From Candidatus Thorarchaeota archaeon (GTDB lineage: Archaea; Asgardarchaeota; Thorarchaeia; Thorarchaeales; Thorarchaeaceae), in the NCBI GenBank assembly GCA_021498125.1, contig JAIZWL010000005.1, forward strand, positions 1 through 64,000: a stretch of 64,000 nucleotides of DNA, in the 5' to 3' direction. The translations under genes and the position numbers were made by a program. Shown one piece after another: positions 1 to 64,000 of the stretch. The notes under the pieces are model-generated. The model did no database searches, had not been told where the DNA came from, and saw only the letters and a list, made by a program, of their open reading frames with translations. The first letter of the stretch is position 1. The number at the start of each line of letters is the position of its first letter.

Positions 1-51
1 GTGGGCTACTACAACCTCACCATCATGGTGAAGGTCATATGTGACCTGTGA
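1..51 (+). CDS. C-terminal end of a truncated gene
   Basis: Frame 1 is open from the window edge to a TGA at 49-51 and gives a 16-residue tail (VGYYNLTIMVKVICDL). It is followed by a short inverted repeat that could end the transcript. Too little is present to assign a family, and the reading could be chance. Confidence 0.3.
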   Translation: MGYYNLTIMVKVICDL

Positions 52-54
52 CCG

Positions 55-70
55 GGAGTATTTAAACTCC
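55..70 (+). terminator. Short inverted repeat after the edge gene
   Basis: GGAGT and ACTCC flank an AT-only six-base loop four bases after the stop of the partial gene. The stem is only five pairs, so a terminator role is tentative. Confidence 0.25.
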
Positions 71-205
71 TACAAACAATGTCCAAATATGTCCAAGTTT
101 GGCGTAGCTGTTTGCGACCCTCCCGTATATTTTATTTCCGACTCTGAGTAAGCAGTCGGTTTTTCATTCATTGATAAACTGTGGCAACATCGGCCCAATG
201 CATTC

Positions 206-1372
206 TCAGGGAGTAGAGATCGGGAATGCGCCCCACACTAAGAGAATGTAGAGCATCATGATGAAAACGGCGATCATCGTTGCGGACTCAAGCATATTGA
301 CCTTGGAATCATCCGTGATGGTCACACGAAGGATGAACAGTGTCGGAAATGCAAAGAACAGCAGTACGACTGAAAACAGATCGATGGGAATGACGTTCGT
401 CACATTGAAGATGAGCGCGATGATCCCACCTGCGAGAAGCGTGTACCCAAAGATGATGAAGAAGACCTGCACGATGCCTCCGAAGGCATTGGAGAGGGCG
501 ACCTCGATCTTTTCCTTTTTGTGGCTGCTTGCGACAATGATGTACTCGGGTGCCCCGCCAAAGAGCACGAGAAGCAGTGCAGCATGGATAAAGTTCAGAT
601 GTTGTACCTCTGTGGCCCACTCGGCAAATCCGGCCAGCGCCTCACCACCGATCAGCGCACCTATGGCTGCGACGATCATGAAGATGGCGACCTTCTTTGG
701 AGTCATGTCATGGACTGGTAGGGTCGATGACAATGCTTCCTCATCAGACTGTGGTTCAAGTTTGCCGTAGTACTTTGTGATCCGGTAGAGATAGACGATA
801 AAGACTGCAACAAGACACGAGCCAAACATGAGCAGTTCGCCAGCATCGAGGCTCTTCGGGAGTAGTGGATTGGCCATCGCAAACACAAAGAGCATGAGCA
901 TTGTGAACCCAACTGCGAGACTGATGACCGCACCCATGCTCAAGAGATCGGAACCGACCCACATGATCGCATCTGGGAGCGTATAGTTTCCATGCTCGTC
1001 CTTTGGCAGCACAAGTGTATATATGGCGAAGACCAGAGAGTTGACGAAGATGGTCGAGAGTGCAAGTACCCACGCCATCTCGAAATTACCCGCCAGCAAG
1101 AGAAACGTAAGGACGGATAGCTCGGGAATCGTGCTGGCAAGGCTCGCATAGATCCCGGACACATACTCTGTCAGGTTCTTGTGTGTTGAGATCCCTTCTA
1201 CCGACTGGACAAATGCCTCGCTAGAGCCAGCTATCACAAGGACACCCGCGATCAGTTCTATTATTCGTAATGGTGCTTCTGGGACAATGAGACCTAAACT
1301 CTCAATCCCCATAATTGCAAAGATCACAGTAATACCTATTGCAAACGATATCTGCCACAATGCTGGCTTCAT
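206..1372 (-). CDS. Sodium/calcium exchanger (CaCA family)
   Basis: A 388-residue multi-spanning membrane protein with the two-fold pseudo-symmetry of cation/Ca2+ exchangers. The first alpha-repeat carries ASTIPEL (about residues 79-85) and the second carries GGAPEY (about 272-277). These are the acidic ion-binding motifs of the two halves. The halves are joined by a charged loop near residues 200-228. The family exchanges Ca2+ or related cations for Na+ or H+ across the cytoplasmic membrane. I chose the ATG at 1372 because the longer reading frame upstream (to 1546) is hydrophilic, Cys/Arg-rich and overlaps the end of the ABC permease gene. The transported ion cannot be read from the sequence. 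Confidence 0.85.
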   Translation of the reverse strand: MKPALWQISFAIGITVIFAIMGIESLGLIVPEAPLRIIELIAGVLVIAGSSEAFVQSVEGISTHKNLTEYVSGIYASLASTIPELSVLTFLLLAGNFEMAWVLALSTIFVNSLVFAIYTLVLPKDEHGNYTLPDAIMWVGSDLLSMGAVISLAVGFTMLMLFVFAMANPLLPKSLDAGELLMFGSCLVAVFIVYLYRITKYYGKLEPQSDEEALSSTLPVHDMTPKKVAIFMIVAAIGALIGGEALAGFAEWATEVQHLNFIHAALLLVLFGGAPEYIIVASSHKKEKIEVALSNAFGGIVQVFFIIFGYTLLAGGIIALIFNVTNVIPIDLFSVVLLFFAFPTLFILRVTITDDSKVNMLESATMIAVFIMMLYILLVWGAFPISTP

Positions 1373-1442
1373 AGTTTGGCACCTTGTCCGTATCGAACAT
1401 GTCCTATTATTAAATCTCTCTGCATGGTCTCCGAGATCTGTT

Positions 1443-2291
1443 TCATGGGAACGCATGATGGTTCTTGCGCAAGTGTAACGCGGAGCCGGATTTGAACAGA
1501 GGCCACGTGTGTGAATACCAGGGCCAGCTCTTTCGGAGATATGCAACTAGTCCAATGCAGAGCAGTAGTCCAGTACCAACAAGCAGGACTGCAAGATTTG
1601 GCAGAGTTATCGGATCAAAGCCGACGTATTCATGACCAAGTGCCAAGTCTACCATCATAAGGTTTCCAAGAGTTAATGGGTTAATGCTTACAAACGGTCT
1701 CAGCAATTCTGGCAGGTTTGGGTAGGGGATTGCGATACCTATGAAGTAGTTAACGAGCACGATTGCGATCCCGACATGAGACGCTGCTGATTCGCTTTTC
1801 ACAACGGATGCAAGGATGAGTCCAATACCTGCGGAAGTAATTGTGACAGTCGCTGCTATGAGAAGGATCTTCAGTATGCCAAGGGCACTAACTACAAACT
1901 GCGCACCCATGAGCACGCCTAGCAACACAACGACACCTCCCCCAAGGCCTGCATATACTAAGACGGTCAGGATTCGCCCACTACATTCGAGTAGAGGGTT
2001 GACTGGCATTGAGGCGATCTTTGCATAGAGCCCATGTTCTCTGTCTGAGGCTATTGATCCTGCCAGATTGCTTATTCCTATCGTCATGATGGTGAGGGTC
2101 ACGAGGGCAATGACTACGTATCCTTTTACCATTGGCATTACATCTGGGGGCACATCTTGGAACATTACGAGAGGAAGAATGATCAGGAAAAAGATTGAGG
2201 TACCTATCGCCGAACCGAAGATCGCCTTGTCTCTCAGAAATATTCTCGTGGACCGTTGGAAAGATATAATTATTTGATTTAATCTACTCAT
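1443..2291 (-). CDS. ABC-2 type transporter permease
   Basis: A 282-residue membrane protein with about six hydrophobic segments (residues roughly 25-50, 55-75, 105-130, 135-165, 170-190, 225-245), the usual size and layout of an ABC-2 permease. The hydrophilic loop around residues 75-95 contains SDREHGLYAKIASMPVN, a type of cytosolic coupling segment seen in this family (DREHGTL-like). Its start overlaps the end of the upstream ATPase gene by eight bases, so the two are co-translated. The C-terminal tail of about 25 residues is basic and unlike a membrane segment. Exporter substrate unknown; drug or lipid efflux is common for the family. Confidence 0.85.
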   Translation of the reverse strand: MSRLNQIIISFQRSTRIFLRDKAIFGSAIGTSIFFLIILPLVMFQDVPPDVMPMVKGYVVIALVTLTIMTIGISNLAGSIASDREHGLYAKIASMPVNPLLECSGRILTVLVYAGLGGGVVVLLGVLMGAQFVVSALGILKILLIAATVTITSAGIGLILASVVKSESAASHVGIAIVLVNYFIGIAIPYPNLPELLRPFVSINPLTLGNLMMVDLALGHEYVGFDPITLPNLAVLLVGTGLLLCIGLVAYLRKSWPWYSHTWPLFKSGSALHLRKNHHAFP

Positions 2292-3243
2292 TAGGTACCG
2301 CCTCCATCGGATAGTCTGTCAATTTGTAAAAGACATCTTCAAGAGTTGGAGGCCGGGCGTCGAGGCGCACGATCTCAAAACCCGAACTCTTAAGCCGCTC
2401 AGCAATTTTAGGAATTATTTCTGCCGGGTTATCACACAGCAGAGAGATTGATTTACCATGATCTACCACACTGCTCCTCTCATCGACACTGGCAAGTGTT
2501 GTCACCAATTCGGGTGTCTTGGGACGCGCATCAACAATAATGGAACTCTTCAATCCGCTCAGCGCCTTGAGGGAGTCCGGTGTTCCTTCTGTCACAATCT
2601 GCCCGTTGACCATGAGACCTATCCGTGATGCGATCTCCGCGTCCTCCCCGATATGGGTGACCATGAGTATTGCAGTTCCTCTTGCTTTAATCGTAGTGAG
2701 CATGGAGAGAAAGTCACGTCTCACTGAGGGATCGAGGCCTGTCAATGGTTCATCAAGCAGCATGACTCGTACGTCTTTCAGGAATGCGGTAGCGACCTCT
2801 AGTTTCTTCCGCATTCCTCCACTGTATTCGCCGACTCTTCTATCCGCATCATCTTCGAGTCCTGTTATCTCAAGTAACCATGAGATACGATTTTTCTGTT
2901 CTTCTCTCGTGAGACCTAAGAGACCCGCAAAGTATTGTAGATTCTCTCTGCCCGTGAGAAAGTCGGAACAGAAGTTCTCTTGCGGTACATAGCCAATATT
3001 GTCCCGTATTGCCCTGAGATCTCTTCGCATTTCGTGACCTGCAATCTGTACTGTGCCCGAGTCAAATGGTCTTGTCCCCGCAATTATGGAGAGAAGTGTG
3101 CTCTTGCCTGAACCATTAGGGCCCATGAGTACATAGAACTCTTTAGGATCTATGCTCAGGTTAACATTCTCGAGGACCCGAGTTCCATTATAGCTCTTGT
3201 AAAGATTAGTCACACGCACGACCGATTCTTGTTGAGATGTCAT
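2284..3243 (-). CDS. ABC transporter ATP-binding protein
   Basis: The nucleotide-binding subunit of the exporter. It has Walker A GPNGSGKST (about residue 43), signature YSGGM, and Walker B VMLLDEPLTGLDP followed by the H-loop VTHIGED. Residues beyond about 225 form the C-terminal extension usual in ABC-2 drug-export ATPases. I prefer the ATG at 3243. An earlier ATG at 3258 adds five residues, but its codons lie inside a near-perfect palindrome (3246-3260) that looks regulatory. The gene is divergent from the membrane-protein/regulator pair at 3353-4365, which probably controls it. Confidence 0.9.
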   Translation of the reverse strand: MTSQQESVVRVTNLYKSYNGTRVLENVNLSIDPKEFYVLMGPNGSGKSTLLSIIAGTRPFDSGTVQIAGHEMRRDLRAIRDNIGYVPQENFCSDFLTGRENLQYFAGLLGLTREEQKNRISWLLEITGLEDDADRRVGEYSGGMRKKLEVATAFLKDVRVMLLDEPLTGLDPSVRRDFLSMLTTIKARGTAILMVTHIGEDAEIASRIGLMVNGQIVTEGTPDSLKALSGLKSSIIVDARPKTPELVTTLASVDERSSVVDHGKSISLLCDNPAEIIPKIAERLKSSGFEIVRLDARPPTLEDVFYKLTDYPMEAVPNE

Positions 3244-3245
3244 AC

Positions 3246-3300
3246 GAATGCAGTGCATTCAAATGCACTTAAGGAATGGACAAGTTCTGTGTTACAGAAC
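3246..3300. promoter_or_regulatory. Two palindromes between divergent transporter and regulator genes
   Basis: GAATGCA/TGCATTC around one base occupies 3246-3260, and GTTCTGT/ACAGAAC around three bases occupies 3284-3300. Both are perfect 7-bp inverted repeats. They lie in the gap between the leftward ABC exporter and the rightward gene pair that ends in a winged-helix regulator. Dyad sites of this kind are typical operators for dimeric regulators. Which protein binds is inference. Confidence 0.5.
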
Positions 3301-3352
3301 AACTGTATTAATTAACATGTCTTGATGCGTATGCTAAAAGTGGGGTAACACA

Positions 3353-3994
3353 ATGGAAGAGATCCAGAAGGTCCTCGAAGCTCTGAGAGTGGTCGAACGT
3401 TATGAGGACTATCTATTCAAGAGAGCTTGGGCGAAAGCGTTGATTGCAATTGGAATCGTAATTCCACTTGGTGCGCTAGTCAGCATGAACGCACTCCTTA
3501 TTGCTACCATCACAGGCGTTGATGAACTCGTCGTGGCCTTATTTGCCCAACTGTTGATAATTATCATCGGCATTGGGTATGTTGTTCTCACCTTCTTTGG
3601 GGCTTGGAAGACCTTGAAGGGCCATGTAGACAAAGCCACGAGAAGATCCCACGTTGGTCCATTGATTGGCATTATTTGGTTTGTATCATTTCTCATGGTC
3701 AGTTTTGTGCCGGAACGAGTACAAGGCCCCGCTCTACTCTGGGGTGCTAGTGTAGCCTGTATTTTATCATTTTTAATCCTTAGATCGAACGATTCACACT
3801 TCTTTGGTCATCTGCTCCTCACTCTCGGGCTCGCTTTGGGAATAGTTTCACTTCCAATTCTTTTCATTGGTGATCTTGCACTTGCAAAGTACACTGCACT
3901 CATAGCGTTCTCTGTTGGTTTTATTATTGCAGGATTTCGAATGCATCAAGTTGCAACAACTGCTCTTGCGCCCCCGGATAAAACGGCCTCGTAG
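3353..3994 (+). CDS. Six-span membrane protein of unknown function
   Basis: A 213-residue protein with a short amphipathic N-terminus (VLEALRVVERYEDYLFKRAW) and about six membrane segments between residues 24 and 203. The gene starts with ATG after a GGGG-containing stretch and is followed 11 bases later by a winged-helix regulator gene, so they form a unit. It faces the ABC exporter across a region with two palindromes. A sensor or membrane partner for the regulator is a reasonable guess. I do not recognise the family. Confidence 0.7.
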   Translation: MEEIQKVLEALRVVERYEDYLFKRAWAKALIAIGIVIPLGALVSMNALLIATITGVDELVVALFAQLLIIIIGIGYVVLTFFGAWKTLKGHVDKATRRSHVGPLIGIIWFVSFLMVSFVPERVQGPALLWGASVACILSFLILRSNDSHFFGHLLLTLGLALGIVSLPILFIGDLALAKYTALIAFSVGFIIAGFRMHQVATTALAPPDKTAS

Positions 3995-4005
3995 GTGAAC
4001 TCTCT

Positions 4006-4365
4006 ATGAAGGGGCCTCTCGATCTTAGTGATGATGAACGGCTCTTTCAGGCGCAGCCACGTTTCTCAATTATATATTTACTTTTTCTCAAGAGGCGGAT
4101 TGGTTTTGTAGAGCTTGTCCATCTCCTCGGGCTGACCCCTGGGAATTTGGACCATCATCTGAAGAAATTGGAGAGCGGAGGTCTCATAGAGACAAGGCGG
4201 GTCCTGTCATGGAAGCCTCTCGTTATTGTGGAGCTCACTGCAAAAGGTGCTGATGCGTTTCGCAGGTACGTGAGCAAGCTACAACACCTGCTGTCACAGA
4301 TTCCAGATACTATGCTTACTGATAGGGATTTTCCGTCTTCTCACTCCTCTGATTCGGAAATGTGA
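4006..4365 (+). CDS. Winged-helix transcriptional regulator
   Basis: 119 residues with one DNA-binding winged helix-turn-helix. RFSIIYLLFLKRRIGFVEL is followed by the recognition segment LLGLTPGNLDHHLKKLESG (about residues 45-63) and a wing leading to a C-terminal helix. The arrangement matches archaeal HTH_34/ArsR/MarR-like regulators. It lies 11 bases downstream of the membrane protein and is probably translated with it. It likely regulates the divergent ABC exporter through the palindromes at 3246-3300. No ligand-binding domain is visible. Confidence 0.85.
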   Translation: MKGPLDLSDDERLFQAQPRFSIIYLLFLKRRIGFVELVHLLGLTPGNLDHHLKKLESGGLIETRRVLSWKPLVIVELTAKGADAFRRYVSKLQHLLSQIPDTMLTDRDFPSSHSSDSEM

Positions 4366-4395
4366 ATATTATTTAATTTCTCCACGTGTGCTGAT

Positions 4396-6741
4396 CTAAT
4401 GGTATGACTTGGATCTTGAATGATTGATTGTTGGGCGTGTCACAGTCATCAACAATCGACCATCGTTGTCATGTGTCGAGGGAGATGGCGAGAGAGTATG
4501 ACCGTATGCATTGAAGCTTTGAAGAGTGGATGTCTGCGGTGTGATAGGCTGTTGTTCGAGTTCTTGATACGAGGACGCGCTGACACCAAGGACAAATGAT
4601 CCCATCCAGTCGGCCATCGGTGGCATTTCGCCTTTTTCTATCAGTGCCCACCACAACTCATCAGTGAGTCTATTGCTTATTGGAACTGAGAATTCATAGT
4701 GAGAGTACATTGCGCCACCTGCAAGGAACGGTGTACCATTCTCATCAGGTACTGCAACTATGATGTACAGCGGGTTCCCTGTCGCCTCTTCTAATGCAAG
4801 CCCATAGGTGGGGTCCGTATGCACATCCGCAACTAGAGCAGCTCTTCCCGCTTCCGAATCAGTGCCTTCCAACTCCGCAAGAATCTTGCCGATATCTTTC
4901 AAGATCACCCATTCAGAAGTATTGAGTGCAGTACCTGAGAGTTCTTTCTCGGAGATCGTCTTCAGGCTCAATGACAACCACAGAAGATCTTCAGTTCTCG
5001 ATATGAGTGAGATGTTGTCTATCCCCCGTTCATGGAAACTATCTATCATCATCTTGCATAGCGACGCCAGTCTGGTATAGAGTTCAGGGACTGGCTCAAC
5101 GTATCCGGGAGGTGGATTGTGACCGCCATAGTAACGCGAGTACGACTCTTTCACAGACAGTATCGTATCATGTCTGAGTTCGGTCCATGTGCCAAGACAG
5201 GTCGCTAGCTGTTTATCCTGCCATTGCGGTACCATCATGAACGACGGATTTCCCGCCTTGGGCGTGTCGAGGAGCGTCTTGAAGGAATAGAGCCAGAGCC
5301 AGTAGAGGTTACTAGTCCACGTATCTATTGTACAATTTGAGATTTTTTTCTTCAGTAGATCCATCTGAGCAACATAGTTAACATACGACTTCTGATCATC
5401 AAGAAGCTCCCATGCTCTTTCCGATCCCAGTGCAGCCATGATGTCCAGTGCCTTAGGCAGATCTCGAAACGGTACCTGGTCGTGAGTGAGTTCGCTGAAC
5501 ACATACGAGTCTGGGACAAACCTTTGGCCCATGAATCTGAGACCTTTTGTTGCATTCATGTCATTAATGTCACTCAAGAAGCTGGAGAGTATCTGGGGAT
5601 CTCGGCAGGTCTTTGCCGTCTCAATGAAGACTCCTAACTTGTACGGGTCCATCAACTCAGTAAAATTGTGAGGGTCATTGTATAATGCCTCGATGATGAC
5701 TTGATAATCGTACGGTGTGAGATCATCACTCGTGCCCACAAAGAATGAGGTTGTATCATACACGGTCATCCATTGTTGTGTAGCATTTGCGAGGCCGCCC
5801 TTGTACACTGAACTCTGCTGCTGCTGTAATGCAATACATAGGAGGATTGCTTGGGCGGTCTCATTACGACCACGTTCGATATTTTTAGCCTCATACAAAG
5901 GCTCGAAGTCTTTTGGTTCAAGGCGGAACGCTACTCGTGAGTACCACATTACTGCTTTGAAATATTGTTTGAGCTTTTCAGAACGGGTGTAGTGACCGCG
6001 AGGAATGAACTGGCTCCAGTCGGTCTTTTGGTTCATGAACCACTGATTGTTGAACCCTGATGCACTATTTATCAAATATAATACTGGGTTGACCCATTCT
6101 GCTACTACCTCGGGGACTTGCCATGATGAATTCAGAAGTTTGGCTGCTACCGCAAAATAGGCGACATTCTTTTTCGCATAGTCCTTCCATAGCGGTTCAG
6201 TGATCGTATTATATTGTTGTAATGACACCTCCACCATATGAAGCGATAAATTGTATAATATACTTTTGAAATGGGTCTCTTCTATTTCTCTGAGTGTGAG
6301 GTCGTATAGCACATGATAGGCATGAAGAACAGAGTCAGTTGTGACAAAAGAAGGCCTATTCATTTCATAATTATATTGATAGACGTCGTAGAACATCTGA
6401 AATCCGGAGCGGGTCGCCACAAAATAATGATCTGCAATGGCCTGTTTCTCCTCCTCATTGAGATAAAATGAGTCAAGGTTCATCACATTTGACAGATCGG
6501 GCGCAAGTTCGTATTGGGGGGCATTGAGTGTATAATTGGTCTTGTATTCTGTGTAGTTTCCAAAGTGCCTATGATCCATCGATATGTTAAGGGGTTCGTA
6601 AGTCGTCTTTGAACTGGTAGTGGGCGATGAGGGCGAGGAGCCTACCATTGCACCCATTAGCATTCCTATTGACCCCGATACAAAAAGAATTATAATAATT
6701 ACGATTGCCCAAGTACGATCAGCTATCTCCTTTTCTGACAA
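4396..6741 (-). CDS. Membrane-anchored DUF3160 protein
   Basis: A 781-residue protein. A TTG start gives a short cytosolic N-terminus, one membrane anchor (about residues 12-32) and a long extracellular part. The segments DSFYLNEEEKQAIADHYFVA and FVTTDSVLHAYHVLYDLTL match my memory of the DUF3160 family, whose members are large secreted or anchored proteins of unknown activity. The anchor is followed by a Ser/Thr/Pro linker, and the last 40 residues are low-complexity and polar. The gene stands alone: the upstream gene is divergent and the downstream gene converges on it. Start codon uncertain, family moderately sure, function unknown. Confidence 0.7.
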   Translation of the reverse strand: MSEKEIADRTWAIVIIIILFVSGSIGMLMGAMVGSSPSSPTTSSKTTYEPLNISMDHRHFGNYTEYKTNYTLNAPQYELAPDLSNVMNLDSFYLNEEEKQAIADHYFVATRSGFQMFYDVYQYNYEMNRPSFVTTDSVLHAYHVLYDLTLREIEETHFKSILYNLSLHMVEVSLQQYNTITEPLWKDYAKKNVAYFAVAAKLLNSSWQVPEVVAEWVNPVLYLINSASGFNNQWFMNQKTDWSQFIPRGHYTRSEKLKQYFKAVMWYSRVAFRLEPKDFEPLYEAKNIERGRNETAQAILLCIALQQQQSSVYKGGLANATQQWMTVYDTTSFFVGTSDDLTPYDYQVIIEALYNDPHNFTELMDPYKLGVFIETAKTCRDPQILSSFLSDINDMNATKGLRFMGQRFVPDSYVFSELTHDQVPFRDLPKALDIMAALGSERAWELLDDQKSYVNYVAQMDLLKKKISNCTIDTWTSNLYWLWLYSFKTLLDTPKAGNPSFMMVPQWQDKQLATCLGTWTELRHDTILSVKESYSRYYGGHNPPPGYVEPVPELYTRLASLCKMMIDSFHERGIDNISLISRTEDLLWLSLSLKTISEKELSGTALNTSEWVILKDIGKILAELEGTDSEAGRAALVADVHTDPTYGLALEEATGNPLYIIVAVPDENGTPFLAGGAMYSHYEFSVPISNRLTDELWWALIEKGEMPPMADWMGSFVLGVSASSYQELEQQPITPQTSTLQSFNAYGHTLSPSPSTHDNDGRLLMTVTRPTINHSRSKSYH

Positions 6742-6905
6742 ATTAGGACACCTTTCTTTCTTTACCTAGAATATTACCATTACTTTGCTATTAATCTCGT
6801 TGTGTATTTGATAATACGTTGTTTGCGCTAATAGTGATTTGGCAATCCTGTTTGGAAAACCTCAATAGATGGGAGGTCATCATTTAGTTGCAGGATGGTG
6901 TGGCT

Positions 6906-7448
6906 ATGACAAATTATCTTCGAGATATTCCTCCCGGACCGGATCCCCCCAGTCAGATCAATGTGGTCATTGAAATAACACGGGCCTCCAAGAACAAGTA
7001 CGAGTACGATACAGAACACAACGTCTTTCGTCTTGACCGTGTGCTGTATACCTTTGCTCCCTTTGACTATGGGTTTATTCCGCAGACTCTCGACTGTGAC
7101 GGGGACCCTCTTGATGTGATCCTCTTCATTAACGAACCGACATTCACTGGCTGTCTGGTGCATGCCCGACCAATTGGGATTATGGAGATGGATGATAATG
7201 GCCGTATCGATGACAAGATCATAGCCGTGCCTGTGAAGGACCCGTATTATCGAGATGTCAAGAGCATTATCGATGTGCCGCGGAGTCTTATTGAGGAGCT
7301 CAAACATTTCTACGCTACTTACAAGATACAAGAGGGCGGCCATACCGAGGTTCGAAAGTTCAAAGAGTTGAAGGATGCCTTTGAGACCATCACCCGTTGT
7401 ATTGCAGATTTTCAGAAGGTCGAGAATGGTGAGAAGCCGGACTGTTGA
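6906..7448 (+). CDS. ppa: Inorganic pyrophosphatase (family I, soluble)
   Basis: Hydrolyses pyrophosphate to two phosphates in the cytosol, pulling biosynthetic reactions forward. The 180-residue product has the family I features: NVVIEITRASKNKYEYD with substrate-binding lysine and arginine residues (about 20-36), the YGFIPQT segment (about residues 57-63) and the metal-binding DGDPLDVI (about 67-74). Two more aspartates follow near DDKIIAVPVKDP. Length equals that of bacterial and archaeal hexameric enzymes. The ATG at 6906 is preferred over a TTG at 6888. No operon partner is seen. Confidence 0.95.
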   Translation: MTNYLRDIPPGPDPPSQINVVIEITRASKNKYEYDTEHNVFRLDRVLYTFAPFDYGFIPQTLDCDGDPLDVILFINEPTFTGCLVHARPIGIMEMDDNGRIDDKIIAVPVKDPYYRDVKSIIDVPRSLIEELKHFYATYKIQEGGHTEVRKFKELKDAFETITRCIADFQKVENGEKPDC

Positions 7449-7496
7449 TCCTTCCCCTTGTCGAGCCTGATGCTCCTCGATGGTGCGAACATGAAA

Positions 7497-8570
7497 TTAA
7501 ATTATATACTCTGTGGAGCCGTCTGTAGTCTCGATTCTCTCCTGAGCAGCAGCAACATATTCCGGATTGATGTCGATCCCCACGTAATGACGACCTAATG
7601 ACTTTGCTACGACTGCCGTCGTGCCACTTCCTACAAAGGGGTCAAGTACAATCCCATCAGGTGGGCACAACAGCTTCACAAGTTCCCCTATCACGAATTG
7701 TGGATAGATGGCGGGATGCTTGATTCCCTTGATGGTTTCGACGGGGCTTTCTATCACATCTCGTTTCAGTCGGTTCCCTAGAATCCTGATGATCGTGAAT
7801 CCCTTTTGTTCAATCTGGGTCTTACGACCTCCCTCCTGACCACCAAATGCGGGCGCATGAATTCCACGGATCTTCATTCTGAACCCGCTGATCTTACCGC
7901 TCTTGACCTCTTGGATCACTTCGTCTAATTTTCTCCGTGCGGTCGCTTTCTCTTTGGGCGAGAGGTCGCTCTGCTCAATGAGCGTATAATACTTCTGCCC
8001 TATCCGTGATCCATTCTTTGGTCTTTTCTTGACGAAAGTGTGTTCCGCGAGAAACTCGTCAAGGTTGAAATAATATTTATCGGATTTTACAAAATCAAAG
8101 AACGGTTCGGTCGCAGGAACAAGTCGCCGTTTGAACTGACGAGGTGTAGGATTGAGCTTCACCCATGTGATCTCGTTGACAAGCTTCACTGGTTCACTGT
8201 CCATCGCCTCGATCGCAAATCTCCACGGGATCAATTTCAACGATTTCTTGACGTACTTATCACCGATATTGAAGACTATGTGCCCGCCGTCATGGATGAT
8301 TCTGACGCATTCGTGAAAGACTTGCAGCAGCCGTGCTATGTATTTGTCAGGTGAGGTCTCACTCCCGATCTCTTCAGGAACGCCGTAGTCCCTCTGTTGA
8401 TAGTATGGCGGTGAGGTGATCACAAGGTCGATTGATGCATCTGGGATCTCTCTCAAGACCTCAGTACTATCTCCTACAAGTAATCTGTTCACATACTGAT
8501 CCCTTTGTTCATATGGCATCATTCGCACCAAAGATTGTACATCTTCACGACATGAATGAACGTGGTTCAT
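7497..8570 (-). CDS. DNA methyltransferase (N4-cytosine/N6-adenine, beta-type order)
   Basis: Transfers a methyl group from SAM to an exocyclic amino group in DNA. Catalytic motif IV TSPPY (about residues 52-56) comes first and the SAM-binding motif DPFVGSGTT (about 314-322) comes near the end, the beta-class order. A TSPP form is frequent in N4-cytosine enzymes, but adenine cannot be excluded. The middle (about 150-280) is basic and is the likely target-recognition region. No restriction gene is adjacent, so this is an orphan enzyme. An ATG at 8522 is an alternative start, since similarity to the family begins near NRLLVGDSTEVL. Confidence 0.85.
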   Translation of the reverse strand: MNHVHSCREDVQSLVRMMPYEQRDQYVNRLLVGDSTEVLREIPDASIDLVITSPPYYQQRDYGVPEEIGSETSPDKYIARLLQVFHECVRIIHDGGHIVFNIGDKYVKKSLKLIPWRFAIEAMDSEPVKLVNEITWVKLNPTPRQFKRRLVPATEPFFDFVKSDKYYFNLDEFLAEHTFVKKRPKNGSRIGQKYYTLIEQSDLSPKEKATARRKLDEVIQEVKSGKISGFRMKIRGIHAPAFGGQEGGRKTQIEQKGFTIIRILGNRLKRDVIESPVETIKGIKHPAIYPQFVIGELVKLLCPPDGIVLDPFVGSGTTAVVAKSLGRHYVGIDINPEYVAAAQERIETTDGSTEYII

Positions 8571-8827
8571 TTAATAACTACTATCTTCAGAAGACTGTTC
8601 TCTTAGTATTCGCTGTTTTGCAAGTAGGTCCATATTGTTTTATTACGACCTCCCACGTTCATGTTTGCCGTTGGCATGAATTTAAGATCGCCTTACATAA
8701 TTGATGAGTGTTATCTTGAACTGCCGATCTGGGACTTTCACGACCGAAGCGAAAGCTCTTTAGAGGGGTTACATACTCGACAGAGGCCCTCTTGAAAGGT
8801 AATCGATACAGACAGGGCGGATTATTC

Positions 8828-9493
8828 ATGACAGATCAAATTCAATGTAAAGCAGTAATCTTTGACTTCGACGGGACGCTCGCTAATAGTATGCCATTTC
8901 TTGAACGCATCGGTGTCAATGTCATGATGAAGTACTATGGGCTTGATCGAGAAGAGGCTACCAACAGATATCGGATCACGACCGGCCTGCCATATGAGCA
9001 TCAGATCAAGATCAATTTCCCGGACCATCCGAAGAACGAAGAAGCGATCGAGGAGTTCGAGCGACTTAAGATCGAGAAGATATTTGACCAAGAGCTCTTT
9101 CCGGATACCGTACGGACTCTCTTCGCCCTGAAGGAAAAAGGCATCAAGATCTTCGTGTCCTCCTCGACATTTCAGTCAACTATTGTCAGTTATTTCGAGC
9201 GCCGCAATCTAAGAACTCTGTTCACGGACATTCTTGGTTACAAGCCCGGTTTCGAAAAAGGATCTGATCATTTTAATTACGTCCGCGACCGTCATAGAAT
9301 TCCTCTTGAGGACGTTATCTTCGTTGGCGATTCGCTCAAAGACTATGAGCGCGCAAAAGGATATTGTCGCTTCATCGCTATGGTGGGACTGTTCTCAGAG
9401 CAGGACTTTCGAGATGCTGGTCATAAGGGCCTGATCGTCCGAGAGCTCTCGGCCATACCTCCCGCTCTGGCCCCGGTTGAAGTGACTGCTTAA
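8828..9493 (+). CDS. HAD-superfamily hydrolase (phosphatase-like)
   Basis: A 221-residue cytosolic hydrolase. Motif I is FDFDGTLANS (nucleophile Asp near residue 14), followed by an alpha-helical cap (about 20-95). Motif II is SSSTFQ, motif III is a lysine in the KPGFEKG region, and motif IV is FVGDSLKD. This is the phosphoglycolate-phosphatase-like subgroup with a C1 cap. The substrate is not predictable. I chose the ATG at 8828 over an upstream in-frame codon at 8792 because the fold begins only a few residues after it. The gene converges on nadA with a gap of 13 bases. Confidence 0.9.
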   Translation: MTDQIQCKAVIFDFDGTLANSMPFLERIGVNVMMKYYGLDREEATNRYRITTGLPYEHQIKINFPDHPKNEEAIEEFERLKIEKIFDQELFPDTVRTLFALKEKGIKIFVSSSTFQSTIVSYFERRNLRTLFTDILGYKPGFEKGSDHFNYVRDRHRIPLEDVIFVGDSLKDYERAKGYCRFIAMVGLFSEQDFRDAGHKGLIVRELSAIPPALAPVEVTA

Positions 9494-9506
9494 TCTTTGG
9501 TCACGC

Positions 9507-10439
9507 TCAGATTTTTACGACTGTCATCCGTTCGAGTACTTGCTTGATCTTTTCTTGGAGATGTTCGGGCACAGTGACAATGTTTTCCTCAGGAAGATCT
9601 TTCAGCACATGGAGGATCTTTTCGAGCGAGTTCTTCTTCATCTGTAGACAGATTGCGCCCTCAAAGGCGGGAATGATCGTCTTGTCCGGATGAGCCTTCT
9701 GCAGTTGTTGCACCAGTCCCATCTCTGTTCCAATGATGAATGTCTTCTCTGGCGACTCGGCTACGATGCGTACCATGTTGCCTGTCGAGCCGATCATGTC
9801 GGCTGCATCCTGAACTTCAGGGGGGCATTCTGGGTGGACAATTGCTATAGCATCAGGGTGTTCCTCTTTGGCCAACAAGATGTGAGCGGGATCGAATTGT
9901 TGATGGACATAGCAGTGACCTTTTGGCTCGATGTCAATAATCTCTATACCTGTCTGACGACGAACGTACTCAGCAAGGTTCTTGTCCGGTCCGAAGAGAA
10001 CGGTCTTGGCACCTAGTGATTCTACGACCTTGACAGCATTACTGGAAGTACAGATGATATCACATTCTGCTTTTGTCTCTGCTGTTGTGTTAACATAGAC
10101 AACGACTGGCGCATTAGGATACTCTGCTTTGCGCTTACGTATTTTTTCAGCGGTCAGCCATGCAGCTAATGGACAGAGTGCCTCCGTTGCGGGAATATAG
10201 ACGGGGATGTCTTTTACTAGGACCGCTGTTGTCTCGGCCATGAACTTGACCCCCGCAAAGATGACCATATCATACCCAGCAACCTCAGCAGATTTGCGAG
10301 CAAGCTGAAGTGAATCTCCTACAAAATCAGCGATCTCTTGGATCTCAATTGGTTGGTAGTTATGAGCTAGCAAAAGGGCATTGCGTTTTTCTTTCCATTT
10401 CAGGACTTCTCTCTGAATATCACTCAGCTCGTCTGCCAA
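9507..10439 (-). CDS. nadA: Quinolinate synthase NadA
   Basis: Condenses iminoaspartate with dihydroxyacetone phosphate to quinolinate in de novo NAD synthesis, using a [4Fe-4S] cluster. The 310-residue product shows the family sequence LLLAHNYQPIEIQEIADFVG at the N-terminus. Three cysteines in the expected places are candidate cluster ligands: ALCPLA (about 88), HPECPPEV (about 203) and GAICLQMKKNSL (about 267). Start is probably a TTG at 10439. No nadB or nadC is adjacent, so the rest of the pathway lies elsewhere. Confidence 0.95.
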   Translation of the reverse strand: MADELSDIQREVLKWKEKRNALLLAHNYQPIEIQEIADFVGDSLQLARKSAEVAGYDMVIFAGVKFMAETTAVLVKDIPVYIPATEALCPLAAWLTAEKIRKRKAEYPNAPVVVYVNTTAETKAECDIICTSSNAVKVVESLGAKTVLFGPDKNLAEYVRRQTGIEIIDIEPKGHCYVHQQFDPAHILLAKEEHPDAIAIVHPECPPEVQDAADMIGSTGNMVRIVAESPEKTFIIGTEMGLVQQLQKAHPDKTIIPAFEGAICLQMKKNSLEKILHVLKDLPEENIVTVPEHLQEKIKQVLERMTVVKI

Positions 10440-10596
10440 GATGTGACACCAATCCTCACGCGCAGATTTGATTTATAATGAAGTCTTTAGAGGCAAAGTG
10501 CCGATCTTTTCTTCGAGTCTTTCTTATCGGTAGTTGTGCCTTTGCAATCAGTCAAGCTTATCAATCAGTACGCATCCGTTCAACTTGGTGCGACTC

Positions 10597-10884
10597 ATGA
10601 GAATTAAGGCCGTGTTACGAGATACTACGATTCTTGGAATGGAGCCCGGTTCACGTGAACGGGTGATTGCTGCTGCTCAAAAGAATACGAATCGGATCGT
10701 GAACCTACACAGTCTCCTCAAGATTATGGGTCTCAAACTCAGTGACCGCGTGCAGGTGCTAGAGATACTGGAGAAGGAACATCTCTCCATTTGGCTGGCG
10801 AACGAGGGTGATCAGCACGTCATATATCTGAGCGATGGAACTCCCCCTGATGATCCCGACTTCAGTGGCTATAGATGGATCTGA
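10597..10884 (+). CDS. Small protein of unknown function
   Basis: 95 residues from an ATG at 10597, soluble, mixed alpha/beta and without cysteines. The segment NTNRIVNLHSLLKIMGLKLS is followed by DRVQVLEILEKEHLSIWLA, which could be a short helical module, then an acidic proline-rich tail ending SGYRWI. I do not recognise a family. It lies between nadA (divergent) and a histidine kinase gene, with 180 bases of AT-rich DNA before the latter. Confidence 0.5.
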   Translation: MRIKAVLRDTTILGMEPGSRERVIAAAQKNTNRIVNLHSLLKIMGLKLSDRVQVLEILEKEHLSIWLANEGDQHVIYLSDGTPPDDPDFSGYRWI

Positions 10885-11064
10885 TTTAGAAACTGCTCCT
10901 TGCATTTTGGGTCGCGAACAACGTATTAACTAGTGCTCCCAGTTTTATAAAATATTGGAGAAAGGTATGATTTATATGTTGAATTTTGTTATTTCTATCC
11001 CTCCTCTTAAAAAATAACACTTGATGCGTAAACGCCCTCTCGTATCGCCCCACGAGGTACAACT

Positions 11065-12384
11065 ATGACAATTGAGATAGCCCTGCAGTTGTTATTTCCA
11101 TTGATCACTTTCTCTCTAGCATTTGTTGTTGTGATTCTTGCAGTCATTAGGTATTTGGTTATCATTCGTGATGTTTTTACTGATTGGCTTCTTGGTTGGC
11201 TGACGGTAATTGTTTTTGCCGCACCCGCTATAGTTGTAGTGTCATTTGATTTTAATCTTATTTATATTCCGGGGGCTCTTGGAATGGTGATCGGTTTCAC
11301 CATTATTTTGAATGGTGTCAGGACCAATGGCTTGAATCGGCTTCCACTTAAGTATTATTTTATAATTTTTGCTGTAGTAGTTGTCTATTCAACGATCTCT
11401 TATCTCGCACATTTTTCCGCTGTCTTGTATCTCGTTCCGACTCAATATTATTCGGGCATCGTGGCTATTCTCTCTATTAGATATCTTTTTAAAAATCAGA
11501 AGGCAACGCCGACCGTCAGGGCTATCCTCGCTGTTGATCTTGGGGGCTGGGCCGTTTTTTCATTTCTCTTCCCGTTTCTTTTATTATTATTCCCCTCATA
11601 TGTCGAGATAGTGATCAGTATCCAAGCACTCATTCTGATCAAATTTGGAAGTGTTCTCTTCGGATACATATTGCGAAGATATGACCATGAACTTCGTTCG
11701 CAATACAAACTCACCAGTCTCATGGGAAGCATTGTGCGACATGACATTCGTAATTATTTGCAGGTGGCCATGCAGGGGATAGACTTGGCCCGCTCCGATC
11801 CTGAAAACATTGAGACATGGTTGACTACGGTTGATGAGAGTCTTCAACGTGCCACCGCATTCGTGAATGACATGCGTAATCTCACAGTCGAGATGACACG
11901 AGCAGAGAAGCAGCTTACCGCGATCCATCTGACCGATGTGATCGATGACGTACTACATGTTTCTCATCGGTCACGTACCCTTGAGGGGTTCCAGATGCGC
12001 GTGTCTGTGTCGGATGACATATTCGTCTATTCGCATCGACTGGTCAGGCAGATCATTGTCAACATAGTAGATAATGCGATCAAGCATGGGGCCTCCTCAC
12101 TTGAGATTCATGCAGATGCTTCAAACAATCATGTGGATTTCGTGATCGAAGATAATGCGGGAGGCATCTCATCCGACATCTTGGAGTTCTTTAATGCATC
12201 CGAATCGATCTCTCTCTCCTCTGCTCCCGGCTACGGACTGGGAATTATTATTATTCGTGCCCTTGCACCGATCTGCAACGTTCAGTTGCATGTTGAACTG
12301 ACTGAGGATGGAACTGGGACCCGCTGGATCATGAGATTTGAGAGGATTGCCTCACACATGGAGGTCCCCTCATCTCACTCATGA
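11065..12384 (+). CDS. Membrane sensor histidine kinase
   Basis: 439 residues. Seven or so membrane segments occupy residues 1-205. A kinase core follows: an H-box with RHDIRNYLQ (phospho-acceptor His about 226) and a HATPase domain with N-box NIVDNAIKHG, G1 DNAGGIS and G2 GYGLG. It probably senses a membrane or external signal and phosphorylates a response regulator, which is not encoded nearby. The gene ends 11 bases from the convergent mannosidase gene. The signal is unknown. Confidence 0.85.
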   Translation: MTIEIALQLLFPLITFSLAFVVVILAVIRYLVIIRDVFTDWLLGWLTVIVFAAPAIVVVSFDFNLIYIPGALGMVIGFTIILNGVRTNGLNRLPLKYYFIIFAVVVVYSTISYLAHFSAVLYLVPTQYYSGIVAILSIRYLFKNQKATPTVRAILAVDLGGWAVFSFLFPFLLLLFPSYVEIVISIQALILIKFGSVLFGYILRRYDHELRSQYKLTSLMGSIVRHDIRNYLQVAMQGIDLARSDPENIETWLTTVDESLQRATAFVNDMRNLTVEMTRAEKQLTAIHLTDVIDDVLHVSHRSRTLEGFQMRVSVSDDIFVYSHRLVRQIIVNIVDNAIKHGASSLEIHADASNNHVDFVIEDNAGGISSDILEFFNASESISLSSAPGYGLGIIIIRALAPICNVQLHVELTEDGTGTRWIMRFERIASHMEVPSSHS

Positions 12385-12395
12385 TCATGTTCATC

Positions 12396-15224
12396 TCAGG
12401 CTGTGTTCTCTCCAAGTCGGCACATCTTGATCTCACGTGGGGCGAAATCCAATAAAATTGTATTATTTTCAATTGGAATTTCAGTCAGAGTCGAACCATC
12501 AATTTGAACGCTCCTCGCCTCAGAAATTTTTGAGGCCAATGCGATTGATGCTCTCTGAGGTTCTGGTGTGAGATTATAGAACGTGGCGAGAATCGCTCCC
12601 TCACGGACACGCAGGGAAGATACTCTTACGGCCGGATTATCGACCGTAATGATCGGTTCGAGTAGACTCGGGTCTGCCTCTTTCTTCTCCAAAGATATGG
12701 ACAGTACCTCTTCAGCAGACGAGTCAGCATAGTCTGCGCTCAGTGTGATGGGTTGGTCCTTGGAATGAATTACGAGACCATAATGGAATTCGTATTCGGC
12801 TCCGAGTTCTTGAGCACCCGGGGTCTCCTCAGCAGGTCCTGCATGGATCGGCCTCTCTGGAAAATCGGACCGCGAGAGCCACCCGACTGAACGGATCATT
12901 GTTAGGGCAATACGGTGACCATCCACAAGCTCGACCTCGGGCATACCCTTGTTGAAAATCGTGATGCCGTCAGTACCCTTGGGATCCTCGACGCGGATGA
13001 ATCGCTTCTGCGGTTGGACTCCGGAGGGCATCTCGGGGTATGAGGAATGTGTTCTGTCCAGTTCGTCTGGTGCCGGAATCTTCTCGGGGTCGCCCTGTCG
13101 TTCAATGTACCCGAAATGAGTTGCTGTCTGAGTGACCTCCGAGCGAAACGGAAGATCAAAACAGATCCTTAGCCGATGATCTCTTGCAAGGTTAGTGAGT
13201 CTGGTGGTGATGTCTATCCTACGGTCCTCGCTGTAGAATCTGAAGCGTGTATCGATCCTAAGTTCGACCTTGCCCGTGCGCTTCTCACGCTGCTCATCCA
13301 ACCCGGCGAACACTTCAAGGTCCATCTCTTGTCGGATCTCGGCCACGGCTGGGCCATTGATGGTGATCTCTCGCTTGACTCGCTTCACCTTCGCCTTTTC
13401 GGGCAACACACGCCCGAAGGTGTATTCGTCGCCTCGGTCGCCAAAGTCCTCAAAGACATGGAGATGATCGTATCGTTGACCGCTCTCTTTATTGAGCAGG
13501 ATCAGAGTGCCGTCTTTGTTGAAGTGAACTTCGTAAAATCTGTTAGAGACTCCATCTTCAGTGACCTGCCAGTTCTCATCGGAAACCTGTGGTCTGTCAG
13601 CAACTGGCCTAAGGCTCGAGAACGATAGAGCAGGGAGTGGTAGGCATGTGGCATACCTCTTTTGCGTCGGCCGGGCCGCCACAACATGAACTCTCTTGTA
13701 GCGTCCACTTCCGATGATCTCACGCGCCTGTCTCTTCATACCCTCTATGTCGAACTCCCCGATCTGTTGCGTGTCTGCGATCAGTCTTAGTTCAAGAAGT
13801 CCGGGTTCGTCGCCATCAAAGAATTCTACACCATTGATGTAGAAGCTGGTGAGCTTTCTGCCAGTTATCAGTTTCATACCCATCTTGGCAGTTCGTAGCC
13901 CAACTGTCATGTCCATGAAGATGCTGTCGCTTAGTCGTAATGCTTGCACCGGGTAGATCTTGCCATCGGGGCCGCTGATGCCGTTGACTGTCACGTCTCC
14001 CGGTTGCGTGAACTCCACATACAGAGGGATATGTGAGACCCCTGTGGGATTAAAGACTATGATGGCCGACTCATCGGAGAGTGTAGAGGTCTCGATGATC
14101 TCCCGAGTCGTGCGATCGGTAATGCTCTCGGCGATGGTCTCGGCCCATGAGAACCGGGTCTTCATCTCATCATGAGTGCGATCGATCGAGCATCCGCAGA
14201 TCGAGTCGTGAGGATGATTTCGTAGCAACCACTTCCATGCGGTCTCAAAGAGTTCGGTGGGATAGTCCGCACCGAGGTGTAACCACAGATATGTGCTGAT
14301 GGGCTCGACTTTCTTACAGAGTAGATCTTCCACTCTCTGATTCCAGAGCTTGATCCACATCCTTGCAGAATATGTGTCTTGGAGCAACGGCGCTCGTGCA
14401 GGAGACCTCATCTCTCCCTCATAGGCGGGAGGCGTGTAGTGCGCCTCGTCGATTGCCTCTCTGAGAGCACCGACAAATTCTTTGAGACCTCCTAGTACGA
14501 TGTCACGACCTTCTTTTCGAAGTCTTGCGACGTGCTCTTGAACAAACGGTTGAGGAAAGAGATGGTCTGATCCATTCATCAATTGATATATCGGAAACGG
14601 AGAGAAAGGTTGCAACTCTTCAATGACCTCATCAACTCTTTCCTTGAACTCGTCATACGCTTCAGGGAGTCTTGACACATTTCCATATCCTCCCGGCATA
14701 TACACTCCGAGAAGAGAGACCTGAGAGTTGGGATGTGATCTCCACATGAATGGGACTGTCATTATTTCAGGAGGTACTCCCCTCCACAGTACAACCGAAC
14801 GCAGTGATGTGAGGTCTCCAAAGATTTGTGGGATCGCACTTGTGTGACCGAACTGGTCTGGCAAGTATGCGATGTCCATAAGTGGGATCTCCATGCGCTG
14901 AGAGAGGTCGTGACTGTACTCGAGATTTCTTATGAGGCTCTCTCCTCCGACAAGCCATTGATCCGCCAAAACGTACCATGGCCCTATTGCAATCTTGTTC
15001 TCGCGGATCGCCTTGAGTAGATCTTCTCTTCTTTCAGGTCGGATCTCAAAATAATCTTCAAGAATGACGGTCTGGCCATCCAACATGAAATGATACTCTT
15101 GCTTCTGGAGGATTTCTAAGAGGTTGTCGATGAGATCGATCAGCTTGGCTCGAAATATCTGAAATGGCTGATACCATTCTCTATCCCAATGAGTATGTGG
15201 TATGATGACGATCTTCTCTTCCAC
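12396..15224 (-). CDS. Alpha-mannosidase-type glycoside hydrolase (GH38)
   Basis: A 942-residue retaining glycosidase of family GH38. The N-terminal domain has IIPHTHWDREWYQPF (metal-binding His and Asp, residues about 7-21), the catalytic-nucleophile region AYLPDQFGHTSAIPQI (about 118-133) and the second metal site NHPHDSICGCSIDRTHDEM. Beta-sandwich domains follow. No signal peptide is seen, so it is cytosolic and probably trims or recycles mannose-containing glycans. No other sugar genes are beside it. Confidence 0.9.
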   Translation of the reverse strand: MEEKIVIIPHTHWDREWYQPFQIFRAKLIDLIDNLLEILQKQEYHFMLDGQTVILEDYFEIRPERREDLLKAIRENKIAIGPWYVLADQWLVGGESLIRNLEYSHDLSQRMEIPLMDIAYLPDQFGHTSAIPQIFGDLTSLRSVVLWRGVPPEIMTVPFMWRSHPNSQVSLLGVYMPGGYGNVSRLPEAYDEFKERVDEVIEELQPFSPFPIYQLMNGSDHLFPQPFVQEHVARLRKEGRDIVLGGLKEFVGALREAIDEAHYTPPAYEGEMRSPARAPLLQDTYSARMWIKLWNQRVEDLLCKKVEPISTYLWLHLGADYPTELFETAWKWLLRNHPHDSICGCSIDRTHDEMKTRFSWAETIAESITDRTTREIIETSTLSDESAIIVFNPTGVSHIPLYVEFTQPGDVTVNGISGPDGKIYPVQALRLSDSIFMDMTVGLRTAKMGMKLITGRKLTSFYINGVEFFDGDEPGLLELRLIADTQQIGEFDIEGMKRQAREIIGSGRYKRVHVVAARPTQKRYATCLPLPALSFSSLRPVADRPQVSDENWQVTEDGVSNRFYEVHFNKDGTLILLNKESGQRYDHLHVFEDFGDRGDEYTFGRVLPEKAKVKRVKREITINGPAVAEIRQEMDLEVFAGLDEQREKRTGKVELRIDTRFRFYSEDRRIDITTRLTNLARDHRLRICFDLPFRSEVTQTATHFGYIERQGDPEKIPAPDELDRTHSSYPEMPSGVQPQKRFIRVEDPKGTDGITIFNKGMPEVELVDGHRIALTMIRSVGWLSRSDFPERPIHAGPAEETPGAQELGAEYEFHYGLVIHSKDQPITLSADYADSSAEEVLSISLEKKEADPSLLEPIITVDNPAVRVSSLRVREGAILATFYNLTPEPQRASIALASKISEARSVQIDGSTLTEIPIENNTILLDFAPREIKMCRLGENTA

Positions 15225-15345
15225 GATGGAAACCTCGTCTATGATTTTATATTGTGAGTTAAGTTTCTATCCGTTCAGACAAGCTAAAAGTGTAGGCCAT
15301 TTTTGCCGATATCCTTAAGAATCAAATCTTCACAACTTCCGTTCG

Positions 15346-15362
15346 TGAATCATTACGATTCA
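15346..15362. repeat. Inverted repeat just before tRNA-Cys
   Basis: TGAATC and GATTCA flank five bases, ending three bases before the first base of the tRNA. It could be part of the 5' leader or a promoter-proximal site. No function can be assigned. Confidence 0.35.
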
Positions 15363-15365
15363 TAT

Positions 15366-15441
15366 GCCGGTCTGGCGGAGCAGCTTACGCGAAGGACTGC
15401 AGATCCTTTTTACAGGGGTGCAAATCCCCTGGCCGGCTCCA
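15366..15441 (+). tRNA. tRNA-Cys (GCA), CCA encoded
   Basis: A 76-base cloverleaf: a 7-bp acceptor stem with one wobble, a 3-bp D stem, anticodon stem AAGGA/TCCTT with loop CTGCAGA (anticodon GCA), a 5-base variable loop, a T stem of 5 bp and an encoded CCA end. The closing loop is TGCAAAT instead of the usual TTCAAAT, and the D-loop has A-G where G18-G19 is expected. Bases 18 and 55, which normally contact each other, are thus both changed. No intron. A T-rich run follows. Confidence 0.92.
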
Positions 15442-15681
15442 TCTATTTTTATTTCCGTCCCGTCCCTTTCAAAGATCATGAGTTCGTGTCTGCACGGTTA
15501 ATCCCTATTTTAGGGCCGCAAAGAGGTGATATTTAAATTATTACTGAACGCTCTTCTACTATTACGACTTTTAATCGAGCGGTGATCAGCGTGTGCTAAG
15601 ATTTTAATAACTATCTGAGGAAAATGGAGAATGCACGCTAAATGAATACTTGTCTATTTAGAGTGTAATTCACTATTCGAG

Positions 15682-16539
15682 GTGTCGCGAGTCTTGGGAG
15701 AAGACGTTGAGAACTCGGAATCGAATTCAGAAGAGACCTCTGAAAACGAGGAAGAACACAATAAGATGTTTTTCATTTATGGCGTACACATCAATGATGT
15801 GAAGTCAGACATAAGAAAATTCGTACAGCCGGACGCCGAAGAAGAGGCAGAACTGTCGTCAGAACAGACCGGAAATATCTTATTGATCTCTGGTTTCTGG
15901 GGCGTTTTTATATTGTTTCTTTTTCTTGTTGGGGCCATGATTGTTGGAGTATTGCAGGGAAATGCTGGAGCGGACATGTTCATCGTCACATTGATAATTT
16001 CGGGCTTGTCGATCATTTTATTTCCGATACTCTGGTTGACTGTCACAATAGTATTTTCGATCTTTACAGTTGGTGCCTTTTTCAAGCGTCGTCATTTTAG
16101 TATAGTAATAGTCGACCGACGAAACGAAACCTTCGTGTCAAAATTACTGATGGCCGTCGTGATGCGCGGTGGTGTATTTAATGCAACCACCGATGATCCT
16201 GAATTTGACGATTGGGTGAGAGGCGCATTGAGGCTCTACTCACGAGTCGCCTATCTTCGTGTGACGGCTGTCATTTTGGCCGTTATCTGGGGAATACTCG
16301 AAATCGATCAACGATTTGATCTTCTTCATCTGGTCTATCAAGTCGATCTTTGGCCCTTTAGAATCATTATGCTGTTGCTATTTCTGCCATTGATTCTCTA
16401 TGGGGATCTCTTGGTATGGAAGATCAGGGGACATTATGCGGAAGGCGATCTGATCATCTATCGACTGAAAGCATCCAGTTCACGGTTTGACCCTGACGTG
16501 CCACTCTCGGACACGATGAGTGACTTCTCATTTGGTTAG
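15682..16539 (+). CDS. Tandem-paralog membrane protein, copy 1
   Basis: First of three neighbouring paralogs of a family I do not recognise. 285 residues from a GTG start. An acidic N-terminus is followed by a short conserved module (FIYGVHINDVKSDIRKFV), two membrane segments (about 72-95 and 105-133) and a basic FFKRRHFSIVIVDRR loop. A cytosolic stretch has RGGV and DPEFDDWV. Two more membrane segments follow, with LWPFRIIM, and a tail with HYAEGDLIIYRL. Both ends are predicted cytosolic. A hairpin terminator follows the gene. Confidence 0.7.
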   Translation: MSRVLGEDVENSESNSEETSENEEEHNKMFFIYGVHINDVKSDIRKFVQPDAEEEAELSSEQTGNILLISGFWGVFILFLFLVGAMIVGVLQGNAGADMFIVTLIISGLSIILFPILWLTVTIVFSIFTVGAFFKRRHFSIVIVDRRNETFVSKLLMAVVMRGGVFNATTDDPEFDDWVRGALRLYSRVAYLRVTAVILAVIWGILEIDQRFDLLHLVYQVDLWPFRIIMLLLFLPLILYGDLLVWKIRGHYAEGDLIIYRLKASSSRFDPDVPLSDTMSDFSFG

Positions 16540-16569
16540 AAGTACTGGCCGTTGTCGGTCCTCTTGATT

Positions 16570-16598
16570 GGTGGCAGAAGAAGATTCTGACTGCCACC
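16570..16598 (+). terminator. Hairpin with T-tract after copy 1
   Basis: GGTGGCAG pairs perfectly with CTGCCACC across 13 bases. Seven bases on is a run of six T's. This is an intrinsic-terminator-like structure that separates the first and second paralogs. Confidence 0.6.
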
Positions 16599-16754
16599 GC
16601 GTATTTTTTAATTCGCGCCTTTACTTTGACAGTAGTTTTTAATAAATAATTCATGCGACATGTATTTGCATGCTATGTTCTTCTAGTTCTAACTGAAAAG
16701 ACGCCACCATGTAATTGTTTTTTATCTCGGCAGAATGATTATATTGTGCATAGT

Positions 16755-17618
16755 TTGGTCAGGTTAGTAGAGGAGTGGAGACTGGTAACAGAAAATAGAG
16801 AACAACAAGATTTAGAAACCAAAGAATCCGGCGAGTCTGAAAACGTGATCTCTTTCGAGATTCTTGGTGTACCCTCATCAGCAGTACGAGATGACATTAA
16901 GAAATTTGCATCACCTATTGAGAACGAGGATGGATCTATGACTTCCGAGTCAGTAGGGGAGATCAATGTGACTTCGGGAATCATTACCATTTTGGCTGGA
17001 CTTGGTTCGGGACTTGGTGGAAGTGGAGAAGGTATCCTTCTCTTTCTTGTTATTTTATTTATAGTGATGAGCGTCTTTTCGATCGTCTGGGTTTTTGTGA
17101 TGATCGCCTTCTCAATTTTTACATTGGGCGGCTTTTTCAAGCGACGCCATATCACCGTTGTATCAATTAAAAAAAGAGATGATTCCTTTGTCTCTAAACT
17201 TGTTGTGGCTTCGGTTCTTCGAGGTGGGGTGTTATATGAAAATCTGGGCGATCCCGATTTCGATGACTGGCTCCAAAGAGCTCAGAAACTGTATCAAAAG
17301 ATGGTGCATATTCGTTGGGCTGGATTGCTTGCCGGAACGATCTGGGGCATTGTGGAGATTGCCTTTAAGGGGTATAACATTCTGCATCCTACATTTCACT
17401 ACGACCTCTGGCCTTTTAGGATTCTAATGGTCTCACTATTCCTCCCGATGATATTCTATAGCGCTTGGATCGAACTGAGACTCAGGCGTCACTATTCCGA
17501 GGGCGATCTGGTCGTTCATCGATTAATGGCCTCCGACCCCGTTTTCAATCCCGAACAGCCTCTTCCGGGTGCTGGTCCGTCAGGTCAATTGTCCGCAGAT
17601 GCTGACAAGCGACTTTAG
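16755..17618 (+). CDS. Tandem-paralog membrane protein, copy 2
   Basis: Second paralog, 287 residues if translation starts at the TTG at 16755, which matches the length of its neighbours. An ATG at 16653 is in frame but adds a Cys-rich, hydrophobic stretch missing from the other copies. The conserved elements are all present in order: FEILGVPSSAVRDDIKKF, two membrane segments around a Gly-rich turn, FFKRRHITVV, RGGVL, DPDFDDWL, FHYDLWPFRILM and HYSEGDLVVHRLMA. Each copy has its own hairpin terminator, so they may be expressed separately. Confidence 0.65.
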   Translation: MVRLVEEWRLVTENREQQDLETKESGESENVISFEILGVPSSAVRDDIKKFASPIENEDGSMTSESVGEINVTSGIITILAGLGSGLGGSGEGILLFLVILFIVMSVFSIVWVFVMIAFSIFTLGGFFKRRHITVVSIKKRDDSFVSKLVVASVLRGGVLYENLGDPDFDDWLQRAQKLYQKMVHIRWAGLLAGTIWGIVEIAFKGYNILHPTFHYDLWPFRILMVSLFLPMIFYSAWIELRLRRHYSEGDLVVHRLMASDPVFNPEQPLPGAGPSGQLSADADKRL

Positions 17619-17631
17619 GGATTGGACTCTG

Positions 17632-17663
17632 CGGTAGCAGTCATTTCAATGGCTGTTACCGCT
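17632..17663 (+). terminator. Hairpin with T-tract after copy 2
   Basis: GCGGTAGCAG pairs with CTGTTACCGC (one G-T wobble) across 12 bases, followed directly by TTTT. It sits 13 bases after the stop codon of copy 2. Confidence 0.6.
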
Positions 17664-17819
17664 TTTCGTCTGATTTAGTAGGGCCTGAAAAGATTAATGT
17701 GGACTCAGATATAACACACCATATCTGTGAGCCGTTGCCATCATTGGTTCTAGGAGAGACTGATGATCGCTTGATCGGTCGGCCCGTAGAATATCTCAAG
17801 CTTGGTTGGTGATTGTGGG

Positions 17820-18686
17820 ATGGAGAGTACGCCAGTGCATGAAGAACAATTTACGAAGATCTCTGGGACGACCTACCATTGGTACAATATCTTTGGGGTC
17901 TCAGGATCAACAGTTCGTGAAATGATCCACGAGTTTACAGGTGGGGAGCAGCATAAAAAATACATTTTAACACGCTGTTGTGGGAAGGTAAGGGCCGGAA
18001 CTGCACTTGGTCAAGAGTGTCTGGGAGCTGATTGTGGAACAGGCAGTGGCGGTGATTGTGGCGAGGGTCTGTGTTTTTGCCTGCTGTTGAGCATGCTCAT
18101 GATGGTCGTGGTCACCATTGTCTGGGTGGCCGTCATGGTCGTGTTCTCGTTCGTCACTGTTGGGGGATTTGTGAAGCGTCGATACAGGACTGCAATATTC
18201 CTCGAAAAGAAAAGCCATACATTTCTTGCAAAGATCTCATTGGCCGTTGCTCAGCTGGGTGGTGTTCTCGACTATCCAATTGGTGTACCCGACTATGATC
18301 ATTGGGTTTCAAGGACGGTGCGACTATTCAAGTATCTCAAATATATTCGTCAGCTAAGCCTTTTCTTGGGCACGGTCTGGGGTTTTAACGAAGTGTATTT
18401 CAAACTCAAGAACATCTTTGATCCAACTTTCCACTATAATCTCTGGCCCTTCAGATTTGCAATGGTGATCATCTTCATACCTCTCATCTTCAGTAGTCCT
18501 ATTCTAGAGATTAAGATTCGAGAGGCTATCGATATCGGTGAAGGTCTTATTCATGATGTTATTGCAATGCATCCCGAATACACACCGTCATCTATGGTAT
18601 CCATATCTCATTCCTATCGGAGCTACTCGATGAGTGATGAATCTGATTCCTATGATGTTGATAAGGAGTGGGATTTGTCGAATTAG
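17820..18686 (+). CDS. Tandem-paralog membrane protein, copy 3 (Cys-rich)
   Basis: Third paralog, 288 residues from the ATG at 17820. It keeps the family pattern: YNIFGVSGSTVREMIHEF, GGFVKRRYRTAIF, the GGVLDYP / DYDHWV region, FHYNLWPFRFAMV and a polar tail. It differs in the segment before the first membrane span (about residues 50-85), which has nine or so cysteines including CC, CxxxxC and CGxGLCFC groupings. That suggests a metal site or disulfides absent from the other two copies. Function unknown. Confidence 0.7.
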   Translation: MESTPVHEEQFTKISGTTYHWYNIFGVSGSTVREMIHEFTGGEQHKKYILTRCCGKVRAGTALGQECLGADCGTGSGGDCGEGLCFCLLLSMLMMVVVTIVWVAVMVVFSFVTVGGFVKRRYRTAIFLEKKSHTFLAKISLAVAQLGGVLDYPIGVPDYDHWVSRTVRLFKYLKYIRQLSLFLGTVWGFNEVYFKLKNIFDPTFHYNLWPFRFAMVIIFIPLIFSSPILEIKIREAIDIGEGLIHDVIAMHPEYTPSSMVSISHSYRSYSMSDESDSYDVDKEWDLSN

Positions 18687-18752
18687 CAAGAGCCTCCGCC
18701 ACGGACACTTGACCTGAGATACCTCTCACCTCACAGGACGAGCCCATAAGAC

Positions 18753-18771
18753 CTAACATTGACGATGTTAG
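18753..18771. promoter_or_regulatory. Palindrome upstream of the adenine methyltransferase
   Basis: CTAACAT and ATGTTAG flank five bases, ending 12 bases before the ATG of the methyltransferase at 18784. Such a perfect dyad right before a modification gene could be an autoregulatory operator. It could equally end the transcript of the preceding membrane gene, though no T-tract follows. Confidence 0.35.
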
Positions 18772-18783
18772 TATGACAGGTCG

Positions 18784-20979
18784 ATGAGCGATCAGATTCC
18801 CAATATAGCGACCCAGTTGCTGTCCAGTGTCATTGGTGTACAGCCTCCCATCCCTGATGATCACGATATGCAGCTCGTGAGTATGGAGGCTGTGCGTATT
18901 GCAGCCTTAGAGTCCGCAGTGGCTCTCCGAATGAGAGATGCAATGCCAGCTCATCCCTCAGTATTCACACGACTCTCCCATCGTGCGGAGCTTGCTGGCC
19001 TTGACACGAAGACGGTTTGCTCCTTGACTGCTGAGATACTTCAACGAATCGACTTGGACAAGTCCGCTCATCAGATTGATCGATTGACTAATCGGAAATT
19101 CGCTGATCTCTTGGCCTCGTTACATTCTATAGGGTCTCATCTTCATCCCACACACGGTAAGCAATTAAAATCTCTGAGGCCTCAGGGTCTGTTCTATACT
19201 CCTTCTGAGGTGACGGATTTTATTGTTGATCTGGCCTTTGCTCCATTTTCGGCTGAACATTCATCCTCTCTCTTAGACGATGATCCTGATGCGATGGAAC
19301 AGATGCTCTCCCTATCAATCCTTGATCCAGCATGTGGTTCTGGTGGGTTCCTTGTGTCGGCGTATCTTCATCTTTTTGATCTTATCAGACGGGTTGAACC
19401 TCAGTCTGATGATTCCCTGTTGAGAGAGCGCATCCTACCGAATCTGTACGGTGTTGACGTTGATGCCGCAGCGCTTGAGGTTGCAAGGGTTTCCCTGCTC
19501 ACGATAGCTGGCCTCGATCCTGCAAAGGCCAAGTCTCTCAGACTGAACTTACGACAGGGTGATGCTCTGATCTCAAGATACGGATTGGCTGGGACCTCGG
19601 ACTATTCCCGATTGATTGAGGCGAGCGACAAATGGTTGCCCTTTGAGTGGCGCAGCGAATTTCCTGAGATCTTTCATAGGTCTCCAGAGGGCTTTGATAT
19701 TGTTGTTATGAATCCACCATACGAGCGACTGAAACCCAATTTCGCAGAGTTCCTGAGAGAGCGATTGGTTCAAGGAAGCCGCAAGATTCATACTGAAGAA
19801 TTCGCCCGGTATCGCGAGCAGCTCTCCCGACTCGTCACCTATTTTCGACGATGCTTTGACTATCATCTCACGAATCGTTATACCTTAGACACTCATAGAC
19901 TATTCATCGAGCGTGCACTCAATCTACTACGACCCGGTGGTCATCTTGCAGTCATTGTTCCCACGAGCATACTTGGAGACCTCTCTTCACAGCCCTTGCG
20001 TAGACACTTGCTGTACGATAACTTGCTTGTGGATGTCTTTGAGTTTCCCGAGACCGCTCGTGTCTTTCCGGGAGTGACCCAAGGTGTGACGATCTTTCTT
20101 GTGGAACGTGGTAACAGGACCGAGTACACACGCATCCGTGCTGGTCTTGATCGCTTGAAGACGGCTCTTACGGTCGAACCCTTGAGAGTGAGCATCACGG
20201 ATATCGAGCGGGTGATGGGGCAGTCGGTCAAGATTCCTCTTATCAGTCCACGCACTTGGAATGTGTTCGTTCAGATCCACCATCATCCACCACTCTCCGA
20301 ATACACGCAGATCCTCAATCTTAGAGGCGAGCTTGATATCACGATCGATCGGGAGTTCATCACGTCACACGATACTGGTGTCCCCCTCATCAGGGGGTCT
20401 CATATTGGTCGATTTAGATTAGGTAGGTCGAGCAAGAAGAGACGGGAGTACGTGCAGGTAGACGATTTTGCTTCATCACGTTCTTATTCCCGACGGATGT
20501 CACATATTCATCGCTATAGAATTGCAGGACAACAGATCTCAAACCGGGGTCAACGCTGGAGACTGAAGTTTGCTCTCATCGAGCCGGATCGTGTGTTGGC
20601 GAACTCATGTAATTATATTATTATTAGAAAAGATGATATGCGTTCATTACTCTATCTTCTTGGAGTGCTGAACTCCTCTCTTCTAAATCTGCGATTCAAG
20701 GTCGGAAGTACTAACAATCATGTGTCAAACCGGGAGATTAGCGAGCTTCCCCTAGTTAGCCCATTTGAGACCGATGGTGACACAGCTCAGGTGATCGACT
20801 CGATCGTAACAGTAGTCGAGCGTATCCTTAAGGCCGATGACAATCTTTCTCTCTCTGCTGAATTGGACGCGCTGGTCTTCAAGTTATATGGGGTGGCTTC
20901 CGGAGATGCAAAGAATGTCCTTCACGATCTCGGGGCTGGTCCTGATGAAGTGTCGCGTGTGACAGGTCTGTTATTGTAG
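18784..20979 (+). CDS. N6-adenine DNA methyltransferase, Eco57I/TaqI-like gamma class
   Basis: 731 residues, methylating adenine in DNA. Order is an N-terminal helical domain (1-130), FYTPSEV (about 137-143), SAM motif DPACGSGGFLV (about 181-191) and catalytic NPPY (about 310). A TaqI-type C-terminal target-recognition region follows, with the NHVSNREISELPLV specificity segment near residue 650. No PD-(D/E)XK or other nuclease motif is apparent in the N-terminal domain, so it is probably a methyltransferase only. It lies 82 bases before a cytosine-5 methyltransferase on the same strand, perhaps a two-strand modification pair for an asymmetric site. Confidence 0.85.
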   Translation: MSDQIPNIATQLLSSVIGVQPPIPDDHDMQLVSMEAVRIAALESAVALRMRDAMPAHPSVFTRLSHRAELAGLDTKTVCSLTAEILQRIDLDKSAHQIDRLTNRKFADLLASLHSIGSHLHPTHGKQLKSLRPQGLFYTPSEVTDFIVDLAFAPFSAEHSSSLLDDDPDAMEQMLSLSILDPACGSGGFLVSAYLHLFDLIRRVEPQSDDSLLRERILPNLYGVDVDAAALEVARVSLLTIAGLDPAKAKSLRLNLRQGDALISRYGLAGTSDYSRLIEASDKWLPFEWRSEFPEIFHRSPEGFDIVVMNPPYERLKPNFAEFLRERLVQGSRKIHTEEFARYREQLSRLVTYFRRCFDYHLTNRYTLDTHRLFIERALNLLRPGGHLAVIVPTSILGDLSSQPLRRHLLYDNLLVDVFEFPETARVFPGVTQGVTIFLVERGNRTEYTRIRAGLDRLKTALTVEPLRVSITDIERVMGQSVKIPLISPRTWNVFVQIHHHPPLSEYTQILNLRGELDITIDREFITSHDTGVPLIRGSHIGRFRLGRSSKKRREYVQVDDFASSRSYSRRMSHIHRYRIAGQQISNRGQRWRLKFALIEPDRVLANSCNYIIIRKDDMRSLLYLLGVLNSSLLNLRFKVGSTNNHVSNREISELPLVSPFETDGDTAQVIDSIVTVVERILKADDNLSLSAELDALVFKLYGVASGDAKNVLHDLGAGPDEVSRVTGLLL

Positions 20980-21061
20980 TGTCAATGCATCAGGGATAGC
21001 TATATTGCCCACGTGATGCAATGTCTCTTTAGTTGAAGTCTTTGTTGAAGACAAGTCGAGT

Positions 21062-22282
21062 GTGTCTGTGATGTTGGAGAGCCTTTCCGCTATGAAGAGC
21101 AGTGAGTCATTACTGTTCAATCACGTTTCTCCCTCTCTTAGTAGACTCGATCTTGAGATCATCCGTTCTATACCTCCCGGTGGCAACTGGCAGAACATCC
21201 CGCTTGAGACCGCAAAGAAGTCCTCCCGGATCATGCAAATTCGTGCGAGCGGCGGCCGTACAACATACTACGGACGACTCAGACCGGACATGCCCTCCTA
21301 CACGGTGAATACGTATTTTCATAGGCCCGGTAATGGCTCGTTCATCCACTACTCGCAGGATCGGATGATCTCTCTTCGTGAGGCAGCCCGTCTTCAATCG
21401 TTCCCTGACGCCTTTGTATTTCAGGGAAGTCTGTCTTCTATTTGCAAACAGATAGGGAATGCAGTCCCTCCCCTCCTTGCTCGTGCTGTGGGCCTGACCT
21501 TGAAGACGGGTCTGACCGTTGATCTCTTTGCTGGTTCTGGTGGCCTGTCACACGGTCTCAAGGATGCTGGCCATGACGTTATCGTGGCTGCGGAGATCAA
21601 TCCGGCAATGTGCGAGACCTATGCGCTCAACCATCCGACTACTCAGATACTTCAAGTAGACCTGTCAAATCACAAGGACTACTCGTTAATGGTCGAGACC
21701 GTTGAGAATACTCTCCATGGTCGTTCTCTCTCTCTTCTTGCGGGTGGCCCTCCGTGTCAGGGCTTTTCGACCGCTGGACATTGGAACCGCCTTGACTCGC
21801 GTAATGATCTCGTATCTGTGATGTTACAGGCTGTTGCTGATCTTCGTCCTGAGCAGGTCCTCATTGAGAATGTCTTGGGGATCAAGTGGATGGCCAAGGG
21901 AGTCTTTCTAAAACATATTCTTGCCACCTTGGCTAACCTTGGATATTCCACTCATTACTCGGTCCTACGAGCGGAACAGTTCGGAGTACCGCAACGCCGG
22001 CGTCGTGTTGTCATTATTGCAGATCGTGATGGGGACCTGAACGAGTTTCCCTCACCTCTCTTCCAAGCGGTCCCTAAAGGAATGAGGCGTCTTGAAACAC
22101 TGCCCGCTTCCGATCTTCCTCCACCCATCTCTGTTGAGGAAGCTATTGGCGATCTCCCTCCGGTAACTCCTGGAGGTGGAGAACATACTATCTCCTATAA
22201 TTCACTCTGGAGGGTAAGCAACTATCAGCAGTTGATGCGTGGCGAATTATCATTCGAAAAATTCTATGCCTCGAAAATCTAG
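21062..22282 (+). CDS. Circularly permuted DNA cytosine-5 methyltransferase
   Basis: 406 residues (GTG start; ATG at 21071 also possible). All core motifs of C5 enzymes are present but in rotated order. Motif IX comes first, with RLRPDMPSYTV (about 72-82) and ISLREAARLQSFPD (about 103-116). Motif X follows (QIGNAVPPLLA, about 130-140). Then come motif I DLFAGSGGL (about 154-162), motif IV GGPPCQGFS (about 229-237, catalytic Cys), ENV (about 269) and QRRRR (about 311-315). In normal enzymes IX and X are at the C-terminus. The sequence ends just after YQQLMRG, the piece that normally precedes the NH found here at residues 20-21. Confidence 0.9.
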   Translation: MSVMLESLSAMKSSESLLFNHVSPSLSRLDLEIIRSIPPGGNWQNIPLETAKKSSRIMQIRASGGRTTYYGRLRPDMPSYTVNTYFHRPGNGSFIHYSQDRMISLREAARLQSFPDAFVFQGSLSSICKQIGNAVPPLLARAVGLTLKTGLTVDLFAGSGGLSHGLKDAGHDVIVAAEINPAMCETYALNHPTTQILQVDLSNHKDYSLMVETVENTLHGRSLSLLAGGPPCQGFSTAGHWNRLDSRNDLVSVMLQAVADLRPEQVLIENVLGIKWMAKGVFLKHILATLANLGYSTHYSVLRAEQFGVPQRRRRVVIIADRDGDLNEFPSPLFQAVPKGMRRLETLPASDLPPPISVEEAIGDLPPVTPGGGEHTISYNSLWRVSNYQQLMRGELSFEKFYASKI

Positions 22283-22299
22283 ACGATTATCTATGATCA

Positions 22300-22351
22300 C
22301 ACGTGTACTAGAGGTGACGTGGTACACGTATGGATCTTGCTAGTACACGTG
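22300..22351. promoter_or_regulatory. 12-bp inverted repeat with internal TACACGT copy
   Basis: CACGTGTACTAG at 22300-22311 and its exact complement CTAGTACACGTG at 22340-22351 are separated by 28 bases. A third GTACACGT lies at 22322-22329, exactly 21 bases (two helical turns) before the GTACACGT at 22343-22350. The element sits between the methyltransferase stop and the longin/GTPase unit. It may be a regulatory binding region or a large terminator-like hairpin. Confidence 0.5.
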
Positions 22352-22452
22352 ACGTAGTGCAATGCTCACACAACCGCGAAAATGGAGGGACATACCCTAT
22401 CACAAATAACAATTTATTGACGGTATCGGTTGAAAAATAGATAACTGCCTTG

Positions 22453-24144
22453 ATGACTGGAGAGAATGACAATTTGATAGTATCCGCAGCGCTCATTGAC
22501 CTACATGGTCCAAAGATACTAGCTCAAGAGTCATTTTACCAGTCTGCCCCAAGTGTTGAATTGCATAATCGTGTCCTTGAACAGTTCTATGAACTTGCTG
22601 TTGCAGTGTCCATGGATGAAGTTCTCGAACTGAATGTTGCGGATCGTCATTGGCTCGTCACACGACTTGATGATGTCTCGGTCATTGTTGTTCAATGTCA
22701 TGACTCCACTCCCGACACTCAGGATATTACAGCTCTTCGTGCCCTCAAGAAGGCTTTCATGTGGAAGATGGGCGATGGATCAATTCGTGAATACAAGGCG
22801 GAGTTTGTCAAACTGGTCCGACGCCATCTTGTGCGCCCGGCCAAGTTTGTGATTATAACTTCAGCGCACATAGGTGTTGAAAATCATTCGGGGAAGGCCA
22901 CTCTTAGCATGGTTTCTGAACCGGGTGGCACTACTCGCGAACCAATTAGAGTTGGACCATATTTGGTCTCAGTGAAGCATTGTGATTTTGAGACCTTTCA
23001 ATGGACTGATGATTTTCTTGACGCGACCGGTTTTGGACTTGTGGTCTCTCCTGATGTTGATGAGGGCTTTTATCACAAGACGACCGAGACGATCCGTTCA
23101 CATCTCCCCTCTGCCCTTGTCTTGGTCATTCCCGGTTCTGACGATGAACTTGAATTTGCTCGGCAGATCGAGGATACTCTGGACGCACAACTCTGTGACT
23201 CGGTTTCTGAGGACTCGATCAATCTGCTTCTGACCCTGCTGGCCACTGCAATGCTGACCGATATGCATCCCGAGCTTGCCCGTAAGACATGGGCCATTGA
23301 GAAGATCAACTATGAATCACCGATCTCTGAGATCGAGCATCTGGGACATCAGGCGTTTATTGTCACAGAAAAGCAGACTGGCACTGCTGTCTTTACATAC
23401 TACTACGAGCCGAAGTCAAAGGTCATTGAGAGAGCCCCCAATTTAATCACTGCTATTTCCATGTTCAAATTGGACTATTCTGGATCGAATAAGACCTCGG
23501 TCTTCACGACTGGTACTTTGAATTTTATAATGATCGAACACGATGAGCTGGTCTTCACTCTGATCACAGGCAATCGTGATGATGTTGATGAGCTGAGGGA
23601 GAAGTTCTCATTTCTGCCGGATCTTTGGAAAGATGAGAATCCGGACGATCTGCAATGTGTTGAAGATGATCTGTACAAGTCCCCACCTTTTACGTTGAAA
23701 CTGTTAGCAACTCTCCCGCCAGAGTATCTGCTGCCTCGGATGGTCCCGTACCGGGTCAAGGAGATTGAATGGGATCGCTTCTCGTCCGAGATGGTGAAAG
23801 ATTTTCTTCAGGCCGTATGGAGCAGTCTAGATGGTCATATGGATCTAAAGCGGCTTGCGTATGGTGGTGGTCCTCAGATGACGTTGGGTGCAATACACCT
23901 ACTTCGCCGTCTTGGTGCCATTGACCTCAAAGTCGTCATTCGCCCCACTGATATTCTGGAGAAGGGACGGCCTCCAACATCTGAGGAGCGCTCGCTCTAT
24001 TCAAATCTAGACAAGCTACTTGGTGTGGTGGACGGGACACGAACACTCAGTGAGATCGCACAGCAGGCAGGGATAGACAATAATGTTCTTATTACAGTCT
24101 TCACTGAATTATACAAGCGTGGTATTATTCGGATTCGTAATTGA
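22453..24144 (+). CDS. Longin/roadblock-like protein with C-terminal winged helix
   Basis: 563 residues, soluble, no recognised enzyme motif. Residues 1-140 look like a longin or roadblock fold: strand, helix, then long helices, with LIVSAALIDLHGPKILAQES at the start, typical of a small GTPase-regulatory module. A second similar segment is around 285-400 (GHQAFIVTEKQTGTAVFTYY). The end (about 510-563: LDKLLGVVDGTRTLSEIAQQ, then VFTELYKRGIIRI) is a winged-helix-like tail. The same kind of tail ends the next gene, 90 bases downstream. I infer a regulator or partner of that GTPase; the domain calls are by eye. Confidence 0.5.
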   Translation: MTGENDNLIVSAALIDLHGPKILAQESFYQSAPSVELHNRVLEQFYELAVAVSMDEVLELNVADRHWLVTRLDDVSVIVVQCHDSTPDTQDITALRALKKAFMWKMGDGSIREYKAEFVKLVRRHLVRPAKFVIITSAHIGVENHSGKATLSMVSEPGGTTREPIRVGPYLVSVKHCDFETFQWTDDFLDATGFGLVVSPDVDEGFYHKTTETIRSHLPSALVLVIPGSDDELEFARQIEDTLDAQLCDSVSEDSINLLLTLLATAMLTDMHPELARKTWAIEKINYESPISEIEHLGHQAFIVTEKQTGTAVFTYYYEPKSKVIERAPNLITAISMFKLDYSGSNKTSVFTTGTLNFIMIEHDELVFTLITGNRDDVDELREKFSFLPDLWKDENPDDLQCVEDDLYKSPPFTLKLLATLPPEYLLPRMVPYRVKEIEWDRFSSEMVKDFLQAVWSSLDGHMDLKRLAYGGGPQMTLGAIHLLRRLGAIDLKVVIRPTDILEKGRPPTSEERSLYSNLDKLLGVVDGTRTLSEIAQQAGIDNNVLITVFTELYKRGIIRIRN

Positions 24145-24234
24145 ACGAGTACGACCCAAAAAGCTTCATAGCCACGTTTTACGCGGTAAGAGTGAAGCAA
24201 GTGGTACTGAGACCCTCTTCGTGGTGATTAAGAC

Positions 24235-26178
24235 ATGATTCACAATGTGATGCTCGTGCAGAAGAGTACAGGAGAAGTCCTTGCACGAGTTCGTTTCTGG
24301 AAGATCGAATTCACAGAACGACATGTCAAAGAATTTCTCATTGGCTACAATGATCTTCTCAATACTGAGGGTCTTGCAGAAGATACTCCCATTTACGTGG
24401 AGCAGCACAAAGTGTTCCATAGCCCTGTACGAGATGATATGCTTCTCATCTTTGCGACCGATGGGCGTGATGAGGATCGTACTATTCGATACAAGGTCCG
24501 TGAGAGCGCAGCACGTGTTGAGACCAGTCTTCGAGGAAATACCCTGAGTTACATCCGTGACAACCTTGATGACATACTTGGCGAGTTCGTCTTTACTCAT
24601 TTCAAGGTCTCATTTGTGGGTTCAGGTGGTGTCGGGAAAAGCACACTCCTTCGTCTTCTCTTTGGGAAGGAACCAGCCCCCGGTGGCTACGTTCCCACGA
24701 TCAATGTGGCCGTTGACTCTTCTGAGACCATCCAGTTCGGTACCTTCTTGGTGACGATCTGGGACTTTGCGGGACAGGCCGTGTTTCATGATCTCTGGGG
24801 ATTCTATTTCCAAGGTACAGATGTCATCTTTCTCGTCACAGATAGCAGTTTCCGAAATGTCATGCAGACCAAGTCTCTGCTGAGAAATATCAGAAAAGAG
24901 GCTCCGGCTGTTCCCTTATTCATCATTGCCAACAAGCAGGATCTCCCCGAGTCAATGCGCGCAGAGAAGATCCAACGATTGCTTGGTGCGCCCACATTCC
25001 CGATGGTCGCCACTGATAAGACCCGCAGAGAGGAATTCATCAGATTCATGTTGGAGGTGGCTGCAAAGACCGTAGGGGTCGAGCTTCCAAATAGGCCTCT
25101 GAGTGAGATGATCACTGTACGCCGCAGGACTGAGGAGGTCTTTCCGGATCAGTCTGCCTCTCCCACCCATGCCGAGACCGGCTATGAGACCGTACCCTAT
25201 GAGGAATCCGCTCCACACGATTCACAATCTGCCACTCAATCACAGGGCTCCGCAAGCACTTCAGGCTCGACCACGACACAGGCCACTGAGGCCATGGACG
25301 CTTCTGTTCCCGCAGCGGTTGTGAACGAACCGACCGAGGCGGAACTACTCCATCTAATGGTACTTGTTCATCATGAGGGACTCCCACGTATCGCATTTGA
25401 GTTCAAGTATACTGATGATGCGATCGAGGGACAATCCGTTGCGTCGCTCATTTCCGCTCTGGACTCGTTTAGTGGAATTGATGCCACTGCGGAACCCGGT
25501 GCCAAGACCGATGCTCTTGAGACCATCCAGCACGAAGGCAACCTGATCATGGTCGAGAAGTCTGCGAACTTTCTCATTGCGGTGACGGTGACAAATACCT
25601 CCCGCGAGACCGAGACCCGTCAGGCAATGTCCTCGATCCTAATGGACATGGAGTCTGAGCATGCTTCTGTCTGGGATAATTGGGAGGGCGATACAACTGT
25701 GTTTGAGACCTCGATCTTCAAGGTCCTCTCGCTCTTTCCCATCAAGGGAGTCGGTCTTGATTATCTTGTTCGTGCGAGAGAGGCTGGCAAACCTCTGCCC
25801 TTCAAGAACCGTGAGGTCGGAAAGGCCATTGTCGAGGTCCGATCCGCAGTTGATGGTAACACTACTGTTGGAGGCATTGTCAGAGAATTAGACATGCCAC
25901 GCGATGTCGTGTTCGGCTGTCTTCAGATACTGGCCAAATACGATTGGATCGACTTCCATGTCGATATCACTCCTCGAACAGTGCTTGTGAAGAAACGGGA
26001 TGTACCCGTGGACCTGCAAAAGATCTATGGGCCTCCAGTGGTCAAATTCGTAAATCTGTGCGATGGTACTACTGCTCTAGAAGATGTCGTTCGCAAGATT
26101 CCCGAGATCAGTCTTGCTCCAATGAAATTCGTCGCACCGAAGTTGGTGCTTCGTGGCGTCTTGGAAATCGTTGCTTGA
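24235..26178 (+). CDS. Longin - small GTPase - longin-like - winged-helix fusion
   Basis: 647 residues. Residues 1-115 form a longin/roadblock-like domain (MIHNVMLVQKSTGEVLARVR, then helices). Residues 122-285 are an Arf/Rab-type GTPase: G1 GSGGVGKST (about 129-137), switch threonine in PTINVAV (about 155), G3 WDFAGQ (about 176-181, catalytic Gln present), G4 NKQD (about 233-236). A Ser/Thr/Gln/Glu-rich linker (about 300-370) joins a second longin-like domain (about 375-500) and a winged-helix tail. No lipid anchor signal is seen. Asgard archaea are known for many such GTPases and longin/roadblock domains. This is likely a membrane-traffic-like or signalling switch acting with the previous gene. 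Confidence 0.8.
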   Translation: MIHNVMLVQKSTGEVLARVRFWKIEFTERHVKEFLIGYNDLLNTEGLAEDTPIYVEQHKVFHSPVRDDMLLIFATDGRDEDRTIRYKVRESAARVETSLRGNTLSYIRDNLDDILGEFVFTHFKVSFVGSGGVGKSTLLRLLFGKEPAPGGYVPTINVAVDSSETIQFGTFLVTIWDFAGQAVFHDLWGFYFQGTDVIFLVTDSSFRNVMQTKSLLRNIRKEAPAVPLFIIANKQDLPESMRAEKIQRLLGAPTFPMVATDKTRREEFIRFMLEVAAKTVGVELPNRPLSEMITVRRRTEEVFPDQSASPTHAETGYETVPYEESAPHDSQSATQSQGSASTSGSTTTQATEAMDASVPAAVVNEPTEAELLHLMVLVHHEGLPRIAFEFKYTDDAIEGQSVASLISALDSFSGIDATAEPGAKTDALETIQHEGNLIMVEKSANFLIAVTVTNTSRETETRQAMSSILMDMESEHASVWDNWEGDTTVFETSIFKVLSLFPIKGVGLDYLVRAREAGKPLPFKNREVGKAIVEVRSAVDGNTTVGGIVRELDMPRDVVFGCLQILAKYDWIDFHVDITPRTVLVKKRDVPVDLQKIYGPPVVKFVNLCDGTTALEDVVRKIPEISLAPMKFVAPKLVLRGVLEIVA

Positions 26179-26321
26179 TGCGCGCATGACTGAGAAAATA
26201 AGATCTAATTATACACACCTGCTTCTTAAAATAATAAGATTTTATGATGTAGTGAAGTGAGGCTAGAATATATCTTATTTTTCCTTTGTTTTTCTTTTTA
26301 TTATTATTATTCATGACAGTA

Positions 26322-28463
26322 CTAAGTCTTGATGATGATTCGTTCTGATGGTCTGGGGATCTTAATTCCACGAGGCTCTTGTTCTGTTGGAGTATGAACC
26401 ATTATCCTCTTCCCGGTGCATTCCTTGACATATGCTTGAAGCTGTGATGCTGACGAATGAGCGCTAAGGCGTGCATACTGAACTCGACATTGATGTTCCT
26501 CAAAGCCGTGAAGCAAGTTCCAACCCGGTGTGCGCGGTGCAAGGTATCCACAGAGAACGATCGCCGCTTTCGGATTGTCTCGCTGTTGTTCAAAGTGTTC
26601 TCTTGCAAGACCACCATTCATCATTCCTCCGCCGGCCACCAGAATGTCATCCTCATGGAGTTTTGTCTGTCCCGACTTTAAGGCATGCCAATGTCCTTCA
26701 TACCCGGAGATCTTTGTCACCTTCTCGGCCAGTCCTGCAACAATTACGTTCTTGGACTGTGTGGCACCAATCTGTTCGAGAAGTGTGAGCATCTCTTGAG
26801 ACCTTCCAACTGCAAACGACGGGATGACGATCGGCCCGTGGTTCTTGACGATCTCCTCCATCTGATGGATGACCTGAGTCCGGTTGAAATCTTCGCGCCC
26901 CCAATAGGTCCCATCAAAGATCACATAATCAGGATTAGTTGGTAACGAGGCGCCCGGTAAGATAAGCGACTGGTCGAGATTAAAGTCTCCAGTGTACAAG
27001 ATCTGGACTCCCTCGATGTCAAAGAGGTATGCTGCGCTTCCCGGGATATGTGAGGCCTCTAATGGTGTCACGACTATGCCGGGTGCGACTTCGCTGCTCT
27101 TCCCGATCTCGAGTTCAACATGATTCCTGATTGCCCGATCGATGTTGCGTCGATTGTATCGTGACACGAGATCCGTCTTGTCCCTCTTGCGAGGCGGAAG
27201 TGGCGTACCCACATTGAGCGCGTCCTCAAGAAGAAGTCGTGAGATCGCAGCGGTGAGTCCTGTTGAACACCACTTGCCCTCGAACTTGTCGTACAGGATC
27301 GGTAGTCCTCCAACATGGTCGAGATGCGCGTGGCTGATCAGAACTGTGTCGATCATCTCCAGCTCTGGCTCCCACCACGGAATCCGTTGATTCGCCACTG
27401 ACAGACCATAGTCCAGTAGCACGCCCCCAGTGTCCGTCTTGATCAGGATGCCACTGTGGCCGATACGCGGCCCGCCCAGAAAAATGATCTCAATCTGTTT
27501 TGTCTTGGTCGAGTATGCAACAGAAGACATGAGGCCAACACGAAGTTTCTGTGGTATCATCTCAAAGATGACCGGATCCATCGCCTCAATAGGCGGAGGC
27601 TCGGGGAGGTCTTGCAGCCGGACTGGCAGTATCGTCCCCTCATGTGACTTGAAACCGGTCTCGTCATAGACTTTCTGAACGGTATTGATCGCATCGGCCA
27701 CGGACATATCGTGAGTGATATGCTTCTGGGCCTCGGTGTTCACTTTTTTCTTGTAGATGCCGTGCAGCTTCTGGGAAATCCCATCTGGGAGCCACTCGCG
27801 TGTCAGTTTCCTCACGGTCTCGTAGGTCCGATCTCCAAGAGCCTCTTCCAAGTAGTTTGAGTACTTGCGAAGCGTGGCCACAAAACGGTAATCGTCTTCT
27901 TGAAGGATCTCCGTGATGTCCACACCGAACTCCTCGCATGGCTCCTTGAATTTTTCCGGTAGCCAGAGCGGGCTCCCAAGAAATTCGACCCACTCTCTGA
28001 ACTTGTCAAGTAGTGGTCGCCCCTCATACCCCTCAGCCAGCGAGATGATGACGATCGCCTTTCTCAGCCAGTCTTCGATCGTATGCCTCGAATAGCCCGA
28101 AGTGAGTGAGAGTCTGTAGACATGACGGAAGTCCTCTCTATTGTAGGCCCCAAGGATTACACCATAGACAAGCAAGATTGCCGCCTTTACAAATTCGTTC
28201 TCTGTGAGACCTTTTGTTGTTCCCCGTAGGACTCTCTCAAGGGCCACGTTCACAGCCCGCGCTTTTTCCAGACCCTCTACCTCTGCGCCCGAGGCCTTGA
28301 GGATCTGAAACGGCAAGAGTTCACGGCTCTCACCGAAACAGCCCTCCTCATCAGGTATGGCCCTTCCCGCCAGTGCTGATCGAGCATCCTTGATTCCTTG
28401 CTCAAGAATCTCTCTCAGAATCTTGTTCGATACCTTGGGAATAATCTTCTTGTCTATGTCCAT
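26322..28463 (-). CDS. Beta-CASP metallo-beta-lactamase nuclease with long N-terminal extension
   Basis: 713 residues from the ATG at 28463 (a TTG at 28475 is less likely). Residues from about 325 form a metallo-beta-lactamase/beta-CASP RNase: HAHLDHVGG, the motif-3 His in LEASHIPGSA, motif 4 TGDFN, motif A DGTYWG, the signature VIPSFAVGRSQE and the C-terminal His in IMVHTPTEQEP. These match archaeal RNA 3'-end-processing and exonuclease enzymes. The first 310 residues are mostly helical and do not look like the KH domains of aCPSF1. It converges on the GTPase gene across 143 AT-rich bases. Confidence 0.85.
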   Translation of the reverse strand: MDIDKKIIPKVSNKILREILEQGIKDARSALAGRAIPDEEGCFGESRELLPFQILKASGAEVEGLEKARAVNVALERVLRGTTKGLTENEFVKAAILLVYGVILGAYNREDFRHVYRLSLTSGYSRHTIEDWLRKAIVIISLAEGYEGRPLLDKFREWVEFLGSPLWLPEKFKEPCEEFGVDITEILQEDDYRFVATLRKYSNYLEEALGDRTYETVRKLTREWLPDGISQKLHGIYKKKVNTEAQKHITHDMSVADAINTVQKVYDETGFKSHEGTILPVRLQDLPEPPPIEAMDPVIFEMIPQKLRVGLMSSVAYSTKTKQIEIIFLGGPRIGHSGILIKTDTGGVLLDYGLSVANQRIPWWEPELEMIDTVLISHAHLDHVGGLPILYDKFEGKWCSTGLTAAISRLLLEDALNVGTPLPPRKRDKTDLVSRYNRRNIDRAIRNHVELEIGKSSEVAPGIVVTPLEASHIPGSAAYLFDIEGVQILYTGDFNLDQSLILPGASLPTNPDYVIFDGTYWGREDFNRTQVIHQMEEIVKNHGPIVIPSFAVGRSQEMLTLLEQIGATQSKNVIVAGLAEKVTKISGYEGHWHALKSGQTKLHEDDILVAGGGMMNGGLAREHFEQQRDNPKAAIVLCGYLAPRTPGWNLLHGFEEHQCRVQYARLSAHSSASQLQAYVKECTGKRIMVHTPTEQEPRGIKIPRPSERIIIKT

Positions 28464-28909
28464 AACTCTCACCAAGTCCCTGGCGGTTCGTGGCGTGTGC
28501 CTGATGATGCGTTCTGCCTCTTAAATCAAAGGGTCTCAAATGCCCTAACTGGTGATCATGCTATCTTGCGGATCTAATTTCTTATTACTTAATAATCTCA
28601 ATTGTGGTCGATCCACACGATTTGAGATCTTCTTGACCGCCTTCGACTCATTGGATGATTGGTATATACGTATCGTACATTATCTTATAAAGCAAAAATG
28701 GAGAGATTAGTATTGCAGTTCGTCGTCGGATTCTTCCATCAAAGGACGTAAGGATTTGATCCTTTGATGAACCAAGACACGCCAAGTCTAATGTATTCAC
28801 ACTTTCACCACACGGATTTCACGAAGCAGATCGTCGTTGTGGTACAAGTATCATTGAGATATCTGTCACGTGAGAAGATACATTCATACTTGGATGGAGG
28901 TTCAGTATT
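28464..28909 (+). promoter_or_regulatory. 446-base leader region of the surface-protein gene
   Basis: No gene is seen. A good archaeal TATA element (CTTATAAAG, 28684-28692) implies a start near 28715 and a leader of about 195 bases. The leader contains a perfect 10-bp stem, CATCAAAGGA with TCCTTTGATG, at 28737-28746 and 28760-28769 around 13 bases. Long structured leaders are often found for abundant surface proteins, where they can affect message stability. That role is inference here. Confidence 0.5.
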
Positions 28910-31900
28910 ATGAAAAAGACGGCAACACTATTACTTATGGCCATACTTCTACTGAGCGTTTTTGCGGCAACTAATTTTGCCTCTGCTCAGTCGACTGATC
29001 CATTCACGAGAGTGACTTGGAAAGTGGTCGATGAAGTCAATGACTTCGAACACACTGAAGAGAACTCTCAATGGATCTTTGGGCCTCAGCCCACCATTGT
29101 CATCACGTATGCGGAGAATGGTACGGACATTGCTGACAATGACTATCTTGTCAATGTCGGTACAGATCTGTACGTGAACATCACTATCCCCAGTTCGTTC
29201 TTGGGTGAGGGTAACTCTCTCGACTCACTACTGTTCTGGGGATCTGGTCACGCACCAAGGTCTCCGATATTCGTGCTTCAGTACAATGCTACGGCTGATG
29301 ATTGGAACAAGTTGTGCTTCTCGTACGAGGCAGGTTCCCAAGAACCAACTCCTAGTGAGTTCTTGACCCTGAATGGTACGGATTCAACCTACAAGGCGAC
29401 CTCGGACGGTTATGTGATCACGTTCGCTATCTCCTTTGTGATCGATGTCGGCCCCAGGATCTTCTGGACTGGTATGCAGGCAACGGATACTGATGGTCGG
29501 CCTGTGACCCTCTCATGGCTCTCCCGAATTCAACGAGGCGACTTTGAGAGCCCACCAATTGGACTGGGTGTTAAAGTCGATCGGATCCTCCAAGGATTCC
29601 CCTCATTCTACTACGCCAAGGTCACAGACGCAGCTGGTGAGATCCTGCACTACGTTGGTGTCGATGATCCATATACCTTCACCGTTCAGGCGAACGAGCA
29701 ACTTGGTGAGGTCTTAGTACCATTCACGATACTGACGTTCGATCCTGACTATCAGATCAATAACCCGATCGTCATGCCCAATGACCCTTACAGTCATACT
29801 ACTGGTTGGACTCCCACCAATCTGTCCATGCCCTGGCTAAACTACATCTACAATAGTTCCGGTGCTTTTGCAGTGGCAGGTTATCTGACCAATATCAACT
29901 GGCATTGGAGCTACGCCTACAATGTCTGGGTCGTGACGTTCAACATAACTCTGGATCAGAGCATTGACATTAACAAGTTCTATGTGCTTGAGGACACATC
30001 AATTGAGAGCAGTGGCGGTTCGGTCTCTTGGACTGGTCACTTCACGAATATGACTGATATGCATCCAAGTGAGTATGAGGTGGGTGCGACTATAACTCCT
30101 GACCCATACTTCTGGACGGTCAAAAATCTTGAAGATGTACGACTAGTTCCGCGACCCGAGATCGTGGAACACAATACAGTTCGTCTTGCCTTTGAAGACC
30201 AGTTTATTGAGGGAACTGTCACCAAGGATGGCGAAGTTGTAGGACATGTCCTTCAGGGCGATGTCCTGAACGTAAGTCTTGATTTCTTTGGGGACGGTGG
30301 CAAGGTCAACGGTAGCTACTATGTCCTTGTAAACAAGACTCATGCCTTCGAAGACGAGTTAGGTAATCCTATCGATCTTGATGGCTATCTCGTCTACATT
30401 GACCGCGACAATCTGACCTTGTATGTCCAAGGCTCTGGCTCTGGAAATAACGAGACCACTTACTGGACCACGATCGTGGTTCATTCAATGACGCTCGATT
30501 TTGAACACAATGTGAGTTATTCCAATTCTACAGCTGTGACAACTTACATGGACAGTGACCGTAATTTCATTCGCCAAGATACTGTCACTACCAGCTCGAT
30601 GGTAACAGTCCTGGACTTTAAGATGGTCATCGGTGAAGACCATTCAGTGATCTGGTTGACCTTACGCTTTGAGTCGAGTGCGCCATCGATGAAAGTCGAT
30701 ACTGCATTCGTCAAAAGTGGTTATCATGTCACAACTCAGGCTAATGTGTCGTTATCCGGCTCTGGCATCTGGCAATTGTATCCGCCACTTAACTGGTCTA
30801 ACGCAGACACTAACATAGATGTCATTACAGATGATATTCTCTGGACTCCGCGGCATTTCGTACTCGGGACCGTTCGGTTCTGGCAGGCTCCGAAATGGAC
30901 GGTGACCGAGGATGGTGCTATCGATCTTGATGGTAACGTCTACACCACTGAGGACCAGTACTTTGTGAAGCGGACTGGTACGTGGCATGACTGGGGCAAC
31001 ACCACCGTTCAAGGCATGGGTGTTGGTGTCATGTTCGATCCATCCCCGCTCAAACCTGGTGACGAATTCCATTCCTATAGTTGGATGGGCGTTGTAGATT
31101 TCATCATCGAGTTTGAGGCATCAGAGAACTTCTACTGGTTCCACGCTGACGACTTCAGTCCGGTCAACTCGACCGAGATGGCGGACATTCAGGACACGCT
31201 CTGGGCAAATATGACGGAGGACATTCCGATGCCCGGGTACGAGTGGGTCGCATGGCTCTCGAAGAATCGCACCATTGATCTGAGCGAGTTCACGGGGCTT
31301 GACGGCAACACTTGGAAGACCTCATGGTTTGCTTGGGGCACAGAGCAAGCATTTCGAGTATCAACGACAGCGACCAGTACTACTTGGGCTGCATTCAGGG
31401 CTCGATATGCTGGACTGCTGCTCTTCAAGGATAGTCCTAATGGTGCATCAAAGAGTGCTCCTGACTTCAGCATTGAGAACGGGAAGGTGGTCACAGATGA
31501 AGTGACACATGTGGTTCTCATCGACAGTGTGGAATCGATCGAGCTTCGTAAGCCGTTCGGTGCGACCAATGATACTGGTAATGTGCGTGTCTCTCCTGAG
31601 ACCGAGGTCTCATTTGGTATCTCGATCTATAATGTCAGTGTGACATTCTTCCCGCTACAGGTCGCTAATGCGGATGGCATTCGTGGACCGTGGCAACTGC
31701 GGCAGTCCTATGAGGGTTCGTTGGGTCTTGACCCCGCCAATTTCGATAGCTGGATCTCTCATGGCAACGTGACTGAGATGGCCTTCGATATCACCTTCAA
31801 TGTGGACATGGTGAATTATGACCCCGATGATCCGACCACTTGGAACCATGCGGTCTCCTTCAAGGTCGATCAGCAGTTTGGCACATGGCAGAGTGATGAG

Positions 31901-32497
31901 TTCAATAGTACCGTGTTCGATGGGTACGGTCTAGCTGTGAACTTCTTTGGTATTCTTGGAACTGGTACTCGAACTGAATACAAGGCTGGTGACACTCCAG
32001 TGACCGATCCAAACAGTGCAAGTGTGAATGCGTCATACTACCAGTTCGGAGCGGATGACAGTCCGTTTGCCAACGTGTCGATGGGAGGTCTGCCCTACAC
32101 GTGGGGTGGTGACAGCTTCTCAACCACTTACATCTCTGGATCATCAACAGCACCCATCGGAGCATTCAGTGTTATCTATGAGAACCAGAATGGTGAGACC
32201 ATCACCGACTGGGAAGTAGAGGCGTCGATGCTCTTCATGACTGCTGGATATGACCATTGGAGTGGTAAGGAGATCCGGTGCGATCCCGTCTTTGTGTCGT
32301 ACACCAGTGCCTCACAGACACCTCCGCCTGCGACCACTACCACGACCACTACCACGACCACTACTGGAACGACCTCGTCTACAACTAATCCTCTACCTAG
32401 CACTCATACCGGATTTGGTGTTGACACGTACGTCCTTGTTGGTGGTGGACTGGCTGTCGTTGTAATTCTGCTTGCCTTAGCTCGTCGCAGAAAATAG
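28910..32497 (+). CDS. Large secreted, membrane-anchored surface protein
   Basis: 1195 residues. A signal peptide (KKTATLLLMAILLLSVFAAT, cleavage probably after ASA near residue 26) leads to a long extracellular region, rich in aromatic residues, Asp, Thr and Asn-X-Ser/Thr sites, that looks all-beta. A Thr-rich linker (about residues 1138-1165, mostly TTTTTT-type runs) precedes a single membrane anchor (YVLVGGGLAVVVILLALA) and RRRK. This is the architecture of archaeal S-layer or other major cell-surface glycoproteins. Its leader and strong terminator suggest high, separate expression. No catalytic motif seen. Confidence 0.75.
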   Translation: MKKTATLLLMAILLLSVFAATNFASAQSTDPFTRVTWKVVDEVNDFEHTEENSQWIFGPQPTIVITYAENGTDIADNDYLVNVGTDLYVNITIPSSFLGEGNSLDSLLFWGSGHAPRSPIFVLQYNATADDWNKLCFSYEAGSQEPTPSEFLTLNGTDSTYKATSDGYVITFAISFVIDVGPRIFWTGMQATDTDGRPVTLSWLSRIQRGDFESPPIGLGVKVDRILQGFPSFYYAKVTDAAGEILHYVGVDDPYTFTVQANEQLGEVLVPFTILTFDPDYQINNPIVMPNDPYSHTTGWTPTNLSMPWLNYIYNSSGAFAVAGYLTNINWHWSYAYNVWVVTFNITLDQSIDINKFYVLEDTSIESSGGSVSWTGHFTNMTDMHPSEYEVGATITPDPYFWTVKNLEDVRLVPRPEIVEHNTVRLAFEDQFIEGTVTKDGEVVGHVLQGDVLNVSLDFFGDGGKVNGSYYVLVNKTHAFEDELGNPIDLDGYLVYIDRDNLTLYVQGSGSGNNETTYWTTIVVHSMTLDFEHNVSYSNSTAVTTYMDSDRNFIRQDTVTTSSMVTVLDFKMVIGEDHSVIWLTLRFESSAPSMKVDTAFVKSGYHVTTQANVSLSGSGIWQLYPPLNWSNADTNIDVITDDILWTPRHFVLGTVRFWQAPKWTVTEDGAIDLDGNVYTTEDQYFVKRTGTWHDWGNTTVQGMGVGVMFDPSPLKPGDEFHSYSWMGVVDFIIEFEASENFYWFHADDFSPVNSTEMADIQDTLWANMTEDIPMPGYEWVAWLSKNRTIDLSEFTGLDGNTWKTSWFAWGTEQAFRVSTTATSTTWAAFRARYAGLLLFKDSPNGASKSAPDFSIENGKVVTDEVTHVVLIDSVESIELRKPFGATNDTGNVRVSPETEVSFGISIYNVSVTFFPLQVANADGIRGPWQLRQSYEGSLGLDPANFDSWISHGNVTEMAFDITFNVDMVNYDPDDPTTWNHAVSFKVDQQFGTWQSDEFNSTVFDGYGLAVNFFGILGTGTRTEYKAGDTPVTDPNSASVNASYYQFGADDSPFANVSMGGLPYTWGGDSFSTTYISGSSTAPIGAFSVIYENQNGETITDWEVEASMLFMTAGYDHWSGKEIRCDPVFVSYTSASQTPPPATTTTTTTTTTTGTTSSTTNPLPSTHTGFGVDTYVLVGGGLAVVVILLALARRRK

Positions 32498-32506
32498 GTC
32501 CCCTTT

Positions 32507-32528
32507 GAGGGATGCTTCGGCATCCCTC
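32507..32528 (+). terminator. UUCG-tetraloop terminator with T-tract
   Basis: GAGGGATGC pairs perfectly with GCATCCCTC across a TTCG tetraloop, followed by TTCTTTTTTTTA. It begins ten bases after the stop codon of the surface-protein gene. This is a textbook intrinsic-terminator shape, seldom this clear in archaea. Confidence 0.85.
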
Positions 32529-32610
32529 TTCTTTTTTTTATATTCGTGTCATCTTGTGAAAATCAGTCCTTCTATTTTGCAGGTTCCAACAATGACGTGG
32601 GCAAATTTCT

Positions 32611-33270
32611 TTATTGTAAAAGAAGTCGTATGATCTCTTCTGGGAACGATTCCTGTACGGTTGAAGGATCACTGAGGTAGCTGTTGTCAAGTGGAAAGAC
32701 AAGGCTCCAGCTTGAGCGTTGATACTCGAACATTGCACAGGAGGCATGACCAAGAGCCAGCCACTGTTCAATTGAAGGAACTCCGCCCATGACCAGGGAG
32801 AGGAAGAGGGTGCCGATCATTGGCGGGAGAACGACCGTGATGCTGTCGTTGCGATGTTGTGACACTATCTTGTTCATCGCCTCGGCAATCCGATTCTCGG
32901 CCTGTTCGATCGACTCGCCATGGTGTGGGACGAATTCCGGGTTTGTCCACATCGCACGGATGATCTCTGCGGTCTCTTTTTTGATAGGACCTTTGCCTCC
33001 ATGAGCCACTTCGGCAAGATTGTCCACTTGCTTGACCTCAACGCCGAACTCATTGGCCAAGTGTTCTGCTGTCAGACGCTCGTCTGAAGTTGGTGGGGTA
33101 TAGACTCGCGATGTTGACGTTATCATTCGTGAGTGCACAAGATCATCCAGCTGGCCAACACCTCTCTCTGTGAGTGTTTTATTGTTGGTTTCGGCAGGAA
33201 TCACTATGTAGATTGTCGTGCGAGAACCCATGATAGGGCCCTCGTCGCGCTCTTGAATGAGGTCGAACAT
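32611..33270 (-). CDS. Degenerate histidine-phosphatase-fold protein
   Basis: About 219 residues from an ATG at 33270. The order of elements matches the phosphoglycerate-mutase-like fold: first strand TIYIVIPAETNNKTLTERG, then YTPPTSDERLTAEHLANEFG, the middle WTNPEFVPHHGESIEQAENR, and the last strand SITVVLPPMIGTLFLSLVMG. The catalytic RHG of strand 1 is replaced by IPA, and the second catalytic His (normally SHG) by PPM. The protein is thus probably inactive as a phosphatase and may bind or regulate. An in-frame start at 33330 adds 20 residues. The gene is divergent from the zinc-ribbon gene. Confidence 0.6.
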   Translation of the reverse strand: MFDLIQERDEGPIMGSRTTIYIVIPAETNNKTLTERGVGQLDDLVHSRMITSTSRVYTPPTSDERLTAEHLANEFGVEVKQVDNLAEVAHGGKGPIKKETAEIIRAMWTNPEFVPHHGESIEQAENRIAEAMNKIVSQHRNDSITVVLPPMIGTLFLSLVMGGVPSIEQWLALGHASCAMFEYQRSSWSLVFPLDNSYLSDPSTVQESFPEEIIRLLLQ

Positions 33271-33347
33271 ATCGCTCAACAGGTGGCCACCATGAAAGCT
33301 TAATAATCTTCTCGGCCAGTGATTGAGCATCTCACAATCAATGTTTT

Positions 33348-34070
33348 ATGTGGATTTGTAGAAACTATACTGAGGCTGTAACCTTGCGAGTGACTGCTGC
33401 TAAGTTAAGAGACTTTGAAGGAAGAAATTGTTTCATCTGCGGAAAAAATCTGTTAAAATACAATATCCAAGACCTCGCCTATGCGGAGACCCATACTGGT
33501 CGATCTGTCAAGGCCAAACCAGAGCGCTATTATCTATTTGCCTGCCCGAATTGCGGGAAGATCGCTCATAAGAGATGCTGGTACAACGTAGCCGAACAGA
33601 GGGTCAAAAAAGGCCTCTTTGGAACGAAGGGCTACAGGCTTGTCTGTCCTAGTTGTGGATATGAGGTTGCGCCACTCAGAAAGAACCGTACTCCTTGGAC
33701 TAAAGGCTATCAGATTCCGGGTCATCCCGACAGTGAACTCCTTGAGATCTTTGTTGCCGATATCCGTTCTTACAAGACGGGCAAATTGTTCGGGTCATTA
33801 AGTCGTGCCATCAGTGGACTCTTTCGAGCTGTGGGTCTCGGTTCCCTGACGGATCCCGAGCGTAGTGCTATCGCCCGTGCTGCTGCAAAGGTCGGGCGGA
33901 CAATGGAAGAGGTTGCCAAGGATGTCTTCAAGATCGAGCTGCCCAAAGAGGGAGACCACGAGATCAAGGCGTTGACCTGCCAGAATTGCGGTGCGCCTTT
34001 GCCGATGCCCGGTCCTGGGGAGTCTGTTGTGGTCTGTGAGCATTGCGGAACGGCTCATATTATTGAATGA
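33348..34070 (+). CDS. Multiple zinc-ribbon protein
   Basis: 240 residues with four CxxC groups: CFICGKN (about residue 29), CPNCGKIAHKRCW (about 66), CPSCGY (about 103) and, at the end, CQNCGAPLP paired with CEHCGTAHI. They form at least two zinc-binding modules around a helical middle (about 145-200). Probably a nucleic-acid- or protein-binding adaptor; there is no catalytic motif. The exact start is uncertain, as the first 15 residues may be upstream sequence. Confidence 0.65.
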   Translation: MWICRNYTEAVTLRVTAAKLRDFEGRNCFICGKNLLKYNIQDLAYAETHTGRSVKAKPERYYLFACPNCGKIAHKRCWYNVAEQRVKKGLFGTKGYRLVCPSCGYEVAPLRKNRTPWTKGYQIPGHPDSELLEIFVADIRSYKTGKLFGSLSRAISGLFRAVGLGSLTDPERSAIARAAAKVGRTMEEVAKDVFKIELPKEGDHEIKALTCQNCGAPLPMPGPGESVVVCEHCGTAHIIE

Positions 34071-34144
34071 AGACAACCTAGAATCAGATAAATATGGTAG
34101 AGTAAATTCCGAATCTATTGGAATGAATCGGAGGCTATTTTATT

Positions 34145-34447
34145 ATGCCCAAATATCTTGAATTCAATCAGGAGACTTCACAATTCCACGAGACCACCCG
34201 AAGGTCCAGTGACGATAGTATCCTTCTCGTGATCGATGAGACCGAAAAGAAACTCATCATGACGGTACCTGCTCATATCACGATGATTGTCCGTCGTGCC
34301 GCTGAACGACAGGCTCGGGGCATCACCAAGTCTGGATTTCTGTGCAAAGATGGTGGTCGTTATGGTCGCGGTCACGAACTTGAGGTTCTTGGCGAGGGTG
34401 GCAAATTACCCGACCGACTATTACACAGTCCTCGTGAAGTCTATTAG
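34145..34447 (+). CDS. Small protein of unknown function
   Basis: 100 residues with a good Shine-Dalgarno (CGGAGG) ahead of the ATG. The sequence begins MPKYLEFNQETSQFHETT and contains DDSILLVIDETEKKLIMTVP, then VRRAAERQARGITKSGFL and a Gly/Arg-rich segment GRYGRGHELEVLGEG. The middle resembles a small alpha/beta domain. I do not recognise it. It is bounded by a clean hairpin terminator. Confidence 0.6.
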   Translation: MPKYLEFNQETSQFHETTRRSSDDSILLVIDETEKKLIMTVPAHITMIVRRAAERQARGITKSGFLCKDGGRYGRGHELEVLGEGGKLPDRLLHSPREVY

Positions 34448-34464
34448 ATTATGCGCTGCTTTTA

Positions 34465-34490
34465 GATCGGGAGTCCTCTAGCTCCCGATC
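34465..34490 (+). terminator. 9-bp hairpin after the small gene
   Basis: GATCGGGAG pairs perfectly with CTCCCGATC across eight bases, followed by an AT-rich, T-containing run. It lies 17 bases after the stop codon and between two converging genes. Confidence 0.65.
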
Positions 34491-34650
34491 ATGATTTCTT
34501 TGCAGTCTTTCTCTGCATCACTTAAAGTGGTGACTTGTCCGTATTTGTTTTTGGATTATTATTTATCCATTGTCTTGAACGCTTGTTCCTGGAGGATTCC
34601 TGATACCCGCTCTCTCACTCTGACCGTGATCTGTTTCTTATCCGAGCGTT

Positions 34651-36057
34651 TCAGGCTGATTTCTTTGAGATTGGTGAACTCGGTATCAATGGTCTCTGAA
34701 CAAGAGCAATCAGTATATTGCTGTTCGGTTCTTCTCTCAACAGTAGGATGTTCGGGCTCGGACCTCTCTGCTGAATGCTGCTCCCCAGTAACTTACTCTG
34801 AATGGTCGCGCCCGCCGTGGCATTAGGCCATCTGATGAATGCATCCACGCTGTAGTGATCAGACCCCTTGTTTGCGTCGGCCGTATCTCCCACGGTAGAG
34901 TTGATCAGGAGTCCGTTAAAGAACTGGTTCACAATGATGTAATCAATCCGCTCTTTGAGATCGTACCAGTGACCAAACGAGTATCCCGGGTCGGTGGGGT
35001 TCAGCGTACGGAATACGTCGGTGAAATTATGCACCTTCGATGAGAAGTTTCCGTAGACCGTGTCATTTGGCTGGAGCAACATCTTCAGGGGACCGTATCC
35101 AAGATCATCTCCCGCAGGACTGAGATTGCCCGTGTCATCCGGTGAGTAGGCGTTGAGGTCCCCCATGTAGACGATCGGCACGTTCCCAAGGTCGTCCATG
35201 TAATTGATGATCCCCTCGGTCTCGCGCTCCCGGCGCATCTGATTCGTGTCCCCCTGTGACGCCTTCAGGTGGCAGCCTATGAAATGGACATCCGTCCCGT
35301 TGAGCCTGATCACGGCCTCAATGAAGTCGTGGGTCACCCAGTAGTCCTTCCCGTTGTCTAACTTGACCTTGGGGATCTGTGTGAACTTGACGATCGGAAA
35401 CCTGCTCAGGATCGCCTCGCCACTCGTGTCGTATGAGATCCCCTGTGCTGTGTACCCAATGTATGGATAGGTGTCATTGAAGTACTCGTTGAACTCTCGC
35501 ACCACGCGGTTGAGGAGTGCATTCCCCTTGTCATCAAAGTTGCCTGTCTCTACCAGCACCATGATGTCTGGATCCTCTTCCTCTACTACCTTCTTCCACT
35601 CCGGCTCAGATCCCGACTCGTAAATGTTGTACGCCATGATCTTGACCGGTCGTGTGTAGACCTCTGGCACAGTCGACGTGTAATTGACCGTGAGGACCAG
35701 GCTCTCTGATCCCGTGTTGCCTGAATCGTCTGTCGCTCTGCACACCACTAGATGCTGTCCTGCATTCTCTCGCGTGACCCGCCAGAGGTAACTCTGCACC
35801 GTGGCTTGTATAGCCCCGTCAATGATGATCTCATAGCTGGTGATGTTTCCATTATCCTGTGCGGTGAACGTGATGTTGACAGTCCCTGTAACGGTCGCCT
35901 TGTCAGTGGGTCTCAGGATCGTAACTTCCGGCGGGGTCGTGTCCTCTCCCGTTTCGGTTGGGGGACTTGGCGTGTTCAGCATTGTGAGCGCAAGCCCACT
36001 GATCACTATTGCCACTATTACGACGCTTGCCAAGATCATTATCTGCTGACGATTCAT
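34651..36057 (-). CDS. Membrane-anchored EEP-family phosphoesterase with Ig-like domain
   Basis: About 468 residues from the ATG at 36057. An N-terminal membrane segment (about 6-27) and Thr/Pro linker lead to an Ig-like beta domain (about 42-125, PEVTILRPTDKATVTGTVNI). An endonuclease/exonuclease/phosphatase domain follows: KIMAYNIYESG, VLVETGNFD (metal-binding Glu), FIGCHLKAS, YMGDLNAYSPDD and a C-terminal GSDHYSVDAFI. All catalytic landmarks are present. It probably acts outside the cell on nucleic acids or phospholipids. The C-terminal tail after about residue 425 is low-complexity. Confidence 0.8.
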   Translation of the reverse strand: MNRQQIMILASVVIVAIVISGLALTMLNTPSPPTETGEDTTPPEVTILRPTDKATVTGTVNITFTAQDNGNITSYEIIIDGAIQATVQSYLWRVTRENAGQHLVVCRATDDSGNTGSESLVLTVNYTSTVPEVYTRPVKIMAYNIYESGSEPEWKKVVEEEDPDIMVLVETGNFDDKGNALLNRVVREFNEYFNDTYPYIGYTAQGISYDTSGEAILSRFPIVKFTQIPKVKLDNGKDYWVTHDFIEAVIRLNGTDVHFIGCHLKASQGDTNQMRRERETEGIINYMDDLGNVPIVYMGDLNAYSPDDTGNLSPAGDDLGYGPLKMLLQPNDTVYGNFSSKVHNFTDVFRTLNPTDPGYSFGHWYDLKERIDYIIVNQFFNGLLINSTVGDTADANKGSDHYSVDAFIRWPNATAGATIQSKLLGSSIQQRGPSPNILLLREEPNSNILIALVQRPLIPSSPISKKSA

Positions 36058-36291
36058 GGTCACCATTCTGAATCTGTGTTCCACAGTGTAAGAATCTATC
36101 GCTCTCGCGTTGCTCCGTATCCGGTCGCCTTATTCCCTTTATTTTGCGTATGGGTCTCTCTCTTGTCTGCGATCTGCATGAGACCTGTCGATTTTTCGAA
36201 TCGCAGTGCACAACTAGAGGTTTTTGAGATCGGGTGCACAAAGCGACCACCATAAACCTTATTTTCCCCTTTTCGATAGAAAATACCTGCG

Positions 36292-36458
36292 GTTCAAATC
36301 AGACTACAAGTAGGGTTGAAACAAACATACTAGACTATAGTTCACGTGTGCGGTGAAATGTTCAAATCAGACTACAAGTAGGGTTGAAACTTGTCACACG
36401 TGCAGATCTCACGCTGTTATTCTATGAGTTCAAATCAGACTACAAGTATGGTTGAAAT
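36292..36458 (+). CRISPR. Three-repeat CRISPR array without nearby cas genes
   Basis: Three 31-base repeats at 36292-36322, 36360-36390 and 36428-36458, all beginning GTTCAAATCAGACTACAAG, with the first two ending GTTGAAAC. They are separated by two 37-base spacers (36323-36359 and 36391-36427). The third repeat has two changes in its 3' part, as trailer-end repeats often do. Together with the GAAAC end this implies transcription to the right, with the leader on the left. No Cas-like gene is in the window. Confidence 0.9.
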
Positions 36459-36557
36459 ATAGTGAAGGATTAGAAATTGTCTATAAAGAATGGATTACGA
36501 AAAAAAAGTGAGAGGCGAGCGATTCGATGAGAACCGCCCGTTAGTGATCGATTTAGT

Positions 36558-38723
36558 CTATTCCCAGGCCTCATTGCTCTTAGGCAAGAGCGAGGGATCA
36601 GGATCAACGTTAACGTATTTTTTGACGACCTCAACAATGTCGGGGAAGTCGATGCCAAGTTCCTTGATCAGGTCGAGAGTGGGCACGCCGTTACGAGTCC
36701 AGCCGCGTCTCTTGTAGGCGGCATCGGTGAGAAGTTTGTATCGTTCCTCACGGAACTCGCGTAGTTTGATCCTCTTCTCAGTCGTGCTCATGCCAGAGAT
36801 ATCGACACCGAGTTCTTTGAGTTGCTCGTCGTAACGATCCTTGCGGCTTTCGTACTCCCAATCAGTGACAGGGCCGACGCTTCGGTAGGGTGGATTAGAG
36901 TCATGGAGCCGGAGACCCTTGCCCTGGCGGATGTTAAAGATCCGCTGGAAGTTGTAGACGCGCTCGGAGTCCCTGACGAGATCGTCAGGAGTGGACTTGC
37001 GGCCGGTCACGGCGGTGAAGAAACGAGCGTAGAACTGGAGGTGTTTGGGGACCTTAGCGGGTTCGTCCGACTCGGCGTTGTCTGCGGGGACAACATCATT
37101 CCATGGAAGTTTGCACAAGCCATTGAGCCCGAACCAAGTCCGCCACATGGGGAACCAATGGAGCGCCTCAGCCTTCTGTTCAAAGGTCGGCATGTAGTTA
37201 TGAACCATGTCAAGGAAGATCAGCCACGCCTCATCGTGCTGTGGGCCCTTGAGTGTGAGACCGTAGCCTCCCTGCTGAGCAAGGCTCTCTTTGGTCATGT
37301 ACTCGCTGTATTCGAGACCCTTGTGTTCCATGCCGATGTCCTGCATGAGCTGTTCATCGACGCCAAAGTTCTCAGCAAAGTACTTCTTGAGATAGGCGAT
37401 CCCCTTTCCAAAGTGGACACCGAAGCCCTTGCCCTCGGCGATCTCGTGAAGGACAGCAGCGGCCTCCTCGGCGGCACCCCACGTGAGTTTGTGGCCGCCA
37501 GTTGCTTTCTCGTCAATGTATCCCTCAGAAAAGAGTTCCATGACGAAGGCCATTGAGGTCCCGAAGGAGATCGTGTCAATACCGTAGGTGTCACAGTAGA
37601 AGTTGTACTCTGCGACCCAGTGTGGATCGAAGACGCCGATATTGGAACCGCAGCCGGCGATGGTCTCGTATTCCGGACCATCAACGATAACCTTCTTGCC
37701 CTTGAACGGGCCGGTCTTGGGGACAAAGCCCTCAATGCAATGTGCACAGTTAATGGCGCACGCAGCCCAGCAGCCGTCCCAGCCCTTGCCCGTGTTGGTG
37801 AAGATCTTTTCCCAGACATCATCGAACAGTGCCTTGGCCTCGGGATCGCTTCCAGTGCGATAATTTCGAGTGGGGAAGAGATCGTACTCGTTCATGATCG
37901 AGGGGAGGTGGCCAGTGCCAACGACGCGCATGTGATTCTGCTTGGGGTCAAGTTCGATGATCTCCTTGGAGTGTTCACGGGAGACCTTCTTCATCTCTTC
38001 AGGGTCGGCGGGGTTGTTCATGTCCATCGTGATCTTGGCCTTCTTTCCGACAAGAGCCCTGATCCTCTTGTCACGGAAGACGGTCCCTATGCCGCCGCGT
38101 CCCGACTGCTTGTAGCGTGTGATCTTTCGGCGCATGTCATACCAGCTAAAGTTCAGGCAACTCATGTACGCATGAGCGGCAGCAGGGCCTGTAGAGACCA
38201 CCGAGATGTCGCGGCCCTTGTCGGCGGAATGTCGCTCTGTGAGAATTGCAGTCAGTTCGTGTGAGTATTCTGGAAGATCGGAGGCGTCGAGGATCTGAAT
38301 CTTTCCCTCATCACCATCGATAAAGATGTAGACATCCTTGTCAGCCTTCCCTTGGATCTCCATGGCATCGAATCCTGCAAACTTGAGGTAAGGTCCAAAG
38401 TATCCTCCAACATTACTGTCGATGGGGATCCCGGTCTCTGGAGAGATGGAGGTCACAATTGATTTTCCTGCACCCGGATATGCTGGCACACCACCAAGTG
38501 GTCCGCACGCGATGCAGATCTCGTTTTCCGGATCGTCCCACTTGACTATGCGGTCCTTTGGGAGACTGTTCCACATCAACCAGAGATCAAAACCCTTTCC
38601 GCCCGTGAAGGTCTTCTTCATCTTCTCATCCACGGGTTTTATCGTGATCGTATTGTTCGTGAGGTCGATGTAGAGCGTCTGGTTTGCATAGCCCCGGTCG
38701 ATCTTTGGAATCTCATATGTCAT
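36558..38723 (-). CDS. Aldehyde:ferredoxin oxidoreductase family protein
   Basis: Tungsten/molybdenum-pterin enzyme that oxidises aldehydes and reduces ferredoxin. About 721 residues. The N-terminal domain has LYIDLTNNTITIKP, FTGGKGFDLWLMW and GPLGGVPAYPGAGKSIVTS. Cofactor-binding regions follow (YSEYMTKESLAQQGGYGLT, GLCKLPW). The cluster segment is GCWAACAINCAHC, with CX3CX3CX2C spacing. I recall CX2CX3C in the Pyrococcus enzyme, so the cluster site may differ. Start is an ATG at 38723; a GTG at 38747 is possible. The upstream gap is AT-rich and holds the likely promoter. Confidence 0.88.
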   Translation of the reverse strand: MTYEIPKIDRGYANQTLYIDLTNNTITIKPVDEKMKKTFTGGKGFDLWLMWNSLPKDRIVKWDDPENEICIACGPLGGVPAYPGAGKSIVTSISPETGIPIDSNVGGYFGPYLKFAGFDAMEIQGKADKDVYIFIDGDEGKIQILDASDLPEYSHELTAILTERHSADKGRDISVVSTGPAAAHAYMSCLNFSWYDMRRKITRYKQSGRGGIGTVFRDKRIRALVGKKAKITMDMNNPADPEEMKKVSREHSKEIIELDPKQNHMRVVGTGHLPSIMNEYDLFPTRNYRTGSDPEAKALFDDVWEKIFTNTGKGWDGCWAACAINCAHCIEGFVPKTGPFKGKKVIVDGPEYETIAGCGSNIGVFDPHWVAEYNFYCDTYGIDTISFGTSMAFVMELFSEGYIDEKATGGHKLTWGAAEEAAAVLHEIAEGKGFGVHFGKGIAYLKKYFAENFGVDEQLMQDIGMEHKGLEYSEYMTKESLAQQGGYGLTLKGPQHDEAWLIFLDMVHNYMPTFEQKAEALHWFPMWRTWFGLNGLCKLPWNDVVPADNAESDEPAKVPKHLQFYARFFTAVTGRKSTPDDLVRDSERVYNFQRIFNIRQGKGLRLHDSNPPYRSVGPVTDWEYESRKDRYDEQLKELGVDISGMSTTEKRIKLREFREERYKLLTDAAYKRRGWTRNGVPTLDLIKELGIDFPDIVEVVKKYVNVDPDPSLLPKSNEAWE

Positions 38724-39145
38724 TTCCTTGATCGCCAATAATCTCACCTTTCAACGCTCTGTCTTGAGGCAGTGATGGTCGCACTTTCGCTGCTCGTCAC
38801 ATTTGAGTCTTCTGTTTTGTCACTATATTTGATCTCTATTGTCATCTATCGAGTTATTTCAGAATCGTGGTGATTCGAATTGATTGCTTGGCTCGGTGAT
38901 GCCTATACTTTGTCCAAGTCATTCTGTTTTACAAAAATTTGACTGACCGGCTTATTTAATATAAAATATTATCCGAAAATGATTAAATATATAGCCATTG
39001 CTGATGATATTCCGATTCATATCAGAAGGCTTGGGTAGATTGAATGGAGTGCATGACATGGACGTTCCAGAATTTCTCAAAAAAATATTTATGATTGGGA
39101 TTTGTATCGGGCGAACCACTCTCACAATTGGGACTGACATTTTGA
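38724..39145. other. Intergenic region with a TATA-like element
   Basis: No convincing gene. A strong TATA-like run (TTTAATATAAAAT, 38955-38967) would start rightward transcription near 38990. A weak reading frame at 39058-39213 (beginning MDVPEFLKKIFMIG) overlaps the start of the coding signal below and may be a displaced N-terminus of it. Confidence 0.35.
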
Positions 39146-39241
39146 GACTCTGTCGCGAGTTCTCGACGTACTCTGAGAAAACCGTCTATTGCCGTAGCCC
39201 TCCGGAAGCATGATACGCCATGGATACTCATTAGTCATATA
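39146..39241 (+). pseudogene. Extra repeat unit upstream of the repeat protein, without a start codon
   Basis: In the same frame as the next gene, the codons back to a TGA at 39143 read as another copy of its repeat. IAVALRKHDTPWILISHI resembles IAVALRVVDRPWNLIYQL in the annotated part. No ATG, GTG or TTG exists between the stop and 39242. The gene therefore looks 5'-truncated or frameshifted. Confidence 0.5.
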
Positions 39242-39949
39242 ATGAATACGGGACTGCTGGAAAATACGGGCATCACGAACGCTATAGCAGTGGCACTCAG
39301 GGTGGTTGATAGGCCATGGAATCTTATTTATCAACTCCGGAGTACAAGGTTGTTGCCGGAATTGGAAATTCAGACCGGGATAGCTGACGCCATCCGAGAA
39401 CATAAAGAACTGTGGTGGATCATCGGTGTCATCAAGGATACTTGGTTGCTGAGGGTGCCATGCATTAGAGATGCGATGAGCGAGCGCTTGCACCATATCG
39501 TTACGGCCCTCAGTAAGTATTACGATTCTTGGGTGATTATTGGAACGATAAACGGTACTTGGTTGATCGATACACCTGCCATCCGAGATGCTCTGCGCAA
39601 AAATGTCGAGGACCTTGCCGTTGACATCAGAGAATACCCCAAACCAGGTGTGGTCATTTCAGCACTGACTGGTACAGAGATCCTTGACGATCCTGTCATC
39701 AGGAATGCTATTTTTGAGGTTATTAGGGAATCCACCGAACCATGGCAGCTCATTGCTGGGCTTAAGGAAGCAGAATTGTTAGAGGATGAAAGCATTAGGG
39801 ATGCGATGAACGAACGGATTCCTGATATTGTTGCTGCCATTAAGAAGTATGCACATCCGATATATGTCAGAGAACATATTAAAGGTACATGGCTGTGGGA
39901 CGATCCAGTTATCAAAGAGGCTGTGGCTGAACGTAATAACGAGAAATAA
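39242..39949 (+). CDS. Tandem-repeat protein of unknown family
   Basis: 235 residues made almost wholly of one repeated motif, with no signal peptide or membrane segment. Units begin with a WLL or ELL-type pair, then xxPxIRDAI, a helix, and PWxLIxxI ending GT. Successive units are about 32, 32, 39, 39, 32 and 39 residues, plus a partial end. The two lengths differ by seven, consistent with one inserted helical heptad. The pattern suggests a helical solenoid like HEAT repeats, for protein binding. The first ATG falls inside a unit, and coding-like sequence continues upstream, so the 5' end is probably damaged. Confidence 0.65.
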   Translation: MNTGLLENTGITNAIAVALRVVDRPWNLIYQLRSTRLLPELEIQTGIADAIREHKELWWIIGVIKDTWLLRVPCIRDAMSERLHHIVTALSKYYDSWVIIGTINGTWLIDTPAIRDALRKNVEDLAVDIREYPKPGVVISALTGTEILDDPVIRNAIFEVIRESTEPWQLIAGLKEAELLEDESIRDAMNERIPDIVAAIKKYAHPIYVREHIKGTWLWDDPVIKEAVAERNNEK

Positions 39950-39964
39950 GAACCGCATTACTTT

Positions 39965-40213
39965 GTGATTATTGTTCCAATATGTGAAGATGTTTTTTGT
40001 GATGACCGTGTGTTGCGAAGACTTACTGGTATGAACGAATCCAAGTTGATACTTATTTTGATGAGGCCGTTTTCGTCAAAGAATCGTACAGAGCAGAAAG
40101 ACGGTCGAATAATTAACTCTAAAGTCATTGATAGAGAACAGTACCATGTATTGGAATACTTGCAGATCAATCAAATATACGATAAATCTGGAAATCTATC
40201 AGTCTTCTATTGA
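39965..40213 (+). CDS. Possible small gene, 82 residues
   Basis: GTG start, reading MIIVPICEDVFCDDRVLRRL and onward to a TGA at 40213. It is mixed hydrophilic and has no known motif. It overlaps the end of the convergent gene by 15 bases. No Shine-Dalgarno is obvious and it may be chance. Confidence 0.25.
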   Translation: MIIVPICEDVFCDDRVLRRLTGMNESKLILILMRPFSSKNRTEQKDGRIINSKVIDREQYHVLEYLQINQIYDKSGNLSVFY

Positions 40214-40993
40214 CCAACTTTCATGCATGGGTTCTCTTTTGACCGTTATAACCTCAATTCCATGACGCTCTGCATAGGCACAGACATCGACTGAGCAAGC
40301 AAAGGTAATATATTTAATTATAGGATCTACTATCTTTTCTCGTTTTTCTAGGAACTCGACTTTTTTGAGAAGTGTATCGATGTCCTTTTTGTTGAGAGCA
40401 TTTGTGAATTCAATAATCAGTGGAGGCTCTAGTGAGATTACATTGATCTCAACTGGTGACCCCTTGCTAAACACAATGCCATCAGAATCAAAAGCAGCAT
40501 AGTGCATACCTTTAGCGTTGAACTCTCGTAATATCTCAATGATTGCTGTATCAACTGCCCGTTCAATTCCCCTGCTGAGGACCTCTGTGTGCTTTTTCAG
40601 AGATTTAACAAGGTAATCGATTTGTTTAGTGAATCTATTTTCCATACTCTGCTGAGATTTGATTAGTTCACGAACAGAAACGGTGAGTTCAGCGATCTGC
40701 TGGTCGTTTCTGTCAATGCGTTGGAAGACGGTCTTCTGAGACTCGATGAGTTCAGCGATCTGCTGGTCGTTTCTGTCAATGCGTTGGAAGACGGTCTTCT
40801 GAGACTCGATGAGTTCCTGAATTGAAGTCGTTAGACGTCCAATTGCTTCAGTGTTGTTTTTTGTAGTGTGTGCTGTTTGAATAGTTGCTTCGGCTAATTG
40901 TTTGATTATTTGGGTTATAGTTGATTGGATCTGCTCTGAATCATCAGGGATTGGTGATGTTTCAAAGACCGGGGGCTCTTTTTCTTTATGCAT
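40199..40993 (-). CDS. Coiled-coil protein with DUF3782/PD-(D/E)XK-like C-terminus
   Basis: 264 residues from the ATG at 40993. Residues 20-145 form a long coiled coil. The C-terminal part (about 150-264) resembles archaeal DUF3782 nuclease-like proteins: AFDSDGIVFSKGSPVEINVI, PPLIIEFTNALNKKDIDTLL, then a core helix and AYAERHGIEVITV. The usual E-x-K of the fold reads E-F-T here, so catalysis is doubtful. The coiled coil contains an exact 63-base tandem duplication (21 residues each, QKTVFQRIDRNDQQIAEL-type). Confidence 0.65.
   Translation of the reverse strand: MHKEKEPPVFETSPIPDDSEQIQSTITQIIKQLAEATIQTAHTTKNNTEAIGRLTTSIQELIESQKTVFQRIDRNDQQIAELIESQKTVFQRIDRNDQQIAELTVSVRELIKSQQSMENRFTKQIDYLVKSLKKHTEVLSRGIERAVDTAIIEILREFNAKGMHYAAFDSDGIVFSKGSPVEINVISLEPPLIIEFTNALNKKDIDTLLKKVEFLEKREKIVDPIIKYITFACSVDVCAYAERHGIEVITVKREPMHESWSIED
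40684..40816. repeat. Exact 63-bp tandem duplication inside the coiled-coil gene
   Basis: Two identical 63-base units at 40684-40746 and 40747-40809, plus seven bases of a third. The length is a multiple of three, so the frame is kept and 21 residues are duplicated. Perfect identity points to a recent duplication or ongoing slippage. Confidence 0.95.
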
Positions 40994-41514
40994 AATTGAT
41001 CTACACACATTATTCTATGAATTGTTTTCTCTATTAATGTTCTTGCTAGAAGATCTCTGAAAAGCCAATGTAAGAGCGATCTTGAGAAGTATGGGCACTC
41101 TTAGAACAGAATCCAAGAATCTTATAGTTCTATCCCGAGTTGATAGTTTATGGTTATTGGTTTTTCAAAAAGACTTGATTTGTAGTACGGTATTTGTAAA
41201 CCCGGGTAATCAGTGTTTAATATTTATATATTCTGAACGGTTTAAAAAGTTTAAAAATGTAGGAAAATCCGATAATAGACGATGAGGATGGATGAAGTCG
41301 TTGTCTTTATATCTGCTTTTGCTAGAAATGAGATAATTCGAAGATTGCTCATTATGGCCTCTGAAATGTAGATGATTATGTATATGTCCACGCGATTTAA
41401 ATTATGATATTATCATATGTTGAATAATAATTAATAACATAGTAGTTTCGTTTAGTTGTTTTATAATAACACACCTTAATTATACTAAATTAATTTCGGA
41501 AATATTATAACGAA
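40994..41514. other. AT-rich intergenic region with promoter for the next gene
   Basis: No supported gene in about 520 bases; a 67-codon frame at 41082-41285 has no features of a real gene. TTTATAAT at 41460-41467 is a plausible TATA box, about 50 bases before the ATG at 41515. The composition is clearly more AT-rich than the neighbouring operons. Confidence 0.45.
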
Positions 41515-42222
41515 ATGTTGCGGATGCGAGCTGGTGGTTTTAGTTTGGGCTACCGACAGATATGGAAATTTCTTATTATATCATTATTTGTTGTGACCGC
41601 TATCATTGCTGCAATGGATCTCCGTCTTTATTTTTCACAGGAGAGTTACTTGATCACTAGTGATAGATCTTATGACTCGGTTGTTAATGTGACCTACTCA
41701 CTGAAAGGAGGACACTCTTATGACCTAGAGTTCTGTGTGGTGAACACAAATACCAATTATGGCGAAGTTTTAGCACCTATTGCGTTCGTTATAAACGGAA
41801 CAAAGGTATGGTCAGGCACACTTCAAGATACTTCTCGTCCGGGTACCAGTACTAGGAAAGGTGTGTCAGCTAAGGCTTCAGCGAAGTACTCGTTTCATGC
41901 AGATACAAACGTTACATTTTGGATAACTGGTGTCATAACGAAGGGCGAGTATTGGACTGTAACAATTTACAAAGATTTGCCACAGACGTTGAAGGACGAT
42001 ATCGTGAAGACATCTATTGCCTTGTTCGTTGCTGGAGTTTCCGCTTTTGTTTTGTTGATCGGATATGCCCAAAAGTACGGGCCTATTACGCTTTCCGGAT
42101 CCTCACAACTAGAAGGCCCACCACGAACAGATGACCGAGTTGTACGATCACCACAACCCGCTGAGTCCCGGCCTGACATGGACTCGGAATTTAGAACATA
42201 TGATGCTTCTGATGACGAATAA
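41515..42222 (+). CDS. Two-span membrane protein with extracellular beta domain, copy A
   Basis: 235 residues. An N-terminal membrane segment (about 17-36) leads to an extracellular beta-sandwich-like domain (about 40-155) with GGHSYDLEFCVVNTN and an end motif IYKDLPQTLKDDIVKT. A second membrane segment (about 164-184) and an acidic, Pro-rich cytosolic tail follow. The same plan and motifs (GGHYYDVDID, IFQDIPQSLNAGI) recur in the protein at 55408-56007, so they are distant paralogs flanking the Hdr/Vhu cluster. Function unknown. Confidence 0.65.
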   Translation: MLRMRAGGFSLGYRQIWKFLIISLFVVTAIIAAMDLRLYFSQESYLITSDRSYDSVVNVTYSLKGGHSYDLEFCVVNTNTNYGEVLAPIAFVINGTKVWSGTLQDTSRPGTSTRKGVSAKASAKYSFHADTNVTFWITGVITKGEYWTVTIYKDLPQTLKDDIVKTSIALFVAGVSAFVLLIGYAQKYGPITLSGSSQLEGPPRTDDRVVRSPQPAESRPDMDSEFRTYDASDDE

Positions 42223-42231
42223 TATTTTTTC

Positions 42232-42255
42232 AGTGGCCGTGATCACGCGGCCGCT
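42232..42255 (+). terminator. GC-rich hairpin with T-tract
   Basis: AGTGGCCG pairs with CGGCCGCT (one G-T wobble) across eight bases, followed by TTATTCTTTTTT. It lies ten bases after the stop of the membrane-protein gene. Confidence 0.75.
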
Positions 42256-42667
42256 TTATTCTTTTTTAAAATATGTGTGGTAATATTTTATAGATAAAAT
42301 GCCGGATTTATTATAATAATGCGCTTTTGCTTACTTGGTACAAGACTCGACTTAACTCGTATATGTCCCGTGTGATTTATACTATTGCGGGTTCTGTGCG
42401 CATTTATTTCGATCATGGTTTCAAATCTGGGCGAATTTGGTGTTTTACAGATTATGGCTGATTTCGGTCATTCGATCGAACAAGAACTATGCTTTCCGTT
42501 CATATTTTGACCATGAACTTACGATTTGTAACTAGTGAATGCTATATAGCAATGTATCCTATAATAATCAATTACATTAATGAATCTAAGAAACAACGGG
42601 ACTAATGTGGAGTGGGATCCGCTGACTGATCCATGATGTCGCTTGGAAGACCTGGCCGTGAAGGTGG
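42256..42667 (+). promoter_or_regulatory. Promoter region of the first hdrA
   Basis: No gene is seen. A TATA-containing 12-bp palindrome, TGCTATATAGCA, at 42540-42551 and a CTATAATAA run near 42559 are likely promoter elements for the rightward hdrA. A palindrome over the TATA box would suit repression by a dimeric factor. Confidence 0.4.
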
Positions 42668-42898
42668 GTGGTCAATGCGAGAAGAGCGACTGAACGACCC
42701 GAGCTCATGTGGTCACAGATCACAGGAAGGGTATTCGTACAACGAGATGGATCTCAGGGGATCTATGTCAACATCCGCGGCGGCTACGATTTTTTGGATG
42801 GACAGGGAACATACTCCGACTTTCTATGGCTCTGGATGGCAGATTGGGGTCGGGGAGATTATGTTTTGTGTACAAGGAGGTTAACACGTGACGGTTGA
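42668..42898 (+). CDS. Doubtful small ORF ahead of hdrA
   Basis: A 76-codon frame from GTG at 42668 (ATG at 42707 also available) that overlaps the hdrA start by 11 bases. It reads GRVFVQRDGSQGIYVNIRGG in the middle, which looks protein-like. However, three frames are open here and none has a clear Shine-Dalgarno. It may be only the leader of hdrA. Confidence 0.25.
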   Translation: MVNARRATERPELMWSQITGRVFVQRDGSQGIYVNIRGGYDFLDGQGTYSDFLWLWMADWGRGDYVLCTRRLTRDG

Positions 42899-45677
42899 AG
42901 AGGTGACTACTAAGGAGAGCGAGCTCTTAGAACAGGGGCGGTCGCTCGTGATCGGCGGAGGGGTCGCAGGAATGCAGGCCGCTCTGGACATTGCGAATCA
43001 GGGTTTCAAGGTCTATCTTGTTGAGAGGACGCCCTCTATTGGCGGCAAGATGGCCGCGTTGGATAAGACATTTCCAACACTGGATTGTTCGGCTTGCATA
43101 CTGACTCCGCGATTGAGCGAGGTCGCACGGCATCCGAACATTGAGTTACTGACATATTCAGAAGTGAGGCGCGTTGCAGGGAAGGCTGGCAAGTTCAGAG
43201 TTGAGGTCTTGCGAAAGGCACGGTATATCGATGAAGATGCTTGTTCTGGTTGCGGCGAGTGCGAGAAGGTATGTCCTGTGGAAGTTCCCTCGGAATTCGA
43301 TGAAGGGCTTGGTTTTCGCAAGGCGGTCTATATGCCATTTCCGCAGGCGACCCCACACGTCTATACGATCGACAAGAGAGATCATGCCCCGTGTAGGCTT
43401 GCCTGTCCTGCTGGCGTGAACACTCAGGGTTTCATACGGATGATCGGCGTCGGAAAGTTCGATAGGGCGCTGGAGATCGTCCGTGACGCAATGCCCTTTG
43501 CAGGGACGCTTGGAAGAGTCTGTGTCCACTGGTGTGAGGGCGAGTGTGCTCGTGGAAACTATGACGAGAGCGTGAGCATTCGGAACCTGCACAGATTCCT
43601 TGCAGATAACGAGCGGAAGAGCGGAAGTATTGCACCCGTCAAAGCCGAGATCACAAAGACGGAACGGGTTGCGATCATTGGTGCGGGTCCGGCCGGGGTG
43701 TCCTGTGCCTATCAGCTTGCACGAATGGGTTATCCGGTCACGGTCTTCGAGAAGCGTTCCGAACCCGGCGGTCTCATGAGATATGCTATTCCAGAATACA
43801 GACTTCCACGAGATGTGCTCCGTGAGGAGATTGACCGTGTTGCGGAATACGGAGTAGAGTTTGTCTTCGATACCGAGATCGAATCGATTGAGTCCTTGAA
43901 GGAGCAGGGATTCAAAGCTGTTTTTGTGGCCACCGGCGCTTCTCAGAGTAGACGACTTGGACTCGAGGGCGAGGGTGCAAAGGGCGTGTATCATGCTATT
44001 GATTTTCTTGATGCCGTGGCACGAGGTAAGAGGGTGAAGGTTGGAGAAAGAGTCGCCGTTATCGGTGGTGGAGATGCGGCTATTGACTCTGCTCGTGTGG
44101 CTCTCCGTGAAGGTGCTAAAGAGGTCACGCTCATCTATCGCCGATCTCAGGTTGAACTTCCTGCGATTCCAAGCGAGGTTGAGGATGCTCGACGTGAGGG
44201 TGTCCGTTTCATGATGATGACCACGCCGACAAAGATCTTGACGGCAAAGGGAGACATCACTGGTCTTCAGTGCATTCGAATGAAACTGGGTGCTGAGGAT
44301 CTCTCTGGTCGAAGGAGACCAATTCCAATCCACGATTCTGAGTTCACGGTCTCAGTTGATACGATGATCGTGGCAATCGGTCAGCAGGTTGCACCCTCCA
44401 AGCTTCTGGAGTCTCTGGAACGCACAGAGTGGGGCACGATCATGACTGATCCTTTGACCCTCCAGACGAATGTTGCTGGTGTCTTTGCGGGTGGTGATGT
44501 GGTCACCGGACCGTTCACCGCAGTCAAGGCAGTTGGTCAGGGGAAGCAGGCTGCGATCTCGATCGACAAATATCTGCAAGGGGAAGATATGACTAAGGGT
44601 CGAAACGGTACTCAATACAAACCTGCTGGGCCTCTTGTAGATGAGGCCACTTTTCTCACGCAACCTCGGACCGAGATGCCAAAGGCCAGAATTGCTTCCC
44701 GGAAGAACTCCTATGAAGAGGTCGAACTCGGGTTCACCAAAGAGGATGCGGTCCGTGAGGCTGGCCGGTGTCTTGGCTGCACGATTTGTTGTGAGTGTGG
44801 GCTATGTGTTGAGGCCTGCGACCGAAAAGCGATTAATCACTCCATGAAAGATGAGATCATCGAGCTTGATGTTGGCACTATCATTGTGGCGACTGGGTAC
44901 AAGATCTTTGACGTTGGACAGTATGGACGATTCGGTTATGGGAAATATCCGAATGTCATTAATGCCCTGGAATACGAACGCCTCATCAATGCTGCTGGTC
45001 CCACCAGTGGCAATCTTCTCCGGCCAAGTGATGGAACGCGACCGCGTAAGATCGCATTCATTCAGTGCGTTGGAGCCCGGGATACGCAAAAGGGTGTACC
45101 AGAATGTTCGCGGATCTGTTGCATGTACGGGATCAAGAATGCCGTCATGGCTCGGGAGCACGATTCGAAGGCCGAGGCGACGATCTACTATGCGGATATT
45201 CGTGCCTTCGGGAAGGGTTTTGAAGAATTCTATGAGATGGCCCGAACACGCTTTGGAGTGAACTTTGTCCGTGGGCGTGTGGGTGATGTGACGGAAGATC
45301 CTGCTACAGGAAATCTCTTTCTCACAGTAGAGGATACGAAGAAGCATCAGCCGATGGTCGTCGAGCATGATCTGGTCGTGCTGAGCCCGGGAGTCCTTCC
45401 CTCTACTGGAACTTCTGAGTTGGCCGAAGAGCTGGGTCTCGAGTTGGAAGATGATGGCTTCATTGCCATCCGTGATGAGATCACCGCACCTGTTGACACG
45501 ACGGTGCCGGGCATTTTCGCATGTGGTTGTGCGAGTGGGCCAAAGGACATTCCCGATTCAGTCACGGCAGGTAGTGCTGCAGCAATGCGTGCCACGATCA
45601 TCTTGAGCCGGTTCGTACAATCACCGGACATGACCATGTTGGAAGTGAGTCCTCAGGAGCGACTCCATACCGTGTGA
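42888..45677 (+). CDS. hdrA: HdrA with an inserted GltD-like NAD(P)H-binding module
   Basis: 929 residues, GTG start with AAGGAGG upstream. Residues 1-165 and about 630-929 align along their length with the 430-residue HdrA at 47311: GGGVAGMQAALDIA, the cluster segment DCSACILTPRLSEV, ferredoxin-like CSGCGECEKVCP and a C-terminal FIQCVGARD. Between VYTIDKR and CCECGLCVEAC sits an extra stretch of about 465 residues like glutamate synthase small subunit (GltD/NfnB). It has CRLACPAGVNTQGF, CVHWCEGECARG, IIGAGPAGVSCAYQLA, VIGGGDAAIDSARVAL and a GGDVVTGP end. HdrA carries the bifurcating FAD of heterodisulfide reductase complexes. The insert could let NAD(P)H join the reaction. Confidence 0.9.
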   Translation: MTVEEVTTKESELLEQGRSLVIGGGVAGMQAALDIANQGFKVYLVERTPSIGGKMAALDKTFPTLDCSACILTPRLSEVARHPNIELLTYSEVRRVAGKAGKFRVEVLRKARYIDEDACSGCGECEKVCPVEVPSEFDEGLGFRKAVYMPFPQATPHVYTIDKRDHAPCRLACPAGVNTQGFIRMIGVGKFDRALEIVRDAMPFAGTLGRVCVHWCEGECARGNYDESVSIRNLHRFLADNERKSGSIAPVKAEITKTERVAIIGAGPAGVSCAYQLARMGYPVTVFEKRSEPGGLMRYAIPEYRLPRDVLREEIDRVAEYGVEFVFDTEIESIESLKEQGFKAVFVATGASQSRRLGLEGEGAKGVYHAIDFLDAVARGKRVKVGERVAVIGGGDAAIDSARVALREGAKEVTLIYRRSQVELPAIPSEVEDARREGVRFMMMTTPTKILTAKGDITGLQCIRMKLGAEDLSGRRRPIPIHDSEFTVSVDTMIVAIGQQVAPSKLLESLERTEWGTIMTDPLTLQTNVAGVFAGGDVVTGPFTAVKAVGQGKQAAISIDKYLQGEDMTKGRNGTQYKPAGPLVDEATFLTQPRTEMPKARIASRKNSYEEVELGFTKEDAVREAGRCLGCTICCECGLCVEACDRKAINHSMKDEIIELDVGTIIVATGYKIFDVGQYGRFGYGKYPNVINALEYERLINAAGPTSGNLLRPSDGTRPRKIAFIQCVGARDTQKGVPECSRICCMYGIKNAVMAREHDSKAEATIYYADIRAFGKGFEEFYEMARTRFGVNFVRGRVGDVTEDPATGNLFLTVEDTKKHQPMVVEHDLVVLSPGVLPSTGTSELAEELGLELEDDGFIAIRDEITAPVDTTVPGIFACGCASGPKDIPDSVTAGSAAAMRATIILSRFVQSPDMTMLEVSPQERLHTV

Positions 45678-45834
45678 GCGGATGAAGATTCATTGGAGTA
45701 TGCCGTTGAACGTTGTCGCGGCGGGTCGGGGAGTTACTTCCCCGGCAATGTCGCTTATTGAACGTCAGTTGTGCGAAATGGTACGTATCTGTGGCACGAT
45801 TTGTCCGAAATGTGTCTATTCCTGAACTCGTTAA

Positions 45835-45846
45835 GGATATAATAAC
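45835..45846 (+). promoter_or_regulatory. TATA box of the hdrC-vhuU operon
   Basis: GGATATAATAAC lies 93 bases before the hdrC ATG and is one of the clearest TATA elements here. It suggests that hdrC onward has its own promoter in the 261-base gap after the first hdrA. A 6-bp hairpin (CGGGGA/TCCCCG, 45727-45744) lies upstream of it. Confidence 0.5.
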
Positions 45847-45938
45847 TCTCTGTGCTACTACAGCCGGGCCTTATTACAATTCGAAACCGTGGCCCGGTGG
45901 ATCCCCGACTCGCAATCCTTCGAAGGAGACGATTGTCA

Positions 45939-46436
45939 ATGAATGAAACGGTCTATACCCCTACCTCTAGCTTCGCAGAGGAGCTTGCAGCCATCCCTGG
46001 TGGCGAAGCTGTGAACAAATGTATTCAATGTGGTATCTGTACCGCTAGCTGTGCCGTTGCAAGATATTCCGATGAGTATCGGCCACGACAACTGATCCAG
46101 AAGATCCTCTTGGGCGAACGTGAAGAGGTCCTCAAGAGTACGCTTCCTTGGCTCTGCATGACCTGTAGGCTCTGTGAAGAACGTTGTCAGGAGGGTGTCA
46201 GTCCTGCGGAGATATTTCATGCAGTCCGAATTTTAGCAGCACGCGAGGGTCATGTTCCACAATCTTTCAGGCATGTTGTTAGTGCATTGATTAGGGATGG
46301 GTGGTTGCTGAATGATTCCTACACGGACTTTGAGGAGGATGACAGGGAGGATCTCGGCCTCAATACCGAGTTGGGTTGGAATAATGAATTTTTGAAGCGG
46401 ATTAAAAAATTAATACCACTGGAGGAGAGCGAATGA
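45939..46436 (+). CDS. hdrC: Heterodisulfide reductase subunit C
   Basis: 165 residues. ATG at 45939 with GAAGGAG upstream; an in-frame start at 45852 lacks one. Two [4Fe-4S] motifs, CIQCGICTASCAV (about residue 28) and CMTCRLCEERCQEG (about 72), pass electrons from HdrA to the catalytic HdrB. The C-terminal tail is acidic. Its stop overlaps the hdrB ATG (ATGA), so the two are translated together. Confidence 0.92.
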   Translation: MNETVYTPTSSFAEELAAIPGGEAVNKCIQCGICTASCAVARYSDEYRPRQLIQKILLGEREEVLKSTLPWLCMTCRLCEERCQEGVSPAEIFHAVRILAAREGHVPQSFRHVVSALIRDGWLLNDSYTDFEEDDREDLGLNTELGWNNEFLKRIKKLIPLEESE

Positions 46437-47314
46437 GAGAGATACTGCTTTACACTGGGTGCACCACTCCAGTCAGACTTCCGGCTTACGAGGCCGCAAC
46501 GATCGCTGTACTTGAGAAGTTGGGAGTGAAGGCCCGTGAGATGACCGATGTCACATGTTGCGGTGCTCAATACATCGAATCGATCAGCCCGACCGCGTTC
46601 GCAGCAATGAGCGGACGAATCCTTGCAGTCGCTGAAAAAGAGGGTCTCGATATCTTGGCGATCTGTGGAGCGTGTTCAGGGTCTCTCAAGATCACCAAGC
46701 ACGAGCTTGACCACGACAAGCAGTTGCGTGATGAGATCAATGACATCCTGGCGGATGAGGGTCTCAAGTACACAGGAAAGGTACGAGTTCGACATCTCCT
46801 TCAGGTGCTTGCGGAGGACATCGGGTACGAGACAATTGAGCGTGCAATCGTCAAGCCCTACACCGGGTTGAAGGTTTCCGCTCACTATGGATGCCACGTG
46901 ACACGACCGTTTGATATTGTGCAGGTGGACGATCCGGAGAACCCAACGATCCTTGACCGACTGGCCGAGATCGCAGGTGCTGAGGCTGTGGACTATGCTG
47001 GCAAGACCCGGTGCTGTGGTGGTCCCATGCTTGCGATGGACGAGTCACTTGCTACCAAGATCGGTCAGGAGAAGGTCAACAATATTGCAGATGTCGGTGC
47101 CGACGTTATACTCACCGCCTGTGAATTCTGTGACATTCAACTTACTCAGGTTCAATTCGACGATAATTTTGATGCTTCAAGGAGAATACCCGTCATGCCC
47201 ATCACTCAGTTCTTGGGACCAGCTTTAGGAATTGATGAAGAAAGACTTGGATTTTCGCTCAACCGCATTGACCCACAAGAGGTCCTTGCTGCCCTTCAGG
47301 GGGGACAGGCATGA
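46433..47314 (+). CDS. hdrB: Heterodisulfide reductase subunit B
   Basis: 293 residues with the two CCG domains that hold the noncubane iron-sulfur clusters reducing the disulfide substrate. The first domain has YTGCTT, TCCGAQY and CGACSGS; the second has YGCHVTRP, RCCGGPM and CEFCDIQ. All cysteines expected of HdrB appear to be present. The natural disulfide in Asgard archaea is not known from this sequence; CoM-CoB is used in methanogens. Overlaps hdrC and hdrA by four bases each. Confidence 0.93.
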   Translation: MREILLYTGCTTPVRLPAYEAATIAVLEKLGVKAREMTDVTCCGAQYIESISPTAFAAMSGRILAVAEKEGLDILAICGACSGSLKITKHELDHDKQLRDEINDILADEGLKYTGKVRVRHLLQVLAEDIGYETIERAIVKPYTGLKVSAHYGCHVTRPFDIVQVDDPENPTILDRLAEIAGAEAVDYAGKTRCCGGPMLAMDESLATKIGQEKVNNIADVGADVILTACEFCDIQLTQVQFDDNFDASRRIPVMPITQFLGPALGIDEERLGFSLNRIDPQEVLAALQGGQA

Positions 47315-48603
47315 GATCGACAGCGGCACTTGTTGTTGGTGGTGGCGTTGCTGGCATGCAGGCCGCCCTAGACATTGCTGGTCAAGGGTACAAGGTCTAT
47401 CTGGTTGAAAAATCACCTTCTATTGGAGGACGCATGGCTGCCCTCGATAAGACATTTCCCACTTTGGACTGCTCGGCCTGTATTCTGACTCCACGGCTGA
47501 GCGAGGTCTCCCGACACCCGAACATTGAACTCCTTACCTATTCAGAGGTCAAGAATGTCACGGGAGAGGTTGGCGACTTCAAAGTCGAGGTGTTGCGAAA
47601 GGCTCGTTACGTGCATGAAGATCGATGTTCTGGATGCGGTGACTGTGCCAGAGAATGCCCGATAGAGGTCCCGAACGAGTTCGATGAGTATCTTGGTTTC
47701 CGAAAGGCCATCTACGTAATGTTTCCACAATCGACTCCTAATGTCTACACTATTGACAAGAACTCTTGTATTCAATGTAAGAGATGCCAACGGGTCTGCG
47801 AGCGCGGTGCGATCGACTTTGAGATGCAGGATGAGACGGTCGAGCTCTCAGTCGGCGTGATCATTCTCTCAACAGGGTACAAGCTCTTTGATGTACGAAA
47901 ATATCCACGGTTAGGATATGGTCGCTATCGTAATGTGATCACAGCCATGGAGTTCGAGCGGTTGATTAATGCAGCCGGTCCTACTCAGGGACACCTCATT
48001 CGACTCAGTGATGGCACGGTCCCAAAGAATATTGGATTCATTCAGTGCGTTGGTGCTCGTGACATCAAGAAGGGCGTTCCCAACTGTTCCCGAGTGTGTT
48101 GCATGTACGGGATCAAGAATGCTGTTATGGCCCGCGAACATGATGCAGAGGCAAACGTCACGATCTACTATGCGGACATCCGTGCCTTTGGGAAGGGCTT
48201 TGAAGAATTCTACGAGATGGCCCGAACACGTTTTGGTGTTAGTTTCATGAAGGGTCGTGTTGGTGAGATTGAGGAAGATCCAGTCACGAAGAATCTGCGC
48301 TTTGAGGTAGAAAACACCCTTACTGGTCAGATGCAGAACGTTGAGCACGACCTCGTGGTCCTGTGTCCCGGTCTCCAACCCGCTGAGGATCTTGATCAGC
48401 TCGCGGCTATGCTTGGACTTCGAACATCCAGTGACGGCTATGTTGAGACCATGGACTGTCTTGCCTCACCCTTAGAGACCGATAACCCGGGAATCCTTGT
48501 ATGTGGTTGTGTTGATGGGCCGAAAGATATCCCTGACTCCGTGACCGCCGGAAGCGCGGCGGCCATGAGAGCAACTATTCTTCTCTCTGGAGGTGGAAAG
48601 TAG
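47311..48603 (+). CDS. hdrA: HdrA, compact form
   Basis: 430 residues: FAD-binding GGGVAGMQAALDIA at residues 9-22, DCSACILTP, ferredoxin clusters CSGCGDCARECP and CIQCKRCQRVCE, and a second flavin-domain half with FIQCVGARD and CVDGPKDIPDSVTAGSAAAMR. Unlike methanogen HdrA it lacks the N-terminal thioredoxin-reductase-like part, which appears instead on the next gene. It is co-translated with hdrB (ATGA overlap) and directly abuts the next gene (TAGATG). Long stretches of DNA are nearly identical to the first hdrA, indicating a recent duplication or gene conversion. Confidence 0.92.
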   Translation: MRSTAALVVGGGVAGMQAALDIAGQGYKVYLVEKSPSIGGRMAALDKTFPTLDCSACILTPRLSEVSRHPNIELLTYSEVKNVTGEVGDFKVEVLRKARYVHEDRCSGCGDCARECPIEVPNEFDEYLGFRKAIYVMFPQSTPNVYTIDKNSCIQCKRCQRVCERGAIDFEMQDETVELSVGVIILSTGYKLFDVRKYPRLGYGRYRNVITAMEFERLINAAGPTQGHLIRLSDGTVPKNIGFIQCVGARDIKKGVPNCSRVCCMYGIKNAVMAREHDAEANVTIYYADIRAFGKGFEEFYEMARTRFGVSFMKGRVGEIEEDPVTKNLRFEVENTLTGQMQNVEHDLVVLCPGLQPAEDLDQLAAMLGLRTSSDGYVETMDCLASPLETDNPGILVCGCVDGPKDIPDSVTAGSAAAMRATILLSGGGK

Positions 48604-50343
48604 ATGACTGAAAACGAGACCCCGCGTATCGGTGTCTTTGTATGCCATTGTGGTCATAACATTGCGGGCACCGTAGATGTTGTTCGTGTTGCGAAAGAGG
48701 CCGAAAAATTCCCGAATGTTGTATTCTCAACAGACGAGATGTTCATGTGTGCTGATTCGGGACAGGAACTTATCCGGACAAAGATCAAAGAGCACGACCT
48801 GACCCGTATCATCGTGGCGAGCTGTTCTCCGCGAATGCATGAGCCAACCTTCAGGCGAGTAGTAGAAGAGGGAGGTCTCAACAGGTACGTCTTTGAACAG
48901 GTCAATTTACGTGAGCATGTTTCTTGGTGTCACATGCATGAACCCGAGGCTGCAACGGAGAAGGCCATTGACCTCGTGAGGATGGCTGTCGCCCGAGCTG
49001 CAAAGCTGGAGCCTCTCCCAATTAAACGAGTCAAGGTGATCCCTCGTACTCTCGTCGTGGGTGGAGGTATCGCTGGACTGCGTGCCTCTCTTGATATTGC
49101 AGATCGTGGTTTTGAGGTGGTCCTTGTCGAGAAACAGGACAAGCTCGGTGGCAACGTAATCAAGTGGACCCACATGTTCCCATCAGATCGTACCGGTACA
49201 GAGGTTGTCGAACCACTCATAGAGCGAGTAGAGTCCCATTCAAATATCAAGGTCTACAAGAGCAGCCGAGTCATTGACTTTGAGGGGTACATTGGGAATT
49301 TCGAGGTCACAATTGAGTCACAGGGTCGCAAAAAGAATGAGACCGTAGAAGTAGGGGCTGTCATTGTGGCAACTGGATTCGAGGCTTTCAAACCAAAGGG
49401 CTACTACGGTTATGGTGAATCACCAGACATTGTGACGCTCGATGAGCTTCAGGCGATGCCTCGACAGGATCTTCTTCTTCGGCCAAGCGACGGAAAGCCT
49501 GCAAAGAAGATCGCATTCATTGGATGTGTTGGTTCACGAGAACCCGGTAAGAAGGGGCACGAGCACTGTTCGCGATATTGTTGTTCCGCTGTTGCGAAGG
49601 CCGCTGCGGACCTACGAGACCGGGTTGATGAGGCACTCGTTCTCTATCAGGATGTCCGTACCTACGGTCGAGGACATGAGGATATTCACAGGCTCGCACG
49701 ACAGAAGCGAGTCATATTCAGCAAGTTCGAACCAGATGAGAAGCCCGAGGTCACAGTAACGGATGGCAAGATCAAGATGCGATGGCGGGACGTACTTGCC
49801 GACGACCAACTTGCGTTCGAACCTGACCTGCTGATTCTTGCATCAGCGATGATACCGCCATCAGATGTTGAAGAGACCGCGACCATGTTCAGTCTGACGC
49901 GAAGTGGTGATGGCTTCTTCAATCCAGAACACATCAAGCTAGCACCTCTCACAACGCACACTGCGGGGATTATGATCGCAGGAGTGGCACAGGCTGCAAA
50001 GAACGCCTCCGAATCGGTCATCGATGCAAGTGGCGCAGCAGCAAAGGCAGCATCACTCTTGGCACGGGGTGAGGTCGAGATAGAGTCCACGGTCTCACGA
50101 GTGGACCCGGATCTCTGTTCCTCTTGTCATACCTGTGTTGCGGCCTGTCCTTATGGAGCCATATCCATGGACGATTCGGATCCACCGATTGCTGTTGTGA
50201 CAGAGGCCAAATGTCATGGGTGCGGAACCTGCGCGGCCGGCTGCCCCAGTGGTGCCATTACGATGTTTCATTCTACGGATGAGCAGATTCTCTCTATGGT
50301 TGAAGCGCTACTGGTTCCAAGCCCGATCAGCGGAGGTGAGTGA
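48604..50343 (+). CDS. hdrA: Second HdrA-type flavoprotein with N-terminal domain and two clusters
   Basis: 579 residues. An N-terminal domain begins VFVCHCGHNIAG and contains VASCSPRMHEPTFR (about 1-140). An FAD domain follows, with VVGGGIAGLRASLDIA and FIGCVGSRE. Two C-terminal [4Fe-4S] motifs are present, CSSCHTCVAACPYGA and CHGCGTCAAGCPSGA. The CSAC cluster segment of the other two HdrAs is replaced here by MFPSDRTGTE. The two genes together thus contain what one methanogen HdrA carries, plus an extra flavin. It probably delivers electrons between MvhD and the bifurcating FAD. Confidence 0.88.
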   Translation: MTENETPRIGVFVCHCGHNIAGTVDVVRVAKEAEKFPNVVFSTDEMFMCADSGQELIRTKIKEHDLTRIIVASCSPRMHEPTFRRVVEEGGLNRYVFEQVNLREHVSWCHMHEPEAATEKAIDLVRMAVARAAKLEPLPIKRVKVIPRTLVVGGGIAGLRASLDIADRGFEVVLVEKQDKLGGNVIKWTHMFPSDRTGTEVVEPLIERVESHSNIKVYKSSRVIDFEGYIGNFEVTIESQGRKKNETVEVGAVIVATGFEAFKPKGYYGYGESPDIVTLDELQAMPRQDLLLRPSDGKPAKKIAFIGCVGSREPGKKGHEHCSRYCCSAVAKAAADLRDRVDEALVLYQDVRTYGRGHEDIHRLARQKRVIFSKFEPDEKPEVTVTDGKIKMRWRDVLADDQLAFEPDLLILASAMIPPSDVEETATMFSLTRSGDGFFNPEHIKLAPLTTHTAGIMIAGVAQAAKNASESVIDASGAAAKAASLLARGEVEIESTVSRVDPDLCSSCHTCVAACPYGAISMDDSDPPIAVVTEAKCHGCGTCAAGCPSGAITMFHSTDEQILSMVEALLVPSPISGGE

Positions 50344-50346
50344 TCC

Positions 50347-50793
50347 ATGACTCAAGCAACAACAAAGACTACTACGACCGGTAATGACTGGGAACCTAAG
50401 ATAGTTGCATTCTGCTGCAACTGGTGCTCGTACGCTGGTGCCGACTTAGCCGGAACAAGCCGTATACAATACCCCCCAAACGCTCGAATCATCAGGGTGA
50501 ATTGTACCGGGCGGATCGACCCGGACTTTATTCTTGCAGCCCTTGAGATGGGCGCAGATGGAGTGCTGGTTTCAGGGTGTCACCCCGGAGACTGTCACTA
50601 TACGAGTGGGAACCTGAAGATGCAGGCACGATGGGCGCTCTTGCGCAAGGCGATCGAGCAAGCGGGGATCGACCCTCGACGGATTCGATTGCAGTGGGCA
50701 AGTGCCTCTGAGGCCCAGATCTTTGCCGATGGGGTGACCCTGCTTATCGATCAAGTAAAGAAACTAGGACCTCTAAGGGGGCAATGGAGATGA
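50347..50793 (+). CDS. mvhD: F420-non-reducing hydrogenase iron-sulfur subunit D
   Basis: 148 residues linking hydrogenase to HdrA through a [2Fe-2S] cluster. The family motifs are present: FCCNWCSYAGAD (about residues 22-33), VNCTGRID and SGCHPGDCHYTSGN. All are cysteines, so this subunit is not a selenoprotein, unlike some VhuD proteins. It has a short Thr-rich N-terminus. The gene starts three bases after the HdrA-like gene and overlaps the next gene by ten bases. Confidence 0.93.
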   Translation: MTQATTKTTTTGNDWEPKIVAFCCNWCSYAGADLAGTSRIQYPPNARIIRVNCTGRIDPDFILAALEMGADGVLVSGCHPGDCHYTSGNLKMQARWALLRKAIEQAGIDPRRIRLQWASASEAQIFADGVTLLIDQVKKLGPLRGQWR

Positions 50794-51029
50794 CACAGTT
50801 CAAGAGTTTCTTCCAGCAGAATCGAGGAGATATACGTAAACAGCGAAAGGCTATCACTGAGGCTCTCGCTCAAGGCCCTGCCACGATCACAGAACTGGCT
50901 AATCGAACTGAACTGCCTAAGGACCTGATCGTGTGGAATATCGTTGGTCTGCTCCGATGGGGCAGCGTGGAGATCGCAGGAGAGAATGGGTGCGAGCTGG
51001 TCTATGCAAGAAAGGAGGTCGCAAATTGA
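50784..51029 (+). CDS. Small winged-helix protein encoded inside the hydrogenase operon
   Basis: 81 residues. RKQRKAITEALAQGPATITE, then LANRTELPKDLIVWNIVGLL and RWGSVEIAGENG form a typical helix-turn-helix with wing, of the kind that reads DNA. It overlaps mvhD by ten bases and mvhG by four, and carries the mvhG Shine-Dalgarno (AAGGAGG, 51013-51019). A regulator of the operon, or a protein-binding winged helix that works with the complex, are both possible. Confidence 0.75.
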   Translation: MEMTQFKSFFQQNRGDIRKQRKAITEALAQGPATITELANRTELPKDLIVWNIVGLLRWGSVEIAGENGCELVYARKEVAN

Positions 51030-51946
51030 CAGAACCCGTACCAGTAGCAATGGCTCAGGGCAGTTCATGTTGGGGCTGTTACCAGAGCTTGATCGACATT
51101 CATCTTCATCTGGCAGATGTTCTCCCGAAACTTGATATCAAGTTCTGGACCTGTGTCGCAGACTTCAAGCATCAGGACCTGGAGAACTATCCCGATGGCT
51201 CGATCGCGGTCGGCTTCTATGAGGGAGTCGCTCGGACCGAAGAGGACACGCACCTACTGAAAGTCATGCGTAAAAAATGCAAGATCCTTGTTGCTTTTGG
51301 AACGTGCTCTTGCTATGGAGGAATCCCGGGTCTTGCGAATTTCTACGACATCGAAGAGTGTTACGATGTTAAGTTCAGAGAGAACCGGACCGTGACCGGT
51401 GGTAAGGTCCCCTCAGAAAATCTTCCGCCGATAGAGCCCGTGATTCGTGCAAATAATACGATCGTCGACTTTGACATTTATCTGCCCGGCTGCCCCCCCA
51501 CATCTGAACTCATTCTCAAAGCCGTGACTGCGCTCTTGAGCGGGACTCCCTTAGACCTTCCGCCTCATGCGGTCTGTCACTATTGTAAGAGAGAGAAGAA
51601 GGAGACCCCCATTCCTGAGATACTGCGACCGTATCAGGGTAATGCCGATCCTGACAGATGTCTTCTCGAACAAGGATACATCTGCATGGGCTCCGCCACC
51701 TGGGGTCTCTGTGAGGGCCTGTGTGTTAATCGGGGTGCGACTTGCCGAGGTTGCTTTGGTCCTGTGCCACCTATTGATTCGGACCAGGGCGCTGCGGGTA
51801 TTGGCATGCTGGGCACTTACGCACCAATCGACCCTGAAAAGATCGAGAATGAATGCAAAGATCCTCTCGGTCAGTTCTGGCGGTTCACCTATCCCGCAAG
51901 TCGGCTTGGTCGAATCCGCATCAAGAGAGAGGAGGCTAAAAAATAA
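51026..51946 (+). CDS. mvhG: F420-non-reducing hydrogenase small subunit
   Basis: 306 residues from a TTG at 51026, correctly placed behind AAGGAGG; a longer frame to 50933 overlaps the winged-helix gene. It holds three iron-sulfur clusters between the NiFe site and MvhD. Motifs include GSSCWGCYQSLID, FGTCSCYGG and LPGCPPTSELI, followed by a C-terminal region with HAVCHYCKR, CLLEQGYICMG, GLCEGLCVNRG and ATCRGCFGP. Length and motif order are as in MvhG/VhuG. Its stop overlaps the mvhA ATG (TAATG). Confidence 0.93.
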   Translation: MTEPVPVAMAQGSSCWGCYQSLIDIHLHLADVLPKLDIKFWTCVADFKHQDLENYPDGSIAVGFYEGVARTEEDTHLLKVMRKKCKILVAFGTCSCYGGIPGLANFYDIEECYDVKFRENRTVTGGKVPSENLPPIEPVIRANNTIVDFDIYLPGCPPTSELILKAVTALLSGTPLDLPPHAVCHYCKREKKETPIPEILRPYQGNADPDRCLLEQGYICMGSATWGLCEGLCVNRGATCRGCFGPVPPIDSDQGAAGIGMLGTYAPIDPEKIENECKDPLGQFWRFTYPASRLGRIRIKREEAKK

Positions 51947-53262
51947 TGACTGATGAAAGAATAATTCGCATTGATCCAGTCACGAGGCTTGAAGGTCATG
52001 GTTCACTGACAATAAAGCTCGGTACTGATGGAAAAGTCAGAGATGTCCAGTTTAATGTGTCCAGCACCCGTTTCTTTGAGAAGTTTCTCGAGGGCCGTCC
52101 AATGGAGGAGGCTCCACGGATAGCACCTCGCATCTGCGGGATCTGCCCCGTTCCTCACCATCTCGCCTCGGTCAAGGCGGTAGAGGATGCATGGGGGATC
52201 ACTCCGCCCCCCGCTGCAATAAAGCTTCGCCGACTCCTCATTGAGGCTAAGCAACTCTCCTCCCACGCGATCCACTTCTATGCACTCGCCGCCCCTGACT
52301 TTGTGTTCGGCCCATTTGCAGATCCCGCTGTTCGAAATGTTGCTGGTGTGTTGAAGCATCTTCCTGATGTGGCTGTTCAAGCGATCAAGTTGATGCAGTT
52401 CGGACAGGAACTGTGCAAGACCGTCGGTATCAAAGCAATTCATCCGACTACTGCCATCCCTGGTGGAATGCTGGCCACGGTCTCAGAGGAATCGCGGGAC
52501 TACTGGCTTGGACAGATTCCCGAACTTATGGAGAACATCACGAAGACCGTGGACCTTGCAAAGAAGGTCGTATCGGACTACATAGATGTGGTGACCAAGG
52601 TCGCAGTCACACCAACATACTATCTTGGTCTGGCGAACAAGGGCGTCCACGACATCTATGATGGCACCGTCCGTGTGATGGATCCTGACGGGAAGATCGT
52701 AGCGGACTTTAAGCCACAGGACTATCCTGATTATTATGGCGAATTTGTTTCGGACCATTCCTATGCTACTCATATCTATTACAAGCCTGTTGGCTACCCT
52801 AAAGGGATCTGGCGTGCCAATACGCTTGCCCGTTGCAATGTGGCTGACAAGATGGCCACACCACTGGCTCAAGAAGCATTGAAGGAGATGCGCGAGCTGG
52901 TCGGTCGGCCCTCTCATCATACCTTTGCTTACCACTATGCCCGTGTGATAGAAATGGTTCAGGCCGCTGAACACATCAAGAACCTGCTCGAAGATCCCGA
53001 CATTGTGAGCACAGATGTCAAACTCGCAGATGTTGAACCACGCGCTGGTAATGGCGTAGGACTCGTCGAGGCGCCTCGTGGTACACTCTTGCATAATTAC
53101 GAATGCGACGAGGACGGAATGATTCTCAAGGCCAACCTCATCGTTGCAACAAATAATAATATTGCAGGTATTGAGAAGAGCCTTCTCGATGCCGCGAGAT
53201 TTGTCTTCGAACAACAGGGCCACAAAGACCTGAAGCTTCCAGAACCTCTTGTAAAACTCTAA
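51946..53262 (+). CDS. mvhA: F420-non-reducing hydrogenase large subunit lacking the C-terminal Ni motif
   Basis: 438 residues. The N-terminal nickel motif is present (RICGICPVPHH, about residues 63-73), along with other family features (RIDPVTRLEGHG at 8-19, GNGVGLVEAPRGTL at about 363-376). The sequence stops at PEPLVKL, just where other large subunits continue to the second motif DPCxxCxxH. That part is encoded by vhuU, starting 11 bases on. The same split occurs in the Vhu hydrogenase of some methanococci. It is therefore a genuine two-gene large subunit, not a truncation. Confidence 0.92.
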   Translation: MTDERIIRIDPVTRLEGHGSLTIKLGTDGKVRDVQFNVSSTRFFEKFLEGRPMEEAPRIAPRICGICPVPHHLASVKAVEDAWGITPPPAAIKLRRLLIEAKQLSSHAIHFYALAAPDFVFGPFADPAVRNVAGVLKHLPDVAVQAIKLMQFGQELCKTVGIKAIHPTTAIPGGMLATVSEESRDYWLGQIPELMENITKTVDLAKKVVSDYIDVVTKVAVTPTYYLGLANKGVHDIYDGTVRVMDPDGKIVADFKPQDYPDYYGEFVSDHSYATHIYYKPVGYPKGIWRANTLARCNVADKMATPLAQEALKEMRELVGRPSHHTFAYHYARVIEMVQAAEHIKNLLEDPDIVSTDVKLADVEPRAGNGVGLVEAPRGTLLHNYECDEDGMILKANLIVATNNNIAGIEKSLLDAARFVFEQQGHKDLKLPEPLVKL

Positions 53263-53273
53263 GGAGACCTGAC

Positions 53274-53432
53274 ATGAAAATGACCGAAGAAATACCTGAA
53301 GGCCTGCTCAACCTCCTCGAGATGGTTGTGCGGTGCTATGACTGCTGACTATCATGCGGCGCTCACCTCGTCGTTGTCGATGAAGAGGGCCGCGAGATAG
53401 TACGGAAGGAGCTCGTGACTGGCGGTGGATGA
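53274..53432 (+). CDS. vhuU: Selenocysteine-containing C-terminal hydrogenase peptide VhuU
   Basis: A 52-codon gene with in-frame TGA at 53346-53348, stop TGA at 53430-53432, and a Shine-Dalgarno (AAGGAG) eight bases ahead of the ATG. Translation gives EGLLNLLEMVVRCYDCULSC, continuing with GAHLVVVDEEGREIV. This matches the C-terminus of MvhA (about EMVVRAYDPCLSCATH), except that the nickel-ligating Cys is encoded by TGA and the proline before it is Cys. After GAH comes a tail of 21 residues, as expected for the peptide removed on maturation. The sequence stays conserved after the TGA, so this is read-through as selenocysteine, not a stop. It completes the large subunit MvhA. Confidence 0.88.
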
Positions 53433-53470
53433 AGGTACGGCCGCAAACTCTGGGCTGTACTCGACGACCT
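53427..53470 (+). promoter_or_regulatory. Candidate SECIS element for vhuU
   Basis: Overlaps the vhuU stop codon. GTACGGCC (53435-53442) pairs with GGCTGTAC (53453-53460), eight pairs with one G-T, around a 10-base loop GCAAACTCTG with three A's. Below the stem, ATGA (53429-53432) faces GA (53463-53464), able to form tandem G-A pairs. ATGA, GA and A's in the loop are the landmarks of eukaryotic-type SECIS elements, also described in Lokiarchaeota. The stem below the GA pairs is only weakly paired. Confidence 0.5.
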
Positions 53471-53474
53471 TGCA

Positions 53475-53491
53475 AGGGTCGCCGTCACCCT
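53475..53491 (+). terminator. Possible terminator of the hydrogenase operon
   Basis: AGGGT pairs with ACCCT across seven bases, followed by a pyrimidine-rich run (CCTTCTTTCCCCTTTGTTTT). The stem is short, but the position, right after the SECIS-like hairpin, fits the end of the operon. Confidence 0.4.
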
Positions 53492-53564
53492 CCTTCTTTC
53501 CCCTTTGTTTTATTGCTTAATACTGTAGATATTCACTAAGAGATAGCAGTCGTGAAAATGTCGT

Positions 53565-54320
53565 TTATATTGTTTTGAAAAAATCGATCCATTTCATCGC
53601 TGGAACCCCTGCAACCTTTAGTTTTAGACAATCTTTAATATATTTGGACATAACTCCGGTACGGGCAATTCGTCCAAAATTATGGCCTCCGTTATATTCA
53701 GGTTTGTCTTCTATTTTTTCGCGCCCTGTAGGATATGGCTTTACATCAGTGGGCATCATGATCTTACGACTTGTTTCTGTAGCACGTTGTTTTTGCCACC
53801 ACCAATTCCGATATTCAGCTACATACCGACATGGCTTAATAAATGGATTAAAAATAATTGGCTGCCCAGATAATACGTTTTCTAGTGCCCATGGATATAA
53901 TACAAGAAGGTCTTGTTCTGTACATGCATTAGCGTTTACCTTAAACCGTGCACTTGGAACTTTTTCTTTAGACAAGAGATACCAACTTTTGAGTTCAATA
54001 CCAAGGAGAGGGTCTGGATTATCTTTCTTGACAAGTCTAACATCCGGGAATATTTCCGCTTCTCTAATAAAATAATATTCTGTGTATTTGTCGTCCGGAT
54101 CCCATACGGAATGTAGTTTATTTAATGATGCAACTATGTTTGTTTCAATAGCAGCAGCGATAAGGCTCCCAAGGGTGAAAATATCCGTTGCCTCGATTCC
54201 TGATATAGATATTTTAGCCTCAAAATAATTAGGTAGAAGAATCAGCGTCTTTTTCACATTCGTCCATAGAGAGAAATGTTTCCAAGCCGATGGCTCCTTT
54301 TCTGTAGGTTTCTTGGTCAT
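53565..54320 (-). CDS. Type II restriction endonuclease, PD-(D/E)XK-like
   Basis: Up to 251 residues. A central FPDVRLVKK followed by LLGIELKSWYLL (about residues 90-115) has the spacing of a PD-(D/E)XK nuclease site (D, then E-x-K). It lies directly behind a methyltransferase gene on the same strand. The upstream ATG at 54320 gives a 92-base overlap with that gene. A GTG near 54260 (VKKTLILL) would cut it to about 30 bases and leave the conserved part whole. Cutting specificity cannot be read. The gene is distinctly AT-rich, suggesting acquisition. Confidence 0.65.
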   Translation of the reverse strand: MTKKPTEKEPSAWKHFSLWTNVKKTLILLPNYFEAKISISGIEATDIFTLGSLIAAAIETNIVASLNKLHSVWDPDDKYTEYYFIREAEIFPDVRLVKKDNPDPLLGIELKSWYLLSKEKVPSARFKVNANACTEQDLLVLYPWALENVLSGQPIIFNPFIKPCRYVAEYRNWWWQKQRATETSRKIMMPTDVKPYPTGREKIEDKPEYNGGHNFGRIARTGVMSKYIKDCLKLKVAGVPAMKWIDFFKTI

Positions 54321-55356
54321 GTTGCATCAATCGCTCCGTAGCCATTTTAAAAAGATTAACATTAATTTCCGCAGAATAACATTGTCTTCCAAGCTCAAGA
54401 GCAGCCACTGCACCCGTACAGAGACCACCAAATGGTTCCCATACGATATCATTCTCATCAGAAGTCGCTCTGATTATTAATTTAATTAACTCTAACGGTT
54501 TTTGATTGGGGTGTAATGCCTTGCCGCTCTTGGCCCACATTCGCTCGCTACTATGAAGCGAAGGAGTACGCCAAACGTTTGTGACACCTACTTCACAATA
54601 GAACTTTGAGCGCATTACTTGCCATTCGGCCTTTGTAAGGGGTCTGATCCCGTCTAAAGAGAAATACGGACGCCCTGAAGGATCTCCGTATTTATTTACA
54701 TATTTTACCATTTTTGAAAATGCATCAGGTGGTGGAAAATAGAAGAGATGATCTTTTGTCAGATATTTTCTAGTTGCTGCATTCTTTACACCGCATGCCT
54801 CATTGGCCTTATATAACGGAATCCCGGAGCGTTCCCATTCGTGACGAAGCCATCTTTGCATAGAAACTTTTTCACCATCGATCTGGAATTCTGCTTTTTT
54901 TATGTACAATACACAGACTTCAGTGACTACCGGAAATTGACGTAATGTTTCTGTATTTGAGTTACCCGCGACGTGAGCAATTCCCTTGTCCCACACATTA
55001 CAACTTACGTATTCCCAGCCATATTTTTCAAGGATAGGGTGTACTTTTGCCCAACCAATTTCGCGGTTCCAAAACCATAAGGATGTAAGTGGTGTAGCAT
55101 GTTCTGACCATTTTTTTATGTGCGGTTCATACCATTCGGCAAGGTCGTGTGCAGTTCTAGGGTCTCCGGTCCATTGCGCAAGACCATAGGCCCCATCGGA
55201 TATGATTACAGTTGGGGATGGCCATTTGTCATATAGTTCCATAACATCGCAGTTGTAAAGATGGACACCATCCTTTTCGACTGGATTATCACATCGGCCA
55301 TCATTATCCAAAGGATCACACTCAATTAGTTGTACCAAGGAGCTGTTATCATTCAT
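54229..55356 (-). CDS. DNA methyltransferase of a restriction-modification pair, DGAYG motif
   Basis: 375 residues, beta-type order. Catalytic motif IV comes early as SDGAYGL (about residues 53-59) in place of the normal D/S-PP-Y. HPNQKPLELIKLIIRA and the SAM motif EPFGGLCTGAVAALELG come near the end. A basic middle region with DEFKMVKYVNK-like and RWLRHEWERSGI sequence is the likely target-recognition part. Presumably it protects the host from the endonuclease encoded downstream. Adenine or cytosine-N4 target unclear. Confidence 0.8.
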   Translation of the reverse strand: MNDNSSLVQLIECDPLDNDGRCDNPVEKDGVHLYNCDVMELYDKWPSPTVIISDGAYGLAQWTGDPRTAHDLAEWYEPHIKKWSEHATPLTSLWFWNREIGWAKVHPILEKYGWEYVSCNVWDKGIAHVAGNSNTETLRQFPVVTEVCVLYIKKAEFQIDGEKVSMQRWLRHEWERSGIPLYKANEACGVKNAATRKYLTKDHLFYFPPPDAFSKMVKYVNKYGDPSGRPYFSLDGIRPLTKAEWQVMRSKFYCEVGVTNVWRTPSLHSSERMWAKSGKALHPNQKPLELIKLIIRATSDENDIVWEPFGGLCTGAVAALELGRQCYSAEINVNLFKMATERLMQHDQETYRKGAIGLETFLSMDECEKDADSST

Positions 55357-55407
55357 AATCCTCGTCTTTACCTTATTAACGCCACGATGGATTACTTGTG
55401 TATTTGA

Positions 55408-56007
55408 TCACTTAGATGTACCAAGTTCCTCTTTACTTTCATTTAGTGGTTTGTTACTATTTTGTTTACTGCTCACCCACATGTAACCAAAGATCAATAG
55501 AAAGGTCACTAGTGCCATTACAAAGGTAAGAGTGCCTGACTCCAAAATGCCTGCATTTAGTGACTGGGGAATATCCTGAAAGATTCTCAGAGCGCAACTG
55601 TCCCCCTCGATGATCGTGCCATTGATACGTAATACTGTATCTCCAGTGGCATAGAATCTATACGTCATAGATGCATAAGCCGTAACCAGTTCATTGTTAT
55701 CCGAATCGGATGTTTCAGATGAGTGAATTGATCGCGTGAATAGTACGGTTCCATTTAATTGAAGGCTGACTATTGCAGAGGCTGACACGGAGTCATAGTC
55801 TTGGTGTGCGACATCGATATCAACATCGTAATAGTGGCCGCCGCTGACGGTGATCATTGTTGATATGTTCTTATTTGGTGAACTTTCGGAATGGATAAGG
55901 TGTTCATCACGTAACGTAAATAGGTTCACAATTGAGACTGCACTGATTATCAGCATCACAACCGATATTAAAATAGAAATCTTCAAAATTTTCTTCTTGT
56001 TCATCAT
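55408..56007 (-). CDS. Two-span membrane protein with extracellular beta domain, copy B
   Basis: 199 residues. N-terminal membrane segment (about 10-30), extracellular beta-rich domain with GGHYYDVDIDVAHQ and RINGTIIEGDSCALRIFQDI, second membrane segment (about 160-178) and a polar tail. Same plan and motifs as the protein at 41515-42222. AT-rich and close behind the restriction genes; function unknown. Confidence 0.65.
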   Translation of the reverse strand: MMNKKKILKISILISVVMLIISAVSIVNLFTLRDEHLIHSESSPNKNISTMITVSGGHYYDVDIDVAHQDYDSVSASAIVSLQLNGTVLFTRSIHSSETSDSDNNELVTAYASMTYRFYATGDTVLRINGTIIEGDSCALRIFQDIPQSLNAGILESGTLTFVMALVTFLLIFGYMWVSSKQNSNKPLNESKEELGTSK

Positions 56008-56243
56008 TTATCGACCTTTACATATTTAGTGACCACGAGAATCACAGATAATGTTTTTACGTACTGATAGACCCCTATAACATCAAAAAATTGTCTATAC
56101 AAATTTGTTGTAATTATTTTCTTTTTTAAGCACGGATTTCATTAGTGGAATAATATTTCGAGCAATATTTTTATTATATCCCTTGATGGCTGAACGGGAT
56201 TCGTCGCCAAAGCCTTTTTGTGAACTCAAGGATTTTGAAAGAT

Positions 56244-57230
56244 ATGGATCGACGAATTGGTCTAGTTGTGCTTCTACCAATTATTATCGTATCAGGTGGA
56301 TTGGTTTTTTACGGCCTACAAGATGTGAACACTGGCGATACCGTGTCTTTCTCGATCCAAGATCGTACAGTTGACGATTTTGGATACGTGCTTCAGTATG
56401 ACGCCTACCAGACTCGGAAAGGGGCAATCTCTGCTCTTACAGAGAGCAAGTATGATCTATTGGTCATGGACGGATATTATCAAGATGATGCATGGACAAC
56501 TGAAGAGATCCAGACTATTTCGAATGGTACCGATGAGACCAGCACGAAGATTCTTTTGTGTTACATGAGTATTGGCGAGGCTGAGGACTATCGTCAATAT
56601 TGGAACGAGTCATGGGACGCTGATCATAATGGTGTGCCTGATGCAGGTGCTCCCGATTGGTTGGATAGTGAGAATCCCGACTGGCCCGGGAATTACAAGG
56701 TTCATTATTGGGACTCGGATTGGCAACGGATTATCTTTGGGACAAATGATTCGTATCTTGACCAGATCATTGCACAGGGCTTTGACGGTGTGTATCTGGA
56801 CATCATAGATGCCTACGAATTTTATGAGGACCAGGGTGTCGAGCAGGCGGCTCAGCTGATGGTGGATTTTGTTGCCGCTCTCTCACACTATGCTAAGACT
56901 GCACGTTCTGATTTTCTGATCGTTCCTCAGAATGGTGAACATCTGGCAACTTGTATTCCCGAGTATCTGGGATATGTTGACGGTATCGGGCGCGAAGATG
57001 TCTTTACCATGGATGACGAAGCGACCAGTGCAGCCTCACGCAACCAGACCATTACAGATCTGAATCTCTTTCTCACTGCAGGGAAGTTTGTTCTTATCGT
57101 TGAGTATCCGACCACTGCTCCACTGATCACCGAATGCTACGAGACCGCTCAAAGAAATGGATTCCTGTGTTATGTTGGTCCAAGGGATCTTGATGGACTA
57201 CACGTGAATGCGGGTCATGCGCCTGATTGA
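56244..57230 (+). CDS. Secreted GH114-like (endo-alpha-1,4-polygalactosaminidase type) protein
   Basis: About 328 residues from the ATG at 56244, with an N-terminal membrane or signal segment (about 5-26). The rest resembles the GH114/TM1410 barrel: YDLLVMDGYYQD, ILLCYMSIGEAEDYRQYW, APDWLDSENPDWPGNYKVHY, then QGFDGVYLDIIDAYEFYED with the likely catalytic acidic residues, and FLIVPQNGEHL. It probably cleaves an extracellular amino-sugar polymer. Start codon moderately sure. A GTG at 56220 adds eight residues. Confidence 0.75.
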   Translation: MDRRIGLVVLLPIIIVSGGLVFYGLQDVNTGDTVSFSIQDRTVDDFGYVLQYDAYQTRKGAISALTESKYDLLVMDGYYQDDAWTTEEIQTISNGTDETSTKILLCYMSIGEAEDYRQYWNESWDADHNGVPDAGAPDWLDSENPDWPGNYKVHYWDSDWQRIIFGTNDSYLDQIIAQGFDGVYLDIIDAYEFYEDQGVEQAAQLMVDFVAALSHYAKTARSDFLIVPQNGEHLATCIPEYLGYVDGIGREDVFTMDDEATSAASRNQTITDLNLFLTAGKFVLIVEYPTTAPLITECYETAQRNGFLCYVGPRDLDGLHVNAGHAPD

Positions 57231-57309
57231 TGGGTCTTTTGTAGATGTGACAAGGGGCTATGCGTCCATTTTAAATCGAAGGGGACTGTGCAACGAATGG
57301 GTCTAAATC

Positions 57310-58065
57310 ATGAAGGTCACAAAGGCTATCGTGCGGCCGCCCTCTGCAGCCTTTACGGGCTGCATCTCGGAGCATCCTCTTCATCATACTGTGAACCTGG
57401 AGAGGGCACTACAGCAACACGCCCAGTATGTCACGACCTTAGAAGAGCTAGGTCTCGAAGTGATCGTCTTAGAACCACAACCAAGTCTTCCAGATGCTTG
57501 TTTTGTTGAGGATACAGCAGTGGTCTACGGGAATCGTGCTTTTATCACTCGTCCGAAACCGCAATCCCGTCGAGACGAAATTTCCACTGTGAGACCTGTG
57601 CTTGAGCAGTACTTTGACTGTGAAGTGGCAGAGGCGCCTGCAACAATTGAAGGTGGTGATGTGATTCATCTCGCTCATCGTCTGATCTCGGGGCTCTCTC
57701 AACGTACAAATCAACAAGGTGTGATGCAGATGAGTTCATGGTTAGGCGTGCCTGTTGATACGATTGAGGCGCCTCAGATCATGCATTTGAAATCATATCT
57801 GACTGCCATTGATGACACGACCTTTGTGGGGACTGGCAGGTTTCTTGACCATCCAGTTGTTCAGGATGCGAAAGTGATCTACGTTCCTGATAGCGAACAT
57901 TATGCTGCTAACACGTTGATGATTAATGGGCGAGTGCTTCTTCCAGCAGGGCATCCAATCACAGCGGAATCGATTACGCGAGCAGGATACGAGGTAATAG
58001 AATTAAACATGAGCGAGTTTCAGAAATGTGATGGTGCCCTAACATGTCTCTCCATAACTTTTTAA
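57310..58065 (+). CDS. DDAH-type amidinohydrolase
   Basis: 251 residues of the dimethylarginine dimethylaminohydrolase family (pentein fold), which hydrolyses methylated arginines to citrulline and an amine. Motifs: RPPSAAF at the start, LPDACFVEDTAVV (about 60-72), TIEGGDV, MHLKSYL (catalytic His, about 158) and KCDGALTCLSI with the nucleophile Cys near the end. All catalytic positions look intact. It stands upstream of a peptide ABC transporter, so it might process imported amino compounds. Confidence 0.85.
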   Translation: MKVTKAIVRPPSAAFTGCISEHPLHHTVNLERALQQHAQYVTTLEELGLEVIVLEPQPSLPDACFVEDTAVVYGNRAFITRPKPQSRRDEISTVRPVLEQYFDCEVAEAPATIEGGDVIHLAHRLISGLSQRTNQQGVMQMSSWLGVPVDTIEAPQIMHLKSYLTAIDDTTFVGTGRFLDHPVVQDAKVIYVPDSEHYAANTLMINGRVLLPAGHPITAESITRAGYEVIELNMSEFQKCDGALTCLSITF

Positions 58066-58178
58066 TTGGAATAATCACTAACCAATAGGTTTTTTGAACG
58101 CAAAACTGGCTTGATATTTGTGAAAAAAATGAGTTATGGATTTAATTCTTTTCTTTCCCGATTACGTTTCTGCAACGA

Positions 58179-58187
58179 CTTATATAC
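58179..58187 (+). promoter_or_regulatory. TATA box upstream of the peptide transporter operon
   Basis: CTTATATAC lies about 66 bases before the GTG and 81 before the possible CTG start of the binding protein, in a gap of about 180 AT-rich bases after the DDAH gene. Confidence 0.45.
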
Positions 58188-58244
58188 TGCGAGTACATCA
58201 CTGTTGATTCACACTTGTCTTCATGCAAGTGATAAAATGAACGC

Positions 58245-59924
58245 GTGGAGGAATGTAATCTGCCTAGTAAACAAATTACCGCCATCGTGGTCATTGTAAT
58301 CATTGCCATTGCAGGCGTTGGTATTTGGTACGCTACTCAAATGCCCGCCCAGGCCAAGGACACTCTCATAATGGGAACAACAGATTCCGTTGAGGTTAAC
58401 TTGGACAATGCACGATCATATGACTACTTTGGTTGGGAAATCATAACTGCCCTGAGTTCGGGGTTGGTTGAAATCAAACCGGGTTCAAGTGCTGGACCAA
58501 ATGACATACAACCTGCTCTTGCAGAGAGTTGGGAACAGAGTTCTGATGGTCTGACTTGGACGTTCACGCTACGTCAGGGTGTAACCTTTGATGGAGCGCG
58601 TCCGTTCAATGCATCAGTTGTCAAGTACACCTTTGACCGGAACTGTAACCTCACAGGCAATGGTCTATGGGAGCCTGATGGTCCACAATTGAACATTGGT
58701 TATGACTCAATTATCTCCAGTGTTGAGGTAGTTAGTACCTACGTGGTCGCATTTCATCTCAAGATGAAGTTTGCACCATTTTTGCAGCTTATGTCTTGTG
58801 CAGCATCCTACATGGTGGATCCAAAGTATGCACCAATGGACCAACTTGTTAACTACAAATCAGGTGATGCACGTGCAAGTCATCCGCTAGGACTTGGTCC
58901 GTACATTCTCACCAACTGGACTAGAACTGGATCGCACGACTCAGAGATGAGACTTGAGGCGAACCCATACTACTGGAATAAAGATGCTGGTCTTCCAAAG
59001 ACAAAGACGATCATCATTAAGATGTTCAGTGATTCAACTGCATTGGGCACTGCAATCTCTTCAGGCCAAATTGACATTGCCTACCGACAGCTGACAGCAG
59101 CACAGGTGAACAGCTTCAAGAACAACGCAAAACTGCGTGTGTGGGAAGGTATTGGCGCTCAGATCCAATACATGTGCTTCCAGCAGAGAATTGCACCCTT
59201 CAACAATACTGAGGTCAGGAGGGCAATCGCTGCTGCTCTGAACAGGACTCACGTCACTGAGACCGTGTTCTTGAATATGGCTTCGCCATTGTATAGCATC
59301 ATTCCTGCTGGAATGGCATACCACAAAGATTCGTTCAAGATCTATGGTGATGCCAACTACAGCTACACCCAGACGACCTTGGCAAAGTATGGATATACCT
59401 CATCGCACAAGCTCGTGGTTGATCTTTGGTACGAATCTAGTGGTCACTATCCTGAGAGTGCTAAGCAGGCAGCTGTCTACAAGAGTGATCTTGAGGCCAG
59501 CGGCGTCATAGAGGTCAATCTCCATTCAGCAGAATGGGGGACCTACGCAGCTAACCGGCGCGCAGGGACGATGGCAGTCTACATCTATGGTTGGTACCCC
59601 GACTACATTGATGCAGACAACTATGCATTTCTGCCATTTGCCTCTTGGATTAACATGGGCTACAACAGCACATACCCTGCTGGTGGTGTCCAACAGTACA
59701 ACTTGTGGATGCAAGGTCGCAGTGCAGCGACTGATGCTGCGCGACAGGATGCATACTATCAGTTGCAGGATCTTCAGGCACAAGAGTGCTCGGTGATTCC
59801 GCTCTGGCAGAGTCAGACTACCGCAGTCACATCGACCAGTGTACACGGTGTCGTTCTCGACATTACTGTGAACTGGAGACATTGGCTGCTGTACTGGGGT
59901 GCACCTGCTACTACTGGGCCATAA
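58245..59924 (+). CDS. Peptide ABC transporter substrate-binding protein (family 5)
   Basis: 559 residues if read from GTG at 58245. The N-terminal hydrophobic segment (about 11-28) is a signal anchor. The rest matches SBP_bac_5 proteins: LIMGTTDSVEVNLDNARSYD, LAESWEQSSDGLTWTFTLRQ, VTFDGARPFNASVVKYTFDR and a C-terminal IPLWQSQTTAV. It captures oligopeptides outside the cell for the permeases downstream. The perfectly placed Shine-Dalgarno GGAGGA (58247-58252) lies inside the frame if GTG is used. It fits better a start at the CTG at 58260 (product starting LPSKQI). Confidence 0.88.
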   Translation: MEECNLPSKQITAIVVIVIIAIAGVGIWYATQMPAQAKDTLIMGTTDSVEVNLDNARSYDYFGWEIITALSSGLVEIKPGSSAGPNDIQPALAESWEQSSDGLTWTFTLRQGVTFDGARPFNASVVKYTFDRNCNLTGNGLWEPDGPQLNIGYDSIISSVEVVSTYVVAFHLKMKFAPFLQLMSCAASYMVDPKYAPMDQLVNYKSGDARASHPLGLGPYILTNWTRTGSHDSEMRLEANPYYWNKDAGLPKTKTIIIKMFSDSTALGTAISSGQIDIAYRQLTAAQVNSFKNNAKLRVWEGIGAQIQYMCFQQRIAPFNNTEVRRAIAAALNRTHVTETVFLNMASPLYSIIPAGMAYHKDSFKIYGDANYSYTQTTLAKYGYTSSHKLVVDLWYESSGHYPESAKQAAVYKSDLEASGVIEVNLHSAEWGTYAANRRAGTMAVYIYGWYPDYIDADNYAFLPFASWINMGYNSTYPAGGVQQYNLWMQGRSAATDAARQDAYYQLQDLQAQECSVIPLWQSQTTAVTSTSVHGVVLDITVNWRHWLLYWGAPATTGP

Positions 59925-59935
59925 ACTCAGAAACT

Positions 59936-59978
59936 GGGTCTTTTTGGGGAATTCTTGGTAATTCCCCTTCTAAGACCC
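59936..59978 (+). terminator. Nested hairpin between binding protein and permease genes
   Basis: GGGGAATT and AATTCCCC (59946-59967, six-base loop) lie inside an outer stem, GGGTCTT with AAGACCC (59936-59978). CTTTTATATT follows. A partial terminator here would give more binding protein than permease, as is common in such operons. Confidence 0.6.
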
Positions 59979-60029
59979 TTTTATATTATTTAGAAAATTG
60001 ATGATTAATATATGGAAGGTTGATATCAG

Positions 60030-61040
60030 ATGACACTTAGATCATACGTTGTCGGAAGGGTACTGTTAACAATCCCGATGATTGTCTTATTGTTCACATT
60101 TGTATTTCTCATCTTACGATTATTGCCGGGAGATCCGGTACTTCTGCATTTCGAGAAACCACCCGATCCCGCAACAATCGAATTATACAGGCATCAATTG
60201 GGATTAGATAAACCGCTGTACCAACAATATATTGACTATTTGATCGGCATATTTCATGGTGATTTTGGCAAATCTATGACTGGTGATTTCGAGCCAGTCA
60301 GTTATCAGATACAGGCCCGTTTTCCTGCGACTCTCGAGTTAACTATCTACTCTATGATATTTGCAGTTGTTGTTGGCGTATTTCTTGGTGTGCGTTCAGC
60401 AAAGACTTATGGTTCATTGCAAGATAATACAATTCGTATTTTTGGAACCATCACTTATGCAATTCCAGTGTTCTTCTTGGGGATGATTTTGCAGTTTATC
60501 TTTGCGATTTGGCTTGGAGTGCTTCCGCCCCTTGGTCGATTTGATATTGGACAGGCACCGCCTCATGTCACAGGTCTCTATACCATAGATAGTATTCTAG
60601 CAGGCGATCTTTATTCGTTTGTTACCGCTGTGAGATATCTTATCCTTCCTACTATCACTCTAGGTACCGTTCTTTGTGGTATTTTTATTAGATTAACTCG
60701 AACTAATATGTTGGAAACACTGAAACTTGATTTTGTGGATGCTGCGAAAGCACGAGGGCTTTCGGATAATGCCATTACATACCGCTATGCTCTCAAGAAT
60801 GCGTTCTTGCCGATTCTTACCATGATTGGTCTACAGTTCGCCGCGCTTCTTGCTGGTGCAGTACTTACAGAAATCACTTTTAGCTGGGAAGGCCTTGGAT
60901 CATTTCTTTTTGAGAAGATCTCTCAACGAGACTACACTGCCATTCAAGGGACTGTTGTATTTTTTGGCATACTTGTGACAATGGTCACATTGGTACTTGA
61001 TTTGTTGTACGCATATCTGGATCCACGGATCCGATTCTAA
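60030..61040 (+). CDS. Peptide ABC transporter permease, DppB/OppB-like
   Basis: 336 residues with six membrane segments. The conserved N-terminal LRLLPGDPVLLHFEKPPDP and the permease signature EAA-like loop DAAKARGLSDNAITYRYALK (about 247-266) are both present. Length is normal for the family. It forms the channel together with the next gene's product. The gene begins about 105 bases after the binding-protein gene and is followed by AAGGAGG 12 bases before the next ATG. Confidence 0.93.
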   Translation: MTLRSYVVGRVLLTIPMIVLLFTFVFLILRLLPGDPVLLHFEKPPDPATIELYRHQLGLDKPLYQQYIDYLIGIFHGDFGKSMTGDFEPVSYQIQARFPATLELTIYSMIFAVVVGVFLGVRSAKTYGSLQDNTIRIFGTITYAIPVFFLGMILQFIFAIWLGVLPPLGRFDIGQAPPHVTGLYTIDSILAGDLYSFVTAVRYLILPTITLGTVLCGIFIRLTRTNMLETLKLDFVDAAKARGLSDNAITYRYALKNAFLPILTMIGLQFAALLAGAVLTEITFSWEGLGSFLFEKISQRDYTAIQGTVVFFGILVTMVTLVLDLLYAYLDPRIRF

Positions 61041-61055
61041 GGAGGTCTAAATCAA

Positions 61056-62321
61056 ATGGCGAAAAAATTAGTCAGTGGAATATTTTATAGTCTTGATGCG
61101 GCAGAAGGTACTTTCGCTGAAAAGTCTCGTAAGTGGCAAATTTTGGTCGTTTTGGCCATAATATTTGCTCTGATCGTTTTTTCAGGACTGATCTATCTTG
61201 CCTCTTTCTCACACAGTGGAATTGGACTTCCTGTGGTTGGAGCAACATTTGGTGCAGGGATTCTCATCTACATATTTAGGCGCATGGACTCTTTCTTCTT
61301 GAAGATAGAGCGAATTACAGCCAAGAATCTCACATTCTTTTACCTTGGGCTATCAGGTCTATTCTTGTTATTAGTTGGAGTGGTTGCATTTCTAGTGCTT
61401 CCTGTTGAAGGGTCCACCCTTCCTCTTGCCCTCATAATAGGGTCTCTAATGATTACAGCATATTTGTTTTTAATATTCGAGGTTTACCCTATACTGCAAG
61501 ATCGTGGGGCTCCCGGACTAATAACAATGGCTGGATTAATTATCGTGTTCGCAATCGTCTATATGACAGCGATCTCGAAGTACATTGTGCCATATGACCC
61601 ATTTACGTTGAATGTCGGACCTACTACCAGTCCGCCAACTTCGGAATTTATTTTCGGTACAACCGAACTGGGTCAGGACATGCTTAGCCGTGTCATAGCT
61701 GGCGGAGCAAATATGTTGCAGGTTGCCGTTCTTTCTGTAACTGTTTGTTTTTCAATAGGTGTTCCTATCGGTCTTATTGCTTCATATTATGGTGGGATTA
61801 TAGACCGTGGGACTTCGTTGGTCATGGATAGTATTTTTGCACTACCGGGTCTGATCCTTGCGATTGCTCTTGCTGCAATGTTGGGGCCGGGGATTGTCAA
61901 TATGGCTATGGCTATCGCAGTGATTTACATACCCTCGTATTTCAGAGTTGTACGAAGCCAAGTCTTAACAGTCAAAGAATTACCCTACGTGGAAGCTGCG
62001 ATTGTGCTGGGTGCAAGAAACAGAGACATTCTCATTCGCTATATCTTGCCCAATGTCCTTCCATCAGCTGTTGTTGTTATGACTATCAATTTTGCAGATG
62101 CAGTTCTTACGGCAGCAGGTCTGACCTTTGTCGGACTTGGTTTTGGTATAGATGTTCCAGACTGGGGCTATGACCTCTCCAGTGGCCGGCCAATTCTTCT
62201 GCAAGTTGGTGCTTGGTGGGTGATCACGTTTCCGGGTCTAATGATCGTTCTACTTGCGATAGGATTTACCCTGACCGGAGAAGGTCTCAACGAGTTGTTG
62301 ACACCAAAGTTGCAGGAGTGA
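61056..62321 (+). CDS. Peptide ABC transporter permease, DppC/OppC-like, with extra N-terminal membrane domain
   Basis: 421 residues, about 120 more than usual DppC proteins. The extra N-terminal part (about 25-165) contains four or five membrane segments. The standard part then starts near IVPYDPFTLN, followed by FIFGTTELGQDMLSR and the signature loop EAAIVLGARNRDILIRYILP. Last segments are typical. The extra domain may be lineage-specific. Its stop overlaps the ATPase ATG by one base (TGATG). Confidence 0.92.
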   Translation: MAKKLVSGIFYSLDAAEGTFAEKSRKWQILVVLAIIFALIVFSGLIYLASFSHSGIGLPVVGATFGAGILIYIFRRMDSFFLKIERITAKNLTFFYLGLSGLFLLLVGVVAFLVLPVEGSTLPLALIIGSLMITAYLFLIFEVYPILQDRGAPGLITMAGLIIVFAIVYMTAISKYIVPYDPFTLNVGPTTSPPTSEFIFGTTELGQDMLSRVIAGGANMLQVAVLSVTVCFSIGVPIGLIASYYGGIIDRGTSLVMDSIFALPGLILAIALAAMLGPGIVNMAMAIAVIYIPSYFRVVRSQVLTVKELPYVEAAIVLGARNRDILIRYILPNVLPSAVVVMTINFADAVLTAAGLTFVGLGFGIDVPDWGYDLSSGRPILLQVGAWWVITFPGLMIVLLAIGFTLTGEGLNELLTPKLQE

Positions 62322-63343
62322 TGATTATGGGTGACTTGGTAACAATCGAAAATCTTTCAGTAGAATACAAAACGAGACGCGGAATCGCGCGTGCAGTAGA
62401 TAATATTTCTTTATCTATTGCAGAGAATACTACACTTGGACTTGCAGGTGAGAGCGGTTGCGGAAAATCCACCTTAGGGCGATCGATAATCGGACTCGTA
62501 CCGTATCCGGGTGAGATTGTTGGCGGTCGGATATTCTTTGACGTCGCCGAGCCACATGCATATGAAGGTGGTGAGATTCCGGCCGGAAAGATTGATCTTG
62601 TTGGTCTTTCGCCCGAAGAGATGAATGTGCTTCGTGGTGAAGAGATTGCATACATCTTTCAAGACCCAATGACTTCACTCAACCCACTGATGACCATTGG
62701 TGCACATTTCACCGAATTGATCCGTACGCATCATCCTGAGATCTCAAAGGAGGATGCTTTGGAACGTGCCGCTGAGGTCCTAGACGCACTTGGGATACTT
62801 CCCGAGCGGATGAGTGATTATCCTCACCAGTTCAGTGGTGGAATGCGACAGCGGGTAATGATCGGTCTTGGTCTTGCTTTGAAACCAAAGCTGCTGATCG
62901 CAGATGAGCCAACAACGTCACTGGATGTTATCGTTGAGGCTCAGATCATGAAAGAGATGACTCAGTTGAAGGACAAATTCAACCTCACCATGGTTCTGAT
63001 CACTCATAATCTTGGTGTGCTGGCCCAACATGCGGATAATATTGCTATTGTCTATGCTGGGAGGTTGATGGAACTGGCCTCGACTGATAGTCTATTTGAA
63101 TCGCCACAGCATCCATACACGCAGGCGTTACTTCAAGCTGTTCCTGATGTTCGCAAGCCTGACAAGACGCTGGCATGGATTCCTGGAAGTCCCCCAGATC
63201 TCACCGAACCGATGACTGGATGCATGTTCCGTCCGCGTTGTCCACATGCAAAAGAGATCTGTAAGACAGTGCAGCCTCCTCTTATTGAGCGTGATGGTGG
63301 AGGATATGTAGCCTGTCATTTATACTCGGAGGGAACGCAATAA
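62321..63343 (+). CDS. Peptide ABC transporter ATP-binding protein, DppD/OppD-like
   Basis: 340 residues from the ATG at 62321; an in-frame start at 62213 lies inside the permease gene. Walker [11 protein letters not shown]-loop [12 protein letters not shown], signature FSGGMRQR, Walker [14 protein letters not shown], and the C-terminal oligopeptide-transporter segment [15 protein letters not shown]. Overlaps the next gene by one base (TAATG). Confidence 0.95.
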
Positions 63344-64000
63344 TGACAGTACCATTAATTCGTGTAGAAAAACTCAAGAAGTATTTCCCTGTGCAGAAGG
63401 GGTTTTTGGACGCTCTACTGACAAGAAATAAGCAGTTTGTCCGGGCTGTCGATGATATTTCCTTTGAGATCCAAAAGGGTGAGGTGCTTGGACTTGCTGG
63501 TGAGTCTGGTTCTGGTAAGACAACGACCGGTCGTCTTTGCGTCCGTCTTATTGAACCAACTGATGGTCACATCTATTTCAAAGGACGTGACATAGCTCAG
63601 ATCAAAGGCAGCGCCCTGCGAATGCTTCGGAGGAAGATCCAGTTTACCTTTCAGGATCCTACGTCGTCGCTTAATCCGCGAATGACAATTGGTCAAGCCA
63701 TTGCTGATGCATTGCGCCTTCAAGGAATTGGAAGCCCTTCGGACAGGCGAACCGCAGTCGAGGAGGTTCTTGAACGAGTAGGTCTGGCACCAGCCTCTAC
63801 GTATTATGATCGACTTCCACATCAATTGAGTGGGGGTCAGAAGCAGCGTGTTGTATTTGGGAGAGCCATTATTCTTGGACCCGAGTTTATTGTGACTGAT
63901 GAACCTGTGGCCATGGTTGATGTGTCGATTAAGGCCCAGCTCCTAGAGCTGATGATGGACTTGAAAAAGGCGTACGACCTCACATACCTGTTCATCTCTC
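63343..64000 (+). CDS. Peptide ABC transporter ATP-binding protein, DppF/OppF-like (partial)
   Basis: Runs off the right edge; 219 residues are visible from ATG at 63343. Walker A GESGSGKTT, Q-loop FTFQDPTSSLNP, signature LSGGQKQR and Walker B FIVTDEPVAMVDVS are all present. A DppF protein is usually about 320 residues, so about a third is missing. It completes a five-gene operon. Confidence 0.93.
   Translation, partial: MTVPLIRVEKLKKYFPVQKGFLDALLTRNKQFVRAVDDISFEIQKGEVLGLAGESGSGKTTTGRLCVRLIEPTDGHIYFKGRDIAQIKGSALRMLRRKIQFTFQDPTSSLNPRMTIGQAIADALRLQGIGSPSDRRTAVEEVLERVGLAPASTYYDRLPHQLSGGQKQRVVFGRAIILGPEFIVTDEPVAMVDVSIKAQLLELMMDLKKAYDLTYLFIS

Follow-up and report, generated by a model that had tools for sequence, protein, structure and literature searches.

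Within the window, the 64,000-nucleotide stretch of thorarchaeal DNA analysed here, two adjacent genes, P0001 and P0002, appear to encode the two halves of one regulatory complex, a heterodimer of an active GTPase and a pseudo-GTPase. For this pair, our computations establish the domain composition, intact motifs, paralogy along the full length, P-loop loss, conserved adjacency and purifying selection. The dimer, its nucleotide cycle and its output are what we infer, a reading that we place just on the probable side of even; the heterodimer is proposed on indirect grounds, namely the paralogy, the strict adjacency, the fact that P0002 lost its motifs while under selection, and the precedent of the Rag GTPases. 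The coordinates of the genes, their domains and their neighbours are listed in Table 1.

Table 1. Positions of P0001, P0002, their domains and the flanking genes in the window.
Feature	Coordinates	Strand	Remarks
P0001, longin-GTPase-longin-wHTH-wHTH, 647 aa	24235..26178	+	ATG start
P0001 N-terminal longin, residues 1-118	24235..24588	+	AF2 topology bbabbbaa, pLDDT about 85; profile matches AP sigma and VAMP7 longins
P0001 Arf/Rag-like GTPase domain, residues 122-283	24598..25083	+	G motifs all intact; catalytic Gln Q181
P0001 acidic low-complexity linker, residues 291-366	25105..25332	+	pI 4.2; disordered in AF2 model
P0001 second longin, residues 371-500	25345..25734	+	AF2 topology bbabbbaa; profile alignment
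P0001 first winged helix, residues 526-586	25810..25992	+	AF2 secondary structure; P0002 winged-helix region homologous (E 2.4e-14)
P0001 second winged helix, residues 592-646	26008..26172	+	AF2 secondary structure; weak best PDB match, NPRL2 wHTH (E 0.27)
P0002 pseudo-GTPase paralogue, 564 aa	22450..24144	+	directly upstream of P0001; AF2 pLDDT 83
P0002 N-terminal longin, residues 10-127	22477..22830	+	hhalign to P0001 longin E 7.3e-6
P0002 degenerate GTPase domain, residues 129-280	22834..23289	+	no P-loop; no recognisable DxxGQ or NKxD
P0002 second longin, residues 300-396	23347..23637	+	AF2 model
P0002 two winged helices, residues 413-505 and 511-562	23686..24135	+	AF2 model; hhalign
tandem genes for N6-adenine (Eco57I/Alw26I-like) and C5-cytosine DNA methyltransferases	18784-22282		one PADLOC type II methyltransferase model spans both
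beta-CASP metallo-beta-lactamase protein	26322-28475	opposite	immediately downstream of P0001 and P0002; aCPSF1 and type VII Cas14 models match in part

Residues 121-252 of P0001, whose MIHN start is kept among orthologues, matched Arf/Ras-type GTPases in Pfam (Arf 4.9e-18, Roc 1.5e-16, Ras 2.5e-13); Gtr1_RagA gave 3.1e-5, an equivocal match of 24 bits (cut-off 22) beside the 65.7 bits of Arf. The motifs G129-S136 (GSGGVGKS), T155, D177-Q181 (DFAGQ), N233-D236 (NKQD) and T260/K262 (ATDK) were located, and the G1-G5 set, comprising the P-loop, the switch Thr, DFAGQ, NKQD and ATDK, is invariant or near-invariant among 22 orthologues. By these motifs, P0001 is a Ras-superfamily small GTPase, Arf/Rag-like, for which GTP binding and hydrolysis are predicted; the source genome holds 28 Ras-family matches. 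The initial annotation, which had described a complete Arf/Rab-type GTPase with a catalytic Gln followed by a low-complexity linker, is borne out on both points. The full chain is 59-76% identical across the Thorarchaeota family, and the median dN/dS of the G domain is about 0.016; this conservation places the architecture far beyond chance.

Both domains that flank the GTPase display the longin fold, in P0001 as well as in P0002, according to the AF2 models. In P0001, residues 1-118 follow the order beta-beta-alpha-beta-beta-beta-alpha-alpha, and a profile of this domain built from 20 Asgard longin-GTPases retrieved AP-4 sigma (5.8e-4), AP-2 sigma and the VAMP7 longin as its top PDB matches, so that the assignment does not depend on the model alone; Pfam Fuz_longin_1 scored 1.4e-6 in a relative. 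The second longin has the same topology, and its profile aligned with that of the N-terminal longin with an hhalign E of 3e-6. The initial annotation had left the N-terminus as longin- or roadblock-like and had called the second domain longin-like. Structure prediction supports a longin on both sides of the GTPase, and the roadblock alternative falls away for the flanking domains because their topology lacks the leading helix; likewise, the third domain of both proteins has longin topology rather than that of the C-terminal roadblock of Rag/Gtr proteins. The second longin belongs to a domain class that is very abundant in Asgard genomes, in many cases on chains without a GTPase motif. A C-terminal longin of this class was also observed in proteins of approximately 720-760 aa with several likely N-terminal membrane helices, from several Asgard families (L195 387-2612, L196, L197, L199 and L201).

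The tail of P0001, previously described as one winged helix, consists of two. The winged-helix regions have a near-neutral to acidic pI on average (6.8 and 5.8), which argues mildly for protein contacts over DNA contacts. The P0001 model has a mean pLDDT of 69 and a low pTM, its G domain being poorly modelled with low pLDDT from a shallow alignment, and the pTM of both models is low (0.51 and 0.43), which makes relative domain positions unreliable.

P0002 may start at the TTG at position 22474, judging by its orthologues. In the AF2 model (pLDDT 83), the strands and helices of its middle domain still follow one another as in Ras, and this domain matched the G-domain profile of Asgard longin-GTPases with an E of 1.2e-6, as compared with 0.01 for Ras-type, 0.005 for reversed and 0.036 or worse for unrelated-family controls. 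A P-loop, found in 22 of 22 P0001 orthologues, is present in none of the 25 P0002 orthologues, and no DxxGQ or NKxD could be recognised at the aligned positions of the P0002 G domain. Loose motif patterns yielded five G3-like matches and one G4-like match in these 25 sequences, which, judged by eye, we take as chance. The median dN/dS of this G domain is 0.071, a value that denotes purifying selection; on this ground, P0002 is best described as a maintained pseudo-GTPase and not as a decaying gene.

The P0001 and P0002 families are paralogous along their whole length (hhalign E 9.5e-17 over 550 columns). When compared domain by domain, corresponding domains gave the best match for three of the four (longin 7.3e-6, G domain 3e-5, winged helices 2.4e-14), and off-diagonal pairs remained at noise. 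Orthologues of P0001 occur in 39 of 47 genomes of its Thorarchaeota family, some cut by contig ends. In the 36 genomes that contain both genes, the two are adjacent and on the same strand in 33, with an intergenic gap of 92-190 bases, and the remaining three lie at contig ends. Given the colinear domain order of the two proteins, a whole-gene duplication would be the simplest reading, not a proven one. Some results speak against the pair model: between the second longins of P0001 and P0002 the match is no better than noise (E 0.023), and the tree of C-terminal modules groups those of P0001 with two stand-alone Thorarchaeota modules (98/96), the branch of P0002 being long. A clade uniting P0001 and P0002 in that tree was not rejected (AU p 0.09). 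In the source genome itself, two tandem stand-alone longin-wHTH-wHTH genes, kin of the P0001 C-terminal module and conserved in Thorarchaeota, are located at L091 3140-4957.

According to the mechanism we propose, each chain would contribute a longin, a G domain, a longin and two winged helices, and P0001 and P0002 would most likely pair through their matching longin domains, by analogy with the roadblock-mediated pairing of Rag/Gtr GTPases. P0001 would bind and hydrolyse GTP, and P0002, devoid of the usual nucleotide binding, would act as a regulator or as a scaffold that does not switch. Depending on the nucleotide bound to P0001, its switch regions would contact the longin platform differently and would thereby uncover or mask surfaces for partners; among these surfaces are the winged helices, for which we expect binding to proteins and not to DNA. 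If the pair works in this manner, Asgard archaea own a two-subunit longin-based GTPase:pseudo-GTPase switch, and a simple test system would be available for longin control of GTPases before the Rag, GATOR1, TRAPP and tri-longin GEF complexes. The case is a concrete one: the genes are neighbours, they are conserved across a whole archaeal family, and they come with a clear prediction on binding and nucleotide affinity.

The strongest competing explanation holds that P0001 is a self-contained switch, whose N-terminal longin acts in cis on its GTPase as an autoinhibitor or as a GAP/GEF-like platform, and that P0002 works apart. The longin lies only a few residues from the G domain, and the longin-GTPase half (residues 1-300) is found across much of the Asgard phylum, mostly as stand-alone proteins of approximately 300 aa, which must function without the partner in those lineages. 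However, P0002 stands beside P0001 in every genome whose contig permits the test and is under purifying selection, and dimerisation in trans is just as conceivable for the longin of such a longin-GTPase. We consider the self-contained switch rather unlikely; the initial annotation had proposed a single fused switch with its own putative regulator, which is possible, but had not noted the adjacent P0002, which shifts the likely mechanism from a self-contained to a two-subunit switch.

In the sample of genomes whose matches were inspected, the five-domain architecture of P0001 was not found outside its Thorarchaeota family. In G051, a genome from a different family, three genes that follow one another on the same strand (L184 1447-3771) encode separately a longin-GTPase, a coiled-coil ORF and a longin-wHTH-wHTH protein; both halves of P0001 thus occur together unfused, a hint that they may belong together. 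In several Asgard genomes, the longin-GTPase genes adjoin a family of 330-440 aa proteins (L089 2289-3488, L090 5049-6188, L098 951-1934 and L101 1679-2755). A by-eye impression that these neighbours are NPRL2-like was discarded, as their profile revealed no longin and no clear PDB match.

Fold searches place both proteins among known GTPase and longin systems. With Foldseek against the PDB, the P0002 model matched RagA, RagC, Gtr1 and Gtr2 first (E 4e-7 and up), followed by Mon1/Ccz1, NPRL2/3, AP sigma and AAGAB, and the P0001 model matched chains of GATOR1/SEA first, with Rags and single GTPases lower; these top chains are of NPRL2/NPRL3 type as assigned by length and entry, since the result table gives the complex and not the subunit. 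Since the placement of the domains relative to one another is unreliable, TM-scores were low and the rmsd large for all these matches, which indicate a fold and not kinship. NPRL2 and NPRL3 share with P0001 a longin followed by winged helices, but contain no GTPase. The sole hint at the sequence level is the weak match of the last wHTH of P0001 to NPRL2 (E 0.17-0.29), and the NPR2 family (PF06218) had no match anywhere in the source genome; membership of P0001 in NPRL2/NPRL3 was therefore rejected, the likeness being one of fold only. The notion that a Rag-like GTPase is fused here to an NPRL2/NPRL3-like longin-winged-helix module and accompanied by a pseudo-GTPase twin, such that a single molecule still unites, or has come to reunite, a Rag switch and its GATOR1-type GAP platform, seems to us decidedly speculative and unlikely. 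If it were true, a source of this kind could be common to the Rag and GATOR1 modules of eukaryotes.

In the Rag/Gtr GTPases of eukaryotes, a roadblock domain is fused to the GTPase and mediates pairing. As in P0001/P0002, the heterodimers RagA-RagC and Gtr1-Gtr2 consist of two paralogous chains in which a longin/roadblock-class domain follows the G domain. The thorarchaeal pair differs by its added N-terminal longin and C-terminal winged helices, by longin instead of roadblock topology, and by its partner: nucleotide binding is retained in RagC and Gtr2, while the motifs are missing from P0002. AAGAB with the AP sigma longin, among the fold matches of both proteins, likewise joins a pseudo-GTPase and a longin partner, but AAGAB is an assembly chaperone, the chains are separate and winged helices are absent. 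Tri-longin RabGEFs (Mon1-Ccz1, Fuzzy-Inturned and BLOC-3) are paralogous multi-longin heterodimers, linked to our proteins by fold matches and weak Fuz_longin_1 matches; unlike P0001, they have no GTPase domain of their own and target a separate Rab. Among archaea, longin domains fused to Arf-like GTPases have been described in Lokiarchaeum (PMC4917890), and strain MK-D1 encodes longin-GTPase, GTPase-roadblock and longin-GTPase-roadblock chains, as well as two Rag-like GTPases from one operon for which a roadblock-mediated dimer has been predicted (PMC10933270). These proteins resemble P0001 in having an Arf/Rag-like G domain between a longin and a longin/roadblock-class domain, and the MK-D1 pair shares the operon arrangement; in P0001, however, the third domain is a longin, the chain continues into two winged helices, and the GTPase motifs have been lost from the operon partner. 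The fused switch is consequently less unusual than first proposed, given the Rag/Gtr roadblock fusions and the Lokiarchaea chains. The longin-GTPase fusion itself has precedent; for the pseudo-GTPase partner or the double winged-helix tail, no description was found in the open-access literature searched, subscription papers and preprints lying outside this scope.

Across 18 Thorarchaeota loci, N6-adenine and C5-cytosine methyltransferase genes usually lie upstream on the same strand as the pair, and a beta-CASP nuclease gene lies downstream on the other strand. Further upstream in the window, three consecutive plus-strand ORFs (285, 321 and 294 aa; 15682-18686) had no Pfam match. Winged helices are often DNA-binding, and the block of N6-adenine methyltransferase, C5 methyltransferase, P0002 and P0001 recurs on one strand in most of the Thorarchaeota loci compared, which would fit a DNA-linked regulator in an epigenetic or defence operon. 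Such a reading is very unlikely in our view, as the synteny is real yet separable: the N6 methyltransferase was not found in the near-complete genomes G013 and G023, both with the P0001/P0002 pair, and is located away from the pair in G024, and the C5 methyltransferase is missing beside the pair at L127. Moreover, the winged helices carry no DNA-binding signature in their pI, and neither protein matched a PADLOC defence model better than noise. A methylation role is possible for the pair; it is not favoured, because the N6 methyltransferase is separable from it.

The structurally close Rag GTPases and NPRL2/3 serve nutrient signalling and not vesicle formation, and a role as an Arf/Rab-type GTPase defining a membrane, compatible with Arf as the best Pfam match and with a longin fold common to AP sigma and VAMP7, is highly improbable for a protein in which a 118-residue longin takes the place of the amphipathic, lipid-modified Arf N-terminal helix, neither a transmembrane segment nor a site for lipid modification was noticed, and coat and SNARE genes are absent nearby. 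The relevance to the origin of vesicle-traffic machinery suggested by the initial annotation finds no support in these data: a membrane anchor and a coat or SNARE context were looked for and not found, and the conserved neighbours are DNA methyltransferases and a beta-CASP nuclease.

A further combination of such domains was observed in a 628 aa chain (L202 1370-3253), in which a Gtr1/RagA-like G domain is joined to a longin and to a second, Ras-like G domain.
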